A DNA stretch of 64,000 nt from Rheinheimera sp. MM224 (GTDB lineage: Bacteria; Pseudomonadota; Gammaproteobacteria; Enterobacterales; Alteromonadaceae): positions 4,329,001 through 4,393,000 of the forward strand of contig NZ_OX352320.1 in NCBI RefSeq assembly GCF_947090785.1, in the 5' to 3' direction. The position numbers were made by a program, and so were the translations under genes. The notes below the pieces were generated by a model. The model worked only from the letters and a program-made list of their open reading frames with translations. It was not told the origin of the DNA and ran no database searches. Every line of letters begins with the position of its first letter. Position 1 is the first letter of the stretch. Positions 1 to 64,000 of the stretch are shown piece by piece.

Positions 1-1881
1 TTGATCAACAGCTTGTTGCAACGCTTGTTCTTGCCCAAGCTCCTGCAGCATTTGCTGGCGCATGGAGTCATTAAAAATCACAAAGCGGTTACGGCCAAAA
101 GACTTGGCCTGATACATAGCTGCATCAGCGTCACGTAATAATTCATCGGCGTTTTGATATTCAGGTTGATAACAGGCAATACCTAAACTGGCGCCTGAAC
201 ATACCTGCTGGCCCTCAAGCATCATCGGCTGACGCAGAGATTCAATCAAACGCTCCGCTACTTCTTCAGCATCTAAGTCGCTTTGAATTTGCCCCAATAA
301 AATGACAAACTCATCGCCACCTAAACGAGCCACTAAATCATGTTCACGCACTGTTTGTTGTAAACGTTGGCTGACTTCGATTAAAAACAAATCACCAATA
401 TGATGGCCTAAGGTGTCATTAATCAGTTTAAAACGGTCTAAATCGATAAATAACAAGGCAAAACGTGGGTTGGCCTCGCGATTCCGATAGGAAAAACGCT
501 GGCGCAATTGCATTAAAAACATCTGACGATTTGCAAGGCCAGTTAAGGCATCATGATTGGCTTCGTGAAACAGTTTTTCTTCGGCTTTTTTCCGCTCTTC
601 CACCTGTAAACGCAAAAACAAATTAGTTTGACGTAATTCGCGGGTACGCTCAAAAATACGTTTTTCCAGCTCTTCATGCTGCTGTTTTTGTTGCTCTGTC
701 GACAGTTTGCGGGAGATAGCTACAGCTATATGCTGCGACACAAAACGTAATAGATTCAGCTCTTGTTCGCTGTAGCTGTAGGTGTTGTCATAACACTGCA
801 GCGCAATCACACCCAGTACCTGTTCACCCACTAACAAAGGCGCACCTAACCAACTGGTAGACATCGCATGATGGCCAAGACTGGATTGCACCCTGTCTAC
901 CACTCCAGTTTTAATTAAATCCAGTAACTGTGTCTGGCTGATTAATTTAGCTTCGCCAGAGCGGATCACATACTCAGTTAAGCCACTTTGCAACGCGCGT
1001 TCTCTGGGCGTTGGCGTGTACTGATCCAGATAGAATGGAAAATGTAAGCGGTCAGCCGCTTCATTTAATAACGCAATGTAGCAGTTATCTGCTTTCATCA
1101 ATTCAGACAAAATCTGGTGCACTTCATGATAAAAACTCATCATGTCAGTGCTTTTAGCTGTCATCTCAGAAATTTTATACAAAGCAGACTGCAGCTGTTC
1201 GGCATTAGTTCGCTCGCGGATTTCTTTTTCCAGCGACTGATTGGTATTGCGTAACTGCTGAGTACGCTCACGTACGGTTTGCTCCAGCAATTCACGACTT
1301 TTCACTCTGTCTATAGCTGTGACCGTATGAATGGCTATATTGCTAATCAGCGCTAAATCATGCTGATTGTAATGGCACTCCGGGTCATAACTTTGAATAG
1401 CCATCACCCCAATAATTTTTTCACCACGGCATAAAGGCACACCTAACCAATACTGACAGGCTGTGCCCTGAGCCGTAATATCGCCTGTTTCAACTAGTCG
1501 CCGGTAGCCATCCTGATCACACAGCAGCGCTTGTTTAGTGCGGGCCACATAACCCGTCAGACCGGAAGCAAAAGCGTCGGAAGGCGCATCTAATAAAACT
1601 TGTTGGTCTTTTTCGTCTGCGAAATATTCCAGCGAAAACTGCTGGTCCTGATCACAAAGCACCACATAAAAATTATCGGCTTTGAGCTGCTGGTTTAATA
1701 AACGGTGAATTGCAGGATAAAACTCGCGCATGTCTTTGATGCCAGAAGCTAATTCTGACAATTTGAGTAAAGCACCTTGAATGATATATGCCTGTTTATA
1801 GCCTGCGGCCAGCTTACGCAAACGGCGCAACTGACTAACCACAAGGTGATGGGCTCTATCCAGAGTTGTTATATCCTTCAA
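1..1881 (-). CDS. Dual-GAF GGDEF diguanylate cyclase (partial, C-terminus off window)
   Basis: The reading frame is open from 1881 to the left edge, 627 codons with no stop. Translation shows two GAF-like sensor domains (about residues 45-180 and 245-365). Each is followed by a charged helix typical of signalling linkers. A GGDEF domain follows, with motif RLGGDEFVIL near residue 518. REHD lies five residues before GGDEF and matches the RxxD inhibitory I-site, so an active, product-inhibited cyclase making c-di-GMP is expected. An in-frame TAA lies three codons upstream of the TTG at 1881, so TTG with a GA-rich SD is the likely start; the next ATG is about 50 codons in. No membrane segment or signal peptide is seen, so it should be cytosolic. 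An EAL domain may follow beyond the edge, which cannot be checked here. Confidence 0.88.
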   Translation of the reverse strand, partial: MKDITTLDRAHHLVVSQLRRLRKLAAGYKQAYIIQGALLKLSELASGIKDMREFYPAIHRLLNQQLKADNFYVVLCDQDQQFSLEYFADEKDQQVLLDAPSDAFASGLTGYVARTKQALLCDQDGYRRLVETGDITAQGTACQYWLGVPLCRGEKIIGVMAIQSYDPECHYNQHDLALISNIAIHTVTAIDRVKSRELLEQTVRERTQQLRNTNQSLEKEIRERTNAEQLQSALYKISEMTAKSTDMMSFYHEVHQILSELMKADNCYIALLNEAADRLHFPFYLDQYTPTPRERALQSGLTEYVIRSGEAKLISQTQLLDLIKTGVVDRVQSSLGHHAMSTSWLGAPLLVGEQVLGVIALQCYDNTYSYSEQELNLLRFVSQHIAVAISRKLSTEQQKQQHEELEKRIFERTRELRQTNLFLRLQVEERKKAEEKLFHEANHDALTGLANRQMFLMQLRQRFSYRNREANPRFALLFIDLDRFKLINDTLGHHIGDLFLIEVSQRLQQTVREHDLVARLGGDEFVILLGQIQSDLDAEEVAERLIESLRQPMMLEGQQVCSGASLGIACYQPEYQNADELLRDADAAMYQAKSFGRNRFVIFNDSMRQQMLQELGQEQALQQAVDQ

Positions 1882-2054
1882 CTTTCTCTCTTATTCTTAT
1901 CTAAGGCAAGGCAACCATAACTGGCTGATGTTTAAGCACCTCTATTATGCACAAAGCTTAACCAGATGGAAGGCAAAATGAGCTGGCTGGTCAGATCTTC
2001 TTATAAGCAATTGAGCTATAAAGATAACAATTAGACCTAAAAAGCATTAGAAAC

Positions 2055-2081
2055 AAAAAACGCTGCCACAGCAGCGTTTTT
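2055..2081 (-). terminator. Intrinsic terminator of the cytochrome c5 gene
   Basis: A 6-bp stem CGCTGC/GCAGCG with a 4-nt loop is flanked by A6 on the left and T5 on the right. It can therefore act in both orientations. It sits 14 bp past the stop of the minus-strand cytochrome gene. Confidence 0.85.
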
Positions 2082-2094
2082 GCTAACAGAAGGT

Positions 2095-2493
2095 TTACAC
2101 GCCTTCAGTCATAAACTTGATAGCGGCTTCAATTTCATCATCAGAACAATCGCCACAAGTACCACGAGGAGGCATAGAACGGATACCTTCAATAGCGTGT
2201 TTCTTCAATACATCCAGACCCTGCGCTAAACGAGGTTTCCAGGCTGCATCACCTTTTTTAGGCGCATCTAAAGCACCAGTACCGTGACATGCAAAACAAG
2301 CGCCCTGATACACTTGCTCGCCAGTGCGTGGACCTTTAGGACCAGTATCAGCTGCGGCCTGTGCACCAGCCAGATAGACCTGACCTACGGGTTCAAGACG
2401 TTTTTTAATTGCTTCGTTGTCTGCTTCCTGTGCAGCAACGTTGGCTATTGCAGCAGTTGTCATCAGCACTAAGGCAAAAGTGAGTTTTTTCAT
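2095..2493 (-). CDS. Cytochrome c5 (monohaem class I c-type cytochrome)
   Basis: This is a 132-residue periplasmic electron carrier. An N-terminal signal peptide (MKKLTFALVL, cleavage after about residue 21) precedes one haem site, CFACH, at residues 66-70. The probable axial Met lies in SMPPRG near residue 107. The CGDCSDDE segment after it carries the extra Cys pair characteristic of the cytochrome c5 family. Such proteins pass electrons to terminal oxidases or other periplasmic acceptors. The gene stands alone between the GGDEF gene and polA and has its own terminator. A TATAAT element on the minus strand at 2533-2538 lies about 40 bp upstream of the ATG and is a likely -10. Confidence 0.92.
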   Translation of the reverse strand: MKKLTFALVLMTTAAIANVAAQEADNEAIKKRLEPVGQVYLAGAQAAADTGPKGPRTGEQVYQGACFACHGTGALDAPKKGDAAWKPRLAQGLDVLKKHAIEGIRSMPPRGTCGDCSDDEIEAAIKFMTEGV

Positions 2494-3049
2494 CTGGATA
2501 ATCCTGTCAATAAGCCATACAAAAGTTAAGGTATTATAACGCCCGGATGCTTCATAGTGGAAGCCCCTGTATTTGTTGGCTTTTAACTTAGCCCATAATC
2601 CAGACTAAGTTGGGTAAAATTTGTAGTCCAAATAGCCTTATAACTGATCAATCTGAAAGACATTTTTTTCAGTTAAAAAAAATTGAAATCAGGACTGTGC
2701 AAAGAAAATCTTTGTGGTAGTCTGTTTCCCCGCTTTGATTGTCTTACGCTGTCGCCTTTTTTGACAGGAAACCAAAGTGAGATAATTTTCCACAAAATGG
2801 AATGATAAGAAAAACAACAAGGGAACCCATAGCATTACCCTTCTTTTTCTTTTAAATACAGCAACTTAACCACTTAGCACCGGACTCTTCACCGAGATTT
2901 TCTGGCTGTTCCCTATTGTATATCCACAAAGTTATCCACAGCTTTTTCGTATAAAAAAGTATCACTGCCACAGAGCAACAACGTAGCTACAGCTGGCTGA
3001 AACAGCCCTGTTGTGGCATGCTTAAGCAAAACATTTAGGGATCCTTATC
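2494..3049. other. 556-bp intergenic region between cytochrome c5 and polA
   Basis: No convincing gene is present. The region is AT-rich and holds the divergent promoters of the cytochrome c5 gene (TATAAT, minus strand, 2533-2538) and of polA. Three DnaA-box-like 9-mers occur on the plus strand, listed separately. No terminator or RNA family was recognised. Confidence 0.6.
2919..2940 (+). promoter_or_regulatory. Two adjacent DnaA-box-like sites upstream of polA
   Basis: TTATCCACA at 2932-2940 is an exact match to the DnaA-box consensus. ATATCCACA at 2920-2928 differs by one base and lies 12 bp away in the same orientation. A third single-mismatch site, TTTTCCACA, lies at 2786-2794. The pair is about 110 bp upstream of the polA start codon. 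The matches are direct; DnaA binding is inferred. Confidence 0.5.
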
Positions 3050-5827
3050 ATGGTTGTTATACCGGACAATCCTCTTATTCTGGTCGACGGTTCTTCTTAT
3101 TTATTTCGTGCTTATCATTCGCCACCACACCTGACCAATTCCAAAGGGGAAGCGACCGGCGCTATTTATGGTGTGGTCAACATGCTGAAAAGTTTGTTAC
3201 GCCAATACAAGCCCAGCCAGATGGTTGTGGTATTTGACGCCAAAGGCCCTACTTTCCGTAATGAAATGTACAGCGAATATAAAGCGCATCGTCCGCCAAT
3301 GCCGGATGATTTACGTAGCCAGATAGCACCTTTACACCAAATCATTGAGGCTATGGGTTTACCGCTGATCTGTATCAGTGGCGTTGAAGCAGACGATGTC
3401 ATCGGTACTTTGGCAGTGCAGGCCAGCCAACAAGGCCGTCATGTGTTGATATCCACAGGTGACAAAGATATGGCACAGTTGGTTGATCAACATGTCACCT
3501 TAATTAACACCATGACGGATACCATTCTGGACCCTGCGGGAGTTGCAGAAAAGTTTGGTGTAGGGCCAGAGCTGATTGTCGACTATTTAGCCTTGATGGG
3601 CGATAAAGCCGACAACATACCGGGTTTGCCAGGTGTAGGTGAAAAAACTGCCATGGCTTTGCTGCAAGGTATTGGTTCGATAGAGAAGCTATACCAGCAG
3701 TTGGATCAGATAGCAGCGTTGAACTTCCGTGGCAGCAAAACCATAGCAGCCAAAATGGAAGAATTTAAAGATCAGCTGACTTTGTCTTATCAACTCGCCA
3801 CCATCAAAACCGATGTCGAATTGTCGCTTAAGCCAGACAGTCTGGATATCAAAACACCGGATCAGACTAAACTGGCCGAGCTGTTTGCAGCTTGTGAATT
3901 CAGACGCTGGTTAAGTGAAGTTTTAGCAGGCAAAGATACTGCAACAGCAGTAGCGACAGAAGCGGCAAAAACTAATGAGGAGCACACAGCGGAAATCCCT
4001 GCCAGCGGCATTGATACCAGCAGCTACCCATGCATTTTAACCGAAGCTGATTTTCTGCAGCTGTTAAAACGATTGCCAGAAGTGGAACTGGTGGCTTTTG
4101 ATACCGAAACCACCAGTCTGGATTATATGCAGGCCGATGTGGTGGGTATTTCTCTGGCTTTAGCAGCCGGTGACGCTTGTTATATCCCACTGGCACATGA
4201 CTATGTCGGCGCACCTGAACAGCTGAATCGTGACTGGGTGTTAGCTCAGTTGAAGGACTGGCTGGAAGATGAAAGCAAAGCCAAAGTAGGACAGAACCTG
4301 AAGTACGATCAAAGTGTACTGGCGCGCCATGGTATAACGCTGCGCGGTATTCGCTTTGACACCATGCTCGAGTCTTACATTGTAAATAGCGTTGCCTCCC
4401 GCCACGATATGGACTCCTTGTCACTGAAGTACCTTGGCCATAAAACCATAGGCTTTGAAGACATCGCAGGCAAAGGTGCTAAACAAATCACCTTTAACCA
4501 AATTGCGCTAGAACAAGCTTCGCCTTATGCAGCAGAAGATGCTGATGTGACTTTGCGGTTACACCAAACCTTATGGCCGATGCTTGCGCAACATTCAGGC
4601 TTGCAGAAAGTATTCCGTGATATCGAAATGCCATTGGTGCCAATTTTGTCCAAAATGGAACGCACTGGGGTAAAAATTGATGGCAAGCTGCTGGCGCAAC
4701 AAAGTCTGGATTTAGCTAAACGTATAGGCGAGATAGAGCAGGAAGCTTATCAGATGGCGGGTAAAGAATTTAACCTGTCATCTCCTAAGCAGTTGCAGGA
4801 AATCTTATTTGAACAGATGGGTTTACCTGTACTGAAAAAAACACCCACAGGCACACCGTCCACAGCGGAAGAAGTATTAGCCGAGTTAGCGCTTGATTAT
4901 GAGTTTCCAAAACTTATTACGGAACACCGGGGTTTAAGTAAGCTTAAATCTACCTACACCGACAAACTGCCTTTATCGGTTAATCCGGTAACAGGCCGGG
5001 TGCATACGTCCTATCACCAGGCGGTTGCCGCCACAGGCCGCTTAAGCTCCACTGAGCCTAACCTGCAAAATATTCCGATCCGCAGTGAAGAAGGTCGCCG
5101 TATTCGTCAGGCTTTTATTGCTGAAGCGGGTAAAACCATACTGGCAATCGACTATTCACAAATTGAACTACGCATCATGGCGCACTTATCACGTGACCCT
5201 GCTCTGCTCAAAGCTTTTGCTCAAGGCAAAGATATCCATAGAGCTACAGCAGCTGAAGTCTTTGGTGTAGAGCTGGACCAGGTCAGTTCAGAACAACGTC
5301 GCCGCGCTAAAGCGGTGAACTTCGGCCTTATTTATGGCATGTCCGCTTTTGGTTTGGCGCGCCAGTTAGGCATCAGTCGAGGGGAAGCACAGCAGTACGT
5401 TGATCTGTACTTCGAACGTTTCCCGGGCGTATTGGATTATATGGAGCGCACACGCACTCAGGCGCACGAGCAAGGTTATGTTGAAACTCTGTTTGGTCGT
5501 CGTTTGTACCTACCTGAAATTAATGCCAAAAACATGGCCCGGAAAAAAGGTGCTGAACGTGCGGCCATCAATGCTCCTATGCAGGGCACTGCAGCCGACA
5601 TTATTAAAATGGCCATGATTAAAGTATCAGCCTGGCAGGACAAACAGCCTGAGGGTGTAGTTGCAATGATTATGCAGGTACACGATGAACTGGTGTTTGA
5701 ATTGAAAACTGAAGAGCTGGAACGGGTAAGCCGGGAACTGGTCGAAATCATGCAATCAGCGGCGTCACTGGACGTGCCATTGCTGGCAGAAGCTGGCTTT
5801 GGTCCAAACTGGGATCAGGCCCATTAA
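3050..5827 (+). CDS. polA: DNA polymerase I
   Basis: The 925-residue protein fills RNA-primer gaps and acts in excision repair. All three modules are present. The 5' nuclease (about residues 5-290) has [12 protein letters not shown] and EADDVIGT. The 3'-5' proofreading domain (about 330-520) has the acidic pair DTE near 350 and YAAEDADVT near 495. The polymerase domain has [12 protein letters not shown] near 700, the [14 protein letters not shown] finger helix near 750 and VHDELVFE near 878. The proofreading acidic residues appear intact, as in E. coli PolI (928 residues). The ATG at 3050 follows an AGGGA SD and gives a natural N-terminus. The downstream neighbours spf and engB match the E. 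coli polA neighbourhood. DnaA-like boxes upstream may regulate it. Confidence 0.98.
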
Positions 5828-5911
5828 AAAAATGGAAAAAGGCTGAACTTAGTAAAAAACCTTCAGTCTTACTAAGTGTGTAAATGCCCATTCCTGGTAG
5901 TTTGATTTTTC

Positions 5912-5936
5912 GCCCCAACTTGTTTGGGGCTTTTTT
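5912..5936 (+). terminator. Intrinsic terminator downstream of polA
   Basis: The 7-bp stem GCCCCAA/TTGGGGC (5912-5918 and 5924-5930) has a 5-nt loop and is followed by T6. It is about 85 bp past the polA stop codon. Confidence 0.88.
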
Positions 5937-6130
5937 ATCGAGAGCTTTCACTTTCGTCCCTCATCGCTTCGCTCCGATGCGAAACATCGATGAATCGGAT
6001 CCCCCGCGATTTCGACCAGATCTGTATAATTTATAGACGAAAAATGTAATTCAAACTGGTAATTAAGCTACATTTTTTCAGATTAATGAACGTTTTACTA
6101 AATATTTGTAGTTTAATTACAGCTCTTCAC

Positions 6131-6158
6131 TTGCATTTTTAATCAACACTTGTAGAAT
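6131..6158 (+). promoter_or_regulatory. Promoter of Spot 42 RNA
   Basis: The -35 TTGCAT (6131-6136) and -10 TAGAAT (6153-6158) are 16 bp apart. The -10 lies 7 bp before the G at 6166 that corresponds to the known Spot 42 5' end. In E. coli this promoter is repressed by CRP-cAMP; no clear full CRP palindrome was seen here. Confidence 0.65.
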
Positions 6159-6165
6159 CAATTTC

Positions 6166-6284
6166 GTAGGGTACAGAGGTAAGATGTTCTATCTTTCAGC
6201 ACTAATCAGCTTAATCGCTTATTTAGTGGCCAGAAAGAAAGGCTTATTTAGCCGCCCCACTGCTTGCAGTGGGGCGTTTTTTTT
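6166..6284 (+). ncRNA. spf: Spot 42 small RNA
   Basis: The 5' part (GTAGGGTACAGAGGTAAGAT and the following TGTTCTATCTTTCAG, 6166-6200) is nearly identical to E. coli Spot 42. The 3' end is a GCCCCACTG/CAGTGGGGC hairpin followed by T8, the Hfq-binding terminator. Only the middle differs. Length is about 119 nt against 109 in E. coli. The position directly after polA and before engB is conserved. In enterobacteria Spot 42 base-pairs with mRNAs of carbon-utilisation genes (galK is the classic target) as part of catabolite control. Targets in this organism are not known. Confidence 0.95.
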
Positions 6285-6357
6285 GTCTGTCGATCAGAAA
6301 ATCTGAAATAAAACTAGATTTTTTAGAGCAAATACTTCAAACATTCATAATTCTATG

Positions 6358-6470
6358 TATAATAGCTGTGTCTTGTTAATCCAAGACACCCTGTTGATTT
6401 GAAATTATTGAATAGCTTCTCCCCGTTTGCTATGACCGGCCTCCTCAAAAAGGGCCGGTTTTCTTTTTTC
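6358..6470 (+). ncRNA. Candidate second small RNA downstream of Spot 42
   Basis: A perfect TATAAT at 6358-6363, with a weak TTCAAA -35 at 6336-6341 (16-bp spacing), would start transcription near 6370. The transcript would open with an 8-bp hairpin GTGTCTTG/CAAGACAC (6368-6375 and 6382-6389). A mostly unpaired stretch containing CTTCTCCCC follows, a possible seed against SD-like sequences. It would end at an ACCGGCC/GGCCGGT stem (6435-6441 and 6453-6459) with a T-rich tail. No ORF fits. The predicted length is about 100 nt. I recognise no family. The element could instead be a second terminator plus chance promoter, but the promoter-hairpin-terminator layout is complete. Confidence 0.5.
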
Positions 6471-6592
6471 TGACCAAGCAAAAATGTTCAACATTACCCA
6501 ATTCCAGCTGACTAGCTAGGGTGCTGCTTATTGTGCGCGCTGATTTTTATGAAAAAAATGATTGAGGCCTAAGAGAGCCAGAAATAGTACGA

Positions 6593-6625
6593 ATAAAAAA
6601 AGCAGAGACCATGCTCTGCTTTTCT
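6593..6625 (-). terminator. Bidirectional intrinsic terminator between the sRNA region and engB
   Basis: The stem AGCAGAG/CTCTGCT (6601-6607 and 6614-6620) is preceded by A6 and followed by T4. It serves the minus-strand engB gene ending at 6648 and can also stop plus-strand transcription. Confidence 0.82.
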
Positions 6626-6647
6626 CAATTTTAGATTTGGTAAAAAC

Positions 6648-7262
6648 TTATTCTTGTTCTGCGCTGTACCATTGGTCCAGTTTTTGTTCTAACTCAGACA
6701 AACCCAATTTAGTCAGCGAGCTAAATACCTGAACTGTGACATCACCCATAAAAGCCATAGAAGCTTCGGTCACTTCCAACAGCACTTTTTTACGTGGTCC
6801 AGGACTTAATTTATCGGCTTTGGTCAGCAGCAATAAGACCTGCAAATCACTTTGCACTGCCCAATGGATTAAATCCTGATCCAAATCTTTTAGCGGATGA
6901 CGAATATCCATTAAAATCACTATGCCTTTTAAGCTTTCGCGTTTCATCAGATATTCACTCAGGGCTTTTTGCCATTTTTCTTTGACGGCTAAAGGCACTT
7001 TGGCAAATCCATAGCCAGGTAAATCGATCAGGCGCTGATTCTCAGCTAAAGCAAAAGTATTAATTAACTGAGTACGACCTGGTGTTTTACTGGTACGGGC
7101 TAAACCATTTTGCCGCGTCAGCGTATTTAATGCACTGGACTTGCCGGCGTTAGAACGACCAGCAAAGGCAACTTCGATACCTGTATCTGCGGGCAGAGCC
7201 TTAATATCAGGGGCACTGGTCAGAAAAGTTGCTTTCTGATAATTGATGATCGCTTTGTACAC
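6648..7262 (-). CDS. engB: Ribosome biogenesis GTPase EngB (YsxC/YihA)
   Basis: The 204-residue protein is a TRAFAC-class GTPase needed for late assembly of the 50S subunit. Visible motifs are the P-loop GRSNAGKSS near residue 35, the T-containing switch [10 protein letters not shown]3 [10 protein letters not shown] near 80 and G4 TKADK near 147. It has the single compact GTPase domain usual for the family. The start is a GTG at 7262 preceded by GGAG, giving [11 protein letters not shown]. The gene stands alone on the minus strand, convergent with the spf region, as in E. coli. Confidence 0.96.
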
Positions 7263-7443
7263 TGTCAGCTCCGGCTGTAAATTTGGCTATAGTGTAACGG
7301 ATCCTGAAGATCCACAGAAGCTTTACTGTGATTTATGGGATTCTATCTGTGCAAGATTCGTGTAAAATAGACATAAAATATAGGGTTATTCAACTTGGTT
7401 GCCAGATTACTGGCGGTTCAACGCGGACAGAGACGGAAAAAAA

Positions 7444-8070
7444 ATGAAAAAATTCGCACTTCCACTCACGCTCTTTTTAGGGTTAATCAGTTCAGTTTAT
7501 GCAGCCGATGGGGATGCAGAAGCTGGTAAAGCTAAATCCGTGACTTGTGCTGCCTGCCATGGCATGGACGGGAATAGCCCAACAGATTTATATCCGAAAA
7601 TTGCTGGTCAACATGCTGGTTATATTTTTAAGCAATTAAAAGAGTTTCAATTAGGTAGCAAAACCGGTGGTAAAGAAGGCCGTAACAATGCTGTGATGGC
7701 AGGTATGGTTGCTGCTTTATCCGAACAGGATATGAAAGACCTGGCTGCTTATTACTCCAGCCAAACCATGAAAGAAGGCAGCACGCCGGAAGATGTGGTA
7801 GCTAAAGGTGAAAAGTTATTCCGTGGCGGAGATCTGGAGCGTGGAATAGCCGCTTGTATCGCTTGTCACGGCCCACGTGGTGTAGGTCACAGCCTGGCTG
7901 GTTTTCCTAAAATTTCATTCCAGCACGCGGCTTATATTAAAACTCAGCTGGAGTCTTTCCGTAATGGTTCACGCGCCAACGACATGAATGGCATGATGCG
8001 TGACGTTGCGAAGAAGCTGACGGATGAAGATATCGAGATACTGTCTAAGTACGTTGGCGGTTTACACTAA
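7444..8070 (+). CDS. Cytochrome c4 (periplasmic dihaem cytochrome)
   Basis: The start is placed at the ATG at 7444, after a GACGGA SD. That begins a clean signal peptide (MKKFALPLTLFLG, cleavage after YAAD-like residues 18-20) and gives a 208-residue precursor. A 15-codon upstream extension in the same frame is rejected because it would bury the signal peptide. Two homologous c-type domains are seen, with CAACH near residues 35-39 and CIACH near 138-142, each followed by PKI and a downstream Met (MAGM, MNGMM). Cytochrome c4 carries electrons to cbb3-type and related oxidases. The gene is followed by a strong terminator and divergently transcribed from engB. Confidence 0.94.
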   Translation: MKKFALPLTLFLGLISSVYAADGDAEAGKAKSVTCAACHGMDGNSPTDLYPKIAGQHAGYIFKQLKEFQLGSKTGGKEGRNNAVMAGMVAALSEQDMKDLAAYYSSQTMKEGSTPEDVVAKGEKLFRGGDLERGIAACIACHGPRGVGHSLAGFPKISFQHAAYIKTQLESFRNGSRANDMNGMMRDVAKKLTDEDIEILSKYVGGLH

Positions 8071-8093
8071 CAGCTGTTTTTTACTCTGCATAA

Positions 8094-8119
8094 AACCAGG
8101 CGTCATGCCTGGTTTTTTT
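8094..8119 (+). terminator. Intrinsic terminator of the cytochrome c4 gene
   Basis: The 8-bp stem AACCAGGC/GCCTGGTT (8094-8101 and 8107-8114) has a 5-nt loop and ends in T7. It lies 23 bp past the stop codon. Confidence 0.92.
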
Positions 8120-8169
8120 ATCTGCGCTTGATGCTCCCCGACAATCAACCTACTGACTTAGATCCTATT

Positions 8170-8209
8170 TGTGAGATATATCTCACAGCATTGTAAGACA
8201 TGACTCACA
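8170..8209 (+). promoter_or_regulatory. Tandem GacA/UvrY-type binding sites
   Basis: TGTGAGATATATCTCACA (8170-8187) is a perfect 18-bp palindrome. TGTAAGACATGACTCACA (8192-8209) follows after 4 bp. Both fit the TGTAAG-N6-CTTACA architecture bound by the GacA/UvrY/VarA response regulators upstream of csrB/rsmZ-type RNA genes. They lie about 60-100 bp upstream of the proposed start of the Csr RNA. The sites are seen directly; the regulator is inferred from the family. Confidence 0.75.
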
Positions 8210-8304
8210 CCATTAAAAAGTCACGAAACAACAACCTAACCAATTGATTTATAATCACATTACAAAAAAGTTCAATTTTTTTGTATTTTTTTTATACCGT
8301 TGTA

Positions 8305-8630
8305 TTGCCATTCTGAAAAATCGGAGTAGATTTAAGTCCGTTACATTTAGTAACGTTAAAAAACACGGAAAGCAGGCACGGAAAGCAGCAGTGCATCGGT
8401 ACGTTTTTTCAGCATCAAGATGATGACAATGTGTATTTTACACAGCGCAAGGAAGGACCATTAAGTATCAGGACGATCGCGAATAATTATTCTCATAGGG
8501 AATTTGCGTAAAAATATAGGGAATTTGTGCAGACAGGGTGTTGAACTCCCGTCAGGACGACTTAAAGCAGATTATGTGTCGCACTAGACACCTTATATAG
8601 AGGGCGGTAACATCTTACACCGCCCTTTTT
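8305..8630 (+). ncRNA. CsrB/CsrC-like CsrA-sequestering RNA
   Basis: There is no ORF here, but nine GGA motifs occur at 8323, 8367, 8380, 8451, 8455, 8471, 8499, 8520 and 8555. They include two copies of TCAGGACGA, close to the CsrA-binding consensus, and a repeated TAGGGAATTTG (8496 and 8517). The 3' end is a GGGCGGT/ACCGCCC terminator (8602-8625) with T5. The 5' end is uncertain: TATACC at 8293-8298 with TTCAAT 16 bp upstream suggests about 8305, and TATAAT at 8250-8255 would give about 8262. GacA-type sites lie upstream. The position before yihI matches csrC in E. coli. Such RNAs titrate the translational regulator CsrA, which commonly affects motility, biofilm and carbon flow. Confidence 0.82.
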
Positions 8631-8643
8631 ATTTATCCTCACC

Positions 8644-9291
8644 ATGAATTCAATTTGTCCTTTGTGCCAGCATTCACAAATCCAGCCTTTTTGCAGCGAT
8701 AAAAGACGTGCATATTTTCAATGCCAGCAGTGTTTTTTAGTCTTTGCTGATCGCACTAGCTTGTTGACAGCCGAGCAGGAAAAAGCGCAATACGATTTGC
8801 ATCAGAACCAATTGGATGACCCTGGCTACCGTCAGTTTTTATCCCGTCTGGCTTTGCCTCTGCTGAGCATCCTCACGCCTGAACAAAATACCGGATTAGA
8901 TTTTGGCTGTGGTCCTGGGCCTTTATTGGCTCAAATGCTCAGTGAAGCGGGGAAACAGATGCAGGTTTGGGACCCTTTTTATGCGCCAGGACCAGAAGCT
9001 CTGCAGCAAAAGTATCATTTTGTCAGTTGCACTGAAGCCATAGAACATTTTATCAACCCTGCGAAAGAATGGGGTTTATGGTTAGAGTTACTGTTGCCGG
9101 AAGCTGTATTGGCCTTGATGACCAAACGTTACACAGACCAAAGTAGCTTCAGCAATTGGCATTATAAAAATGACCCCACCCATATCAGTTTTTTCCATCA
9201 GCGTACTTTTGAATACCTGGCACAACGTGATCAATTGGAGCTTGAATTCCCTGCCGACGATGTAGTGTTATTTAAAAAGCGAAATACCTAG
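8644..9291 (+). CDS. Zinc-ribbon class I SAM-dependent methyltransferase
   Basis: The 215-residue protein has an N-terminal four-Cys ribbon (CPLC at about residues 5-8, CQQC near 27-30). A Rossmann methyltransferase follows, with SAM-binding motif I GLDFGCGPGP near residue 83. A second acidic strand region VWDPFYAPG and the post-motif TEAIEHF resemble Methyltransf_23-type enzymes, so SAM binding is well supported. The substrate is unknown. The start ATG is only 14 bp past the Csr RNA terminator and has no strong SD, so expression may depend on readthrough or an internal promoter. Confidence 0.78.
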   Translation: MNSICPLCQHSQIQPFCSDKRRAYFQCQQCFLVFADRTSLLTAEQEKAQYDLHQNQLDDPGYRQFLSRLALPLLSILTPEQNTGLDFGCGPGPLLAQMLSEAGKQMQVWDPFYAPGPEALQQKYHFVSCTEAIEHFINPAKEWGLWLELLLPEAVLALMTKRYTDQSSFSNWHYKNDPTHISFFHQRTFEYLAQRDQLELEFPADDVVLFKKRNT

Positions 9292-9344
9292 GTTTTCTGG
9301 CATAAACTGGTTAAAATACGCGCCCTTTTTCGTAGGTAACAAAT

Positions 9345-9896
9345 ATGACCCGGATTAAAAAAACTCGCACCTCAGGCCCACTTGGTACCAGGCACAGACC
9401 GGCTGAAGAAGCTCGTCAGGATCGCACACGCGCGCCTGAAACCAAAAAGAAAGGTGCAGGCTTAAAATCCGGTAGTCGCCATTCTCCTTCAGCTGAAGAC
9501 AAACAAAAGCAATCAGGCAAAGGCTCGAAAGACCCACGCCATGGCAGTAAAAAGCCTATTGCTTTAGTAGTGACAGAAGCAGAACAAAAGCTGATGGCTC
9601 AGCCAAAGCAGTTCAAGCCAGTGGTACAACTGAGCAAAGCCAAAGAGCCTGAAATGCCGCCAGAACAGGAATTAGCGCTGCTCGAAAACGATGAGAAGTT
9701 GCTGGAATTGCTGGATCTCGTCGATAAAGGCGAAATCCTGACAGGTAAAGACGCGAAGTACTTTAATGCCAAAACTGCACGTCATGCGGAGCTTGTTGCC
9801 CTGTTAGGTTTAGACCAGGATGACGAAGAGGAAGATCAGGATCCGTTAGCCAAATTAGAGCGTACTGATTGGCGTAAAGAGTTTTTAGGCGAATAG
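9345..9896 (+). CDS. yihI: Der GTPase-activating protein YihI
   Basis: The 183-residue protein has a basic, low-complexity N-terminus (KKTRTSGPLGTR and following Lys/Arg-rich residues to about 75). An acidic helical C-terminal half follows (LLENDEKLLELLDLVDKGE near 106, then DDEEEDQD near 160). This is the organisation of YihI, which stimulates the GTPase activity of the ribosome-assembly factor Der in E. coli. Its neighbourhood (engB, Csr RNA, yihI) matches E. coli. It is followed after 10 bp by the DUF2489 gene and probably co-transcribed with it. Confidence 0.88.
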   Translation: MTRIKKTRTSGPLGTRHRPAEEARQDRTRAPETKKKGAGLKSGSRHSPSAEDKQKQSGKGSKDPRHGSKKPIALVVTEAEQKLMAQPKQFKPVVQLSKAKEPEMPPEQELALLENDEKLLELLDLVDKGEILTGKDAKYFNAKTARHAELVALLGLDQDDEEEDQDPLAKLERTDWRKEFLGE

Positions 9897-9906
9897 GGGA
9901 TAAAGT

Positions 9907-10365
9907 TTGACCTTCAACTGGATACTGGCCACCTTAGCTGCTGTTTTGATTATCGCTGGCCTGAGTTTTTACCTCGGCCGATTGTTGTGGTTAATTCAAC
10001 AACAAAAGTTAAAGCAGCAACAGGTCGTTGACGCCAAAAACGCCGACCTGACGCAAAGCATAGTATTAATTGCCAAAGCCATGCGTGAAGAGCAATGTGA
10101 GTTGTCTGAGGGTGCATTAAGGATTTGGGTATTGCTGGACCATCTGCAGATCCCCAATAAACCTAATGCAGTACAGACCTACCCTGGCTTGTTTAAAATG
10201 TATGACGTAGTCAAAGATATGCCGACTCATCAGGCACGTAAAGAGCGTGATAAGAAAGAGATCCGCCATCTGGATCACTTGCGCGAACAAGCAGAAATTG
10301 ATTTAAAAACCGAAATCATTGCCGACGTACATAAGCTACTGGAGTTTTTCCAGAACCCAAAATAG
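9907..10365 (+). CDS. DUF2489 family membrane-anchored protein
   Basis: The 152-residue protein starts at a TTG (9907) with a strong AGGGGATAAAG SD in the yihI-stop region. One N-terminal membrane helix (about residues 4-27) is followed by a cytosolic helical domain rich in Lys, Glu and Gln. The TM-plus-helical layout and the position after yihI fit the DUF2489 family found beside yihI in Vibrio and Alteromonas relatives. No function is established. An intrinsic terminator follows directly. Confidence 0.72.
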   Translation: MTFNWILATLAAVLIIAGLSFYLGRLLWLIQQQKLKQQQVVDAKNADLTQSIVLIAKAMREEQCELSEGALRIWVLLDHLQIPNKPNAVQTYPGLFKMYDVVKDMPTHQARKERDKKEIRHLDHLREQAEIDLKTEIIADVHKLLEFFQNPK

Positions 10366-10372
10366 AAATAGA

Positions 10373-10398
10373 AAAGGCAGCTTGCGCTGCCTTTCTTA
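10373..10398. terminator. Terminator between convergent DUF2489 and amidohydrolase genes
   Basis: The stem AAAGGCAG/CTGCCTTT (10373-10380 and 10387-10394) sits between two convergent stop codons. It has an A-run on one side and a T-rich segment on the other, so it can serve both genes. Confidence 0.8.
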
Positions 10399-10412
10399 TT
10401 TTGGGGCTATTG

Positions 10413-11693
10413 TTATTGTTTGTACACAACCCCGGCTTTCATCACAAAACTGACTTTCCCCATCAGTTGAATATCCTGCAGCGGATCACCTGGTACTGCT
10501 ACTAAATCGGCAATCTTGCCTGTTGTCACAGAACCCAACTCCTGGTCCACTTTTAACAAGCGAGCGGAAGTAATAGTGGCAGACTGGATAGCTTCCAATG
10601 CCGGCATACCAGCTTCGGTCATAAAAACAAATTCACGCCAGTTATCGCCATGGGCTCCTACACCAGAGTCTGTGCCAAAGGCTATTTTGACGCCCTCTTT
10701 GTAAGCGTTGGCAAAAGTTTGCTGAATTTTAGGGCCTATAGCCAAGGCCTTAGGACGAACCAGCTCTGGGAAAAAACCCGGCATAGCTGCTTTTTCTGCA
10801 GCCCACTTGCCCGCGCTGATAGTTGGCACATAATAAGTACCATGTTTTTTCATTAGCTTCATTGTGGCTTTATCCATTAAAGTGCCGTGTTCTATCGAAT
10901 CCACGCCCGCTTCAATAGCTCTGTCCATGCCCTCTTTACCATGAGCATGTACAGCCACTGTCATGCCATAATCTTTGGCTGTATCTACAATAGCTTTTAG
11001 CTCTTCGCTGTTAAATTGCGGATTTGAGCCACTTTTAGCCACACTCAGTACGCCACCAGTGGCGGTGATTTTAATCAGGTCCGCACCTTCTTTATAACGT
11101 TGCCGCACGGCTTTACGTGCTTCTTCGGGGCCATTGATTACACCATCTTTTGGTCCAGGGTCAGCCATTAACGCATAAGCAACGCCGTTAGTTGGGTCGG
11201 CATGACCGCCTGTAGTGGCAATAGATTTACCAGCCGTATAAATACGAGGGCCTTTGACATAACCAGCTGTTATGGCTTTACGCAACGCTGTGCTGGTGTG
11301 ATGGATATCCCCCAGTTCCCGCACTGTGGTAAAACCTGCCATCAGGGTTTTCTCTGCAAAAGTAGCTCCACGTAAAGCCACATCGGCTTCATTCAGGAAA
11401 AAGTCTTCAGTGTAAGTACCTGGGCTCATCTGAGTGGAGAAATGGGTATGCATATCCATCAGGCCTGGCATCAGCGTATGATTTTTTAAATCTATAACCT
11501 GATCACCATTAGCCGGAGTTTTATAACCAGACTCCACGGCGATAATTTTGTCTTGTTCAACAACCACTGTGTATTCACTTAATACTTTGTCGCTATCAGC
11601 AGTAATCAATTTTCCGGCATGAATTAAGGTCGCGCTCTGGGCTGTTCCGGCTAGCAGTACAGCGCTGGTGATAAGGCTTAGTTGCAGTTTCAT
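10413..11693 (-). CDS. Secreted metal-dependent amidohydrolase (imidazolonepropionase/prolidase-like)
   Basis: The start is set at the ATG at 11693, which has an AGGAGAT SD and begins a signal peptide ([20 protein letters not shown]). A 23-codon upstream extension is rejected. The mature protein of about 405 residues has the amidohydrolase metal site. MDMHTHFS is the HxH motif, a candidate carbamylated Lys lies in the [11 protein letters not shown] strand, and [17 protein letters not shown] and [11 protein letters not shown] follow. An N-terminal beta-sandwich segment ([13 protein letters not shown]) is typical. Close relatives include Xaa-Pro-type dipeptidases and imidazolonepropionase-like enzymes. 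Substrate is unknown and the location is probably periplasmic. Confidence 0.85.
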
Positions 11694-11820
11694 TCTATCT
11701 CCTGTTGGATGAACACAGCTTTTTCCAGCTGATTGGTATCGACTATGAAACAGGAACCGCAAAGCGGCAAGGGCAGAAAAAAATGAATGCGATACAGAGC
11801 CTTAGATCCGGGACCAATGG

Positions 11821-12363
11821 TTAGTCCAGCGTACCAAGCTCAAAATGTACTCCGGCGGAAGAAATTTGCAGCCTGTTTTTGCCATCCACTTGAACAGGAA
11901 AAGCTAAATCAACCAGCTGATAATAAACCGCTCTGCTGAATTTAGCTGTTAAGCCACGCCATAGCTGCAGATAAGGTAACAACTGACCATCAGGTTGAGC
12001 CTGTAAAAACAGCGGATATTCAGTATCAATTAATACCTGTTCACTTAAATTAGTGGTCGCAATAAGAACAGGTCCAGCATCACTTCGTTGTTGTTCTATA
12101 GCCACAATGACAAAAGCGGCATCTTCAACCTGAATGCGGACTTTTTCAACTGGAGTCAGTAGAAAATACTCCTGTTGCTGTCGGGTCAGTACTGAAGCAA
12201 AAAGTTGAACCAACTGTGGTCGCTGGATTTTTGAATCCAGATAATACCAATCACCATGTCGATCGATACGAATGGGGATATCACCGCAAAAGGCTGGATC
12301 CCAAAGTTCAACGGGGGCTAAATGAGGCTGCTGTAAAGACAGCTGCAGTTGTTTTAAATCCAT
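11821..12363 (-). CDS. DUF1285 domain-containing protein
   Basis: The start is taken at the ATG at 12363, giving MDLKQLQLSL and 180 residues. The 30-codon upstream extension runs through degenerate tRNA-like repeats and is unlikely to be translated. The conserved DUF1285 signature is clear: FCGDIPIRIDRHGDWYY near residue 27, the RPQLVQLFASVL segment, then FLLTPVEKVRIQVEDAAF near 75. The family adopts a small beta fold with no established role. The gene is preceded by tRNA-His on the same strand. Confidence 0.85.
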   Translation of the reverse strand: MDLKQLQLSLQQPHLAPVELWDPAFCGDIPIRIDRHGDWYYLDSKIQRPQLVQLFASVLTRQQQEYFLLTPVEKVRIQVEDAAFVIVAIEQQRSDAGPVLIATTNLSEQVLIDTEYPLFLQAQPDGQLLPYLQLWRGLTAKFSRAVYYQLVDLAFPVQVDGKNRLQISSAGVHFELGTLD

Positions 12364-12417
12364 GATGGCGCAACTAATAAGCGGGAGACTTGCAGAGCAT
12401 AACAACAGAATGCTGTG

Positions 12418-12524
12418 AGGGGAAATTGAGTGACTAACGAAGCTCGAAGCCAAAGTTGGGTTTAGGTTTAAGTTTAAGGGGAAATTGGGGTGACTAACGA
12501 AGCTCGAAGCCAGAGTGGGTTTTT
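12418..12524 (-). repeat. Two degenerate tandem copies related to the tRNA-His 3' end
   Basis: Two copies of about 45 bp begin at about 12418 and 12477, offset by 60 bp. Both contain AAATTG(A/G)G(G/T)TGACT-like sequence followed by AACGAAGCTCGAAGCC. The third, intact occurrence is the 3' end and flank of tRNA-His (12531-12560), which shares GGGGTGACT and GGCTCGAA. They look like decayed partial duplications of the tRNA 3' half lying downstream of the real gene. Confidence 0.7.
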
Positions 12525-12535
12525 TATAGAGGAAT

Positions 12536-12612
12536 TGGGGTGACTGATGGGGCTCGAACCCACGACAACCGGAATCACAATCCGGGACTCTACCAACTGA
12601 GCTACAGTCACC
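12536..12612 (-). tRNA. tRNA-His (anticodon GTG)
   Basis: Read on the minus strand the sequence begins GGTGACTGTAGCTCAG and folds into a full cloverleaf. The D arm is AGCTCAGTTGGTAGAG, the anticodon loop TTGTGAT carries GTG, and the T arm contains GGGTTCGAGCCC. The acceptor stem closes with a template-encoded CCA. The extra G at the 5' end opposite C73 is the G-1 identity element of histidine tRNA. Confidence 0.97.
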
Positions 12613-12779
12613 ACAAGCGGCGCGGATTCTAGCGAAATTCTGCGCTGAAGCAAAGTTATTTTTTACAAAACTAAGCCAGAAGCCGCATTTGGCTTGGGTC
12701 AGGGCACTGGTTATGCTAGGGTATGGCCGTCAGATTAGCTGACATTCATCAGACCAGTGGCTCGAAAATGGAGATAGAT

Positions 12780-13598
12780 ATGCAACAATTCCTGGATTTT
12801 TTGGAAAAAAATCAGCAATTGATTTTAAGTTATAGCGTCAAAGTACTGGTCGCTTTAGTTATTTTATACCTGGGTCGCTGGTTATCGAAAAGCCTGACCC
12901 GTATGCTGGAAAAAGCCTTAATCCACCGTAAGGTCGACAGGGCCGTGGTGTCTTTTTTAAGTGGCATCATTCAGGCCGCTATTATGGTGGCGACTATTCT
13001 GATTGCCTTGTCACAAGTGGGTATTCAGACCGCGTCTTTTATCGCTATTTTAGGTGCAGCAGGTTTAGCTATAGCCTTAGCCTTGCAAGGTTCTTTATCC
13101 AATTTTGCATCCGGCGTGCTGATTATTTTATTCCGTCCTTTCCGTGCAGGTGACTTTGTAGACGCAGCAGGGGTTTCTGGTGTTGTAGAAAAAATTGAAA
13201 TCTTCCAGACGGTGATGAAAAGCCCTGATAACAAACGCATTATTGTGCCGAACTCGCAAATTACCGGCTCTGCCATCATTAATTATTCTGCCGAAAAAAC
13301 CCGCAGAGTGGATTTAACAGTAGGGATCAGTTACGAATCTGATCTGAAAAAAGCCAAACAATTGTTGGAACAAATACTCAAAGCTGACAGTCGTATCCTG
13401 GCAGAACCCACCCCTGTCATAGCTGTTGGCGCTTTAGCCGACAGTTCAGTCAATATTTTAATACGTCCATGGGTAAATGCGGCCGACTACTGGCCTGTGT
13501 ACTGGGACACTCTGGAAAAAATCAAACTGACCTTTGATGAGAACCAGATTGTGATCCCCTTTCCACAAATGGACCTGCACTTCAAAAAGGAAAAGTAA
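12780..13598 (+). CDS. mscS: Small-conductance mechanosensitive channel MscS
   Basis: The start is placed at the ATG at 12780, 6 bp after GGAG. An ATG at 12768 and a longer frame from 12723 are alternatives. The resulting 272-residue protein has three N-terminal membrane helices (about residues 20-45, 60-85, 90-120). The pore helix shows the GAAGLAIALALQGSLSNFASG pattern of E. coli MscS. The FRPFRAGDFVD beta domain and the C-terminal alpha/beta cage follow, ending in IPFPQMDLHF. The protein should be an inner-membrane osmotic release valve. It is followed after 3 bp by the DUF481 gene, so the two probably form an osmotic-response operon. Confidence 0.94.
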   Translation: MQQFLDFLEKNQQLILSYSVKVLVALVILYLGRWLSKSLTRMLEKALIHRKVDRAVVSFLSGIIQAAIMVATILIALSQVGIQTASFIAILGAAGLAIALALQGSLSNFASGVLIILFRPFRAGDFVDAAGVSGVVEKIEIFQTVMKSPDNKRIIVPNSQITGSAIINYSAEKTRRVDLTVGISYESDLKKAKQLLEQILKADSRILAEPTPVIAVGALADSSVNILIRPWVNAADYWPVYWDTLEKIKLTFDENQIVIPFPQMDLHFKKEK

Positions 13599-13601
13599 GG
13601 T

Positions 13602-14372
13602 ATGAAAAAAACTCTCTGCTCCCTGTCAGCTCTGGGCAGTCTGTTGGTTTTAAGCGGCCTTTTGACAGTACAGGCCGAAGAAAGTACGTCTAATGAGACC
13701 AAACCGGGCTGGAGCACATCCGCTGAATTAGGCGCTATTACCACCTCAGGCAACACTAAAGGTACGTCTATTACCGGTAAAATAGACTCAAAACAAGAGC
13801 TGGAACAGTGGTCAAACGACTACACATTCAGTGCTTTTTTTAAGCGCGACGAAACCGAAGCAGACGATGGCCAAACCATAGTAGAAACCTCAGCCGAAAA
13901 ATATGCCGCCTCGGCCAAAGGCGGTTATAAATTGAATAAAGACACAGCCCGGTTGTTTGTCTTTGGCTCTCATGTCGATGACCGTTTTGGTGCTTACACC
14001 GAATACACCACTATCGCTGTAGGTTACGGCGATGAGCTGTTTAAAACCGATACCATGTCGCTGGAAGGTGAAATAGGTCCGGGTTATTACAGAGGCAAAA
14101 CGGATTTAGAAGAAACCGAAAATGGCATGATCATACGTAGTGCTGCGACTTATCGCTGGCAGATCAGTGAGTCAGCCCGCTTTAAACAAACCGTCAGTCT
14201 GGAATACGGTGAAGACAATAAACGTTCTATCGCCGAATCGTCTTTAACCGCCAAGATTAATGGCCGGATGCAAATGAAAGCTGCATTCTTAGTGCAGAAC
14301 GACTCGAAAGTACCGGTAGGTAAAAAGAAAACCGATACACAAACGTCCTTAACTTTTGTCTATTCGTTTTAA
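13602..14372 (+). CDS. DUF481 family outer-membrane protein (YdiY-like)
   Basis: The 256-residue protein has a signal peptide (MKKTLCSLSALGSLLVLSGL, cleavage near residue 26). Alternating amphipathic strands rich in aromatic and charged residues follow. The opening GWSTSAELGAITTSGNTKGTS motif is characteristic of DUF481, the salt-induced outer-membrane protein family. The C-terminus TSLTFVYSF ends in an aromatic residue, as beta-barrel proteins do. It starts 3 bp after mscS, consistent with co-transcription and a role in the response to osmotic change. The exact function is unknown. Confidence 0.87.
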   Translation: MKKTLCSLSALGSLLVLSGLLTVQAEESTSNETKPGWSTSAELGAITTSGNTKGTSITGKIDSKQELEQWSNDYTFSAFFKRDETEADDGQTIVETSAEKYAASAKGGYKLNKDTARLFVFGSHVDDRFGAYTEYTTIAVGYGDELFKTDTMSLEGEIGPGYYRGKTDLEETENGMIIRSAATYRWQISESARFKQTVSLEYGEDNKRSIAESSLTAKINGRMQMKAAFLVQNDSKVPVGKKKTDTQTSLTFVYSF

Positions 14373-14446
14373 TAATCTTTTTTCATGTCAAGTCGGGGCA
14401 GGGGTTACTCTGCTCTTTACTTTGGCTTCAGGTCCGAAGGGTATAG

Positions 14447-17400
14447 CTAGTAACTTAAACTGCTATAACCCAACCCCTGCTGCTTTTGCAGTTTAATTTG
14501 CACTGGAATACGTTCTTTTAACGCTTCCACATGGCTGATAATGCCGATCATCTTGCCGCTGGCATTCAGTTGATCCAAGGCAGCCAATGCTGTTTCCAAA
14601 GTGTCCGGGTCTAAGGTGCCAAAGCCTTCATCCAGAAATAAGGATTCAATGCGGGTTTTGTGGCTGACTAAATCCGACAGGGCTAAAGCCAAAGCCAGAC
14701 TGACTAAAAAACTCTCCCCGCCTGACAAAGTTTTTGTATCCCTTGTGGTATCAGCCTGCCAGCTGTCCAGTACCTGTAGTTCCAGTTCAGCATCGGCTTT
14801 ACGTGCCAACTCATAACGGCTGTGCAGTTTATCCAACTGCTGATTGGCCAGTCCCACCAGCTGTAATAAAGTTAAGCCCTGCGCAAAACGACGGAATTTA
14901 GCACCATCGGCTGAGCCTATTAAGCTGTTGAATTTATGCCATTGCTGCACTAGCTGTTGCTGTTGCTCAATCTGACTGTATAACTCTTGCTGTTGCTGTT
15001 GATGTTGCTGATCGCTTTGCAATTGCTGCCGGCATTGACCGGCCTGCTCCAGCGCACCAAATAACTGCTGCTCAAGCTCCGTGCTTTGCAACTGTAATTG
15101 CTCCAGACTTTGCTCTGTCAGTTGCTGTTTTTCCAAGGCCTCAATCTGCTGTTGGGCTTGCTCCAACTGGCTTTGACAACGAATTTTTTCGCTCGCAAGC
15201 TTGTCTTTTAACTCTGTCAATTGCTGCACTTGTTGTTCGGTCAGTAACATAGCTAAAAAGCTGGTTTCGCTACCAAACTGCTGCTGTTCCAGCTGTTTTT
15301 GCCACTCTTGCTGCACTGCGGTTAATTTCAATTGCAACTGCTGTAACTGCGCATCGCTTTGTTGCTGCTGTCCGGTTTTTTGCTGCAGTTCATTGCTTAA
15401 GACCGTGAGCTGTTGCAACACATGCTCTAGTTCTTGCTCTGGCGCCGCACTCTGACTGGCCGATAGGTGCGCTAAACCTGCCTGTTGTAGCTTATCTAAC
15501 CAGCTTTGGTACTGCACATCGGCCTGGTGCTGCTGCATCAGCGCTTTATCCAACTGCTGGCTCTGTCGTTGCAACTCCTGTTGCCACTGCTGCCATTGCT
15601 GTGCCTGCTGCGCCCAAAGCTGCCAAGCCTGCTGCTGCTCTGCCGCTGTGGGTAAAACAAAACCAAAAGGCTGAAGCTCTTGTTGCCACTGCTGTTCCAA
15701 TTGCTGCAAGTGCAACTGATTTTGTTGCAGAGCGTCGCCTAGCTGCTGCTGTTGCTGTTGTTGCACAGACAGTTGCTGTTGCAGCAGTTGCTGCTGATGG
15801 GCCAGTTCATGCTGCTGTTGTTGCCAGAGCTGGCGCTGTAGCAGTTGCTGCTCCAGGTGTAGTTGTTGCTCCAGCTCCAATTGAGTCTGCTGCTGAAATT
15901 GCTGCAATAAAGCTTTTTTTAAGCTGGCCTGTTGCAGTTGTTGCTGCTCCGCTGTTGGCAGATTTTGCAGTAACTCAGTCCATTGTTCGTTTTGCTGCTT
16001 TATGTCTGCAGCCAACTGCTCTAACTGATAGTGCTGCGCCTTTTGCTGCTCTTCCAGTTGTAGTTGTTTCTCACGCAAGGCTTTGCCCTGCTCTTCAACC
16101 TTCTTCAGTTCTGCCGTTAAAGCCGCTAATTCTGTTTCAGTCTGGCTTAAATCCAATGCCTGATAACTAGTGATAGCAGGATGTGTGGTGCTGCCACAAA
16201 GCGGACATTCGTCGCCTGGTTGCAGTTTAGCTCTGTGGCTGCTGAGCTCTGCAATCAGCCGCTCCTGCAACACCAGCTTTTGTTTATCCGACACTCTGTC
16301 GCTATACAACCTAAACTGCTCACGCAGACCAGCCACCTGATACTGCAGCTGCTGGCTGTCATTTTGTTTTTGTTGCAGTTCCAGCTGTTCTTTTTGCTGT
16401 TGCTGCTGTTTTTGTTGTAAACCCGCGGCAACCCTCAGTAATAACGGGTACGTCTGCAACTGAGTTTTGTAATGCAGTACTTGCTGTTGCAATTGTGGCA
16501 GTTCAATGGAGAAAGCTGGAGTGGTCTGTTGCAATTGAAGATCCAGTCGCTGTAATTCAGCGCTTACCTGCTGCAACTGCTGCTGTAAAGCTGGAGTCTG
16601 ATTATTCGCAACTTGCGCCTGCAGATTTTTTTGCTGCTCTAAGCCCTGCTGACGTTGCTGCAATAAAGGTTTCCAACCTGCGACTGCTGCCGCGAGGTTT
16701 GCACCATGAGGTTGTTGTGCCAGTTGGGCTGTTAAGGTCTGACCCTGTTGTTGCAGCTGCTGAACTTGTTGCTGCACCTGCTGTTGTATTTGCAGAGCTA
16801 AGCCTTGACCTTGCTGCAATTGCAGCTGCTGCTGATTTTTTAAATCATGCAACTGGCGGGACTGCAGTTGTTGCTGTTCTTGTGTTTCTGTCACAGCCGA
16901 GCGTTGCTGCTGCAGCTCTTTGTACAAAGGTAACACCACTGCGGCTTTTTGATAACTTTGCAATTTGACCAACGCACTTTGTTGCATGGCCTGTTCTTGC
17001 TCAAATTGCTGCTGCTTCAGCTTTGCTTGTTGCAGTTGCACCGCTGCCTGCTGTTGCTGCTGACGCCAGGCTAATAAAGGCGCTTGTTGCTGCTGTTTTA
17101 TTTTCAGTTGCTGCTGTTGTTGTTCTAACTCCGCTAGTTGCTGTTGCAACAACTGTCGTTGCTCTAAGTCCAGCAACACCACACCTGAGGCTTTGGCCTG
17201 CAATAATTCCAATGCCGTTTTATGCTGGCGGTTTTGTTCAAATACCTGCATCGAAATCTGACCGTAAATCTCAGTGCCGGTCAGCTCTTCCAATAGTTCA
17301 GCCCGTTCATTGGCCGGAGCATTTAAAAAGGCGGCAAAACCACCCTGAGCCAACAGCATCGACTTGGTAAAGCGGCCAAAATCCAGGCCGGTAATTTGTT

Positions 17401-17806
17401 CGGTCAGTTTCAGCTTTTCATTGCTTTTATCTGTCAGTATTTCGCCATCGGCTTTGGCCAGTTCTACTTTGGCGGCCTGCAAGTTGCCATCCGCTGCACC
17501 ACGGGAACGACGCTGACTCCAGAAGGCGCGGTAACGTTGGTCGCGCACCTGAAACTCTACTTCAGCCAGACATTCGCTGGTATGACGGGTCATCAGCTCG
17601 TTGCTGCTTTGCGACAAGAGTTTTAAGCGCGGCGTCTGGTGATACAAAGCCAGACAAATAGCATCGAGAATAGTGCTTTTACCTGCGCCAGTCGGGCCTG
17701 TTATAGCAAACAGATTACTTTGATCAAAAGGTGGCTGAGTGAAATCAATTTTCCACTCGCCTTTCAGTGAATTTAAGTTTTGCAGCCGTACCGATAAAAT
17801 CTTCAT
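14447..17806 (-). CDS. sbcC: Nuclease SbcCD subunit C (Rad50-like ATPase)
   Basis: The 1119-residue ABC-type ATPase works with SbcD to cut DNA hairpins and process double-strand breaks. The P-loop GPTGAGKS is at 37-44. The zinc-hook CPLC lies near residue 532 at the apex of two very long coiled coils. The ABC signature LSGGESFLVSLALALALSD is near 1035 and Walker B SLFLDEGFGTLDPD near 1050. The coiled coils are extraordinarily rich in Gln, with many QQQ and LQQQ runs; this makes CAG/CTG-rich DNA and long spurious antisense frames. The ATG overlaps the sbcD stop by 4 bp, so translation is probably coupled. Confidence 0.96.
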   Translation of the reverse strand: MKILSVRLQNLNSLKGEWKIDFTQPPFDQSNLFAITGPTGAGKSTILDAICLALYHQTPRLKLLSQSSNELMTRHTSECLAEVEFQVRDQRYRAFWSQRRSRGAADGNLQAAKVELAKADGEILTDKSNEKLKLTEQITGLDFGRFTKSMLLAQGGFAAFLNAPANERAELLEELTGTEIYGQISMQVFEQNRQHKTALELLQAKASGVVLLDLEQRQLLQQQLAELEQQQQQLKIKQQQQAPLLAWRQQQQQAAVQLQQAKLKQQQFEQEQAMQQSALVKLQSYQKAAVVLPLYKELQQQRSAVTETQEQQQLQSRQLHDLKNQQQLQLQQGQGLALQIQQQVQQQVQQLQQQGQTLTAQLAQQPHGANLAAAVAGWKPLLQQRQQGLEQQKNLQAQVANNQTPALQQQLQQVSAELQRLDLQLQQTTPAFSIELPQLQQQVLHYKTQLQTYPLLLRVAAGLQQKQQQQQKEQLELQQKQNDSQQLQYQVAGLREQFRLYSDRVSDKQKLVLQERLIAELSSHRAKLQPGDECPLCGSTTHPAITSYQALDLSQTETELAALTAELKKVEEQGKALREKQLQLEEQQKAQHYQLEQLAADIKQQNEQWTELLQNLPTAEQQQLQQASLKKALLQQFQQQTQLELEQQLHLEQQLLQRQLWQQQQHELAHQQQLLQQQLSVQQQQQQQLGDALQQNQLHLQQLEQQWQQELQPFGFVLPTAAEQQQAWQLWAQQAQQWQQWQQELQRQSQQLDKALMQQHQADVQYQSWLDKLQQAGLAHLSASQSAAPEQELEHVLQQLTVLSNELQQKTGQQQQSDAQLQQLQLKLTAVQQEWQKQLEQQQFGSETSFLAMLLTEQQVQQLTELKDKLASEKIRCQSQLEQAQQQIEALEKQQLTEQSLEQLQLQSTELEQQLFGALEQAGQCRQQLQSDQQHQQQQQELYSQIEQQQQLVQQWHKFNSLIGSADGAKFRRFAQGLTLLQLVGLANQQLDKLHSRYELARKADAELELQVLDSWQADTTRDTKTLSGGESFLVSLALALALSDLVSHKTRIESLFLDEGFGTLDPDTLETALAALDQLNASGKMIGIISHVEALKERIPVQIKLQKQQGLGYSSLSY

Positions 17807-19047
17807 GGCAACACCTGCCGCTCTGGCTGCTGATCCGTTTGCTCTAACTGTGCCACTACCTGTTGCAGCATCAGCTGAAACTCTGCTTTTTCGCTGTCTG
17901 TTAACTCTTCTGCCGCCAGTCTGCGCTCCAGTACCAGATCCGGTGTCATTTCATGCAAAGACTCTTGTTGTTCCGCTGTTAAGGAACCCACTGCAACTTG
18001 TCTGGCACGACGTAGTTTCAACAGATCCACAGGGAGGCCATCCAATTGCTGTTGCACCTGGCTTTGTAAATCACTCAGATAGCCATCACTGCCGGTCAAC
18101 ACCAGCTCCAGCCAGAGTTTTTGTTCTGGTTTAAGCTCTGCCAGAGGTTGCTGCAATAAGGAATGAAGTTCAGGTAAGGTGCATTTCAGGCTGAGCAGCG
18201 GCTGAAAACAAGGGATAGGCAACAACTCAATCGCACCTTCAGCAGTGGTGAAATCCAGCAACACCATGGATTTTTGCTGTTTTGCTTCATCAAAACTTAA
18301 TGGGATAGGTGAGCCGCTGTAACGAATATGTTTTTTGCCAGCCACCAATTGCGGTTGATGAATATGGCCCAGGGCTATGTAATCAAATTCTGGAAAAGCG
18401 CTGGCAGGAAAAGCCTCCAACGAACCAATATAAATCTCCCGCACCGACTCACTGCTACTGGCACCTACTGTGGTTAAATGCCCTGTAGCTAACAAAGGCA
18501 GTTCCTGTCCAAGTTGTGCTTTGAGCGCTTGAGCTTTGGCAAAACACTGCTGATAACAGTCTGCTATGGCTTGTTGTAACTGCTGTTGTTTATCACTGGC
18601 CTGCTGGCCACTCTGGCTTTGTAATACATCGCGGGAACGTAAAAAAGGTAGGGCAGCCAAAATGGCGCCGGGCTCACCTTGCTTATTCTTCAGCACGATA
18701 AGATGAGATTCTGCAGCGCCCAACCAGCCTGGTACCACTTGGGTATGTAAACAGGCCAGTAACTCTTTGCCTTCCTGCAGCACAGCCACCGAATCGTGAT
18801 TGCCACCCAGCATCACCAACTGACAGCCTGTCGATTGCAAATCAACAATCAATTGATGATACAGCTCGCGGGCATAACTGGCAGGAGTGGCGGTATCAAA
18901 AATATCTCCGGCCACTATCAAGACATCGACCTGATGCAATTCAATTTGTTGCTTCAGCCAGCCAAACAAAGCCCTGTGCTCGTCTGCTCTGCTTTTGCCA
19001 ATAAAATGCTGGCCTAAATGCCAGTCGGAGCTATGAAGAATACGCAT
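17803..19047 (-). CDS. sbcD: Nuclease SbcCD subunit D (Mre11-like exonuclease)
   Basis: The 414-residue metallophosphoesterase is the nuclease partner of SbcC. All core motifs are present. SDWHLGQHF is at residues 7-15 and VAGDIFD near 46. GGNHDS lies near 80, a GHLTTVG segment near 175, and GHIHQPQ near 226. The C-terminal part (about 290-414) is the Gln/Leu-rich SbcC-binding region. The gene is first in the sbcDC pair. No promoter was clearly recognised in the 63 bp between its start and the next gene; an inverted repeat GGTATGC/GCATACC lies there without a T-run. Confidence 0.96.
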   Translation of the reverse strand: MRILHSSDWHLGQHFIGKSRADEHRALFGWLKQQIELHQVDVLIVAGDIFDTATPASYARELYHQLIVDLQSTGCQLVMLGGNHDSVAVLQEGKELLACLHTQVVPGWLGAAESHLIVLKNKQGEPGAILAALPFLRSRDVLQSQSGQQASDKQQQLQQAIADCYQQCFAKAQALKAQLGQELPLLATGHLTTVGASSSESVREIYIGSLEAFPASAFPEFDYIALGHIHQPQLVAGKKHIRYSGSPIPLSFDEAKQQKSMVLLDFTTAEGAIELLPIPCFQPLLSLKCTLPELHSLLQQPLAELKPEQKLWLELVLTGSDGYLSDLQSQVQQQLDGLPVDLLKLRRARQVAVGSLTAEQQESLHEMTPDLVLERRLAAEELTDSEKAEFQLMLQQVVAQLEQTDQQPERQVLP

Positions 19048-19110
19048 AAAAACTTAGAGACGCCGCGGTATGCCGGAATAAACTCAGCATACCACAGGCA
19101 CTTATATTAC

Positions 19111-20112
19111 TCAGCCAGCATCAAATAACAGCACTGCATCCAACACTGTTTCGCTGACTTCGCGGTAAAACTCCTGATCGATGTTTTCCACTGTATCCGT
19201 TGGCTGGTGGTAATCGGCGTGATCCGGCACACCAAAATAGACAAAAGGCACAGCTCTTTTGTGGAACTCTCTGTGATCTGAACTGAAGGTCCAGTCCTGA
19301 TGCGTACCAACCCGCCATGCGGGTCTGTCATAACCTAATAATAAGCGCACTGAACTTTGTTGCTGCAGTTGCTGCAATGGCTTTTCCAGCTGTGGGTAAT
19401 GATAAGAACCCACAGCAATTAACTGCTTATTGGTGTCGTGACTCAGCATATCCATATTGATGTTCAGCTTGATTTGCTCTGGTTTTAGCAGCTCTTGCTC
19501 AAACAACATACGGGCGCCCCACATGCCGGTTTCTTCGTTGTCCAAAGCGGCAAACAGCAGAGTATGGCGAGGTGGATGTTGTTTAAAATAACGCGCCATT
19601 GCCAGTAAAGCCGCGACACCTGAGGCATTATCGTCAGCACCAAAATAAATTTTGCCTTGATGTAAACCCAAATGATCGTAATGGGCTGTCAGCACCAGCA
19701 AGGGTAAGCTGGGATCAGAGCCTTCAATCCGGCCCAGCACATTAGCAGCGCCCTTCATCAGTTGGGCTTTGCCTGTAGTCGGTTGATACGACTGCAAATA
19801 GCCTTCTGTGCCAGCAGCAACCAAACCTATTTGAGTGAACTCTGCCTCCAGCCATTGCTGAGTTTTTGCTCCGCCAGCTTGCCCTGTGCCACGACCCGAC
19901 AACTCGTTGGATGCTAAATAACTTAAATCAGCCATTTGTTGTACAAAGTCCAGCCGCTGCGGCATCTGAGCCACCACAGGTTGAGGCTGAGCCAACAGGC
20001 GTTTTTGCTCCATGTGGTTTAGTTGCTCTAACAGATAAGGATGGAAAGCATAACCAAGGCCTGCAACCACAAATAACAGCCAAAGCCAGAGCGGAATACG
20101 AAATAACTTCAT
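19111..20112 (-). CDS. M28 family zinc metallopeptidase
   Basis: The start is set at the ATG at 20112, preceded by AGGAT, giving MKLFRIPLWLWLLFVVAGLG, a signal anchor or signal peptide; the 22-codon extension is rejected. The 333-residue protein carries the M28 dizinc site. TAHYDHLG (His) lies near residue 168, GADDNASG (bridging Asp) near 182, DNEETGMWG (catalytic Glu) near 213, and a late His in the HADYHQPTDT region near 308. M28 enzymes are aminopeptidases or carboxypeptidases acting outside the cytoplasm. Gly- and Gln-rich linker sequence follows the anchor. The substrate is not predictable. Confidence 0.9.
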   Translation of the reverse strand: MKLFRIPLWLWLLFVVAGLGYAFHPYLLEQLNHMEQKRLLAQPQPVVAQMPQRLDFVQQMADLSYLASNELSGRGTGQAGGAKTQQWLEAEFTQIGLVAAGTEGYLQSYQPTTGKAQLMKGAANVLGRIEGSDPSLPLLVLTAHYDHLGLHQGKIYFGADDNASGVAALLAMARYFKQHPPRHTLLFAALDNEETGMWGARMLFEQELLKPEQIKLNINMDMLSHDTNKQLIAVGSYHYPQLEKPLQQLQQQSSVRLLLGYDRPAWRVGTHQDWTFSSDHREFHKRAVPFVYFGVPDHADYHQPTDTVENIDQEFYREVSETVLDAVLLFDAG

Positions 20113-20267
20113 AACAATCCTGAACGTCAAAAAATCAATGCAGCAGACTAGCGCAAACTGAATCAGCTCACCAGTCAAAGGCTTTGAAAGATCTGATATT
20201 TACTGTCGCTCCAGACTGAGCTTGAGTGGTAAAATGGCTTTCTTTTTACCTTAATTACGAGAATCTT

Positions 20268-21149
20268 ATGCCACAAAGCCGTAATGCTTCGTTTTGGTGG
20301 GCCATTGCCAGTGTATTGGTTGCTATGGTGGTGATCCAATCCGGTGCATCTTTAGCTAAAACCTTGTTTCCTGTGATTGGGCCAGAAGGCACTACTGCAT
20401 TGCGGGTTGGTTTTGCGGCTTTGATCTTGTCTTTAGTCTTTCAGCCATGGAAAAACTGGCCAGCTAAACAAGATCAAAAAGCGCTTTGGCTTTATGGCGT
20501 CAGTCTGGGTGGCATGAACCTAATGTTTTATCTGGCGATTGAACGAATCCCTTTGGGTATAGCAGTGGCGCTGGAATTCACGGGGCCTTTAGCTGTGGCG
20601 CTGTTATCGTCCAAACGTAAACTGGATTTACTTTGGGTCGCTTTGGCTATGGCGGGTATAGCCCTGTTGTTGCCATGGCAAACCGAAGCCAGCGCTTTAG
20701 ATCCCTTGGGTGTGGCTTTAGCTTTAGGGGCTGGCGCTTGTTGGGCTGGTTATATTATCTTTGGCCAAAAGACCGGCGGCGCCTTGCATGGCGGAACAGC
20801 TGTGGCTTTAGGTATGGCGGTGGCTGCTTTGTTTTTGTTTCCTATAGGTTTAGTTTCCGCCGGTACCACGCTTTTTAGCTGGAGCGTATTGCCTTTTGCT
20901 TTTGCAGTCGCGTTGTTATCCAGTGCTATTCCGTACAGCCTGGAGATGGTGGCGTTAAAACGTTTGCCGGCTCAGAGTTTCAGCATATTAATGAGCTTAG
21001 AACCCGCTATCGCTGCTTTGGCTGGCTTAATTATTCTGGCCGAACAATTAAGTCTTTTACAGTGGCTGGCTATTTTTTCAGTGATAGCAGCATCCCTGGG
21101 CAGCAGCCTGACTGCAGGGAAAAAACCTGTAACAGAACTGGTTTCATAA
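20268..21149 (+). CDS. rhtA: EamA family exporter, RhtA-like (threonine/homoserine efflux)
   Basis: The ATG at 20268 follows ACGAGAAT and gives 293 residues with ten predicted membrane helices in two EamA repeats. The N-terminal segment VAMVVIQSGASLAKTLFP-VIGPEGTTALRV closely follows E. coli RhtA (which has SIQGGASLAKSLFP). RhtA is the inner-membrane threonine/homoserine exporter. A 14-codon in-frame extension from 20226 is rejected for lack of an SD. The gene stands alone. Substrate specificity within the family varies, so the symbol is tentative. Confidence 0.82.
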   Translation: MPQSRNASFWWAIASVLVAMVVIQSGASLAKTLFPVIGPEGTTALRVGFAALILSLVFQPWKNWPAKQDQKALWLYGVSLGGMNLMFYLAIERIPLGIAVALEFTGPLAVALLSSKRKLDLLWVALAMAGIALLLPWQTEASALDPLGVALALGAGACWAGYIIFGQKTGGALHGGTAVALGMAVAALFLFPIGLVSAGTTLFSWSVLPFAFAVALLSSAIPYSLEMVALKRLPAQSFSILMSLEPAIAALAGLIILAEQLSLLQWLAIFSVIAASLGSSLTAGKKPVTELVS

Positions 21150-21233
21150 AAAATAGCTTCATAAAATAGCATTGTGATTCCAACAGATCCTGTTCTATGC
21201 TGAATTTCAGATGTAGTGCAGGATATGATGTAG

Positions 21234-22103
21234 ATGCAAAAATCGCTGTTTATTCTTTTGTTTGGATTAATGCTGGCTTTTCCTTGTGCGGCAGTGCAAA
21301 AATTTATTTGGCTAACGGACAGCAGCATCCATCAAAACCCCAAACAATACCGTCAGGCTCTGGATGTGAATGGCTTAACGTTAAAGCTATTGATGCAAGG
21401 AGTTACTGCTTTTCAGGCAGACCCAGTCCAGACTACAACAGATAGGGCTATGGCGATGCTAAAAACAGAAGCATCAGCCTGCGCTGGCAATAGAATAAAA
21501 AACACTGAACGTTTAACCTTCAGCTACGCTACAGCTATTCCTCACACTGTATTTCCGGGATTAAGGCTGTACAGTAAAACATCTTCTAAAACAACGCAGT
21601 ATTTGCAACAACAACTGAATGGTCAGCAAAAAATCAGTCTACAAAAGTTGCTTAAAGGTGACAATGAACTGCATTTTGCTGTGGGTGGTGGCCGCTCTTA
21701 TGGTGACCAACTGGATACCTTGTTTAAACAACCCCAATGGCAACATAAGTTTTGGCAACGCCGCTCTATCGATATGTCTGCAGGCCTGATTGATATGCTG
21801 GTACAAGACAGAGTCGACTTACTGATCGAATACCCTAACGTCATGCAACACTATCTGGCGCAATACAGTCAGAGCACTGAGCTGACAAGTTTTAGCATAG
21901 AAGAGGCTGAACCTTATATGCTGGGCTACATCCTTTGCGCTAAAACACAGGAAGGCCAGCAGCTTACACAATTTTTTCAGCAGCGCCTGAAGCAGGTCTC
22001 GCAACAAAGAAGTTATCTGGATGCGCATTTAGGTTGGGTTGATACTGCGGACAGAGTTCAACTAACCCAACTCTATAATCAGGTATTTGGCACCTCGTTC
22101 TGA
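21234..22103 (+). CDS. Secreted solute-binding-like protein (SBP family 3-like)
   Basis: The 289-residue protein has a signal peptide (MQKSLFILLFGLMLAFPCAA). Its sequence resembles periplasmic amino-acid-binding proteins: ATAIPHTVFPGLRLY, then VAVGGGRSYGDQLDTLF and SAGLIDMLVQDRVDLLIEYP, the usual hinge and second-lobe pattern. No transporter gene lies next to it, so it may be an orphan binding protein or a signalling partner. It is followed after 15 bp by the metallopeptidase-like gene, suggesting an operon. Confidence 0.65.
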   Translation: MQKSLFILLFGLMLAFPCAAVQKFIWLTDSSIHQNPKQYRQALDVNGLTLKLLMQGVTAFQADPVQTTTDRAMAMLKTEASACAGNRIKNTERLTFSYATAIPHTVFPGLRLYSKTSSKTTQYLQQQLNGQQKISLQKLLKGDNELHFAVGGGRSYGDQLDTLFKQPQWQHKFWQRRSIDMSAGLIDMLVQDRVDLLIEYPNVMQHYLAQYSQSTELTSFSIEEAEPYMLGYILCAKTQEGQQLTQFFQQRLKQVSQQRSYLDAHLGWVDTADRVQLTQLYNQVFGTSF

Positions 22104-22118
22104 CCTTTGTGGAGTGGT

Positions 22119-22931
22119 ATGCGTTTACTGGCCTTTTTGTTACTGATCTCTGGCTTTGCATCGGCCAATGGCGCTATACAGCTTCATGGCATTGAAGAAT
22201 TCCCTAAAGCAGAGCAACAAAAGCTCAAGCTCTGGTTGGAGCAAAGCTTTAATGCTGCTAATCAGGTGCTGGGCCCTTATCCATTGCTAACTCAAGTCTA
22301 TTTATCGCAACGCACAGCATCAGAACCTGTGCCCTGGGCTTACACCCAACGTATGGACAAGCAGCAGGTATTTTTTCAGGTCGACAGCAGTTTTGATTTG
22401 ACTGAATTTCAGCACGACTGGACCGCCGCCCACGAATTTAGTCATCTGGCGTTGCCCTTATTGGACAGAGAAGACTTATGGTTTGCCGAAGGTTTTGCCA
22501 GTTATATGCAATATCAGGTGTTGCAACAACAGCAACAATTAACGGGAAGTCCGGTGTCATGGTATCAGCAAAAATTACAGCAGGTCGCACCTTTACTGCA
22601 GGCTTCAGAGCTAGCGTTGGTGGCACAGTTAAAACTCTGGCTACAACAAAGACGTTATAAAGCAGCCTATTGGGGCAGCACATTGTTTTTTATTGAGGCC
22701 AACCAGAGGCTGCAACAACAAAACACCAGCCTGCCCGAGCTGATACAGCGTTACCAGCGGCAGAATCGCCTACAAGATGAAAACCTGCAGCAATTAATAA
22801 GCTCGTTGGATGCACTTCTGAATAGCCCGGTATTCGGCCCTTTACTGCAGAAATACCAGCAACAACCTGCTAAGCAGTTATGGCGCCAACATCCGGCTTA
22901 TTTTGATCAGATCAAAAGCACTGCAAGCTAA
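22119..22931 (+). CDS. Secreted gluzincin-type metallopeptidase-like protein
   Basis: The ATG at 22119 follows GGAGTGG. The 270-residue protein starts with a signal peptide (MRLLAFLLLISGFASANG). A zinc site HEFSH is found near residue 107, followed after about 18 residues by WFAEGFASYMQYQV, where the Glu is the expected third ligand. This HEXXH-18-E layout is that of M1-like gluzincins. The rest is helical and Gln-rich. The ORF is too short for a full M1 aminopeptidase, so it may be a minimal peptidase domain. It is probably co-transcribed with the upstream binding protein. Confidence 0.7.
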   Translation: MRLLAFLLLISGFASANGAIQLHGIEEFPKAEQQKLKLWLEQSFNAANQVLGPYPLLTQVYLSQRTASEPVPWAYTQRMDKQQVFFQVDSSFDLTEFQHDWTAAHEFSHLALPLLDREDLWFAEGFASYMQYQVLQQQQQLTGSPVSWYQQKLQQVAPLLQASELALVAQLKLWLQQRRYKAAYWGSTLFFIEANQRLQQQNTSLPELIQRYQRQNRLQDENLQQLISSLDALLNSPVFGPLLQKYQQQPAKQLWRQHPAYFDQIKSTAS

Positions 22932-23080
22932 AAACCAGTGCGTTTGACATAGCTCAGCTTTTTTTCATTTTTTCGCTCTTTATTGTGTTTTTCCCCCTTT
23001 CAGGCATTGTGAAAGCCCGTGATCCTCAGTTAATTTAGAGACTTGAGTTTTACATTACTATTTATGCAGGTTTTATCGAT

Positions 23081-23935
23081 ATGCAGCCAGTTGAGGAACA
23101 TAGACCAGAATTAACTTTGGCAGCAGATTTAACAGAACAACAAAAATTGCAAACACGCCAGCAGTGTTTTTATGGCTGTGTGTTCTGCGGCAGTCCGGTA
23201 TTTCGCTACTATGTTCAACCCGCAACTCAGCCTGATGATCAGCCCGATAGCCTATCTGCTGTGCTGATTTGCCCCTTGCATGCCAAACAATTGCGCAGCG
23301 CTTTACTCAGCCGCAACACCTTAGTGGAACGTATCAGTCAGCCTTTTAACCAACAACGTATCAATAAACCTGGTTTTAGCTTTGATCCGAACCGCAGAGT
23401 ACAAGTGTCTGTTGGCATGAATACTGTGTATGCCGATTTTGCCCCAGGCGATAGTGAGCAGCACTGTATATGGGTCAATGGGCAGGAATTTTTTACGCTG
23501 CACTCTGAATCTGGCTGGTTATGTTTTTCCTTTATGATGTCCGATGCAACAGGGCAAACGCTTATCAAAGTAGAGAAAGGCGAGCTGCAACAAAGCCCTG
23601 AACAGTGGGAATACAGCTATGAAGTTAATACCCTGAAAATCAGAGACCAGCAACGCCGCTTGCAGTTTACCGCTCAGCTCTGTAATGACAGAGTCTTGCT
23701 GACCAAAGGGCATTTTGTTGATCAGTTTGGTGACGGTTTTGTCGTCGAAGGCAACAGGGTCATTGCGATGCTGGATGGCCAGAAAGGTGGCCAGTATATG
23801 CATCGTATTGAACCCGGCCGTTACAAAGGCGGTTGGGCTTTGTTTAATAAAATTCGCCATCCCGATTTAGTCATGCCAGGAAATTTTGCTTTTGTTTGTG
23901 CGGCAAAACGTAAGTATCAAGGTTCAGAACGCTGA
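23081..23935 (+). CDS. Unknown protein with N-terminal HNH-like zinc site
   Basis: The 284-residue protein has no signal peptide. Near residues 27-38 it has CFYGCVFCG and near 67 ICPLHAKQL. This Cys-rich pattern resembles the zinc-binding frame of HNH-type proteins, although the catalytic His pair is not evident. The rest looks beta-rich (GMNTVYADFAPGD, CIWVNGQEFF and similar). It is not recognised as any family with known function. It is flanked by unrelated genes, with 149 bp upstream and 168 bp downstream that hold no other gene. Confidence 0.6.
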   Translation: MQPVEEHRPELTLAADLTEQQKLQTRQQCFYGCVFCGSPVFRYYVQPATQPDDQPDSLSAVLICPLHAKQLRSALLSRNTLVERISQPFNQQRINKPGFSFDPNRRVQVSVGMNTVYADFAPGDSEQHCIWVNGQEFFTLHSESGWLCFSFMMSDATGQTLIKVEKGELQQSPEQWEYSYEVNTLKIRDQQRRLQFTAQLCNDRVLLTKGHFVDQFGDGFVVEGNRVIAMLDGQKGGQYMHRIEPGRYKGGWALFNKIRHPDLVMPGNFAFVCAAKRKYQGSER

Positions 23936-24103
23936 GGTGCTTTGGCGTACATGTTGTCTGATGTAAATATACCGACACAAAAACGCCCGGAAACAGCGAT
24001 GCCTGAACAAGCCAAAATGACAAACTTAGCTTACACTGGCAAAAGATCCTCTGAGGAATAAGGCGTTTAGCGCCAGCCTTATAGCGTAGTCAAATGGAGA
24101 GAT

Positions 24104-25759
24104 GTGATGCAGCAGACGATTAAATTAGCCCTGCCCCTTTTAGTTACTCTGGTCACCCTGGTGTCATGTGGTGGTGGCGGAGGCAGTAGTACAGGGAACA
24201 CAGGTGGCTCAGGCGGAACAGGAGGCGGAACTCCAACAGCACCAGTCTGGACAGCAGGCCAGTTCAGCAACGAATCTCAATTCAAAAACTTTTGCGTAGC
24301 GCCCCGTTCAGGCGCAGATCCATACAATGGTGGCGTATATCCGGATAAAGCCGGAACGGCTATGCATGAGAAAATGTGGTTAAGGTCATGGAACAACAGA
24401 ACTTATCTTTGGTATAGCGAAGTTGCCGATCTGGATCCGACCAGTTACAGCATTTCCGCTTATTTTAATCTGCTAAAAACAACAGCGGTCACTGATTCAG
24501 GCGCTGCTAAAGATCAATTTCATTTCACTGAAAATACGGCTGAATACCAACAACAATCTCAATCCGGTGTCAGTTCTGGTTACGGCATAAAATGGTCTGT
24601 TGTATCAACCAGCGCACCACGCTCTTTCACAGTGGCTTATACCGAACCCAATTCACCTGCGGCCTTAGCAGGAGTCAAAAGAGGTGACTTTTTACTTGAA
24701 GTTGATGGTATAGATTTTGTGAATGACGGCAGCAGCGCCGGAGTCAATACGTTAAATGCGGGCCTGTTCCCTGCCAATGCCGGAGAAACACATAGTTTTA
24801 AATTCCGTACTGTTGAAAATACCGACGTCAGCTATCAGCTCAGATCGGCGGATGTAGCTTCCAGCCCTGTGCAGAATGCGAAAGTGATTAACACAGACTC
24901 GGGTCCGGTAGGTTATGTTCAGTTTAATAGTTATATAGTGCCAGCTCAGCAGCAACTGATTGATGCAGTTGAATTGTTCCGGGATGCAGCCATCTCAGAA
25001 CTGGTGGTGGATTTACGTTACAACGGTGGTGGTTTATTAGCCTTAGCAGGACAACTAGGTTATATGGTGGCAGGCCCGGATATTATTCAAGGCCGGTATT
25101 TTGAGCGCTTACAATTTAATGATAAATACCCCAATACCAACCCCATTACCGGTGACAGTTTAAGCCCAACGCCTTTTTATAGCCGTGAAATCAACTACGA
25201 AACAGGGACTTTAACTAACACTACTTTACCCAGTTTAAATTTAAGCCGGATCTATGTGTTAACTACAGACAATACCTGCTCCGCCAGCGAAGCTTTTATG
25301 AATGGTTTGCGGGGAATAGATGTAGAAGTGATCCAGATAGGCGGCAAAACCTGTGGTAAACCTTATGGTTTTTATCCGCAAGATAACTGTGGCACCACCT
25401 ACTTCAGCATTCAGTTCAGTGGTATTAACTTCAAAGGGTTTGGCGACTACGCTGATGGTTTTAATCCAACCAACAGCCCTGTTTTTGCTGCAGATGTAAA
25501 AGGCTGTCCGGTTTCGGATGATTTCACTAAAGCCTTGGGTGATCCGGCAGAAGATATGTTAGAGGCTGCTTTGTATTATGTGGATAATAACAGCTGCCTG
25601 ACTTTACCAGGATCAGGAGTGGATAAAGCTTTGGGGGCGAGGTCCGGCATTGCTGCTGGTGTATCAGGCTCCATTACAACAGACGGCTTAGCAGTTAAAG
25701 ATCCGTCTGATAGGACATTAACCAACAGTATTCGTCAACCCATCAGGGACCAACAATAG
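24104..25759 (+). CDS. S41 family peptidase lipoprotein with PDZ domain
   Basis: The 551-residue protein is a C-terminal-processing-like serine peptidase. The N-terminus is a lipoprotein signal (LLVTLVTLVSCGGGGGSS, lipidated Cys at 22) and a Gly/Ser/Thr linker. A PDZ segment follows near 185-245 (YTEPNSPAALAGVKRGDFLL). The catalytic core has LVVDLRYNGGGLL near 302, the nucleophile in NTCSASEAFMNG near 390 and the Lys in GGKTCGKPYGF near 416. It is probably on the periplasmic face of the outer or inner membrane. The GTG of the next gene overlaps its stop by one base. Confidence 0.88.
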   Translation: MMQQTIKLALPLLVTLVTLVSCGGGGGSSTGNTGGSGGTGGGTPTAPVWTAGQFSNESQFKNFCVAPRSGADPYNGGVYPDKAGTAMHEKMWLRSWNNRTYLWYSEVADLDPTSYSISAYFNLLKTTAVTDSGAAKDQFHFTENTAEYQQQSQSGVSSGYGIKWSVVSTSAPRSFTVAYTEPNSPAALAGVKRGDFLLEVDGIDFVNDGSSAGVNTLNAGLFPANAGETHSFKFRTVENTDVSYQLRSADVASSPVQNAKVINTDSGPVGYVQFNSYIVPAQQQLIDAVELFRDAAISELVVDLRYNGGGLLALAGQLGYMVAGPDIIQGRYFERLQFNDKYPNTNPITGDSLSPTPFYSREINYETGTLTNTTLPSLNLSRIYVLTTDNTCSASEAFMNGLRGIDVEVIQIGGKTCGKPYGFYPQDNCGTTYFSIQFSGINFKGFGDYADGFNPTNSPVFAADVKGCPVSDDFTKALGDPAEDMLEAALYYVDNNSCLTLPGSGVDKALGARSGIAAGVSGSITTDGLAVKDPSDRTLTNSIRQPIRDQQ

Positions 25760-26163
25760 TGAGTAACAGGTTGTTTTTAAAATATGCCACTTTAGGCAGC
25801 ATATTGCTGATTGTCAGTGCTTGTCAGCAGGTTCAGGCGGTCGCAGAACCTGCTGTGCTGACACAAACGTCACCAGAAGTGAAGCTGGAGCTACAGCAAC
25901 AAATCCAAAAAGCCGTAGGCGGACCTTTGGTGAAACTGGCTGACAATGTCTATTTGTTTGAAAGCCAGATCTGGGTCGAATCCGTAGTGCTAAAAGATGA
26001 CAAAGGCCGTCCTTTAGATGGCCGTCATATGGACTTAGCCAACCTGTTTATCCTGCAAATTGAGCAGGGGCAATGTCAGTTAAAACACAATAAATCAGGA
26101 CAGGTTTTTGCGCTGACCAAAGCAAAATGTATGGCTGAAAAACAACGTTTTCCAGAGAAATAG
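25759..26163 (+). CDS. Small predicted lipoprotein
   Basis: The 134-residue protein starts at a GTG that shares one base with the stop of the S41 peptidase gene, so the two are probably translationally coupled. The N-terminus MSNRLFLKYATLGSILLIVSACQQ carries a lipobox (IVSAC, Cys near 21). The rest is an unrecognised domain of about 110 residues with LVKLADNVYLFESQIWVE. It may assist or restrain the peptidase; that is inference from position only. Confidence 0.7.
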   Translation: MSNRLFLKYATLGSILLIVSACQQVQAVAEPAVLTQTSPEVKLELQQQIQKAVGGPLVKLADNVYLFESQIWVESVVLKDDKGRPLDGRHMDLANLFILQIEQGQCQLKHNKSGQVFALTKAKCMAEKQRFPEK

Positions 26164-26169
26164 CTGTGA

Positions 26170-26195
26170 GACTCCGGTCATACCAGACCGGAGTC
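26170..26195. terminator. Hairpin between convergent lipoprotein and HTH genes
   Basis: A perfect 10-bp stem GACTCCGGTC/GACCGGAGTC with a 6-nt loop, extendable by AGCT on each side, lies between two convergent genes. It overlaps the last codons of the minus-strand HTH gene. No long T-run follows on either strand, so termination efficiency is uncertain. Confidence 0.55.
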
Positions 26196-26423
26196 AGCTG
26201 ATTCTTGCATCACCAGAGACAAAGCCGGCACTGCATAAAAAGCGGATAACTCCCGTACTGTGCGGTAACTCACTTTTTTACCTGTTTCCGCTCTTTTAAT
26301 AGTCGCCAGCGATACTCGTAACGAACGTTGCTGGCAGGCATTAAACAAATCTTCCTGACTCAGAAAACGTTGTTGCCGGAGTGATTTAAGTAACTCAACT
26401 TTTAATACCAGAGCTTCTTGCAT
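26178..26423 (-). CDS. Small XRE-like helix-turn-helix protein
   Basis: The start is placed at the ATG at 26423 after GGAGTG, giving 81 residues; a 26-codon extension is rejected. The sequence LSQEDLFNACQQRSLRVSLATIKRAETGKKVSYRTVRELSAFY resembles a Cro/XRE-type HTH, with the recognition helix around SLATIKRAE. No other domain is present. It could be a free-standing regulator or the remnant of a longer HTH-TPR regulator. Its target is unknown. Confidence 0.6.
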   Translation of the reverse strand: MQEALVLKVELLKSLRQQRFLSQEDLFNACQQRSLRVSLATIKRAETGKKVSYRTVRELSAFYAVPALSLVMQESADSGLV

Positions 26424-26667
26424 AAGGCGTTCACTCCATGAATTGGAAAAGAGAATGGCAACAACAAAACCAGTCTTGAGTCTAGATGGTTTTGTTTTCA
26501 AAAAAGAGACAAAATTATGAACCCGGTACTATTTTTAGTCCAGTTCAAAATTTACAAATGATTAACCAGAGACCAACGTGATACTAAATTGATACCGGCA
26601 TTTCATTGCGGAAACCAGGTGCATACCCAAAATAACTACAGAAAAAGTATAGTTAATAGAGTGAACA

Positions 26668-26696
26668 TAAAAAACAGGCCTGAAATTCAGGCCTGT
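26668..26696 (-). terminator. Intrinsic terminator of the AidA/PixA-like gene
   Basis: A perfect 11-bp stem ACAGGCCTGAA/TTCAGGCCTGT (26674-26684 and 26686-26696) is followed on the minus strand by a U-run (the A-rich 26668-26673). It lies just past the stop codon at 26713. Confidence 0.88.
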
Positions 26697-26712
26697 GCAA
26701 AAGGATAAAAAC

Positions 26713-27246
26713 TTAGTTAGAGATACTGATAAACGGATCCCAAGTAAAGTAACCAATAATAGCGCCGGTGCTGTTATTAACCAGTTTAAAACTCAGGGTG
26801 TATTGAATTTTCTGACCTGGTTCAATCACAGTGCCCTGTGTGGCGTAGGCATTGTTGTGGAACAGCTGCAAAGTGCCATTGACCGGATCTGAACCACTCG
26901 GCAGATACACACTGGTATGCATATTAAAGTAACTCAAAGCCGTAATGCTGGCGGATGGGTTAAAACTACCGTTGTACAAAAACGCTGTGTAATCTGTGTC
27001 ACCATCAAAAGTACTGACGGTCCAGCGCACTGTATCTCCTGAGTTGGCTTTAACATCCAGTTCAGAACCACCCTGATTACTGGCGATATAGCTGTTTTGA
27101 GTAATCATTGAGACAAACACATCAGAACCGCCCCATGCGCCCAAATTAGTTGGGCTGCTGACAGAACCAGGTTGCATAGAACCATCACCCAAACGTTCAG
27201 CCAGTTCAGCGGCGTTAACTGCGACCAGAATATTGATAAGAGCCAT
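26713..27246 (-). CDS. AidA/PixA family protein
   Basis: The 177-residue cytosolic protein has no signal peptide. The sequence INILVAVNAAELAERL followed by DVFVSMITQNSYIASNQGGSELDVKANSGDTVRW is the typical start of the AidA/PixA family. Founding members are PixA, an inclusion-body protein of Xenorhabdus, and AidA, a quorum-sensing-dependent protein of Ralstonia and Burkholderia. The fold is a beta sandwich and the function is unclear. The ATG has a strong AAAAAGGA SD. It stands alone with its own terminator, consistent with conditional, possibly abundant expression. Confidence 0.85.
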   Translation of the reverse strand: MALINILVAVNAAELAERLGDGSMQPGSVSSPTNLGAWGGSDVFVSMITQNSYIASNQGGSELDVKANSGDTVRWTVSTFDGDTDYTAFLYNGSFNPSASITALSYFNMHTSVYLPSGSDPVNGTLQLFHNNAYATQGTVIEPGQKIQYTLSFKLVNNSTGAIIGYFTWDPFISISN

Positions 27247-27464
27247 GATTATTCCTTTTTCATAGTGAAATAAATAATAAAGTGAGTTGCTGTTGGTCCC
27301 CTAAATTTCGGCCTCAATGGCTGATATTTTTGGGTACAAAGAGCTTACTCACTCTATAAAAAAGGTCAGTCTCAGAGCCGCATCAGTTTGGTATCAGTGG
27401 CTGGTGCCAGTGCTTATTAAAAGCGGTATACTCGGCCATTATTTGCTTCAAAAGAAAATAGCTT

Positions 27465-28829
27465 ATGTGGCCTGTCTCTTGTTTTAAAACTTATGATATT
27501 CGTGGCACTGTGCCAGAACAGCTTAATGAAGAATTAGCCTGGCGCATCGGCAGAGCCTTATGCCAGGTGTTATCAGCTAAAACTGTAGTCATAGGTCATG
27601 ATATCCGGCTGTCCAGCCCGGCGTTAAGCGCAGCCTTGGCCAAAGGTTTAACTGAAGGTGGTGCCAACGTCATTGATATAGGCCTTTGCGGCACTGAACA
27701 AGTGTATTTTTCAGTCTTTAATCTCAATGCAGATGCTGGTATTTGTATCACTGCCAGCCATAATCCAGCCAATTACAATGGTATGAAACTGGTGGGTAAA
27801 GATGCAGAGCCCCTCAATGCGCAAGACGAACTGCAGCAGATTAAACACTTGGTGGCCAGTGCTGACTTTGCCAACTCAGGCAGTTCACACGGAACTCACC
27901 AGTATCAGCAAACATTGCCCGCTTATCTTCAGCACCTGTTGACTTACATTCAGGTCAGCCGGCTAAAACCATTAAAAGTAGTGATGAATGCAGGCCACGG
28001 TGGTGCAGGTCTGGTAGTCAATGCTTTGGCACCGCTGTTACCATTACAGATTATCCCGTTGCAGTTTGAACCTGATGGCACTTTTCCAACCGGAGTACCA
28101 AATCCTTTATTAGTGGAAAATCGTGCTGTGACCAGCCAGGCTGTGCTTGAGCATCAAGCCGATTTTGGTGTGGCATGGGATGGTGACTTTGACCGCTGTT
28201 TTTTCTTTGACGAACAGGGTCAGTTTATCGACGGTTATTATGTTGTCAGTTTATTAGCTCAGGCATTACTCAATGCTAATCCGCAACAAAAAATAGTGCA
28301 TGACCCACGTTTATATTGGGCGACGCAGCAAAGTGTCGCTCAAAGTGGTGGCACAGCAATACTGAGTCAAACCGGTCATGTTTATATGAAAGAAAAAATG
28401 CGCGCTGAAAATGCACTCTATGGCGGAGAGATCAGTGCGCACCACTATTTCCGCGATTTCGCCTACTGCGACAACGGCACTATTCCCTGGTTGCTGGTTG
28501 CGCAGCTGCTCTCGCAACAATCAGTACCGCTCTCGTCCATGGTCAAACAACTACAACAGCAATTTCCGTGCAGTGATGAAATCAATTTTAAAGTTAAAGA
28601 TGCGAGTGCTGTAATGCAGCATATTCAGCAGCATTATCAGGCAGAATTGCTGACGATAAACCTGCTGGATGGTCTGGATTTGATTTTTAAAGACTGGCGT
28701 TTGAGTTTACGCAGTTCCAACACTGAACCCCTGCTGCGCCTGAATATTGAAACCAGAGCTGACCGTGCTTTGCTTCAGCAAAAAATCAGTGAAGTATCGG
28801 CTCTGATCACAACATTTGACCAAAAATAG
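27465..28829 (+). CDS. manB: Phosphomannomutase / phosphoglucomutase
   Basis: The 454-residue alpha-D-phosphohexomutase interconverts sugar 6- and 1-phosphates for GDP-mannose and surface polysaccharide synthesis. The phosphoserine loop TASHNPANYNGMK is near residue 104 and the metal loop DGDFDRC near 242. The sugar-binding loop GGEISAHHYF is near 322 and the phosphate-binding loop RSSNTEPLLRLN near 422. Length and motifs fit CpsG/ManB. The ATG at 27465 follows a TATACT -10 at 27427-27432. No other polysaccharide genes are adjacent, so it is probably a housekeeping copy. Confidence 0.92.
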   Translation: MWPVSCFKTYDIRGTVPEQLNEELAWRIGRALCQVLSAKTVVIGHDIRLSSPALSAALAKGLTEGGANVIDIGLCGTEQVYFSVFNLNADAGICITASHNPANYNGMKLVGKDAEPLNAQDELQQIKHLVASADFANSGSSHGTHQYQQTLPAYLQHLLTYIQVSRLKPLKVVMNAGHGGAGLVVNALAPLLPLQIIPLQFEPDGTFPTGVPNPLLVENRAVTSQAVLEHQADFGVAWDGDFDRCFFFDEQGQFIDGYYVVSLLAQALLNANPQQKIVHDPRLYWATQQSVAQSGGTAILSQTGHVYMKEKMRAENALYGGEISAHHYFRDFAYCDNGTIPWLLVAQLLSQQSVPLSSMVKQLQQQFPCSDEINFKVKDASAVMQHIQQHYQAELLTINLLDGLDLIFKDWRLSLRSSNTEPLLRLNIETRADRALLQQKISEVSALITTFDQK

Positions 28830-28849
28830 GGGGGAACTCCCCCCTCGCT

Positions 28850-29401
28850 TTAACTTGCTGCAGGTTGTTCCAGCAGCTTTTTGAGGTTATCCAGACCTTG
28901 TTGCAGATCTTTACCTATCAGCCCTTCCATATCCATTACCAGCAATAACAGGTTCATCGGATAAGGCATGTCGCCCTGAAAACCCCAGGTGACTTTGGTT
29001 CCGGTGGCAGCGCTTTGTTCAAGCAGCAGATAAGCCGGCGATACCGAAGCAAAAGGCTTTAGAAAACGCAGCTCATAATCAATACGTTCACCGGGTTTGA
29101 TAGCTTTGATTTCCTGTTCGCCTGAACCCACATCATCTTTTTCGCTGTGCCATGCCGACACAAAACCTACAGTGCCATCTTCACCTTGGTAGGTTTTTTT
29201 CACATTCGGATCCAAAGCCATCCAGACGCTGAAGTTATCCTGATTTTTTAACAGCACCAGATAACTGAACACCTGATCTTTGGGTTTATTGATACTGACG
29301 CTGCGTTCCACCTGATAAGACGAAGGCAACACCAAAGCGGCCAGCAACAACACAGCCACTGCCAGTAAAAAACCAATCAGTATTATTTTTATAAGCTTCA
29401 T
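28850..29401 (-). CDS. Membrane-anchored SRPBCC family protein
   Basis: The 183-residue protein has one N-terminal membrane helix (about residues 3-26). A START/Bet v1-like SRPBCC domain follows, from SYQVERSVSINKPKDQVFSYLV, with later strands IDYELRFLKPF and TKVTWGFQGDMPYP. The fold binds hydrophobic ligands; the ligand is unknown. It converges with manB, and a GGGGGG/CCCCCC hairpin (28829-28844) lies between the two stops. Its start lies 99 bp from the end of fliJ, so it is not obviously part of the flagellar operon. Confidence 0.82.
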   Translation of the reverse strand: MKLIKIILIGFLLAVAVLLLAALVLPSSYQVERSVSINKPKDQVFSYLVLLKNQDNFSVWMALDPNVKKTYQGEDGTVGFVSAWHSEKDDVGSGEQEIKAIKPGERIDYELRFLKPFASVSPAYLLLEQSAATGTKVTWGFQGDMPYPMNLLLLVMDMEGLIGKDLQQGLDNLKKLLEQPAAS

Positions 29402-29500
29402 CGGGACTCTCTTCTGGTTGTAAACGCAAAAATCTGCGTTACATCCAGTGTAGCCCGAAAATTTTGATTTAGAAAAGAGTGACTTAAGCTATGCTATTTT

Positions 29501-29923
29501 TCAGGCTGGCTTTCTTAGCCTCAATTGAAACAGCTGCATCGCAATTTCATCGGCCTGCTGCTGCTCAGCTTTTTGCTGCTTTTGCTGAGCTGTAAATTCA
29601 CGGTTATGGATCACAGCTTCTATGCCTTTGCTGTACGCCACTTGTTTCTGACACACCAGTTGTTGCTGTTGCAGCTCAGACAAAGCTGCCCCCACTTTCT
29701 CCTGTTGCTGTTGTTGCATGTCCTGCAGCACAGTTTTCATCGACGCCAGATTTTGTAAACCCAAAGCCGATTTCATCTGATAGCTACGTTCCATACCAGA
29801 AATATGTTCGGTCAGTAGCTGCAAACGCCGTTCTTCATTGGCCGCCTGCTGATTCAATTGCTGCTGGCGTTGTCCCATTTGTTTTAAATTGGCTTGCTGT
29901 TGTTCCAGATATTTTTTCAACAT
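29501..29923 (-). CDS. fliJ: Flagellar export chaperone FliJ-like protein (lateral)
   Basis: The 140-residue protein is almost entirely a Gln-rich coiled coil (LEQQQANLKQMGQRQQQLNQQ and following). FliJ is a soluble central stalk of the type III export ATPase and an escort for export chaperones. Identity rests on position directly after fliI (4-bp gap), size and coiled-coil character; sequence conservation in FliJ is always low. It is the last gene of the motY-lafK-fliEFGHIJ operon. Confidence 0.8.
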   Translation of the reverse strand: MLKKYLEQQQANLKQMGQRQQQLNQQAANEERRLQLLTEHISGMERSYQMKSALGLQNLASMKTVLQDMQQQQQEKVGAALSELQQQQLVCQKQVAYSKGIEAVIHNREFTAQQKQQKAEQQQADEIAMQLFQLRLRKPA

Positions 29924-29927
29924 AGGC

Positions 29928-31253
29928 TTAACTCAACAATTTAGTTAAATCGGCTTGGGATTGCTGAAAATCAGAGCTTTGTTGTAAGCCCTGACATAAA
30001 AAATGTTCGATGGCCGGATAGAGGTGCACCGCTCTGTCGAGCTCCTGATCTTTGCCCATCTGGTAAGCACCTAAAGGGATTAATTCCTGCACCTGCAAAT
30101 ACCGTGAATACAGTCGTTTCAGGGCATAAGCATGTTTTAGCTGCTGATCTGGCACTATTTGTGGCATTACCCTGCTGATCGAAGCACCTATATCAATAGC
30201 CGGATAATGACCCCGTTCGGCCAAAGTCCGGCTTAATACCACGTGGCCATCCAAAATAGCGCGCGCAGCGTCCGCTATTGGGTCCTGCTGGTCATCGCCC
30301 TCAGCCAACACGGTATAAATGGCGGTCATACTGCCTTTGCTATCGGCACTGTTGCCTGCTTTTTCAACCAGTTGCGTCAGCTTGCTAAAGACCGAAGGCG
30401 GATAACCTTTAGTCGCCGGAGGTTCACCGACAGACAAAGCAATTTCGCGCTGCGCCTGGGCATAACGGGTCAATGAATCCACCAGCAGCAACACGTTAAA
30501 ACCTAAATCACGATAGTAAGCGGCCAGTCTGTGACTCAGTTCTGCCGCTTTTAACCGCAGCAAAGGCGACTGGTCGGCCGGGGCTGCAATGACTATGGCC
30601 TTTTTTAAGCCTTCAGGGCCCAGACTGTGTTCGATAAAATCTTTCACTTCCCAGCCGCGTTCGCCAATTAAACCAACGATCACTACATCAGCCTGGGTAT
30701 AGCGGGTCATCATGCCCAGTAGCTTACTTTTACCCACGCCTGAGCCTGCAAATAACCCCATACGTTGACCCTGACCTACAGTAAACAGCGAGTTAATAGC
30801 ACGGATGCCCACATCCAGAGGAGCGCTAACACCTTTCTTTTGTAATGGGTTCACCGCAGGCAAAGCCGCACTGATACGATCACCGGTTTTAATTGGCGCT
30901 TTGCCATCGAGCGGGCACATTAAACCGTCCAGTACCCGGCCTAGTAACTCAGTAGAAACTAATAATTGATTGGCGGTTGCGACAGTTCGGACACGAGCAC
31001 CGGCTCTTAACCCATCCACTGCAGTTAGTGGCATTAAAAACGCCTGATCGGTATCAAAACCTACCACTTCAGCGTCAAACCAATGGCCATCCTCACTTTC
31101 AATCTGACAACGCTGACCTAAAGTAAAACTGTGACCAGCGGCAGATAAAATCATGCCGTTGACGCGCAACAAACGGCCGTAACTATGTACCCAGTCCGGT
31201 GGCTGGATTTGTGCTCTGGCCAGACTCAGGCTATCACTAAATGACTTACGCAT
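29928..31253 (-). CDS. fliI: Flagellum-specific ATPase FliI (lateral)
   Basis: The 441-residue hexameric ATPase energises type III export of flagellar subunits. The P-loop GLFAGSGVGKSK is near residue 165, Walker B VLLLVDSLTRYAQAQRE near 250. The family signature PPSVFSKLTQLVEKAG is near 285 and the downstream segment LSRTLAERGHYPAIDI near 345. It overlaps fliH by 8 bp and precedes fliJ, the usual order. A second fliI would be expected elsewhere if this organism also has a polar flagellum. Confidence 0.96.
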   Translation of the reverse strand: MRKSFSDSLSLARAQIQPPDWVHSYGRLLRVNGMILSAAGHSFTLGQRCQIESEDGHWFDAEVVGFDTDQAFLMPLTAVDGLRAGARVRTVATANQLLVSTELLGRVLDGLMCPLDGKAPIKTGDRISAALPAVNPLQKKGVSAPLDVGIRAINSLFTVGQGQRMGLFAGSGVGKSKLLGMMTRYTQADVVIVGLIGERGWEVKDFIEHSLGPEGLKKAIVIAAPADQSPLLRLKAAELSHRLAAYYRDLGFNVLLLVDSLTRYAQAQREIALSVGEPPATKGYPPSVFSKLTQLVEKAGNSADSKGSMTAIYTVLAEGDDQQDPIADAARAILDGHVVLSRTLAERGHYPAIDIGASISRVMPQIVPDQQLKHAYALKRLYSRYLQVQELIPLGAYQMGKDQELDRAVHLYPAIEHFLCQGLQQSSDFQQSQADLTKLLS

Positions 31254-31887
31254 CTTCGCCCAACAACTGCCGACGCACAGGCAACATGGCTTGCTCTAAA
31301 CGTTGCTGAAAATCCAGCTGATGCAATTGCTGACGACCATTAAACTGCACCCGGCCTGAGGGCAAGGCGGCATCAAACTGCAATGGAATTTGCTGAATAT
31401 GGCGGATGCCATTAAAAAGCGGAGCGTCGGCCTGGGACAACTGAATAGACACCAGAGGATCTGTAGCGCCCAGTTGCGGCAACAACTGGTCAATAGCCAG
31501 CTGTAACAACGAAGGTTGCAATACCAGCTCAGTCTGAAGCACAGTACTGGCCAGCTGCTGCACCAGCAATAACAGCTCCTGCCCTAATTGCTGCTCTTTA
31601 TGCTGCAACTGCTGGTTAAATTGTTCGGTTAAAAAATCCAAAGCACGTTGCTGTTTTTGCGCCAGTTCATTTTGCTGCTTTTCTAGCTCTTTTTGCCAGA
31701 ACTGCTCTAATTGCTGCTGACCTTCGGCAACACCACGTTGATAAGCCTCTTGTTCAGTCGCGGCAACACCGGCCTGAAAACCTTGTTGATAAAACTGCTC
31801 ACTCAATTGCTGCACTGTGGCATTACCATCTTTGCGCTGCAAAGCGGGAAAGCGAAATTGTTGGTCCTGCTGCAACACGGCGCTCAT
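31246..31887 (-). CDS. fliH: Flagellar assembly protein FliH (lateral)
   Basis: The 213-residue protein is the peripheral stator and inhibitor of FliI. The N-terminal half has the GxxxG-like YQQGFQAGVAATEQEAYQRG repeat followed by a Gln-rich coiled coil. The C-terminal domain contains FLTEQFNQQLQHKEQQLGQELLLLVQQLASTVL and NGRQQLHQL. Position between fliG (1-bp gap) and fliI (8-bp overlap) fixes the call. Confidence 0.9.
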   Translation of the reverse strand: MSAVLQQDQQFRFPALQRKDGNATVQQLSEQFYQQGFQAGVAATEQEAYQRGVAEGQQQLEQFWQKELEKQQNELAQKQQRALDFLTEQFNQQLQHKEQQLGQELLLLVQQLASTVLQTELVLQPSLLQLAIDQLLPQLGATDPLVSIQLSQADAPLFNGIRHIQQIPLQFDAALPSGRVQFNGRQQLHQLDFQQRLEQAMLPVRRQLLGEDA

Positions 31888-31888
31888 A

Positions 31889-32908
31889 TCAACCTACCGT
31901 CTCTTCAGGATAGAGGCGATACTCCAGTCGTCCTGCCGCCATCATTTGTTTGACTATGGTCATAATCTCAGCTCGGGCAGCTTCCACTTTGCGCACTGGC
32001 TGAGGTTTCATCGTCTCAATTTGTTGACGGTAAACCTGCGCCAAACGTTTTGGCAACACAGCCAGGATACTTTCGGTCAGTGCCACATCGGCGCCTTTGA
32101 GTGCAGTGACCCAAAGTTCGTCCGGAATATCCGTTAGCAGTTGATTCAATACATCTTCGCTTTGGCGGCTTAAGCTGTAGAAGTCATACATCTTGTCTTC
32201 AATGGCATCGGCCATAGTGATGTCGTGCTTTTTCAGCAGCTCCATCACTTCAGATTTATTGCCACTGTATCTGTTCATAATGTCAGCTACTTGCTGCACG
32301 CCGTTAATACGGGCGCCCACTTGTTCGCCGACATACTCAATACAACGTTCCAGCGTGTAACGTAAATCTTCAATCACGTGCTCGCTGACTTCCCGCATAT
32401 TGGCGATACGGAACAAAATATCGTCGTGTTTTTGCGCCGGAAATAAACTCAGAATAGTGCTGGCTTGCTCCGCAGGTAAAAAAGCCAGAATAAGCGCCTG
32501 CATCTGGATATGTTCCTGCTCCATAAAACGCACCAGCAGCTCAGCGGGCACCCATTCCAGACGACGTACATCATCGGCTAAAGCGCCACCGTAAATATCA
32601 TCCAGCATGCCACGGGCCAATTTACGGCCAACGGCTTTATCCAAAGCCCGCTCCAGATAAACACGCGAAGCGCCGCTGACACCACTTTCTGTGCGGTACT
32701 GATCAAAAAAGTCAGTCAAAATAGTGGCCACATCGTCCTGAGTCACATTGGCAATTTTGGCCATACGTTCCGACAAAGCCCGCACTTCATTACGGCCTAA
32801 CTTCTTGATAATACAGGCTGCGTTTTCTTCACCCATACTCAGCAGCAGGATAGCGGCTCTGTCCAGATCAGAAATCTGTTTGCTTTGCTCAGCTCTTAAC
32901 GGATTCAA
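31889..32908 (-). CDS. fliG: Flagellar motor switch protein FliG (lateral)
   Basis: The 339-residue rotor protein contacts FliF and FliM and, through its C-terminal torque helix, the MotA stator. The N-terminal domain has LDRAAILLLSMGEENAACI. The middle domain carries the EHPQ-equivalent region near residue 125 (here VRFMEQEHIQMQALIL) and the C-terminal domain DIPDELWVTALKGAD. Charged residues typical of the torque helix are visible in the last 80 residues. It overlaps fliF by 20 bp, an unusually long overlap that suggests coupled translation. Confidence 0.95.
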   Translation of the reverse strand: MNPLRAEQSKQISDLDRAAILLLSMGEENAACIIKKLGRNEVRALSERMAKIANVTQDDVATILTDFFDQYRTESGVSGASRVYLERALDKAVGRKLARGMLDDIYGGALADDVRRLEWVPAELLVRFMEQEHIQMQALILAFLPAEQASTILSLFPAQKHDDILFRIANMREVSEHVIEDLRYTLERCIEYVGEQVGARINGVQQVADIMNRYSGNKSEVMELLKKHDITMADAIEDKMYDFYSLSRQSEDVLNQLLTDIPDELWVTALKGADVALTESILAVLPKRLAQVYRQQIETMKPQPVRKVEAARAEIMTIVKQMMAAGRLEYRLYPEETVG

Positions 32909-34634
32909 TGCTGACTCCTCGTTCTATCCAGTATTTAATGACTGCGGTCACCCGGTCAGACTCACGGTTGGCCAGCAATTGCAGGTGGTTGATTTGCTGC
33001 GCAAATTCAGAGCCCACTTCGGGTAAATGAATATTGTGTTGTGGCCCGCTGGATAGTGAATTGGTTAATGCAGGGTCTGCCTGAGCATCCAAGACTGCTG
33101 GCCCTGTCGCCAGATCCGCATTTTGCATCTGAGTCGGATTCTGAGCACCAGTCATGCCCTGAAACCCAGCAGCATTGTGTTGTTCTTTGTTTTTACGGCT
33201 GACCAAATGATTGACCAGAGGGCGAACACCAAAAATCACCAATGCCAAACCAATAATGGCGCCGATCAGGTAACGTAAATACTCTTTCATTTCCGGCATT
33301 TGCCACCAGGCCATGCCTTCCATTTGAGTTGCTGCGTCGCCAGGCACAAAACCAAAACTGGTGATATTAAACTGATCACCCCGTTCGGCCTGATGGCCTG
33401 TCGCAGTTTTAATCATTTCACCTAACTGAGCTAAACGCTCTGGAGTCCAGGGTGTTGCACCTGCAGCGGCTTCATTCACCAGCACAGACACACTTTGACT
33501 GCGCACCCGGCCTATTTCATAGCGGGTATGGGTAATGGCTTTGCCTGTATCGAATTCACGGCGCATTTCATTACGTTGTGAGGTACGTTCATTGTTGTCA
33601 GGTTGTGCTGCCGCTGCACCTGGCTGTGCAGGCACAGGCGGTTGATTGGCTAAAGAGCCAGGAATACCCATAGCCAGTTGATCCAACATCGAGTCCGTTT
33701 TGCTGTTTTCACTTTTCAGCACGCCTTCTTTATCCAGCGCTTCACGGGTTTCTTCCACCACGTTAAAGTCGACATCAGCAGAAACCTGAATACGGTAATT
33801 GCCGTCTCCTAAAATAGGCAGCAACATAATAGAGGCCCGCTCTTCGACAGAACGTTCCACTTTTTCAATAAAGGCGAGTTTTTTGTCGGTTTCTTTACCA
33901 ACCGGAGTTTCATCAAACAGATCGCCGCTGACTAACTTACCGCGCTGATCCACGACAGAAATATTGCGGCTATCCAGGCCAGGAATACTGCCAGCAACCA
34001 GGCTGACAATAGCTTCTACTTGTTCAGGTTTCAGGTTATAACCAGGAGCTAAATCTACCATCACAGAAGCTGCAGATTTTTCTTCCTGCCGGCCAACAAA
34101 CAAATTACGTTTAGGAATAGCTAAATGCACTCTGGCATTACGCACTCCATCCATAGTAATGATGGTTCGGGCCAGTTCACCTTCTAAAGCGTGCTGGTAT
34201 TGCATCGACTCCATAAACTGACTGGTGCCCATGGTGACTTTGTCCTGCATAGCAGACAAACCTTCAGGCATTGCAGCCTTAATACCACGAGCCGCCAGCG
34301 TAATACGGGCATCGGCTAAACGTTCCTGCGGCACCATAATATTGCCGCTGTCGGTATCGATACGAAATGGAAATTGCTCTTTATCCAGAATTTCCACTAT
34401 ACCGGCTTTGTCGTAATGCTCCTGATTGCCATACAAAGGCACAAAGTTTTTTGCCGAAGTCCAGAGGATCACCACTATAGTGGCCGCTACTAAAGTCGCC
34501 AGCAAAGCAATGGACGCCAGGCTCTTATCGCCATTAGGTAACCAGTTCATTTTGCTGGATAAGTTAATCACTCTTTCCCGCAGTCTGTTGTCTGAAGCCG
34601 CCACAGGCAGAGCTTTTGCCAATTCAGTTTTCAT
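32889..34634 (-). CDS. fliF: Flagellar MS-ring protein FliF (lateral)
   Basis: The 581-residue protein forms the inner-membrane ring on which the motor assembles. The first membrane helix is near residues 40-62 (SLASIALLATLVAATIVVIL). Ring-building motifs with the YscJ-like segment LVPLYGN.., MQYQHALEGELARTI and ARVHLAIPKRNLF follow. The second helix is near 450-470 (YLIGAIIGLALVIFGVRPLV) and the cytosolic tail binds FliG. It is preceded by fliE with a 12-bp gap. Confidence 0.96.
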   Translation of the reverse strand: MKTELAKALPVAASDNRLRERVINLSSKMNWLPNGDKSLASIALLATLVAATIVVILWTSAKNFVPLYGNQEHYDKAGIVEILDKEQFPFRIDTDSGNIMVPQERLADARITLAARGIKAAMPEGLSAMQDKVTMGTSQFMESMQYQHALEGELARTIITMDGVRNARVHLAIPKRNLFVGRQEEKSAASVMVDLAPGYNLKPEQVEAIVSLVAGSIPGLDSRNISVVDQRGKLVSGDLFDETPVGKETDKKLAFIEKVERSVEERASIMLLPILGDGNYRIQVSADVDFNVVEETREALDKEGVLKSENSKTDSMLDQLAMGIPGSLANQPPVPAQPGAAAAQPDNNERTSQRNEMRREFDTGKAITHTRYEIGRVRSQSVSVLVNEAAAGATPWTPERLAQLGEMIKTATGHQAERGDQFNITSFGFVPGDAATQMEGMAWWQMPEMKEYLRYLIGAIIGLALVIFGVRPLVNHLVSRKNKEQHNAAGFQGMTGAQNPTQMQNADLATGPAVLDAQADPALTNSLSSGPQHNIHLPEVGSEFAQQINHLQLLANRESDRVTAVIKYWIERGVSIESVKS

Positions 34635-34646
34635 TAAAAGCCCGCC

Positions 34647-34964
34647 TTACAGAGACATACGCATGATGTCATCAACACCATTCATCACTTTGTTGCGGAT
34701 TTGCAGCAACATCGAAAAACTCAAATCTGCTTTTTGGCTGGCGACCATAGCGCCCACCACATCATCGCTGCGACCTGCGTCTACGGCGGCCATCATGTCT
34801 GACGACAGATTTTGCTGAGCATTGATAGAGCGCAAAGCAGAGGCAAAATCGCCCGACATCGAACTGTCGTTGTTGGCTGGCATCACTTGCTCATTGCTGG
34901 CAATTTGTTGCAACTGGCTAAACTGGCTGAGTAACACATCTTGAGTATTTAACGGAGAAATCAT
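34647..34964 (-). CDS. fliE: Flagellar rod/MS-ring junction protein FliE (lateral)
   Basis: The 105-residue protein joins the MS ring to the proximal rod and is needed for early export. The C-terminal half is the conserved FliE region: VGAMVASQKADLSFSMLLQIRNKVMNGVDDIMRMSL. It lies between lafK (19-bp gap) and fliF, the order of lateral clusters. Confidence 0.93.
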   Translation of the reverse strand: MISPLNTQDVLLSQFSQLQQIASNEQVMPANNDSSMSGDFASALRSINAQQNLSSDMMAAVDAGRSDDVVGAMVASQKADLSFSMLLQIRNKVMNGVDDIMRMSL

Positions 34965-34983
34965 AGCTAATCCTTCCTGCTGC

Positions 34984-36297
34984 TTAAGCTATTGCATCAA
35001 TATCGACACCATGCTCACGCATAGCGGCCAGTTTGTAACGTAAGGCTCTGGTGCTTACGCCCAAAGCCTCTGCAGCCCGGGTTCTGTGACCATTAAATTG
35101 GTTCAGCACACCCAGGATGTAATCAAATTCGGCATTCTTTTTGTTGAGTTTCAGATGGTTAATGCTGGCTGATTCAGGGGCAGTCACTGCTGGCAGAGGT
35201 AAATTCAGATCAATCGCCTGCACTTCAATGCCTCGGGCCATCACCAAAGCACGCTGCACCACGTTTTCTAGTTCCCGCACATTGCCGGGCCAGCTGTACT
35301 GGCAAAGCGCCGCTTTAGCTTCTTTGCTCAGTACATATTTGCCATCGGCATACTTCTGCACAAAAAACTCAGCCAGCGGAATTATGTCGTCTTTGCGTTC
35401 CCTCAGAGCAGGCCAGCTCAGTGGCAATACATCCAGGCGATAAAATAAGTCCTGACGGAACAAGCCCTGATCAACCAACTGACGTAAATCTTTGTTACTG
35501 GCTGCAATCACACGCACATCCAGTTTAATTTTGCTGTTGCTGCCTAAACGCTCCAGCTCGCGTTCCTGCAATACCCGCAGTAATTTGGCCTGCAGCGGAA
35601 GTGGCAGCTCTGAAATTTCATCCAGCAGTAAAGTGCCACCATTGGCCGATTCAAACTTACCAATTTGCTGGCTGACCGCACCGGTAAAAGCGCCTTTGTT
35701 GTAACCAAACAACATGGCTTCGAGCATATTGTCTGGAATCGCAGCACAGTTCACCGCCACATAGGTCTGGTCACGGCGTGCTGATACATTGTGAATGTAA
35801 CGGGCTAAACGCTCTTTACCTGTGCCTGACTCACCATGTAACAGCACTGTGGCATCGGTTTGCGCTGCGCGATTAGCCAGTTGCAATACCTGACGACTAC
35901 CCAACGACACAGCCACTAAGTCTTTTAAACCACGGCTGATCGAAGAGGCATTGCGGATGGTGTTTTGCAGTTGCTGCTGGTTAAAAGGCTTCAGCAGATA
36001 ATCAATAGCGCCATAATTCAGACTTTCAGCGGCCACTGCGTGTTGATCTTTTTCGACCAGCACTATGATTTGACAGGAAGGGTGCTGTTTTTTCAGCAGA
36101 ACCATCAAATCTCTTGTGCGCATCTCGGTCAGTTCAGCAGCCATCACCACTATGTCCGGTTGGTGCAAAGAGCAAGAGTTCAGCACGGCATTCAGATTGG
36201 CGGCGTGGTTTAACTGAAAACCTTCAGCTTTGACACAAAGCATCAGGTCCTGTCCTGGCTGGCATTGTTCAATCCAAAGTAAATGTTTCATGTTCAT
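34984..36297 (-). CDS. lafK: Sigma-54-dependent activator, LafK-like master regulator
   Basis: The 437-residue protein has three parts. The N-terminal receiver-like domain (about 1-115) keeps the late Lys (YLLKPF), but the phospho-acceptor position reads IVVMAAEL, with Ala where Asp is expected. The AAA+ domain has Walker A HGESGTGKE near 155, the sigma-54 contact loop YNKGAFTGA near 200 and Walker B GGTLLLDEISELP near 220. The C-terminal Fis-type HTH is GHRTRAAEALGVSTRALRYKL. LafK activates sigma-54 promoters of lateral flagellar genes in Vibrio; candidate target promoters lie before fliT and flgB here. It follows motY in the riboswitch-led operon. Confidence 0.9.
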   Translation of the reverse strand: MNMKHLLWIEQCQPGQDLMLCVKAEGFQLNHAANLNAVLNSCSLHQPDIVVMAAELTEMRTRDLMVLLKKQHPSCQIIVLVEKDQHAVAAESLNYGAIDYLLKPFNQQQLQNTIRNASSISRGLKDLVAVSLGSRQVLQLANRAAQTDATVLLHGESGTGKERLARYIHNVSARRDQTYVAVNCAAIPDNMLEAMLFGYNKGAFTGAVSQQIGKFESANGGTLLLDEISELPLPLQAKLLRVLQERELERLGSNSKIKLDVRVIAASNKDLRQLVDQGLFRQDLFYRLDVLPLSWPALRERKDDIIPLAEFFVQKYADGKYVLSKEAKAALCQYSWPGNVRELENVVQRALVMARGIEVQAIDLNLPLPAVTAPESASINHLKLNKKNAEFDYILGVLNQFNGHRTRAAEALGVSTRALRYKLAAMREHGVDIDAIA

Positions 36298-36314
36298 GGT
36301 TTCACTCTTGTCTT

Positions 36315-37148
36315 TCAGCTTTGAGTACGGATCAAACGGACCAGTACTCTCCTGTTGTGCGATTGTGTTTTGCTGCCAGCAGCCGGATATCTGTTGCCAT
36401 GAGCACGGATTTCCAGTTTGTTTTTGCTAACGCCAAATTCAATTAAATGTGACGCGACTTCATCAGCGCGTTCTTCGGACATTACTCTGTTGGCGATGCT
36501 GGTACCCATGTCGTCGGTATATCCGTCTATCAATACTTTTTTTACCGCTTTATCTTGCTTGATATAAAGCGCCAGAGTTTTCAGGAAAGCAGCATCATCG
36601 GCTGAAGGCTGGCGTTCATTCACCGGATAAAACAACTGGAATTCGCGGGCCTGGGCCCAGGACAAAGGCAATAAAGCGTCAATACAGCTTTGGAATTGTG
36701 CGAGGGCTGAAGCGGATTTGATATTAGGAACTGTCAGGGTGATTTCCTGATCGGGCATATCCAGCATCAGTTGTAGCCAATAGCCTTGCTGTAATTGCTG
36801 CATTACAACGGGCACCTGCTCAATAAAGCGGGCTACTTTGGCATTAATAAAAGTGGGGGAAAATTGCACAGCAGGGGCGACTTGCTCTGGCTGCCAGCCA
36901 GCAGTGACGACATGGCCTTGCACATCCTGTAATTCCAGATGAGCCGCATGCATGGTCAGTTGCATTTCAATAGCACGGGCTGGCTCTTTGCTAAAAGCCA
37001 GAGTACCCATAGCGCCCAAATCCTGCGCCATCCGGCACTGAAACTGATCACCACTGATACGCCACTGTGATTGATCCATAGCAGGCATGTACTGCGGGGC
37101 AGTAGCTACAGCCGATGTTAGCCAAAGACCTAACAAAGAAATAATCAC
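36315..37148 (-). CDS. motY: Flagellar motor stator-associated protein MotY (lateral)
   Basis: The 277-residue secreted protein has a signal peptide (MIISLLGLWLTSAVATAP). A MotY-type N-terminal domain binds the basal body, with WRISGDQFQCRMAQDLGAMG near 28. The C-terminal OmpA-like peptidoglycan-binding domain has KVLIDGYTDDMGTSIANRVMSEERADEV and the closing NRRVLVRL. MotY forms the T ring that recruits stators. It is the first gene of the operon and its leader carries the c-di-GMP riboswitch. Confidence 0.9.
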   Translation of the reverse strand: MIISLLGLWLTSAVATAPQYMPAMDQSQWRISGDQFQCRMAQDLGAMGTLAFSKEPARAIEMQLTMHAAHLELQDVQGHVVTAGWQPEQVAPAVQFSPTFINAKVARFIEQVPVVMQQLQQGYWLQLMLDMPDQEITLTVPNIKSASALAQFQSCIDALLPLSWAQAREFQLFYPVNERQPSADDAAFLKTLALYIKQDKAVKKVLIDGYTDDMGTSIANRVMSEERADEVASHLIEFGVSKNKLEIRAHGNRYPAAGSKTQSHNRRVLVRLIRTQS

Positions 37149-37334
37149 AGGTTCATCCTTTTAAACCGCATAACCGCAATCGACAAAAACGCCAACCACA
37201 AACAGTATTAAAAGGCAAAAAAAGCAGACAGGTATACAGCCAAATCCTGGACGGATCTGTGTTGTATCCACCTGAACAGGCGAAACCAAGGTCTGACCAA
37301 AACTGATCAACCTTCAGGTTCACCTTTTGGGTGA
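37149..37334 (-). promoter_or_regulatory. Leader between c-di-GMP aptamer and motY (expression platform region)
   Basis: These roughly 185 bp contain no gene. On the minus strand a hairpin GGTCACC/GGTGAACC region follows the aptamer. A later imperfect stem (CAGA and CAGG pairing with CCTG and TCTG) precedes a U7 run at 37217-37223, which could be a terminator controlled by the aptamer. The pairing is by eye and weak; whether the switch is on or off with ligand cannot be told. Confidence 0.4.
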
Positions 37335-37440
37335 CCGCTTGCTAATGCAACCCCGCTATCATAGATCCTTGCGGATCCTTAGACCGGAGGCTTTGCGTCC
37401 TGACCTTTAAGCCAGTTTGCCTTTTAATTTCTAAGCTTGT
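37335..37440 (-). promoter_or_regulatory. Cyclic di-GMP-I (GEMM) riboswitch aptamer
   Basis: Read on the minus strand, GGCAAAC (37421-37415) is followed by a hairpin CTGGC/GTCAG. The family core GGACGCAAAGCCTCCGG comes next, then CTAA, then a stem GGATCC/GGATCT capped by a GCAA tetraloop, and GATAGCGGGGTTGCA (37360 onward). GCTT/AAGC can close P1. Order and invariant bases match the Vibrio cholerae Vc2 aptamer, differing mainly in the stems. It lies about 190 nt upstream of the motY ATG, so c-di-GMP should control the motY-lafK-fliEFGHIJ transcript. Confidence 0.92.
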
Positions 37441-37762
37441 TAGAAAAATGAGGTTCAGAACAAAAATGAACTCTCACTTAATACTCTACAATAAACAAAA
37501 AAAACTGGCTGCAAGCTTTATTTTTATGATCTTCAATCGTTTAGTCAAAAAATATACACTGACTTGCTGCAGATGTTCATTTCAAAATGAACTAAAAAAA
37601 CATTTACAGTTCAATAACATAGATATGTTAACCATAGTACATGACCTTTTGGTGACAAAATCAGACCTTAGTCTGAATTCAGGCTGAATTGCGTTCAGCA
37701 ACTGATTTTCAGCGACGAACGGATCAACACCAGATCCTTTTTTGTGGTTATTTGGTCGCCTT
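37441..37762 (-). other. AT-rich region upstream of the riboswitch and downstream of flhA
   Basis: No gene is accepted here. The sequence is markedly AT-rich and must contain the promoter of the riboswitch-led operon. A TTGACT with TAAAAA 16 bp downstream (minus strand, around 37530-37560) is one weak sigma-70 candidate. No sigma-54 motif or strong flhA terminator was seen. Confidence 0.4.
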
Positions 37763-39835
37763 TTAACCCAAAGTTCCTAATACATTGACCCGAATTTGCT
37801 CTGGAATTTCGTTATAAGACAACACAACCAGAGATCCCTGAGTAAAGGTACGGGCATAACGCGCTAATAATGGCCTTAGTTGTGGTAAAACTACCAATAC
37901 CGGCTGATAGCCCTGTCGCTGCATTTGTTCTTTCACCTGAGGCATAGCACGCTGGAACTGACTCAATAAATTCGGTGCAACAGGAAAACTATCCAAAGCT
38001 ACTTTACCGGCCTGCATCGCCTGATTTAATGCACTTTGTAAAGTTTGCTCCAGCTTTTCATCCAGGCTATAAGCCGCTAATTCTTCGCGCTCTCCCAGCA
38101 CTTGTTTCACCAATACCCGTTGCAAAGCACAGCGCACATCGCTGGTCAGTAAGATTGGATCTTTGGTCACCTCGGCACTGTCGACCAAGGCTGTGGCTAT
38201 AGTCACCACATCCCCTAAACTGACCTGCTCTTTCAGTAACAAGCGATAGACTTTTAACTGCAGATTAGGGGTCAGTGCTTTTTCCAAACTCTCAGCCAGA
38301 GTCGGCGCTACAACAGACAGGCGTTTATTAAATTGCTTAATATCTTCAAACAAAAACAAATCGGCCAGATTTTCTTTAATCACTTTGCCGACATGAGTGG
38401 CGATAACTGTGGCTGCGTCCACCACTGAATACCCTAAGTTTAAAGCTTTGGCTTTTTGCTCTGGTTCAATCCAGACCGCTTCTAAGCCATAAGCAGGATC
38501 GACTGTCAGCTCACCATCCATCTGACCGTAAATATCACCAGTGTTCAGTGCCAGCAGCTTTTGTGGCTGCAATTTACCCGACACCAGCGGCACTCCGGCC
38601 AGCTTGATGCGGTACTCCTGCGGATTCTGCTTTAAGCTGTCACGTACCCGCACTTCAGGCAGTAAAAATCCGGACTGTTCAGACAAGGTTTTGCGCACCC
38701 CTCTTAAGGTTTGTAGCAAAGTTTCGCCTTGCTCTTTATCGGCCAGATACACCAGACGGAAGCCCAGTTCCACCGAAATACGGTCGATAAAAGGCAAATC
38801 ATCCCAGACTAAAGCAGCGGGTTCCTGACTAATTTTTTCAGTCAGCGCTTCCACTTCGGTATAGCTGCGACCATCAGCTTTTTGCTGCAAACGCCAGGCG
38901 GCAAAATACAAAGGAGCGGCGAAAATTAGGAAGGCGGCGGTTGGCATACCAGGCACTAAACCCAGTACTGTCATAATCAAGGCGGCAGTTAGCAGAACCC
39001 GGGGAGAAGCCAGCAACTGACGGCCCACTTCGTCCGACATTTCACCTTCGTCATTCATCCGGGTAACAATAATAGCAGCGGCAACAGACATCAGTAGTGA
39101 AGGTACCTGAGCCACTAAACCATCACCTATGGTCAATAAGGCAAAACGCTGGAAAGACTCACCTAAACCCAGACCATGCATAAAGACACCTATGGCCACA
39201 CCACCCAACAGGTTAATCACTAGTATGACTAAACCCGCTATCGCATCACCACGGACAAACTTAGAAGCACCATCCATAGAACCATAAAAGTCGGCTTCTT
39301 TGGCTATGGTTTGACGGCGTTCTTTGGCTTGCTCTGGCGCTATTAAACCGGCATTTAAATCAGCGTCTATCGCCATTTGTTTACCCGGCATTGCATCGAG
39401 GGTAAAACGGGCTGCGACTTCAGAAATACGTTCACCACCTTTGGTGATTACAACAAAGTTGATGATCATCAAAATGATAAAGACCACCATACCTACTACA
39501 TAGTTACCGCCTATCACCACTTCACCAAAAGACTGGATCACATTACCAGCCACATGAGTGCCCTCATGGCCGTGCAATAACACCACCCGGGTAGACGCCA
39601 CGTTCAGCGTCAGACGCATTAAGGTCGCCACCAGCAAAACGGTCGGAAATACAGAGAAATCCAGCGGTTTTTGGCTGGACACAGCCACCAGCAGTACGAT
39701 GATCGACAACACTATATTAAAAGTGAATAACGCATCCAGCAGCCAGGCCGGTAAAGGCAACACCACCATGGCCAGAATGGCCAGCAATAACACAGGAATT
39801 GCGGTGTAAGGTTGAGTTAAAGAACGCCAGTTCAC
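37763..39835 (-). CDS. flhA: Flagellar export gate protein FlhA (lateral)
   Basis: The 690-residue protein forms the export gate ring. The N-terminal half has about eight membrane helices with the FHIPEP signature region equivalent (FTLDAMPGKQMAIDADLNAGLI, near 155-180). The C-terminal cytosolic domain docks chaperone-substrate complexes. It overlaps flhB by 4 bp and ends the fliT-to-flhA run of genes. Confidence 0.96.
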   Translation of the reverse strand: MNWRSLTQPYTAIPVLLLAILAMVVLPLPAWLLDALFTFNIVLSIIVLLVAVSSQKPLDFSVFPTVLLVATLMRLTLNVASTRVVLLHGHEGTHVAGNVIQSFGEVVIGGNYVVGMVVFIILMIINFVVITKGGERISEVAARFTLDAMPGKQMAIDADLNAGLIAPEQAKERRQTIAKEADFYGSMDGASKFVRGDAIAGLVILVINLLGGVAIGVFMHGLGLGESFQRFALLTIGDGLVAQVPSLLMSVAAAIIVTRMNDEGEMSDEVGRQLLASPRVLLTAALIMTVLGLVPGMPTAAFLIFAAPLYFAAWRLQQKADGRSYTEVEALTEKISQEPAALVWDDLPFIDRISVELGFRLVYLADKEQGETLLQTLRGVRKTLSEQSGFLLPEVRVRDSLKQNPQEYRIKLAGVPLVSGKLQPQKLLALNTGDIYGQMDGELTVDPAYGLEAVWIEPEQKAKALNLGYSVVDAATVIATHVGKVIKENLADLFLFEDIKQFNKRLSVVAPTLAESLEKALTPNLQLKVYRLLLKEQVSLGDVVTIATALVDSAEVTKDPILLTSDVRCALQRVLVKQVLGEREELAAYSLDEKLEQTLQSALNQAMQAGKVALDSFPVAPNLLSQFQRAMPQVKEQMQRQGYQPVLVVLPQLRPLLARYARTFTQGSLVVLSYNEIPEQIRVNVLGTLG

Positions 39836-40986
39836 AATGTACTTCCTCGCTCATTGGCCTGTTTCTGCAGGCTGGACGGAATAAAAATATCGGGAATAGG
39901 AGCAGGTTTTTGACCCCGCCCCTGTTTATAAGCTTTCAGTTGCATTACATAAGTCAGTACATAAGCCACAGCTGTGTAGAGGCCTTTAGGTACTTCCTGA
40001 TCAACACGGGTAGAGAAATAAATAGCCCGGGCCAACGGAGGTAATTCAATCACTTCCAGCTGATGAGTCGCTGCCAGTTCACGAATACGCAGCGCCATCT
40101 GATCGACCCCTTTGGCCACCACATAAGGGGCTTTGGCTTTTTGCTCTGAGTACTTCAACGCCACAGCGTAATGAGTCGGGTTGGTAATAATCACATCGGC
40201 CGTTGGTACTCTGTCTTCAATACGTCTGTTGGCAATCTGGTACTGGATCTGCCGGATGCGGCCTTTAATTTCCGGATTACCATCTGTTGATTTGCGTTCG
40301 TCTTTCACTTCCTGCTTGGTCATTTTCAGCTTGCTGGCTACTTTAAATTGCTGAAAAGGCACGTCGATAGCAGCCACTATTAACAGCACCAGCGCCAGCA
40401 TCATCAGGCTGAAGGACAATACTTCCAGCCCGTCTTTAGCCGCTGTAGCTAAATCCATCCGCTGTAAAAATAATAAACGGGTCGCCAGATGACTCATCAG
40501 GCCCCATAAGCAAAAACCCAATAACAACACTTTTAAAATTGACTTGGCCAGCTCGACCAGACTGTCACTGCCAAACATCCGGCCTAAACCGGCAATAGGA
40601 TCCATATTGCTGAATTTGGGCCCCAGTAATTTACCGGAAAAAACAGCACCGCCGGGCAGCATGCCCGCTACCCAACTGGCAATAAACAAAGTCAATAAAA
40701 ATGGCATACTGGCGCCAAGCATCGCCAACAATGCATCAGCCAAAGCCCCCGTCATTAAATCACCTTGTTTTAACGAGTCTTTATCCAGTTGCCAGCTGCT
40801 TTGCACTAACTGATAAAACAGCTGCATAAACATGTCGGCAAACCACAATAAAGACGCACTGCCGAGCAACAGCAATAACGCAGTATTGAGCTCTTTTGAG
40901 CGGGCAACCTGACCTTCTTCGCGCGACTTTCTAAGCCGCTGCTCTGTGGGTTGTTCGGTTTTGTTTTGACCGGTATTTTCTGACAT
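39832..40986 (-). CDS. flhB: Flagellar export switch protein FlhB (lateral)
   Basis: The 384-residue protein has four membrane helices and a C-terminal cytosolic domain with the autocleavage site NPTH (within DVIITNPTHYAVALKY near residue 268). Cleavage there switches export from hook to filament subunits after FliK measures hook length. The N-terminus GQNKTEQPTEQRLRKSREEGQVARSKEL is typical. It follows fliR by 14 bp and overlaps flhA. Confidence 0.96.
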   Translation of the reverse strand: MSENTGQNKTEQPTEQRLRKSREEGQVARSKELNTALLLLLGSASLLWFADMFMQLFYQLVQSSWQLDKDSLKQGDLMTGALADALLAMLGASMPFLLTLFIASWVAGMLPGGAVFSGKLLGPKFSNMDPIAGLGRMFGSDSLVELAKSILKVLLLGFCLWGLMSHLATRLLFLQRMDLATAAKDGLEVLSFSLMMLALVLLIVAAIDVPFQQFKVASKLKMTKQEVKDERKSTDGNPEIKGRIRQIQYQIANRRIEDRVPTADVIITNPTHYAVALKYSEQKAKAPYVVAKGVDQMALRIRELAATHQLEVIELPPLARAIYFSTRVDQEVPKGLYTAVAYVLTYVMQLKAYKQGRGQKPAPIPDIFIPSSLQKQANERGSTL

Positions 40987-41000
40987 AACGGCTTAGCCCC

Positions 41001-41777
41001 TCAGCTCATCACCAGTTGCATCACGCCCAGCACATGCTCAGCGACAACAGAAAAGTGATTGCCCATCTGGCTTAAGGTGAGAAATACACAGACAAACCCC
41101 AACAGCAGCGTCATTGGAAAGCCTAAAGAAAACACGTTCATACTTGGAGCGGAGCGGCTGGCGATACCAAAAGTTAAGTTCACCAGCAGCATGGCAATAA
41201 TGGCAGGCAAGGCCACTAACAAAGCAGCACCAAACATCCAGCCAAATAAATTCACCAGCAGCATGAGATCCAGCTGATACAAACTGGCGCCTACTGGCCA
41301 CAAACTAAAACTGTCGACCATAATTTGCAGGCTGATCAGATGGCCGTTTAAGGCAAAAAATAGCAAGGCTGTCATGACCCAAAATAACTGACTCAACACC
41401 GACACAGCATCACCGCTGGCAGGGTCATTCATCATGGCCGCAGATAAACCCATCTGCATTGAAATCATCAAACCCACTAAGGCCAATATTTCAAATAACA
41501 TCCGTACTGCACCGGCCATAATGACAGCAAAAATCACCTGCTCCAGTGTCACTACTGCACCTTCCAGTGAAAACGGATCTATGGCTTTCACCTCTATAGA
41601 AGGTGCCAGCAAAAAGCTTAAAAACAGCGCCAGAATAATGCGGGCTCTTGGCACCACAGCCGGGTTATCAAACACAGGTAAAGCCCAGAAAAATGCGGCT
41701 AACCTGACAAAAGGCCACCATAAGGTGCCAAACCACACCATCAGCTGATCTGTTGTCAGGCTTAATAACGAGCTCAT
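41001..41777 (-). CDS. fliR: Flagellar export protein FliR (lateral)
   Basis: The 258-residue integral membrane protein is a component of the FliPQR export channel. Hydrophobic helices dominate the sequence, with the FliR pattern of FWALPVFDN, EIKAIDPF-like loops and MLLVNLTFGIASRSAPSMNVFSLGFPMTLLLGF near residue 200. It lies between fliQ (8-bp gap) and flhB. Confidence 0.94.
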   Translation of the reverse strand: MSSLLSLTTDQLMVWFGTLWWPFVRLAAFFWALPVFDNPAVVPRARIILALFLSFLLAPSIEVKAIDPFSLEGAVVTLEQVIFAVIMAGAVRMLFEILALVGLMISMQMGLSAAMMNDPASGDAVSVLSQLFWVMTALLFFALNGHLISLQIMVDSFSLWPVGASLYQLDLMLLVNLFGWMFGAALLVALPAIIAMLLVNLTFGIASRSAPSMNVFSLGFPMTLLLGFVCVFLTLSQMGNHFSVVAEHVLGVMQLVMS

Positions 41778-41785
41778 TCAGCTGT

Positions 41786-42055
41786 TCATCCCAACATAGC
41801 CGGGATCATCTGGCTTAAATTGGCAAACCAGTCGAGTAACTTCTGGATCAGCCAATGTCCGGCGAACACCACCATCAACAGCGTCAGCAACATACGGGGC
41901 AAAAAGGTCAGAGTTTGCTCCTGAATAGAGGTTGCCGCCTGAAACACAGCCACCAAAATACCCAGCACCAGACCAGGTACTATCAGCACCAGTAAAATTT
42001 CGATAATAGTAAAAATGGCGTCGCTAATCAGCTGTGTCGCCATACCCGGATTCAT
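41786..42055 (-). CDS. fliQ: Flagellar export protein FliQ (lateral)
   Basis: The 89-residue protein has two membrane helices (about 17-40 and 50-73). It contains the FliQ motif QAATSIQEQTLTFLPRML. Its ATG overlaps the fliP stop by 4 bp. Confidence 0.94.
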   Translation of the reverse strand: MNPGMATQLISDAIFTIIEILLVLIVPGLVLGILVAVFQAATSIQEQTLTFLPRMLLTLLMVVFAGHWLIQKLLDWFANLSQMIPAMLG

Positions 42056-42789
42056 GGAGCGGCTCCGAAGGTTGCAGCCAGGGTACCGGCGACCATAGAC
42101 CAGCCATCAGCCAACACAAAAATCATCAACTTAAAGGGCAAGCTGATAATCAGCGGAGACAACATCATCATACCCATAGACATCAGCACGCTGGCGACCA
42201 CCAGATCGATGATTAAAAACGGAATAAACAACATAAAGCCAATTTGAAAAGCTGTGGTCAGCTCGCTCAGCACAAAAGCCGGTAACAACACATCAAAGGT
42301 TAAATCTGCCGCTGATTTGGTGATAGGCTCGTTGGCAATTTTTAATACCTGATGCAGTTCGTTTTCGCGGATTTGCGCCAGCATAAATTGCCGTACCGGC
42401 TGTTCAGCCCGTGCTATTGCCTGTTCCAGTGTCATGCTTTGCGCCTGATAAGGCTTAAAGGCATTCTGGTAAATATCCTGCCAGACAGGTTTCATAATCA
42501 GCAGGCTGAGCATCAATGCTATGCCTATCAGTATCCGGTTGGGTGGGCTTTGGGCCAAACCCAGCGCCTGACGCAAAATCGCCAGCACTATAATAATGCG
42601 GGTAAAAGAGGTCATCATCAGCACTATGCCGGGGATCAGACTCAATATCGTCATTAACAGCAAAATTTGCAGTTTGACGCTGTAATCCTGCCCTGTTGCA
42701 CTGTCGGTAACAGACAACAACGTCAGATCCTGAGCTGATAACCCCAGTGGCAACAGCAGTGCGGCGAGAACCAGTAAGACCTTAGGCAT
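42052..42789 (-). CDS. fliP: Flagellar export protein FliP (lateral)
   Basis: The ATG at 42789 is chosen because it starts a cleavable signal peptide (MPKVLLVLAALLLPLGLSAQ), a feature of FliP. A TTG at 42819 would add ten residues. The 245-residue protein has membrane helices and the conserved RIIIVLAILRQALGLAQSPPN near 83. FVLSELTTAFQIGFMLFIPFLIIDLVV lies near 175. The start overlaps the end of fliN by 8 bp. Confidence 0.95.
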   Translation of the reverse strand: MPKVLLVLAALLLPLGLSAQDLTLLSVTDSATGQDYSVKLQILLLMTILSLIPGIVLMMTSFTRIIIVLAILRQALGLAQSPPNRILIGIALMLSLLIMKPVWQDIYQNAFKPYQAQSMTLEQAIARAEQPVRQFMLAQIRENELHQVLKIANEPITKSAADLTFDVLLPAFVLSELTTAFQIGFMLFIPFLIIDLVVASVLMSMGMMMLSPLIISLPFKLMIFVLADGWSMVAGTLAATFGAAP

Positions 42790-43141
42790 GACGGGTTGGG
42801 CTATTTTGAGTGGACACAAACTTCAGGCCGTATTTACCATTCACCATCACCACTTCGGCTTTCGCAAATAATACGCCGTTCACTTTTACATCCAAAGGTT
42901 CGCCAATAGGCTTATCCAATGGCAATACATCACCGGCTTCAGCGCCACTTAGCTCACCTAATGTGACTTCTGTGCTGGACACTTCTAAAGTCACAGTCAG
43001 AGGTACATCACGGAACATATCCATACCCATAGCGCCAAGCGGTTTATCGGTTTTGTCTTCACCAAATAACTCGCCCATATCCAACATAGTGATGTCATCC
43101 ATCATGCTGTCTGTATTGCTTTGCACTTCGCTCATCATCAT
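42782..43141 (-). CDS. fliN: Flagellar motor switch protein FliN (lateral)
   Basis: The 119-residue protein has a variable acidic N-terminus (DDITMLDMGELFGEDK). The SpoA domain follows: DVPLTVTLEVSSTEVTLGELSGAEAGDVLPLDKPIGEPLDVKVNG. FliN tiles the bottom of the C ring with FliM and helps dock FliH-FliI. It overlaps fliM by 4 bp. Confidence 0.94.
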   Translation of the reverse strand: MMMSEVQSNTDSMMDDITMLDMGELFGEDKTDKPLGAMGMDMFRDVPLTVTLEVSSTEVTLGELSGAEAGDVLPLDKPIGEPLDVKVNGVLFAKAEVVMVNGKYGLKFVSTQNSPTRHA

Positions 43142-44019
43142 TTCTCCTGTTTTTGAGTCACTTGGAACATTAAAACCTGGCCCTCTTCGGCCACAGTGCC
43201 GTGAAACAGCACCTGTTTACCCAATTGAAATCGCATAGAACTAAAGAGCTCAATGGCCAATAGTTCTCCCTGTAACCAGTCTTGCAACTGCTTGACCGTG
43301 ACTTGCTTACGCGCCATTTCGACAGTGCAGCGCACCGGAACCTGCTGCCAGTCCAAAGACAAAGGGCCACCCAGAGGATCAACTGCGCTGAATAGTTCAT
43401 CGCTTTCCTGCAATAACAGCTCAATCGGCAGCCATAAGAACCAGCTAACGGCTTCTTTCTCCAGAATCAAACGCACTTTCAGCGGCAAATAACTAAAAGC
43501 ATCCAACTGCAGCTTTTGCTTATACAAATGCGCTGTCAGCGGTAAATGCTGGTTAAACAGCAGTTGCATCAGGGCCTGTGCCTGCTTTTGTAATAAACGA
43601 CAACAAATGCGGTTTTCAGAGCTGCTGAATTCCACTTTTTCCTGAATTTGTGTTTTGTCGGTCAGTTGTCCACCCAGACATAAATCGGCCATGTTATGCA
43701 CGGCCTGATGGTCAATCGACATATAACAAAGCCGGTCTTTATCCAGAGGTAATGCAGCGTCCAGCAATAAAATACCTGGCTCTGACAACCAGTTATCCAA
43801 ACCCACACCACTGCATAAATTGAGGTCCAGATCAAAAACCACATCGGTTAGCATCCGACCCAATTCGGCCTGCAAAGCTTTACTCAAATCAGCCAGACGG
43901 CTTTTGCACCTTTGGCTGGCCGCTTCAAAACTACGTTGCTGTCGGGTTAAGGCATAGGGCGTCGCGGCCATTGCCAAATCCCCGCTTAACAACTTCTGTT
44001 GTGTATCTGTAAGAATCAT
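43138..44019 (-). CDS. fliM: Flagellar motor switch protein FliM (lateral, divergent)
   Basis: The 293-residue protein is shorter and more divergent than polar FliM (about 330-360). The middle domain is recognisable by AVHNMADLCLGGQLTD (GGxG-type motif, near 108). The C-terminal SpoA domain is PVRCTVEMARKQVTVKQLQDWLQGELLAIE. The N-terminal LSQxEIDALL-type CheY-P binding peptide is absent; the protein begins MILTDTQQKLLSGDLA. If that is real, chemotaxis control of this motor must be absent or use other contacts. It lies between the pilZ gene and fliN. Confidence 0.85.
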   Translation of the reverse strand: MILTDTQQKLLSGDLAMAATPYALTRQQRSFEAASQRCKSRLADLSKALQAELGRMLTDVVFDLDLNLCSGVGLDNWLSEPGILLLDAALPLDKDRLCYMSIDHQAVHNMADLCLGGQLTDKTQIQEKVEFSSSENRICCRLLQKQAQALMQLLFNQHLPLTAHLYKQKLQLDAFSYLPLKVRLILEKEAVSWFLWLPIELLLQESDELFSAVDPLGGPLSLDWQQVPVRCTVEMARKQVTVKQLQDWLQGELLAIELFSSMRFQLGKQVLFHGTVAEEGQVLMFQVTQKQEK

Positions 44020-44022
44020 CCG

Positions 44023-44451
44023 CTACCCTAAATTCTGCTGCTGGTTGACTTCAACCAGTCGAAAGTTATCCTGCTTCAATACAAAAGCCCGTCGTCTGAG
44101 TTTGCGTAATAACTTCAGCCGCACTGAATTGTCTTTGCCTTGCCACTCCAGACCTAAAAACTCCAGCTTGTCGTTAATGGTTTTGCGATAACAGACTTTG
44201 GCTTTGACTCTGGTCTGTTTGTCATACAACACCCAAAACTGATCCGGCACATTGTCTTTCAGTGGAGCCAGCACTCCGGCGCCGCCCATGCTCATGTCTT
44301 TCACTACGGCGCTGCCAATGTCGCTGCCAAACCAGCCCAGACCTTTTAATTTCACGGCTATGCCCTTGGTCTGGGTTTGCAGAGACTGCTGTGGGTCATA
44401 AAAATACCAACGATAATAATTGCGGCCTGGTTGTTGGCGTAAATACGGCAT
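44023..44451 (-). CDS. PilZ-like domain protein embedded in the flagellar operon
   Basis: The ATG at 44451 follows AGGAT and lies 1 bp past the motB stop; a longer start at 44502 would overlap motB and is rejected. The 142-residue protein contains VVKDMSMGGAGVLAP, the D/NxSxxG motif of PilZ domains. An Arg-rich stretch on the opposite end is less canonical than RxxxR. PilZ domains bind c-di-GMP. Its place between motB and fliM suggests a motor-directed effector, by analogy to YcgR, but this is inference. A comparable gene is not part of the classic Vibrio laf description known to me. Confidence 0.72.
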   Translation of the reverse strand: MPYLRQQPGRNYYRWYFYDPQQSLQTQTKGIAVKLKGLGWFGSDIGSAVVKDMSMGGAGVLAPLKDNVPDQFWVLYDKQTRVKAKVCYRKTINDKLEFLGLEWQGKDNSVRLKLLRKLRRRAFVLKQDNFRLVEVNQQQNLG

Positions 44452-44452
44452 A

Positions 44453-45442
44453 TCAATCCTGATAACTGCTGCGTAACACAGGCTGATTCTGACGTGCAGC
44501 ATCAGAGGCCTTATTCAGCTCGTTTTGTTTGTTGTCGCTGGAGAACATGTCTTTTAACTGCTGCTCAGCTTTGCTCGTTAGGATCAGAATCTCGATACGG
44601 CGGTTTTCACTGGCACCTGGCTGGGCTCTGTTAAGCAACATAGTTTCTGCAAAAGCACTGACCTGAGCCACACGCTGCACTGGCATACCACCAGCTGCTA
44701 ATACCTGCCGCGCTTGTAAGGCCCTGTCACCGGATAATTCCCAGTTACTGTATTGGCTGCTATTAAAGGCGGTACCATCGGTATGACCCGAAATTAATAG
44801 CCTGTTGTGGATACGCGAAAACACCGGCGCCAGCTTTAATAACAAGTCTTCAAAATACGGCGTCATTTCCACCTGACCACGCTGAAACATCTGGCGGTTT
44901 TCACTGTCGCGGATAATAACGCGCAAGCCTGCCGGCATAGCTTCAATCACCAGATTGGCTTCGGCTTGATTTACCTCTGCAAAATTCTGAAAGGCCTGAG
45001 CCAACAAGCTTAGATCCGGTGGCGAGTCGTATTGGCCACTGATCAGTGAATTGAGTTTTTCGCCCACCCCAGCTGAAGGTTCTTTTTTACCTTCAGGTAT
45101 TTGTAAATGTGCCGACATACCAGCGACAAAACTTTGCTGAGGTTCATGCACAGAAACAGCCATCTCGATAGGCGAAGGTGTGCCGCCTAAATCCACCGGA
45201 TATGGGCTGTTCATCGCATCAAAAGGATGGCTATTGCCGCCTAAAATCGACTGAGTGCGCATATAAGACGCCACTTTCGTGCGCTCTTTGACTGTAGAGA
45301 CTTCTAAAATCCACAACACCATAAAAAACGCCATCATCGCCAGCGTAAAGTCAGCAAAAGCGACTTTCCAGGCGCCGTTGCTTTTACGACTTGCTTTGGC
45401 GCGGCTGACGCGCCTGATGATTACAGGAACTGAATCGTTCAT
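44453..45442 (-). CDS. motB: Flagellar stator protein MotB (lateral, LafU-like)
   Basis: The 329-residue protein has one membrane helix (about 28-48) with FADFTLAMMAFFMVLWIL, where the Asp is the ion-conducting residue. The sequence is close to proton-type MotB. The periplasmic OmpA-like domain has LLISGHTDGTAFNSSQYSNWELSGDRA near 240 and binds peptidoglycan. With MotA and MotY it forms the stator. The ATG shares one base with the motA stop. Confidence 0.94.
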   Translation of the reverse strand: MNDSVPVIIRRVSRAKASRKSNGAWKVAFADFTLAMMAFFMVLWILEVSTVKERTKVASYMRTQSILGGNSHPFDAMNSPYPVDLGGTPSPIEMAVSVHEPQQSFVAGMSAHLQIPEGKKEPSAGVGEKLNSLISGQYDSPPDLSLLAQAFQNFAEVNQAEANLVIEAMPAGLRVIIRDSENRQMFQRGQVEMTPYFEDLLLKLAPVFSRIHNRLLISGHTDGTAFNSSQYSNWELSGDRALQARQVLAAGGMPVQRVAQVSAFAETMLLNRAQPGASENRRIEILILTSKAEQQLKDMFSSDNKQNELNKASDAARQNQPVLRSSYQD

Positions 45443-46299
45443 CAGGCCGCCTTGTTATTGATCCAGTCTTCCATTTCTGTGAAAGACGGTTTCAAATCTT
45501 CAGTGATAAGCTTTCTGCCAGAATCTGTGGCAACCACAGCCACATGACCTTTGGCATGAGCTACCAGCACAGCACGCACACATTCAAAAACGCCTATTTG
45601 TTTTTTAACGTAGGCTTCCATCGCCGAACTTAAAGGTTCAAACAGGCAATAACAGGCAAAAATACCGATAAAAGTACCGACCAGAGCGGCGGCCACGTGG
45701 TAACCAATTTCACTTAAAGGGCCGTCCAGATGCTGCATGGTGATAATAATGCCGCCCACTGCGGCCAAAATACCAAAACCAGGCATGGCTTCGGCTATAC
45801 CGTGCAAAGCAGTAGAGGGTTTCAGCTTTTGCTGCTCTATCGTCTGAATTTCCTGCTCCAGCAGAGCGTCTAAATCATAAGCGCTGATTTTGCCCATACT
45901 GAGTAAACGTACGTTATCGCAAACAAAGACCAGCAATTCAGGGTTTTCCAGCACTGCAGGGTAAGAAATAAAAATAGAGCTGGTTTGCGGGTTTTCGACA
46001 TGATCTTCCAGTTCCCGAAAACCTTTGCTACGAATGGTCTCCAGCAACTGGTACATCAGCATCAGCAATTCTTTGTACAGCTGACTTTGATCCTGCTGTT
46101 TTACAAACTGCGCCTTGATCTGGCCCAGCATTTCTTTCAGCACGTAACTGCTGTTACCTATGATCAACGCGCCAACACCAGCACCTAAAATAATAACAAA
46201 CTCAGCAGGTTGCCACAGCATAGCGACATTACCACCAGCCATCATAAAGCCACCTACTACAGCAGCCAGCACAACCAGAAAACCTATTAGTCTTTGCAT
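45442..46299 (-). CDS. motA: Flagellar stator protein MotA (lateral, LafT-like)
   Basis: The 285-residue protein has four membrane helices, with IGFLVVLAAVVGGFMMAGGN at the N-terminus and PGFGILAAVGGIIITMQHL near 168. The large cytosolic loop contains the conserved charged RSKGFRELEDHVENP segment that contacts FliG. The 285-residue size and sequence style fit proton-driven MotA. It follows fliA by 18 bp. Confidence 0.95.
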   Translation of the reverse strand: MQRLIGFLVVLAAVVGGFMMAGGNVAMLWQPAEFVIILGAGVGALIIGNSSYVLKEMLGQIKAQFVKQQDQSQLYKELLMLMYQLLETIRSKGFRELEDHVENPQTSSIFISYPAVLENPELLVFVCDNVRLLSMGKISAYDLDALLEQEIQTIEQQKLKPSTALHGIAEAMPGFGILAAVGGIIITMQHLDGPLSEIGYHVAAALVGTFIGIFACYCLFEPLSSAMEAYVKKQIGVFECVRAVLVAHAKGHVAVVATDSGRKLITEDLKPSFTEMEDWINNKAA

Positions 46300-46317
46300 T
46301 GTATTTGTTCCGTCCTT

Positions 46318-47037
46318 TTACCACTGAGCCAGTTTTTTATTCAGTAAATCAATAGCATGCTTATGTAACTGGCAGACTCTGGATTCAGTCAGCTCCAGCA
46401 CCAGCGCAATTTCCTTCATATTCAGCTCATGGCTGTAATACAGATGCAGCAGCAATCTGCAGCGCTCCGGCAACGACGCCATGACTTTTTTTAACGATAG
46501 TTTCAGCTCAAGACCCGACAGACTGGTTTCACCTAACTGTTCGTGTTGTTGCTGCTCTAATAACTGATCCAGACTTTCCATCGACTCGGCCTGAGTCAGG
46601 TACATCAACTCAGATAACTGAGCTGCATCAATATTCAGATGTTTACCTAATTCATCATGGCTCGGCACCCTGCCTAAAGTTTTGGTTAACTCCCGGCCTG
46701 CATCCCTAAACTGGTGTGCTTGCTGACGCAGTTGGCGCGGCCGCCAATCGGCACGGCGAAACTCATCGAGCATGGCGCCACGAATACGTTTAAAGGCGTA
46801 GGCCTCAAAAAACTCGTCCGGCGCTCTGCCATAACGTCGCAAAGCCGACAACAACCCAAGCAAACCTATTTGTTGTAAATCGTCTGAATCCACCACTGAA
46901 CCCAATAACGAGCGCAGATGGCCGGCAGCTCTTTTCACCAGAAAGCTGTAGTGGCTCAGCAGGCTGTTTTCATTGCTGACAGCCGCAGAGGATGAATGCG
47001 ATGTTTCAGTATCTGACCAGAGATTTTCTGCCAGCAT
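46318..47037 (-). CDS. fliA: Flagellar sigma factor FliA (sigma-28, lateral)
   Basis: The 239-residue protein has sigma region 2 (DDLQQIGLLGLLSALRRYG, then RIRGAMLDEFRRADW). Region 3 follows near 115, and region 4 with HTH is LPERCRLLLHLYYSHELNMKEIALVLELTESRVCQLHK. It directs late genes such as lafA and flgM, and is held by FlgM. In this locus its likely targets share an unusual -10 form. It lies between fliL and motA in the same run of genes. Confidence 0.95.
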   Translation of the reverse strand: MLAENLWSDTETSHSSSAAVSNENSLLSHYSFLVKRAAGHLRSLLGSVVDSDDLQQIGLLGLLSALRRYGRAPDEFFEAYAFKRIRGAMLDEFRRADWRPRQLRQQAHQFRDAGRELTKTLGRVPSHDELGKHLNIDAAQLSELMYLTQAESMESLDQLLEQQQHEQLGETSLSGLELKLSLKKVMASLPERCRLLLHLYYSHELNMKEIALVLELTESRVCQLHKHAIDLLNKKLAQW

Positions 47038-47045
47038 GGTGATAC

Positions 47046-47477
47046 CTACTGAATAAAAATGTTAGTGATCAGCACGTTATCCAGCTGATCTTCGAACTTG
47101 TTGTCTGCAAGAGTCTGGTTAAAACGGCCAAGCAACAGCTTTTGCACTTCTTCAATTTGTTGCATCGCCAGCTTCACTTCCAGGTGACTGCTTTTGGCAA
47201 AATGCTCCACCATAGCGTTGCGTAATAAAGGCGTCGCTTCTTTTAATGCGGCGACTGTGTCTGGTTTATGAGTCACTAACGTCAGCTCAAGCACCAAATA
47301 CCGCGAATTTGGGTCACTGTTAACGCTCATCACGAACTTTTCCATCGGGAAAAATAGCGGTTTTACACTGATTTCCTGCACAGCAGTTTTGTTCTGATCC
47401 GCTTGCCACCAATAAAAGCCCGCGGTGCCCAAAGCCCCAACCAATAAAACTCCAAGTAACACCACCATCTTATTCAT
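47046..47477 (-). CDS. fliL: Flagellar basal-body protein FliL (lateral)
   Basis: The 143-residue protein has one N-terminal membrane helix (KMVVLLGVLLVGALGTAGFYWW). The FliL periplasmic domain follows, with KFVMSVNSDPNSRYLVLELTLVT and the C-terminal IEEVQKLLLGRFNQTLADNKFEDQ. FliL supports stator function. It lies between fliK and fliA. Confidence 0.9.
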   Translation of the reverse strand: MNKMVVLLGVLLVGALGTAGFYWWQADQNKTAVQEISVKPLFFPMEKFVMSVNSDPNSRYLVLELTLVTHKPDTVAALKEATPLLRNAMVEHFAKSSHLEVKLAMQQIEEVQKLLLGRFNQTLADNKFEDQLDNVLITNIFIQ

Positions 47478-47501
47478 TGGCTCTTTTTCCTTTTGTCCGT
47501 T

Positions 47502-48740
47502 TTATACCAGTTGATTTACTAAATTCAGTCTGTTGCTTTGGCTTGATTCAGTTGCTGTCATTTCAGCTTCTGAATGGAAATTTGAATCGGTCTGCTGTGC
47601 ATGTTGTTGCCCAAATTTTTGCTGCTGTTGCTGCGATGAACTCTCTGAACCCATGCGCAGTTCAATCTGCACATCTGCACCTAGTTTTTGCTGCAAACTG
47701 GCTCTTAGTTGCTCAAGCCCCTGTCCCATAGCCTCACGCAACTGCGCATTGCTGCTGTGCATCTGTACCGTCAGGCGGTCACCATCCAACTGCACTGACA
47801 ACTCAATGCTGCCCAAAGAAGGTGGGTCGAGCCGGATCATGGCCTTGTTAACGTTTAAACCCAGCTGCAGATCCACTTTGTCAGACAGCATCTGCACCAA
47901 ACGCTGCCCCCAATGCTGGCTTTGCGCCGGTAATGGGTCGGCTTGCCAGACAGGCAAAGCAGACACTGCCGCGCCAGGAGCTGAAGCGACAGCACCAGTT
48001 GGGGCTAGCATCTCCGTCATTGCCGTGGCCTGATACAAAGCAGAGGTTTTATTGTGGTTTGTATTCAACAGGCTGTTTTGGCTGAGATTAAATACCCCGG
48101 CACTGACTGCTGTATGTTGGGTGTTCTGTTGTGATGGCTTCAGTGCAGACCAAAGATCCTGTGATTCGGTCAGAGCCTGTGGTAATGCGGCCTGAACTGC
48201 AGCATCAGAGGCCGCCTGTTGCGACACTATCAAAGGTACAGAAAGAGCCGAAGACTGCTGTGGTTGGAGAAGTCCGGCCGCTGGTAAAGGGCTCTGGCCG
48301 GAAACAGCACCAGCAGATGAAGATAAAGCCGATAAAGAAAGCGGAAGCCATTCTGCTGATGATTCTGTTTGTGCACTTATCAACTCGTCACTGTGCAAAG
48401 GCAAGGCTGGCAGCTTGGTAAACACAGACTCAGATCCAACCAATAAAGAGAGCGAGGCCATAGTTTGTACTGAGCTTTCGTTCAGGCTTTGGTTCAGACT
48501 TTGGCTCAGGCTTTGCACTTGCCCCTGATCAATCAGCTCTGCTGCCATACCATCAGATAACTGCTGCATGTCGTTATCCAACTGACTCAGTGCGGTTTCC
48601 ATACCTGCCAACAAAGCTGCTAAATCCTCTGAATAAGACTGCTGCTGACCTTCAGAATAATCCGTCAGCGCAGACTGGCCTCCGATGCCGCCCTGAGGCA
48701 ATACAACCGGAGTTAACAAAGCAAATACCGGCATTGTCAT
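47502..48740 (-). CDS. fliK: Flagellar hook-length control protein FliK (lateral)
   Basis: The 412-residue protein has a long variable N-terminus rich in Ser, Gln and Ala, which acts as the ruler. The conserved C-terminal Flg_hook domain near 300-375 contains QHWGQRLVQMLSDKVDLQLGL and AMIRLDPPSLGSIELSVQLDG with LREAMGQGLEQLR. It sets hook length and triggers the FlhB switch. The ATG shares one base with the stop of the preceding FliT-like gene. Confidence 0.93.
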   Translation of the reverse strand: MTMPVFALLTPVVLPQGGIGGQSALTDYSEGQQQSYSEDLAALLAGMETALSQLDNDMQQLSDGMAAELIDQGQVQSLSQSLNQSLNESSVQTMASLSLLVGSESVFTKLPALPLHSDELISAQTESSAEWLPLSLSALSSSAGAVSGQSPLPAAGLLQPQQSSALSVPLIVSQQAASDAAVQAALPQALTESQDLWSALKPSQQNTQHTAVSAGVFNLSQNSLLNTNHNKTSALYQATAMTEMLAPTGAVASAPGAAVSALPVWQADPLPAQSQHWGQRLVQMLSDKVDLQLGLNVNKAMIRLDPPSLGSIELSVQLDGDRLTVQMHSSNAQLREAMGQGLEQLRASLQQKLGADVQIELRMGSESSSQQQQQKFGQQHAQQTDSNFHSEAEMTATESSQSNRLNLVNQLV

Positions 48741-49075
48741 CAGCTTTTCATCTCCATCAGTGCTTCAGTCGTCAGTTGGTAAGCCACCACAGCAGTTTTA
48801 TTGTCCTGAAAACGTTGCATCTTTTGCTCTAACATCTGCTGCTGACGTTTAGCCAGTTGCAGCAGAGCCTGATAACGTTGTTTAACCAGCTGTAATTCAA
48901 CTTTTAACTCGTGATGTTCCGCACCTTGTTTGATCTGTTGCACCAAAGTGCTGATTTGACGATCGCAGTCCTGTACCTGCAGCCACTTACCCGCAACCAT
49001 AGCTTGTTGCATCTGCAACAACAGTTGTTGGATCTGCATCAGGGCAGGGTTGGACTTCGCTACATACACAGACAT
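48740..49075 (-). CDS. fliT: FliT-like flagellar chaperone
   Basis: The ATG at 49075 is chosen because it sits 35 bp after a sigma-54 promoter; a longer frame to 49171 would run through that promoter. The 111-residue helical protein is Gln-rich (IQQLLLQMQQAMVAGKWLQVQDCDRQISTLVQQ). It occupies the lafD/fliT position between fliS and fliK. FliT escorts the cap protein FliD. Sequence similarity alone is weak. Confidence 0.68.
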   Translation of the reverse strand: MSVYVAKSNPALMQIQQLLLQMQQAMVAGKWLQVQDCDRQISTLVQQIKQGAEHHELKVELQLVKQRYQALLQLAKRQQQMLEQKMQRFQDNKTAVVAYQLTTEALMEMKS

Positions 49076-49109
49076 CAGGTTCACCAATTTACGAATCACC
49101 AACTGATTC

Positions 49110-49125
49110 AGCAAAAAGCACGCCA
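49110..49125 (-). promoter_or_regulatory. Sigma-54 promoter upstream of fliT-fliK-fliL-fliA operon
   Basis: On the minus strand TGGCGTGCTTTTTGCT matches the -24/-12 consensus TGGCACG-N4-TTGCW at nearly every position and has correct GG-GC spacing. The fliT ATG is 35 bp downstream. LafK would be the activator by analogy to other lateral systems. Confidence 0.82.
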
Positions 49126-49237
49126 CAAAATATCTATATGATTTATAAGGAATTAATAAGAATTCAATCAAGAGGGAGGAAGTAAAACTTCCGCAGGGCG
49201 GAACCGGATTAAAAAATAGTTCCTCTTTAAAAACAAA

Positions 49238-49292
49238 ATTGGGGTCAGAATAAAATTAATTGTCTGGCAACTAATTTTACTCTGACCCCAAT
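49238..49292. repeat. 55-bp palindromic REP-like element between fliT and fliS
   Basis: The arms ATTGGGGTCAGAATAAAATT and AATTTTACTCTGACCCCAAT form a near-perfect long hairpin with a short loop (about 25 bp per arm, one or two mismatches). The GGGGTCAGAGTAAAATT core is a repeat type I recall from several gammaproteobacterial genomes. No transposase is nearby. It lies 4 bp from the fliS stop codon and could also terminate or attenuate the fliDS transcript. Confidence 0.8.
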
Positions 49293-49296
49293 GTGA

Positions 49297-49686
49297 TTAA
49301 GCCTTATTCAGTAAACCTTGCCAGCCTTCTTGCAGATTGGTCATGACTTCCCGTACATGCTCAAGCTCAGCGACATTGTTTTTCATACTGGCGCGCAAAA
49401 TACTGTGGCCACAGTGCTGATATAAATTGTGCATATTGGCTGCCACTTCGCCGCCTTTATCCTGATCCAATGAGGCATCCAGACCACCGAGGATTTTTAA
49501 TAACTTCTCTACACCAGCGGCTTTTTTATCAAATCTTTTGGCCTGAATATGACCTTCAACCCGGGCCAGCTCATCCAAAAAGCCATCAAATAACATCAGT
49601 ACCAGACTATGTATATCAGCCCCTGAGGCTTTTACATTAACGCTGGTATTCTGGTAGGCCTGATAGCCCTGAGCAAAATCTAACAT
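49297..49686 (-). CDS. fliS: Flagellin chaperone FliS (lateral)
   Basis: The 129-residue helical protein starts MLDFAQGYQAYQNTSVNV and continues with LMLFDGFLDELARVEGHIQ, the FliS signature, then LDQDKGGEVAANMHNLYQHC. It binds the flagellin C-terminus and delivers it to FlhA. It follows fliD by 11 bp and is followed by the palindromic element. Confidence 0.93.
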   Translation of the reverse strand: MLDFAQGYQAYQNTSVNVKASGADIHSLVLMLFDGFLDELARVEGHIQAKRFDKKAAGVEKLLKILGGLDASLDQDKGGEVAANMHNLYQHCGHSILRASMKNNVAELEHVREVMTNLQEGWQGLLNKA

Positions 49687-49697
49687 AAGCTAACCTC

Positions 49698-50984
49698 TTA
49701 AAACTGCGACATTGAGCTTTCCAGCTGCGCCATAGTCACCTGCATTTGAGTGAACTGAGACAAATAGCGTTTGTACACCTGATCCATGGAATAATCATGC
49801 CGCTTTTGTTTTTCAGTCACCATATCCAGACTGGCTTGTAAAGTTTGTTGTTTATCTTTCATCAGGCCTGATCGCTTAGTAAAAGGCTCTAACGAGGCTT
49901 GTAAACCGCTGAATAACCCTGAATTACCTACCAACATATCTTCAACTTTGGTTGGGCTCTCCGACAAGGCTTTTTCCAGCTTTTTACTATCGACTGATAA
50001 AACGCCATTCCGGTCAAACTCAATGCCAACGCTACTTAAAGTGCTGCCTTCATAAAGTTTTTGAAAAGACTGACGCATCTGGCTGCTGATGCTACGCGCC
50101 ATAGTGTCTGAGTTTAAACTGGAGTCTGAACTGATTTGTTTGACCAGAGCATTGTAACCGTCGACAAACTTTTTCAGTTTTTCTTCCACGGCTTTTGGAT
50201 CTTGTTCCACTTTAATTTGTACCGGCTGATCGGTGCCCAACTGAGCTTTTTTCAGATCAATAGTGACGCCTGCTATCACATCTTCCAGTTTATTGCTGGC
50301 CGAAGTCACAGTAATAGCATTTTGAGCGCCCACTTTTACTATCGCATCCTGTGCTGCTTTTAGCTGGGTAGCACCAGCAACGGCAGCACCGATATCAGCG
50401 CCGGAGGTATCAGCACCAGGCACAAAATTCATGCTGATGGCATTGGCCGCACCTGATTCTTTGCTGGTCAATACCAGATAAGACTGAGCGCCACTGCGCA
50501 CTACAGTGGCTTGCACACCGCTGTTGTCTTCTGATTTGTTAATCGCATTTGCAAGGTCAGTTAAGCCGGAGCCGGGATTTAAGCTGGATAAATCGACGGA
50601 AAAAGACTCGCCTGCCACTGTCAATTGAAACTGGCCGTTAGCTGGTAACGTATCAGTGCTGTTAAAGGCCATCGACATCTGATGACTTTGGGCTATCTGC
50701 TGCACAAAAATTTCATAATCGCCTGCAACAGCATCACCGCCCACTGACACACCTAACACTGAATCCAGATTAGTTGTGGCCGTGTTGGATAATAATTCTT
50801 TGTCTTTGGTAAAGCTTTTTAGCAGGTCCTGCATACTGCTCAGCGATGTTTCCAGCTTTTTGTAAGAAGAAAGCAAAGTGGAGAACCGGTTCTGCTGCGC
50901 TTTTAACACGTTATCTTTGCCAGAGCGCTCAATTTGAGTGTACTGCTGAGCCAGATAGGCGGGATCTATACTGGAGAATGCCAT
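49698..50984 (-). CDS. fliD: Flagellar cap protein FliD (lateral)
   Basis: The 428-residue protein has conserved N-terminal (SIDPAYLAQQYTQIER and FSTLLSSYKKLETSLSSMQDLL) and C-terminal (FTKRSGLMKDKQQTLQASLDMVTEKQKRHD) coiled-coil regions flanking variable exposed domains. It forms the filament cap that guides flagellin insertion. The gene is downstream of the lafA terminator. Confidence 0.95.
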   Translation of the reverse strand: MAFSSIDPAYLAQQYTQIERSGKDNVLKAQQNRFSTLLSSYKKLETSLSSMQDLLKSFTKDKELLSNTATTNLDSVLGVSVGGDAVAGDYEIFVQQIAQSHQMSMAFNSTDTLPANGQFQLTVAGESFSVDLSSLNPGSGLTDLANAINKSEDNSGVQATVVRSGAQSYLVLTSKESGAANAISMNFVPGADTSGADIGAAVAGATQLKAAQDAIVKVGAQNAITVTSASNKLEDVIAGVTIDLKKAQLGTDQPVQIKVEQDPKAVEEKLKKFVDGYNALVKQISSDSSLNSDTMARSISSQMRQSFQKLYEGSTLSSVGIEFDRNGVLSVDSKKLEKALSESPTKVEDMLVGNSGLFSGLQASLEPFTKRSGLMKDKQQTLQASLDMVTEKQKRHDYSMDQVYKRYLSQFTQMQVTMAQLESSMSQF

Positions 50985-51011
50985 AACGCTTTCCTGCTAA
51001 ATTCAATTCGG

Positions 51012-51044
51012 GAAAAACCCCACTAAGCCGAAACTGAGTGGGGC
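51012..51044 (-). terminator. Intrinsic terminator of the flagellin gene lafA
   Basis: The stem CCCCACT/AGTGGGG (51037-51043 and 51018-51024) is followed by a U5 run on the minus strand. It lies 34 bp past the lafA stop codon. fliD begins just beyond it, so fliDS expression must rely on readthrough or a promoter not recognised here. Confidence 0.9.
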
Positions 51045-51076
51045 GCGGTTAGAGCTATCCTTAGCTCCGGGCTCGA

Positions 51077-51913
51077 TTAACGTAACAGCTGGCTTACCAT
51101 CTGAGTGGTACTGTTGGCTGTGCTCAGTACAGAAATACCTGAGTTCAGTAACAGTTGCTGTTTAGTCATGTTAGAAGTTTCTTTTGCGAAATCAGCATCC
51201 ATCAGCTGGTCACGGGCAGTGCCAGTGTTTTCAGTCATGTTAGACAAGTTGTTGATGGTGTGATCCAGACGGTTCATGCTGGCACCCAGCTTAGAACGGG
51301 CAGCACCAACGTTAGTCAGTAAACCATCTAATGTAGTGATAGCAGCAGAAGAAGTTGCCTGGTCAGTTAAAGCGCCTGGAGTACCAACAGCAGTAGTTAA
51401 AGCAGTCAGTTCTGCAGTAATGTCTACAGCTAAAGTTTCTGCAGTTGATGCGCCGATCTGGAACGTAACAGCAGCAGAGAACTTGCCACCAGCACCTAAC
51501 AGGTTAGTACCTGAACCGAAAGAGGTGTTGCCCAGAATGTTAGTTAATTCAGCAGCCAGAGCAGTGTATTCACCACCTAATGCAGTGTATTCAGTTGCAG
51601 AGTTAGTACCGTTGGCGCCCTGAGTCGCCAATTCTTTCATACGAAAGACAATGTTGGTCATCTCATCAAAAGCGCCTTCAGCTGTTTGCAGCATAGAGTT
51701 GGCGTTGTTGGCGTTGCTAATGGCAGTTTCCTGCCCCACTAACTGTGCACTCAGACGGCTGGCAATTTGTAAACCAGCAGCATCGTCTTTTGCTGAGTTG
51801 ATACGGAAACCTGTACCTAAACGTTCTAAAGCTACAGACAAACCATCGTTAGTACGGTTTAACTGGTTACGGATTGTGGTTGCAGCTGCGTTTGATTGAA
51901 TTGATAAAGCCAT
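51077..51913 (-). CDS. lafA: Lateral flagellin
   Basis: The 278-residue protein has the conserved D0/D1 N-terminus (ALSIQSNAAATTIRNQLNRTNDGLSVALERLGTG, RINSAKDDAAGLQIA) and C-terminus (DQLMDADFAKETSNMTKQQLLLNSGISVLSTANS, ending QLLR). A short central domain is low in charge and rich in Ala and Thr. It is the only flagellin in the locus. A GGAG SD and a sigma-28-like promoter lie upstream. Terminators on both sides make it monocistronic. Confidence 0.96.
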   Translation of the reverse strand: MALSIQSNAAATTIRNQLNRTNDGLSVALERLGTGFRINSAKDDAAGLQIASRLSAQLVGQETAISNANNANSMLQTAEGAFDEMTNIVFRMKELATQGANGTNSATEYTALGGEYTALAAELTNILGNTSFGSGTNLLGAGGKFSAAVTFQIGASTAETLAVDITAELTALTTAVGTPGALTDQATSSAAITTLDGLLTNVGAARSKLGASMNRLDHTINNLSNMTENTGTARDQLMDADFAKETSNMTKQQLLLNSGISVLSTANSTTQMVSQLLR

Positions 51914-51948
51914 TTGAGTTTGCTCCTATGCATGTTGCTCAAAACTAT

Positions 51949-51976
51949 AAAGCGACGCCTCAAAGCAGGAACTGAA
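51949..51976 (-). promoter_or_regulatory. Candidate sigma-28 promoter of lafA
   Basis: On the minus strand TTCAGTTC is followed after 12 bp by GTCGCTTT, placing the start about 30 nt upstream of the lafA ATG. It resembles the flgM promoter at 62804-62831 in both boxes and in spacing, but departs from the E. coli GCCGATAA -10. Confidence 0.55.
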
Positions 51977-52006
51977 ATTTTTTTAAAATAATTTTCAAAC
52001 GGCTCA

Positions 52007-52044
52007 GAAAAAAACGGCGCTGAACCGTCACCAGTGCAGCGCCA
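52007..52044 (-). terminator. Intrinsic terminator downstream of the unknown gene at 52068
   Basis: The stem GGCGCTG/CAGCGCC (52037-52043 and 52016-52022) with a 14-nt loop is followed by a U7 run on the minus strand. It ends the flgB-flgL operon, including the unknown gene, before lafA. Confidence 0.88.
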
Positions 52045-52067
52045 AACTACAGGAAAGACTCTTGATA

Positions 52068-53081
52068 TCAATCAGATAATGCGAATTCAACTAAACTACG
52101 GGTCACATTACCTTGCGCCATAATGGCAGATAAAGACGAAGCTGCACCTTGCTGCATTTGTACTTTCAGCTCCTGACTCACAGCAGAAACCTGCTGCTCA
52201 CTTTGCTGACTGTCTGCCATACGCAATGCGTTCAATTTGGCCACCAGCACCTGACGTTCAGACTGCACTTGCCGTATCATTTGCTGCAGCTTTTGCTGCA
52301 CCTGATTCAGTTCTGCCTGATAGGCCTGCTGATTTTCCATCTGCTGCGCTTGTTGTGCCAGTACACTCAGCTGCCCTTCAGGCTTTTGTAACCGCAACTG
52401 CACCGGATTGCCGGCAGCTATACGGATACCTTCGCCGTGCATTTGCCAGGGTTGACTCAATACATGACTCTGACCTGCTGCGGCGCTAAAAACCAGTGCA
52501 GCACCTTGCTGTTTTACATCAATCTGATGTTTGGCGAACTCTTGTTGCATCATCGTAAGAGCCGCATCGGCCGACTGCCCTGCCGGGAAACTCAATTGAA
52601 TTTTTTTCCCATCGGACAAGCCAATAGTCACTAACTCAGGTTGCTTACGTGGGCTTAATAAATCAATTTTACTGTTCAGTTGCCATTGGCTTGGACCAGC
52701 GGGCTGACTGCTTAACTGTAAAGCTGGGGTCAGAGCAGTATTTTTATGCTTTAACTGGGTTTCCAGCTGCTGCAATTGCTGGCTGATTTGCTGTTTCTGC
52801 CCAGCAGATTGCGGCAGCTCCAGTTGCTTTTTAAGTTGCTCAAGCTGCTGATACAACTGGCGGATTTGTTGTTCGGCCTGCTGATTTTTTGCTAACTGGC
52901 GTGACACATCAGCGCTGACACTCCAGCGGCTTAGGGTCTCCAGCTGTTGTTGCAAGGATCCATTGCGACTGGTACCAGCTTTTGTCGGTTCTGATTCGAC
53001 AGCCTGACTTTTAGCAGCTTTGCTCGCTGAATTCAGCGATGCAGTGCTACTGGTCAGTTGTTTCAGGCTATCGATTAGCAT
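52068..53081 (-). CDS. Unknown Gln-rich protein at the lafW position
   Basis: The 337-residue protein has a Ser/Ala-rich N-terminus and a long Gln-rich coiled coil (about residues 60-120). A domain near 155-215 has PELVTIGLSDGKKIQLSFPAGQSADAA, then a second coiled coil and the end ARSLVEFALSD-like tail. No signal peptide is present. It is not recognised. In Vibrio and E. coli secondary systems a gene named lafW occupies the interval between flgL and lafA; homology is not shown. It is the last gene of the flg operon, with a terminator directly after. Confidence 0.72.
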   Translation of the reverse strand: MLIDSLKQLTSSTASLNSASKAAKSQAVESEPTKAGTSRNGSLQQQLETLSRWSVSADVSRQLAKNQQAEQQIRQLYQQLEQLKKQLELPQSAGQKQQISQQLQQLETQLKHKNTALTPALQLSSQPAGPSQWQLNSKIDLLSPRKQPELVTIGLSDGKKIQLSFPAGQSADAALTMMQQEFAKHQIDVKQQGAALVFSAAAGQSHVLSQPWQMHGEGIRIAAGNPVQLRLQKPEGQLSVLAQQAQQMENQQAYQAELNQVQQKLQQMIRQVQSERQVLVAKLNALRMADSQQSEQQVSAVSQELKVQMQQGAASSLSAIMAQGNVTRSLVEFALSD

Positions 53082-53096
53082 GGTTCAAATTCCAAC

Positions 53097-53993
53097 TTAA
53101 ATTTTATTAAACAAGCTCAGCTGTGACACTGAACTGTACACTTTTAAGGTAGATTCATAAGACGCCAACGCATTGTTCATCTCAATATAAGCGGAAGGGT
53201 AATGCACAGCTGTTAAGTCATCCCGCAGGTTTTCAGTAAACAAAGCGATGTCGGTATTGGTAAATTCCAGCGACTCGAGTGAACTGACAATGCCACCTAT
53301 TTTAGTGATAGCAGCTGTGGTATCGCCCAGTACAGTGCTCAGCTTGTCCAGCATAGCCCGCGACTCATTTCCAGCGCCACCAGTAGGAGGAGTCTGCATC
53401 AAAGCCACATAATCCTGTAAATCATTCAGGAAAGTCGCACCTGGTGCTAAATCGCTGCCGACTATGTTGGCATCAACCAGGGTATTGGATGACACCGCAA
53501 CTTTACGCACCAAGGCATCGCCCTGATAAATGTATTGGCCAGTGGCATCTTTCACAAAAGGCTGCTGATCAATTTCACTACCCGCAAAAAGATAGTTGCC
53601 ATCGCCGTCTTTGGCATTTAATAAATCTGCGATACCCGGCATTAAAACCGCCAGTTCGTTGGCCATGGCTTTAAGCTCGTCTTCACCATAAGACGCATCT
53701 GCTGCGGCTGTGACTAAAGACTGAACGGACAACAGTAAGTTATTAATGCTGCTTAACTGAGTTTCCTGCTGACTTAAGGTATAAGTCACCAGTTCCATAT
53801 TTTTACCGTATTGCTCCAGCGAGGTCAGCTCAGAATCCAGCCGTAACACCAATACGCTGCCCAGCGGGTCGTCCGAAGGTTTGGTGATACGCTGATTGGT
53901 TGCCATCTGCACCGACAGCTGGCTGTATTTCTGACTGCTGGTCTGAATGTTCCGTATCGCTGTGTCATGGTACTGGCTGCTGCTTATACGCAT
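53097..53993 (-). CDS. flgL: Hook-filament junction protein FlgL (HAP3, lateral)
   Basis: The 298-residue protein begins MRISSSQYHDTAIRNIQTSSQKYSQLSVQMATNQRITKPSDDPLGSVLVLRLDSEL, the flagellin-like FlgL N-terminus. It ends ALASYESTLKVYSSVSQLSLFNKI. It connects hook and filament with FlgK. It follows flgK by 10 bp. Confidence 0.95.
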   Translation of the reverse strand: MRISSSQYHDTAIRNIQTSSQKYSQLSVQMATNQRITKPSDDPLGSVLVLRLDSELTSLEQYGKNMELVTYTLSQQETQLSSINNLLLSVQSLVTAAADASYGEDELKAMANELAVLMPGIADLLNAKDGDGNYLFAGSEIDQQPFVKDATGQYIYQGDALVRKVAVSSNTLVDANIVGSDLAPGATFLNDLQDYVALMQTPPTGGAGNESRAMLDKLSTVLGDTTAAITKIGGIVSSLESLEFTNTDIALFTENLRDDLTAVHYPSAYIEMNNALASYESTLKVYSSVSQLSLFNKI

Positions 53994-54003
53994 TTTATTA
54001 TCC

Positions 54004-55338
54004 TCAGAACATCATCATCAGGGTGTCAAACATTTGCCCGGCTGTACTAATAACCTTGGCATTGGCGTCATACAACTGCTGGTAATACAGTAAATTGGCC
54101 GCTTCTTCATCACGATTAACACCACTGATACTTTCACGAGAGGCCACTGCTTTATCATTCAGTACTTGTGAGGTTTTGACACTGGCCTGCACCTGTTTAC
54201 TCTGAATAGCCAGCTTACCGATCAGGCCGTCATAACCTGTAGCTACACCTTTCATCGAGTCGATGACATTCACCAGATTGCTGTTATCACCTTTACCACC
54301 AGCCGGGATCCAGCCCCCCATGCCATCATCAACCCGGCCACGGAAAGCAAGCTCGTCCTGCGTCAAATCCGGATTCAGCAAAATAGAACCTAATGGATCA
54401 GCCGGATTAAAAGTGAATAACGGCTGACCCACGTTGCCATTTAAATCAAAACCTTCTGCCAGCGCATCATTGACCCGAGTGGCAATATTGGTGACTAAGT
54501 TATTTAATTCAGTGCGGGCCGGGTCCAGTACTTCAGATTTAACCCGCAACAAGCCACCCAAACTACCCCCGGCCGACCCTGAAATCGAAAACTGCTGAGT
54601 ATTAAAAGTTGAGGTCACTTCAGTGCCAGCCACAGACAAAACAGCTGCCTTGCCAGACATCACCAGCGGTGCACCATTTAATGCGGAAATAGTCATGCTG
54701 CCATTATCTTCCTGCATGACTTCAACCTGCATATAAGCAGATAATCTGTTAATCGCCTGTTCGCGTGTATCCAACAAAGTGGACGCATCCCGACCCAAAG
54801 CCACTTCTTTGCTGATACTCTGATTTAAATCCGCCAATTCCTGCAGCACTGAATTGACGTTTTCAGTCACAGCGTCCAGTTCGAATTCAAGTTTACGCAC
54901 CTGACCTGTTAAAGCACCGTCCAGTTGCTGCAGATCCTGCACCATCGCATTAGCAGAAGAAATCACCTGCTGACGATAAGCCGGTGATTCAGGTGCAGAT
55001 AAAGCGGCGTTAAAAGCTGCGTTCAAATCAGCCACAGCATCATTCAGGTTTAATGAATCAGTACCTAATACTTCTTCCAGATAACCCAGATAATCCTGAT
55101 AACTTTCGTAATAATTTAAGTCGGACTGAGTCCGCCAGATATCAGCATTCAGAAAGTTATCCACCACTCGTTCAAACTTGGTGACTTTCACTCCGTTCAG
55201 CTGACCATCATTGGTTTGCAGTACCACAGTCTGGCGGCTATAACCTTTTACCGCAGCGTTTGATACGTTCTGGCTGACGGCATGTAATCCGGCATTGGCG
55301 GCGTTAAGTCCTGAGACTCCATTCGATAACATACTCAT
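54004..55338 (-). CDS. flgK: Hook-associated protein FlgK (HAP1, lateral)
   Basis: The 444-residue protein has the axial-family N-terminus (MSMLSNGVSGLNAANAGLHAVSQNVSNAAVKGYSRQTVVL). The C-terminus is SGVNRDEEAANLLYYQQLYDANAKVISTAGQMFDTLMMMF. Length is shorter than E. coli FlgK (547), as is common. It overlaps flgJ by 4 bp. Confidence 0.95.
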   Translation of the reverse strand: MSMLSNGVSGLNAANAGLHAVSQNVSNAAVKGYSRQTVVLQTNDGQLNGVKVTKFERVVDNFLNADIWRTQSDLNYYESYQDYLGYLEEVLGTDSLNLNDAVADLNAAFNAALSAPESPAYRQQVISSANAMVQDLQQLDGALTGQVRKLEFELDAVTENVNSVLQELADLNQSISKEVALGRDASTLLDTREQAINRLSAYMQVEVMQEDNGSMTISALNGAPLVMSGKAAVLSVAGTEVTSTFNTQQFSISGSAGGSLGGLLRVKSEVLDPARTELNNLVTNIATRVNDALAEGFDLNGNVGQPLFTFNPADPLGSILLNPDLTQDELAFRGRVDDGMGGWIPAGGKGDNSNLVNVIDSMKGVATGYDGLIGKLAIQSKQVQASVKTSQVLNDKAVASRESISGVNRDEEAANLLYYQQLYDANAKVISTAGQMFDTLMMMF

Positions 55339-55775
55339 TCAGTAGGCTCACTCTGACGTACTGGTACCTGGAGCGGTTGAGTTAAAGCCGCGGCACCATA
55401 ATCCTGATACATAGACTCAGCGACAGCTTTGGCCTCTGGCTTAAATTTATTTTCAGAATTTTCCGTTGCAGGCGAAAATTGCTGCACTATGTGCTCAGCC
55501 AAACCGGTTTTGCTGTTGCTGGCCATAGACTGAGCCATCTGACTGTCGTACATATCACGGAACATCACTTGCTGATCGCTGCTGAACATGCCTTCATCGC
55601 CGGTCAGCGCATCGCTGGCAGAACGCATATTTTTCAGCACCATTTGCAAAAATAAGGTCTCAAACTGTTCTGCTACCTGCTGCAAAGACTCGCTCTCCGA
55701 CTGGTTTTTACTGATCTGTTGGCTAAATTGGGGGTCAAAGGCCAGGTTCTGGCTCATCGCATCTATTTTCATCAT
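55335..55775 (-). CDS. flgJ: FlgJ rod-binding protein without muramidase domain (lateral)
   Basis: The 146-residue protein has only the N-terminal FlgJ rod-chaperone domain (ETLFLQMVLKNMRSASDALTGDEGMFSSDQQVMFRDMYDSQMAQSMA, near 40-90). The C-terminal peptidoglycan hydrolase domain found in E. coli FlgJ (313 residues) is missing, and no second ORF supplies it. Rod penetration must use a separate hydrolase. It overlaps flgI by one base and flgK by 4 bp. Confidence 0.9.
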   Translation of the reverse strand: MMKIDAMSQNLAFDPQFSQQISKNQSESESLQQVAEQFETLFLQMVLKNMRSASDALTGDEGMFSSDQQVMFRDMYDSQMAQSMASNSKTGLAEHIVQQFSPATENSENKFKPEAKAVAESMYQDYGAAALTQPLQVPVRQSEPTE

Positions 55776-56878
55776 CAGATCACCACCACATCTGCATCCA
55801 GAGCACCGGCTTTATCCAGCGCTAATAAAATAGACATCAGCTCTGTGGGAGTTGCTCCAAGGCTGTTCACTGCCTGAACTATAGTGTCGAGCGAGGTGCC
55901 TTCAGGCCACACCATCATATTGGCGTTTTGTTGAGTGACATCAACACTGCTATTTTGCAACGGCAGGGTTTCGCCCTGACTAAATGGCAAAGGCTGACTT
56001 GCCCCTTCCTGCTCACTGATGGTGATAGTTAAACTGCCATGACTGACTGCCGCACGTTTCACCCGTACTTCGTCGCTAATCACCACAGTACCTGTTCTGC
56101 TATTGAACACCACACGTGGCCGCTGCGAACCTTCTTCTACTGTTAAGTCCTGCAACATCGCCATAAAAGTGGTGCGGTTGTCGGCATCCCGTGGGGCGCT
56201 GATCACTAATTTTGACCAGTTTTCTGCCCGCGCTACTTTAGGACCAAACATCTCGTTAACTGCAGTCACCACGTTGCGGGCTGTTTTGTAATTTGGTTTT
56301 TTCAGGTTCAGCACTAAGTCGCCGTCCTGCTGCAGGTTTTCGATACTGCGCTCAATAATAGCACCGCCAGGAATAATGCCGGCTGTAGGAACGTTGACTG
56401 TCACCGAAGAGCCGTTTAAGCCTTCAGCTTTAATGCCACCCACTACTAAGTTACCTTGCGCCAGCGCATAAACTTTGCCATCCACACCCCGTAAAGGCGT
56501 TAACATCAAACTGCCGCCATGCAAACTCTTGGCATCGCCCAAAGACATAATAGTCACATCTATGGCCTGGCCCGGGCTAGCCATAGGTGGCAAGGTGGCC
56601 TGCACTGCCACAGCAGCGACGTTTTTAGATTTAGGTAAAGAAGCTTCATCCAGCTGCACACCAAATTGCTTCAACATATTGTTCAGCGACTGAGCCGCAA
56701 ATTTGATCTGGGCTTTGTCACCAGAGCCGGGTAAACCTACCACTAGACCGTAACCGACCAGTTGGTTGTCCCGCACGCCCTGAATATCAACAATATCCAA
56801 TAATGGGCGTGTGGCTGCCTGAGTCTGTTGACTCAGCAGCACCAAAATTACAGGGAGGATCAAACAAAACAAACGCAT
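55775..56878 (-). CDS. flgI: Flagellar P-ring protein FlgI (lateral)
   Basis: The 367-residue periplasmic protein has a signal peptide (MRLFCLILPVILVLLSQQTQA). The P-ring signature DIVDIQGVRDNQLVGYGLVVGLPGSGDK and later MLTPLRGVDGKVYALAQGNLVVGG follow. It forms the bushing in the peptidoglycan layer, so the cell is Gram-negative. Confidence 0.97.
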   Translation of the reverse strand: MRLFCLILPVILVLLSQQTQAATRPLLDIVDIQGVRDNQLVGYGLVVGLPGSGDKAQIKFAAQSLNNMLKQFGVQLDEASLPKSKNVAAVAVQATLPPMASPGQAIDVTIMSLGDAKSLHGGSLMLTPLRGVDGKVYALAQGNLVVGGIKAEGLNGSSVTVNVPTAGIIPGGAIIERSIENLQQDGDLVLNLKKPNYKTARNVVTAVNEMFGPKVARAENWSKLVISAPRDADNRTTFMAMLQDLTVEEGSQRPRVVFNSRTGTVVISDEVRVKRAAVSHGSLTITISEQEGASQPLPFSQGETLPLQNSSVDVTQQNANMMVWPEGTSLDTIVQAVNSLGATPTELMSILLALDKAGALDADVVVI

Positions 56879-56889
56879 AAAGTCACCCG

Positions 56890-57567
56890 TTAAAATAAAT
56901 TCAGGTAAGAAGAAAACAGCTTGGTGATCCAGCCAGGTTCAGCCGCATCGGCCATACTGCCTTTACCGGCATAGGTAATACGCGCATCAGCAATACGCTG
57001 TGAAGAAATACGGTTGGTGACGTCAATATCATCTGGCCTGACTATGCCTTGCAGACGAATATACTCATCACCCTGATTCAGTTTGATCCACTTCTCGCCA
57101 CGAATGGTTAAAGAGCCGTTTGGTAATACTTCGGTGACCCGTACAGTGATAGCGCCACGCAAAAAATTCTGCTGACTGGCACTGCTTTCGCCTTCGTAAT
57201 TCTGACCATTACGCAGTTGCATGGCTAAATCCGATACGTTGGCATTACCAAGTAAAGGCACACCCATATTAATATCAGTGCTGCGATCAATAGCGCTATC
57301 GGCACTTTTACTGGACTGAGTCCGCTCGTTCAGCTCCACCGTCAGAATGTCACCTACTCTGTAGGCTCTTTTGTCTTCAAATAAAGTGAACATATAAGAG
57401 TCAGCATACAAGCTGCCTTCACTGGCAGGTTCTGCCTGCTGGCTGACCATAGGATTTGCAGCGCCACGTTCCCAATCGGCATCATCCGCCAGAGGACTGT
57501 CAGGTTTAGAGCTGCAGGCCGTCAGGCTGAACAACACAAACACCAGGAGAAAACGTAGCATAGTCAA
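56890..57567 (-). CDS. flgH: Flagellar L-ring lipoprotein FlgH (lateral)
   Basis: The 225-residue protein has a lipoprotein signal (FVLFSLTACSS, lipidated Cys near 18). The FlgH core follows: ADSYMFTLFEDKRAYRVGDILTVELNERTQSSKSA and the closing SSQRIADARITYAGKGSMADAAEPGW. It forms the outer-membrane ring. It follows flgG by 4 bp. Confidence 0.96.
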   Translation of the reverse strand: MTMLRFLLVFVLFSLTACSSKPDSPLADDADWERGAANPMVSQQAEPASEGSLYADSYMFTLFEDKRAYRVGDILTVELNERTQSSKSADSAIDRSTDINMGVPLLGNANVSDLAMQLRNGQNYEGESSASQQNFLRGAITVRVTEVLPNGSLTIRGEKWIKLNQGDEYIRLQGIVRPDDIDVTNRISSQRIADARITYAGKGSMADAAEPGWITKLFSSYLNLF

Positions 57568-57571
57568 TTCC

Positions 57572-58357
57572 TTACATGCTTTGGCTGATGAAGTTCAGCA
57601 TATCGTCAGCCGCAGTCACCACTTTGGCGTTCATTTCATAAGCCCGCTGTACTGCAATCATATTGACCATTTCATCTACGACGCTGACGTTAGAACCTTC
57701 CAGCGTGTATTGCTGCAACTTACCCAGAGCTTCTTCACCTGGTATACCTTCAACCGCTTCACCTGAAGCGGCAGTGGCGCGATACAAATTACCGCCCAGC
57801 ACTTCCAGGCCTGCCGGATTAACAAAGTTGGCCGTTAAAATCTGCCCCAGATCCACTAACTCGTCCTGACCCGCAACTTTTGCCGTGATAGTGCCGTCTG
57901 TACCTATAGTGACCTTGGTCGCATCAGGTGGGATCACTATGTTTTGCGCTAGTGGCAAACCATTACCATTGGTAATTAAACCATCTGAGTTCAGATGAAA
58001 CTGGCCGTTGCGGGAATACAGCAATTCGCCATCTGTGTTTTCAATCTGAAAAAAGCCCTGACCATCAATGGCTACATCCATTTGGTTGCCTGTAGTCTCA
58101 GCACTGCCATCGGTAAAGATTTTCTGAGTGCCATTGACGCGCACACCAGTACCCACCTGAATACCGGACGGCACCTGGTTCAATTCATCTGCTTGAGTAC
58201 CTGGCTGGCGTTGCACCTGATAAAACAGGTCTTCGAACACTACCCGGTCTTTTTTAAAACCGACTGTATTGACGTTGGCCAGATTGTTGGAAATGGTGGT
58301 CATGCGCATATCCTGCGCTGCTAAACCTGTTTTACTGACCCATAAAGCTGAATTCAT
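57572..58357 (-). CDS. flgG: Flagellar distal rod protein FlgG (lateral)
   Basis: The 261-residue protein has the N-terminus MNSALWVSKTGLAAQDMRMTTISNNLANVNTVGFKKDRVVFEDL, diagnostic of FlgG. The C-terminus is GSNVSVVDEMVNMIAVQRAYEMNAKVVTAADDML. It forms the distal rod. Confidence 0.97.
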   Translation of the reverse strand: MNSALWVSKTGLAAQDMRMTTISNNLANVNTVGFKKDRVVFEDLFYQVQRQPGTQADELNQVPSGIQVGTGVRVNGTQKIFTDGSAETTGNQMDVAIDGQGFFQIENTDGELLYSRNGQFHLNSDGLITNGNGLPLAQNIVIPPDATKVTIGTDGTITAKVAGQDELVDLGQILTANFVNPAGLEVLGGNLYRATAASGEAVEGIPGEEALGKLQQYTLEGSNVSVVDEMVNMIAVQRAYEMNAKVVTAADDMLNFISQSM

Positions 58358-58370
58358 GATAATTGTCCTG

Positions 58371-59099
58371 TTAACCGCTAATCAGTTTGTTGCCGGATAC
58401 GGCCAGCTCATCTGCTGTTTTCATCATTTTGATATTCAGCTCAAACTGACGGCTGATATTCATGGTATTGACCATCTCTTCGACGGCATTGACGTTGGAA
58501 CCTTCCAGTACGCCCGAACGCAAGCTGATGTTTTCCGCCTGATCCAAAGGTTCCCCATCGAGAGCGCGGAATAAGCCATCAGCACCTTTCACCATCACTG
58601 TGTTGTCGGAGTCCACCAGCTTGATGCGTTCTTGTTGTTCAATCACACCACCGCCTACAGGCAACAGGTTTAAGGTACCGTCAGCGCTGATATCAATGTC
58701 GCCAAACTCTGGCAATTGAATAGCGGCAGCGCCACCCATCACAGCAAAACCATTAACAGTCAGCTCACCATTGGCGCCCACCTGCAACTCACCAGAGCGG
58801 GTATAAGCTTCATCACCATTGGCGTCCTGCACTGCAATAAAACCTTTATCGCTGACCGCTACATCCAGATCGCGGCCGGTCTCCATCATGGCGCCAGCTT
58901 GCAGATCGGTAGCTACAGGCATTAACTGCGCCTGAAAACGGGTGCGGTAACCTTCGCCTGTGATTTGCAGCGATTTGGCTTGCTCCATGTCGGCTTTAAA
59001 ACCAACGGTATTGACGTTCGCCAGGTTGTTCGCCGTGATACGAAGGGCGGTTTGAGCAAGCTCAGCTCCAGATACTGCGGTGTGGATCAAACGTTCCAT
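58371..59099 (-). CDS. flgF: Flagellar proximal rod protein FlgF (lateral)
   Basis: The 242-residue axial protein starts MERLIHTAVSGAELAQTALRITANNLANVNTVGFKADMEQA and ends LEGSNVNAVEEMVNTMNISRQFELNIKMMKTADELA. It lies between flgE and flgG, the usual order. Confidence 0.95.
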   Translation of the reverse strand: MERLIHTAVSGAELAQTALRITANNLANVNTVGFKADMEQAKSLQITGEGYRTRFQAQLMPVATDLQAGAMMETGRDLDVAVSDKGFIAVQDANGDEAYTRSGELQVGANGELTVNGFAVMGGAAAIQLPEFGDIDISADGTLNLLPVGGGVIEQQERIKLVDSDNTVMVKGADGLFRALDGEPLDQAENISLRSGVLEGSNVNAVEEMVNTMNISRQFELNIKMMKTADELAVSGNKLISG

Positions 59100-59123
59100 A
59101 AGCTAATCCTTAAAAGTCAGTTC

Positions 59124-60476
59124 TTACACAGCGTTAAACAGCACTTGCATCATTTCATCTGCAGTACTGATAGTTTTGGCGTTGGCTTGATAACTTTGCT
59201 GGAACGACATCAAATCAACCAGCTGCTTGCTGATATCGACGTTTGAGCCCATATAAGAGCCTGCTAAAATGGCACCAAAACTGCCTTCAGATGGCACACC
59301 TATTAAGGCCTCGCCAGATTTTTGGCTGGCATACCAGGTGGTGTTATTGGCGGTTTCCAAACCTTGTGGATTGGCAAAGTTAGCCAAAGCAATCTGGCCT
59401 TGTAGTTTCACTTCACCGTTAGAGAAAGTAGCGTAAACGCCACCATCTTCAGCCACAGCGACACCACTGAATTCACCTGAGGTATAACCGTCTGCTTTGT
59501 TTTCATACAAACCAAAAGCAGAACCAAACTGGGTACTTTTTACCAGGTCCAGTTTGATATTCATCGCCTCTGCGCCGTTGCCTGGTGTGAATGCAAAGTT
59601 CAGTTCACGTTTACTAGCAGGATCGGTCACGTTGTTATCTAAAGGAGGAGTCGATCCGTCCAAAGGCATTAACTGTCCTTTGCCATCAAAGGTCATCCGG
59701 GCGACATAGGCTGTATCCAGATTACCTTCGCTGTCTTTGGCTACAATTTCATTGGTACCGGCAGCAAGACCAAAAGCCGTAGCGTCCAATGGTTTCCCAT
59801 CCATGTAGTAGGTCACATCCCACTGATTTGCACCGGCATGGTTAAAATACTGGGTTAAGGTATGACTGTTGCCTAAAGAGTCAAAAACTTCGCTGGACTG
59901 AGAGTAGCTAAAAGCAGTGCCATCTTTAGGGTCAAAAGGGACTATGGCTGTTGCTGGTGGAACAATCACTTGCGTAGGCAATGGGATTACATCACTGCCG
60001 GAATTCAGATTGAGTGAGAAGTTAATATTGGTCGAAGCTTTAGCCGGAATATTAGCCGCTTCAATTTTCAGGTCAGTTAACAAACCTGGGACTAAATTAC
60101 CTTGTTCATCAATGCCATAACCCTGCAATTTATCGCCATTGTTGGTGACAATGCTGCGGTCACTGCCATCCATTTTAAACTGACCGGCCTGGGTGTACGC
60201 CAGACGACCATTTTCAGAGATGATAAAAAAGCCTTTGCCAGTGATGGCTAAATCCAGGCTTTGGCCCGTACCCACCAGATTGCCTGCTTTTTCAAAGTTT
60301 TCGCTGGTTGCAGACACATTGACACCACTGCGCTGGCCACCACTGTATAAAGCAGAAAACTCTGTGCTGGTAGTTTTGTAGCCTGCAGTACCTGCGTTGG
60401 CGATATTATTTGATGTCACTTCCAGTGCTTTTTGGGTCGAACTTAAGCCACTCAGGCCAATACTAAACATCGACAT
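59124..60476 (-). CDS. flgE: Flagellar hook protein FlgE (lateral)
   Basis: The 450-residue protein starts MSMFSIGLSGLSSTQKALEVTSNNIANAGTAGYKTTSTEFSALYSGG. The C-terminal part is GSNVDISKQLVDLMSFQQSYQANAKTISTADEMMQVLFNAV. Variable central domains form the hook surface. It follows flgD by 11 bp. Confidence 0.97.
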   Translation of the reverse strand: MSMFSIGLSGLSSTQKALEVTSNNIANAGTAGYKTTSTEFSALYSGGQRSGVNVSATSENFEKAGNLVGTGQSLDLAITGKGFFIISENGRLAYTQAGQFKMDGSDRSIVTNNGDKLQGYGIDEQGNLVPGLLTDLKIEAANIPAKASTNINFSLNLNSGSDVIPLPTQVIVPPATAIVPFDPKDGTAFSYSQSSEVFDSLGNSHTLTQYFNHAGANQWDVTYYMDGKPLDATAFGLAAGTNEIVAKDSEGNLDTAYVARMTFDGKGQLMPLDGSTPPLDNNVTDPASKRELNFAFTPGNGAEAMNIKLDLVKSTQFGSAFGLYENKADGYTSGEFSGVAVAEDGGVYATFSNGEVKLQGQIALANFANPQGLETANNTTWYASQKSGEALIGVPSEGSFGAILAGSYMGSNVDISKQLVDLMSFQQSYQANAKTISTADEMMQVLFNAV

Positions 60477-60487
60477 TATGCGGTTCC

Positions 60488-61165
60488 TTAACTCTGAGTT
60501 GTTTTAGACAACTGGTTGATATCAAAAAGGTAATGATTACCTAAGCCGTTGACCTGCAGGATGATGTCATCCGGTCCTGTGCCTACAGACACCCGTTCTA
60601 CTTCATTGGTCAGGTAGGTAGGCACTTGTTGTTTGGTGGTATTGAGCTGCACTTCAGCCTGTATGCTGTAAGCACCGGCTTTCTGTTCAGGAAAAGCAAA
60701 ACGCACTGTGCCTATCGCAGGGTTTTCCAGAGTAATTTCATCCGCCAAAGTGCCTTTACTGTCATATAAACGCACTACAACTCTGTCGACTTTGGCACCG
60801 AGGTTAAGAGCGCCTTCGACCTTATCTGCCTGCTCAAGCGACACTGTGTCGGCTTTTACATCCACTTTCTGACCGACCAGGCTGGTTGCTTCCATCGCCT
60901 GCATGCTTTGCATGTATTTGATTTGCTGGCCGGACTGAATATTGAGGTTCTCTAAACTTTCCACGCTGCTAAATTCTGCCAACTGGCTGACATACTCTGT
61001 GCCATCCATAGGATTCAGCGGATTCTGGTTGCTGATTTGTGCCACCAGCAGTTCCAGAAACATGCTGGATAAACCAGCTGCATCGGTTTTGCCATTGCTG
61101 GCAATTTGATCCGTTGATGTGGTGTTACGTACAGGTGAATTGTTATCCACAGCTGACATGGTCAA
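60488..61165 (-). CDS. flgD: Hook cap protein FlgD (lateral)
   Basis: The 225-residue scaffold protein has FLELLVAQISNQNPLNPMDGTEYVSQLAEFSSVESL near 30-70, the FlgD signature. A C-terminal FlgD-Ig-like domain follows. It caps the growing hook and is later displaced by FlgK. Confidence 0.95.
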   Translation of the reverse strand: MTMSAVDNNSPVRNTTSTDQIASNGKTDAAGLSSMFLELLVAQISNQNPLNPMDGTEYVSQLAEFSSVESLENLNIQSGQQIKYMQSMQAMEATSLVGQKVDVKADTVSLEQADKVEGALNLGAKVDRVVVRLYDSKGTLADEITLENPAIGTVRFAFPEQKAGAYSIQAEVQLNTTKQQVPTYLTNEVERVSVGTGPDDIILQVNGLGNHYLFDINQLSKTTQS

Positions 61166-61169
61166 CTCC

Positions 61170-61586
61170 TTATTGGCCCAGCTTCAGCAAACTTTGCTGC
61201 ATGCTGGAGACGCGGTTCATCACTTCCACAGAGGTCTGGAAAGCACGGGAAGCAGACATCATGTCAGCCATTTCAGCTACAGGATTCACGTTGGAATAAA
61301 ACACCATGCCATCTGCATTGGCGATAGGGTTATTGGGTTCAAAACGCTGTTCAACTGTGCGGTCTGATTTCACCACACCCAGGGTTTGTACCTGAGCGGA
61401 CATGGATTTGTTATCAAAGTCCTGAGTGTATAAAGCAGAAAACACCGGCTTGGTGGCGCGATAGGCTTCAGCCTCACTAGAGGCTGCAGTGTCTGCATTG
61501 GCTAAATTAGAAGCTACTGTGTCCAGCCGCATCACCTGAGCCCGCATCGCGCTGCCGCCTATGTCATAAATAGCGGAAAAAGACAT
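61170..61586 (-). CDS. flgC: Flagellar proximal rod protein FlgC (lateral)
   Basis: The 138-residue protein starts MSFSAIYDIGGSAMRAQVMRLDTVASNLANADTA. The C-terminus is NVNPVAEMADMMSASRAFQTSVEVMNRVSSMQQSLLKLGQ, the FlgC form of the axial motifs. It lies 4 bp after flgB's partner position and before flgD. Confidence 0.96.
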   Translation of the reverse strand: MSFSAIYDIGGSAMRAQVMRLDTVASNLANADTAASSEAEAYRATKPVFSALYTQDFDNKSMSAQVQTLGVVKSDRTVEQRFEPNNPIANADGMVFYSNVNPVAEMADMMSASRAFQTSVEVMNRVSSMQQSLLKLGQ

Positions 61587-61588
61587 GC

Positions 61589-61963
61589 TTATTCTCCCTT
61601 AATGGCTTTGTGCAAGCCGTTAATTTTCATATTCAGAAAGGTCAGGCTGGTTTGAAAATCCATACTGTTGGCAGCGAAATTGGCCTGCTCTACGCTGAGC
61701 TCAGCTGTATTGCCATCGGCTGACGGCTGAAAAGGCATACGGTATTTCAGCTCTTCACGCACATCAGATGCATTCATGCTGGCGCCATAAGAGCTGGTTA
61801 AATCCGACTCAATATTTTGCAGAATGCTTTGATAATCCAGATCCCTTGCTTTAAAACCCGGCGTGTCGACATTGGCCAGATTGCCTGAGATAATCTCGGC
61901 TCTGTCGAGGCGAAGTTGCAGTGAAAACGGATGTACACCTAAAGCTTTGTTAAAAAATTCCAT
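61589..61963 (-). CDS. flgB: Flagellar proximal rod protein FlgB (lateral)
   Basis: The 124-residue protein starts MEFFNKALGVHPFSLQLRLDRAEIISGNLANVDTPGFKARDLDYQSIL, the FlgB signature. It is the first gene of the flgBCDEFGHIJKL operon. A sigma-54-like element lies 40 bp upstream. Confidence 0.96.
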   Translation of the reverse strand: MEFFNKALGVHPFSLQLRLDRAEIISGNLANVDTPGFKARDLDYQSILQNIESDLTSSYGASMNASDVREELKYRMPFQPSADGNTAELSVEQANFAANSMDFQTSLTFLNMKINGLHKAIKGE

Positions 61964-62002
61964 CTGAGTGCTCTGTGAATGCAGCAGTAGTGGTGATGGA
62001 GG

Positions 62003-62018
62003 TACAAGCTTTATGCCA
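62003..62018 (-). promoter_or_regulatory. Sigma-54 promoter candidate of the flgB operon
   Basis: On the minus strand TGGCATAAAGCTTGTA matches TGGCA and TTG at the correct spacing. The -12 GC is GT, so the match is good but not perfect. It lies 40 bp before the flgB ATG and would be LafK-dependent. Confidence 0.6.
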
Positions 62019-62041
62019 TCATTAAAAGGCCATACAATTTA

Positions 62042-62806
62042 ATGACTTACACTAAAATCATCGCAAATCTGGCCCCCAGAGCGGAAGCCTTGCTTCCGCT
62101 ACGGAAGTGGTTAATTTTCCTCCTGTTGTGTTTTCCGCTGGCCGCTTTTGCCAATGCGCAGCTGGAACAGCAGATCCGGTCTCATATCAGTGCCGAAGTA
62201 CAAAATTTTGCCCGCCAGCTTGGTGCGCAAGGCCAGATCAAGCAGGAATTGGAGTTAATTTTACCCAGTGGATTAGACAAACAAGGTCGCTGTAGCAAAC
62301 TGGACATCAGTCGCAGTAATAGCCAAAAAGCCCCCTGGGGGCGGGTCAGTTACAGTTTAAATTGCAAAGACAAAACCAGCTGGCAAAGCAGGGCAACCGC
62401 AAAAGTCCGGGTCTGGCTGCCGGTTGTGGTGGCGAATCAGGCTATTCAAAAAGACGAACTCTTAACTGAAGCTATGTTGGGTACCCGCCTGACTGAATTG
62501 ACCCAGTCCAAACTCAGTATCGAATTAAAACCTGAAGCTTTAGTCGGCATGCAAACCAAACGCCGGATCCAGGCCGGGCAAGTGATTAGTCGCCATTTGC
62601 TGGAACACAAACTGCTGGTGGAAAAAGGCAGCCATGTGCTTATTCGGGTGCAAACACAAGGTTTTGAAGCCAGTACCAAAGGAATAGCTTTAGAGGATGG
62701 CCAGTTAGGCCAGCGTATTAAAGTGCAGAATATAAGCTCTGGCACTGTGTTGGAAGCCGATGTAGTGGCTGAAGCGACGGTACAAAGTATTTTTAAATCA
62801 CATTAA
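62042..62806 (+). CDS. flgA: Flagellar P-ring chaperone FlgA (lateral)
   Basis: The 254-residue protein has a hydrophobic signal segment (WLIFLLLCFPLAAFANA, about residues 24-39) after a rather long N-terminus. The FlgA/SAF domain follows with VPVVVANQAIQKDELL-like strands, MQTKRRIQAGQVI and VLIRVQTQGFEASTKGIALEDGQLGQRIKVQNISSG. It helps FlgI assemble the P ring. It is divergent from flgB and first of flgAMN, as in lateral clusters. A perfect hairpin GCGGAAGC/GCTTCCGC lies in its early coding region (62081-62099). Confidence 0.92.
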   Translation: MTYTKIIANLAPRAEALLPLRKWLIFLLLCFPLAAFANAQLEQQIRSHISAEVQNFARQLGAQGQIKQELELILPSGLDKQGRCSKLDISRSNSQKAPWGRVSYSLNCKDKTSWQSRATAKVRVWLPVVVANQAIQKDELLTEAMLGTRLTELTQSKLSIELKPEALVGMQTKRRIQAGQVISRHLLEHKLLVEKGSHVLIRVQTQGFEASTKGIALEDGQLGQRIKVQNISSGTVLEADVVAEATVQSIFKSH

Positions 62807-62831
62807 AGTTTCTTTACTAAGCTGTCGCTTA
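62804..62831 (+). promoter_or_regulatory. Candidate sigma-28 promoter of flgMN
   Basis: TAAAGTTT (62804-62811) matches the FliA -35 exactly and overlaps the flgA stop codon. Twelve bases later comes GTCGCTTA (62824-62831), related to but different from GCCGATAA. A start about 50 nt before the flgM ATG would allow FlgM synthesis late, as known in other systems. Confidence 0.65.
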
Positions 62832-62884
62832 ACAAAGATAGCAGCAGAATTTCGGATCATTATCCGGGTAACCAGGTATCTATC

Positions 62885-63172
62885 ATGGTAAAAATTGACC
62901 ATTACAGTCAGGTTCAGCCGCTGATTAAAACTGATCAGCACAACCAGACCAGCCAAAGCAAAACCAGTGTCACGGCGACAGCGGCTCCTGAAGCCCAGGC
63001 CGCGATCAGCAGCACCACCCAAGCTGTGCAACAGGCTTTTGAGCAGTTGCAGCAACAAAGCGAAGTGGATTTGGACAAAGTGGCCAAAATTAAACTGGCA
63101 TTGTCCGAAGGTTCATTGCAACTGGACGATGATGTATTAGTGCAATCTATGCTGGATTTTCATAAAAAATGA
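62885..63172 (+). CDS. flgM: Anti-sigma-28 factor FlgM (lateral)
   Basis: The 95-residue protein has a variable N-terminus rich in Gln, Ser and Ala. The conserved C-terminal FliA-binding region is VDLDKVAKIKLALSEGSLQLDDDVLVQSMLDFHKK. It is exported after hook completion, freeing FliA. The flgN ATG overlaps its stop by 4 bp. Confidence 0.92.
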   Translation: MVKIDHYSQVQPLIKTDQHNQTSQSKTSVTATAAPEAQAAISSTTQAVQQAFEQLQQQSEVDLDKVAKIKLALSEGSLQLDDDVLVQSMLDFHKK

Positions 63173-63603
63173 ATCAGACCGCTCTGAAGCACATTATTGC
63201 CGGCCTGCAACATGATGCTGATCTGCTGCAACAGCTCAGCCCTATGCTGCAAAAACAGTATGTGTTAATGAGCATGCGCCAGAGCAGCGAACTGGAGCAG
63301 TTAAATCAAAAAGCCGCCATGCTGCTTGAGCAATTACAGCGCAATGCAACAGAGCGCTATCAGGCCATGAGCGTATTGCAGTTACAGCCAACGGAACAAG
63401 GCTTCGAACGTTTGTTGTCCTCCTTGCCGGAAAAAATCCGCGAGGCCAGCAAGCAATTACTGAACAAAGTGCAGCGGCACACCGAACTGTGCCAGCAGCT
63501 GAATCAGAAAAACGGCGAACTCTTGGCTCATCAACGCCAGTTGATGCAAAACCTGCTGGGAATGGAAAACAAAACCAGCTATCCGGATATGCCACTGGGC
63601 TAA
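63169..63603 (+). CDS. flgN: FlgN-like export chaperone (lateral)
   Basis: The 144-residue protein is helical and Gln/Leu-rich (AGLQHDADLLQQLSPMLQKQYVLMSMRQSSELEQLNQKA). It overlaps flgM by 4 bp and occupies the flgN position of flgAMN. FlgN escorts FlgK and FlgL. Family identity rests mostly on context and helical pattern. No terminator was recognised in the 72 bp before the convergent GH92 gene. Confidence 0.85.
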   Translation: MNQTALKHIIAGLQHDADLLQQLSPMLQKQYVLMSMRQSSELEQLNQKAAMLLEQLQRNATERYQAMSVLQLQPTEQGFERLLSSLPEKIREASKQLLNKVQRHTELCQQLNQKNGELLAHQRQLMQNLLGMENKTSYPDMPLG

Positions 63604-63675
63604 GCCTGCATCAGGAAACATGGAGTAAGCTGACAGTGTTGATTGTTAACAATGCCAACTTACCCCATTGTCATT

Positions 63676-64000
63676 TCAGGATCCGAACTCAAATTCCAGC
63701 GTGCCGCCAGCGGTCAGTTGCTGATGGCTGATCACTGGCTTCGTCAGCTCTTGACCATTCAGATACAGCTTGTGCACATGACCGGCTCTATCGCCTCTGG
63801 TCAGAATTTTAAATACCTTTCCTGCGCCTACAGCAATATTCGCTTGTTCGAACAAAGGTGTACCAATCACATAGTCACCACCAACAGGATTAAGCGGATA
63901 GAAACCCAAAGCGCTGAACACAAACCAGGCCGACATCTGACCTAAATCGTCATTACCAGCCAAACCATCAGGTTTGGCCTGATACATAGTGTCGCGGATC
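63676..64000 (-). CDS. GH92 family alpha-mannosidase (partial, N-terminus off window)
   Basis: Only the C-terminal 108 residues are present, ending at the stop at 63676; the frame is open to the right edge. The segment KPDGLAGNDDLGQMSAWFVF-SALGFYPLNP is the conserved end of the catalytic domain of GH92 calcium-dependent exo-alpha-mannosidases. A beta-sandwich tail follows. The gene converges on flgMN and is unrelated to motility, so it marks the edge of the flagellar locus. Confidence 0.88.
   Translation of the reverse strand, partial: IRDTMYQAKPDGLAGNDDLGQMSAWFVFSALGFYPLNPVGGDYVIGTPLFEQANIAVGAGKVFKILTRGDRAGHVHKLYLNGQELTKPVISHQQLTAGGTLEFEFGS

Follow-up and report, generated by a model that had tools for sequence, protein, structure and literature searches.

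The closest described relatives of the element analysed here are two riboswitches of the same aptamer class, Vc2 of Vibrio cholerae and Bc1 of Bacillus thuringiensis, together with the c-di-GMP-I-GGC family (RF03167), which belongs to the same clan as the standard c-di-GMP-I family (RF01051). Vc2 is reportedly the subject of a 2018 paper, and the early GEMM papers are said to have counted flagellar genes in general among the targets. Bc1 is described, in the accessible part of PMC11218506, as possessing two typical intrinsic terminators and a long platform that also touches the ribosome-binding site and the start codon.

For lateral flagella, the portions available of two papers on Shewanella putrefaciens indicate that lower c-di-GMP favours these organelles (PMC8203827, PMC9061725). 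The effect is ascribed, in the text at hand of the second, to a transcription regulator and a PilZ protein (PMC9061725), and MotL is presented, in the excerpted first, as a c-di-GMP-binding regulator of lateral flagella activity (PMC8203827). The literature on c-di-GMP riboswitches and lateral flagella, to the partial extent to which it is openly available (subscription papers lying mostly outside this coverage), contained no report of a riboswitch at lafK; the one paper combining lafK with a riboswitch concerns, in its available part, a c-di-GMP-II element at a different gene pair.

The locus described below lies in a stretch of 64,000 nt from Rheinheimera sp. MM224, called the window. It differs from Vc2 in its target, the lafK operon of a lateral flagellum, and in a Shine-Dalgarno region whose letters also occur in the aptamer 5' strand; from RF03167 in carrying the standard form of the aptamer; and from Bc1 in showing no compact terminator in a scan, only an imperfect stem near a run of seven U's.

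Results

A c-di-GMP-I aptamer precedes the motY-lafK operon

Two Rfam matches were obtained in the whole window, a tRNA (12539-12611) and a full-length c-di-GMP-I aptamer on the minus strand (37431-37343, model positions 1-87 of 87, E 1e-13), whose score of 78.4 bits against a gathering cut-off of 35 bits bears out the GEMM-I aptamer that the first-pass annotation had recognized by eye. The motifs named there, GGACGCAAAGCC, a GCAA-capped stem (GGATCC-GCAA-GGATC) and GATAGCGGGGTT, are all present. Within the clan, RF01051 is the best match, and the copy does not classify as RF03167. All 38 aligned aptamers, the window copy included, agree in three features: the G in GCAAAC, the A's in GCAAAG and the C that follows GGGGUU. 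I take these columns to be the ligand-contact positions G20, A47 and C92 of Vc2. The class is already known, and nothing departing from RF01051 was noticed in the aptamer itself. That the lateral flagellar lafK operon carries a riboswitch of the c-di-GMP-I class is almost certain.

The host genome (4.64 Mb, one contig) contains two c-di-GMP-I aptamers. The second (L002, G000:C1:619106-619189) precedes a DUF3718 gene, and by eye several congeners have a similar gene at an equal distance from an aptamer of this type.

In the window, flhA and motY are 614 nt apart, and the aptamer lies in this gap, its end separated by 194 nt from the GTG start codon of motY, on the same strand (minus). The downstream gene order proposed earlier, motY-lafK-fliEFGHIJ, proved correct by profile matches, FliJ scoring below its Pfam cut-off (Table 1). 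NCBIfam provides no name for LafK, since 66 sigma-54 activator families match the protein and none of the 25 listed reaches its cut-off; the name derives from synteny with LafK of Vibrio parahaemolyticus, as given in the part of PMC4406679 that was available. A weak terminator-like hairpin of 6 pairs (37661-37676, minus strand), about 87 nt past flhA, could end the flhA transcript ahead of the riboswitch leader. The flagellar cluster spans about 29.5-62 kb of the window, flhB, fliP, a sigma factor, MotA, MotB, FliD and flagellin being identified by profile and the remainder by eye from lists of open reading frames. Elsewhere in the genome, another MotY (22%) and another FlhA (47% identity) are encoded, which indicates that the window cluster is one of two flagellar systems.

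Table 1. Features of the riboswitch leader and of the neighbouring genes (window coordinates)
Feature	Position	Strand	Basis
flhA, upstream neighbour	37763..39835	-	closest NCBIfam profile TIGR01398 FlhA, 769.1 bits, slightly below cut-off 772.1
c-di-GMP-I riboswitch aptamer	37343..37431	-	Rfam RF01051, 78.4 bits, full length
Aptamer 5' strand AUUAAAAGGCAAA	37416..37428	-	predicted to pair with 37207-37219 when ligand-free
U7 run	37217..37223	-	sequence; overlaps the putative switching strand
Putative switching strand (anti-aptamer) UUUGCCUUUUAAU	37207..37219	-	complementarity and folding; holds three of the seven U's of U7
Putative anti-Shine-Dalgarno CCUUUUAA, inside switching strand	37208..37215	-	pairs with 37157-37164 in the aptamer-constrained fold
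motY Shine-Dalgarno region UUAAAAGG	37157..37164	-	shares its letters with the aptamer 5' strand
motY, lateral flagellar motor protein, GTG start	36315..37148	-	PF18393 MotY_N 69.3 bits, OmpA 57.8 bits
lafK, sigma-54-dependent flagellar regulator	34984..36297	-	Response_reg, Sigma54_activat, HTH_8 (receiver, sigma-54 activator, Fis-type HTH)
fliE	34647..34964	-	TIGR00205, 67.1 bits
fliF	32889..34634	-	PF01514, 199.5 bits
fliG	31889..32908	-	FliG_N, FliG_M, FliG_C
fliH	31246..31887	-	PF02108, 39.3 bits
fliI	29928..31253	-	ATP-synt_ab and T3SS_ATPase_C
fliJ	29501..29923	-	PF02050 24.8 bits, under Pfam cut-off 28.4; position

The aptamer recurs in front of lafK

All 22 genomes of the genus contain c-di-GMP-I aptamers, with 34 matches in total, and 7 of the 30 matches whose loci were examined occupy the position between flhA and motY. 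At the level of the family, the window MotY retrieved 16 genomes out of 246 at E below 1e-30. In each of them lafK adjoins motY, and all 16 lateral motY-lafK loci have an aptamer, of either the c-di-GMP-I or the c-di-GMP-I-GGC type. Fourteen of these loci come from one Rfam scan (14/14 positive: nine c-di-GMP-I and five c-di-GMP-I-GGC), the window and G020 from separate searches. Four of the five GGC matches in the family score below the GGC cut-off, yet have E below 1e-9. By comparison, at MotY loci that lack a lafK neighbour an aptamer was found in none of four (L047-L050) out of 14 such loci. Aptamers are common in the family anyway, since 149 of the 246 genomes have one according to a model of my own (R1). 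In genus g14 (G034, G081, G114, G142), c-di-GMP-I-type aptamers number eight to nine per genome, more than in any other genome of the listing. The GGC form replaces the standard aptamer at the same place before motY-lafK in eight genomes, five of g14/g4 (L042-L046) and three of f2 (L070, L071, L075); 5/8 of these GGC matches are under the 59-bit cut-off.

The search was extended to 394 genomes of the order with LafK as query (E below 1e-120), a sample that comprises LafK proteins close to that of the window and leaves out Flag-2 of Escherichia coli. It yielded 39 genomes, 38 of them evaluable, the sequence of G354 ending too close to lafK. An aptamer is located upstream of lafK at 28 of the 38 loci, the other ten comprising one decayed copy (G402) and nine loci without aptamer, five of genus g72 and four of family f6, where none appeared even at lax thresholds; the sole R1 row among these nine (L095, 7.9 bits, E 5, opposite strand) was taken as chance. 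Counted as distinct genomes across the genus, family and order searches, 43 of 53 evaluable lafK loci have the aptamer. The LafK match in four f2 genomes (L070, L071, L075, L083) crosses one TAA, probably the natural stop near the protein end. Three other loci (L066, L068, L074) share a conserved block, CCAGCUACUC ... GAGUAGGCACGA ... GUACG..GCA.CUGG, roughly 120-200 nt past the aptamer; the block looks structured by eye, and an Rfam search at E 0.1 gave no match for it.

Two of the groups could be named. Genus g85 is Aeromonas: a sigma-54-activator stretch of Aeromonas caviae matches six of the 12 genomes at 79-98%, and the other six share the genus label. Eleven of the 12 have an intact aptamer, which, judging from the spacing, is followed directly by lafK, with no motY between. 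Because lafK directly follows the aptamer in this genus, it is lafK that appears to be the common target. The decayed copy also belongs to Aeromonas (G402; L103 3831-3921; 28.3 bits with Rfam, 39 bits with R1), and its 11 sampled congeners are intact. Genus g72 is most likely Vibrio, judging from a Vibrio campbellii record whose long matches to the five g72 loci have 69-81% DNA identity, more than those to the other groups. This record has motY-lafK, and no aptamer was found in its 2.06 Mb, although, as a caution on this negative, the search matched none of its 14 control genomes either. An assignment of family f6 to Shewanella was discarded as too weak, the Shewanella stretch matching 2 of 10 genomes, both from f6 (2/3 of its genomes), at 70-71%. 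A scan of named organisms by LafK alignment was also abandoned, being swamped by other sigma-54 activators; of at least 80 loci that it listed, 25 were scanned with R1 and none was positive.

The leader is predicted to mask the motY ribosome site

The 13 nt at 37428-37416, within the aptamer, are perfectly complementary to 37219-37207, 123 nt past it. When the leader was dinucleotide-shuffled, a score as high arose in 2 of 300 cases, and in the related loci L004 and L006 in 1 and 3 of 300, respectively. Genus g18 displays a 16-nt complement with one mismatch (TGCAGTTTTCCTTTTA versus TAAAAGGCAAACTGCA), equalled by 0/300 shuffles in each of three loci. None of the other 22 loci fell under 5% of shuffles, the nearest being L066 (16/300), and within the window's own genus the score was non-significant at L033 and L034 (107 and 111 of 300). 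This ungapped complementarity score, combined with shuffles, replaced RNAduplex energies, which are too permissive in AU-rich leaders.

Without constraint, the minimum-energy fold places the switching strand on the aptamer 5' strand, while imposing the aptamer makes 37215-37208 pair with the ribosome site at 37164-37157; L035, a g18 locus, behaves likewise in both folds with its own sequences. One pair of the Shine-Dalgarno helix differs on both sides between the window group and g18 (U-A versus A-U), a single compensatory difference seen by eye. When the folded RNA includes 16 nt before the aptamer and 30 nt of the coding region, and the Shine-Dalgarno is taken as 8 nt, the computed accessibility of this site in the window drops from 0.78 to 0.26 on imposing the aptamer, a fall matched by none of 100 middle-shuffled leaders. 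At L004 it drops from 0.66 to 0.29 with the same RNA ends, 1 of 100 shuffles being as large.

Sixteen loci were then compared using 16 nt upstream, 15 nt of coding sequence, an 11-nt ribosome site and 40 shuffles per locus. The fall was reached by no shuffle in the window and in Aeromonas L073, and by two of 40 in L035 and in Aeromonas L072; in L037 (4/40) and Aeromonas L076 (5/40) it is suggestive at most, and there was no clear fall in the remaining ten loci (L033, L039, L040, L041, L065, L069, L087, L089, L097, L098). The latter indicate that the expression platform is not shared across lineages. Ahead of the lafK start, eight Aeromonas leaders (L072, L073, L076-L081) share the block TCAGTTCTGTTGATTG, either exactly or with a single letter changed; the free fold of L073 pairs parts of this block with the aptamer, and the constrained fold pairs parts of it with the ribosome site.

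As modelled, the outcome depends on where transcription starts and is sensitive to both assumed ends of the folded RNA, 5' and 3'. With 40 nt upstream, the effect is nearly gone in the window (0.28 versus 0.24) and in L005 (0.19 versus 0.18), shrinks in L003 (0.34 versus 0.20) and is kept in L004 (0.66 versus 0.28) and L006 (0.40 versus 0.11). Coding length also matters: L004 shows little with 15 nt (0.67 versus 0.57), and the g18 effect is lost with 30 nt, the values for L035 going from 0.40/0.16 to 0.18/0.15. In the window's genus, L034 shows no effect in any of three folding settings (0.17 versus 0.17), and the value for L033 falls from 0.47 to 0.15 or from 0.30 to 0.29, depending on which letters are taken as the ribosome site. 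Promoter-like sites numbered three in a scan, versus 1.5 expected, and all three are on the minus strand. Words of the OpaR site taken from PMC4406679 occur in none of the collected lafK/motY loci. The free fold lies about 10 kcal/mol below the constrained one (-105.9 versus -95.8), a gap that, in the folding model, is a large cost for the ligand at equilibrium. The switch, if it works, therefore probably acts during transcription.

The folding leads me to lean, by a little, towards an OFF switch that masks the motY ribosome site. At low c-di-GMP the switching strand (37207-37219) would pair with 37416-37428 and break the aptamer, leaving the motY ribosome site open. At high c-di-GMP the bound aptamer would retain its 5' strand, and the switching strand would be free to block the Shine-Dalgarno at 37157-37164. 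The resulting loss of motY translation would lower the expression of lafK and fliEFGHIJ by polarity. Lateral flagella would thus be built at low c-di-GMP and shut off on the turn to biofilm.

Termination, an ON switch or a passive leader

The U7 run noted earlier is present at 37217-37223, and an imperfect stem does precede it, as had been said. The stem (37274-37229) stops 5 nt short of the U's, and the suggestion that the two form a terminator platform is the less likely one. A scan for compact terminators (loop 3-8) found none at U7. The same aptamer might nonetheless act by premature termination, either with U7 as an intrinsic terminator or with a leader that invites Rho, which could also act after the ribosome site has been masked. 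When the RNA is folded up to U7, CAGAC:GUCUG pairing can close a branched stem at 37225, and the best structure closed 0-3 nt before U7 reaches -26.9 kcal/mol (shuffle mean -19.6), with none of 40 shuffles as low. That a stem near U7 beats all 40 shuffles leaves room for termination and slightly lowers my confidence in the OFF switch by masking. This closure is disfavoured, however, because CAGAC is kept in two of the five close relatives (window and L006) and differs in L003, L004 and L005 with no matching change, while GUCUG stays in all five. Moreover, in a fold that runs from 16 nt before the aptamer to U7, the U's sit on the aptamer 5' strand. I find U7 better read as overlapping the switching strand than as a terminator, and I regard control by termination as a live but unlikely alternative.

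The sign of the switch could also be the opposite one, with c-di-GMP raising motY-lafK expression, as sensor riboswitches whose binding favours production exist according to the part of PMC10269520 that was available. Such an ON switch is improbable: the accessibility shifts that few shuffles reach all point to OFF, whereas the most negative ones, at L039 and L041, were matched by 5/40 and 6/40 shuffles, and in S. putrefaciens, as far as the accessible text of PMC8203827 and PMC9061725 goes, lateral flagella are favoured by lower c-di-GMP. Finally, the aptamer might be real and the leader a passive relic here, lafK being controlled mainly at the level of transcription by a regulator of the OpaR or FlrA type. 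The likely Vibrio genomes and part of f6 do without the aptamer, and the Aeromonas G402 copy has decayed to 28.3 bits. Against this, the core letters are conserved across families, the window copy scores 78.4 bits and 43 of 53 lafK loci retain the aptamer. I regard a relic as the least probable of the three.

Discussion

Gating of the lateral flagellum by c-di-GMP at the lafK operon had been proposed in the first-pass annotation. This is supported indirectly by the genome comparison, because the association of the aptamer with lafK recurs in several families and lafK is the first gene behind it in Aeromonas. The OFF sign predicted for the masking switch agrees, by analogy, with the S. putrefaciens work.

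A second c-di-GMP-related component is encoded in the same cluster. Directly after motB, a PilZ-domain protein (44023-44502, minus strand; PF07238, 23.6 bits against a cut-off of 22.5) carries the motifs RNYYR and DMSMGG, and it resembles MotL by its place and motifs. Together with the riboswitch, this MotL-like protein suggests that a single flagellum encoded in the window may be under c-di-GMP control at two levels. An attractive if tentative reading, with nearly even prospects, is that a direct lafK RNA switch is the ancestral control of lateral flagella in much of the order to which this family, Aeromonas and related groups belong, and was lost in Vibrio, that lineages keep the aptamer and rebuild the platform, and that the riboswitch and the MotL-like PilZ protein act on the making and the running of the lateral flagellum, respectively. 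As part of the same tentative reading, the ribosome site would mimic the aptamer 5' strand in the window group and in g18, so that one strand either breaks the sensor or closes the gene, and Aeromonas would obtain the same OFF logic with different sequences.

The combination of a conserved link between aptamer and lafK with platforms rebuilt by lineage gives the element an interest above routine. Its absence in Vibrio, where lateral flagella are most studied, could explain why it has been overlooked. A riboswitch placed before lafK would offer a direct route from c-di-GMP to the building of a second flagellum, and it would do so in workable genera such as Aeromonas.
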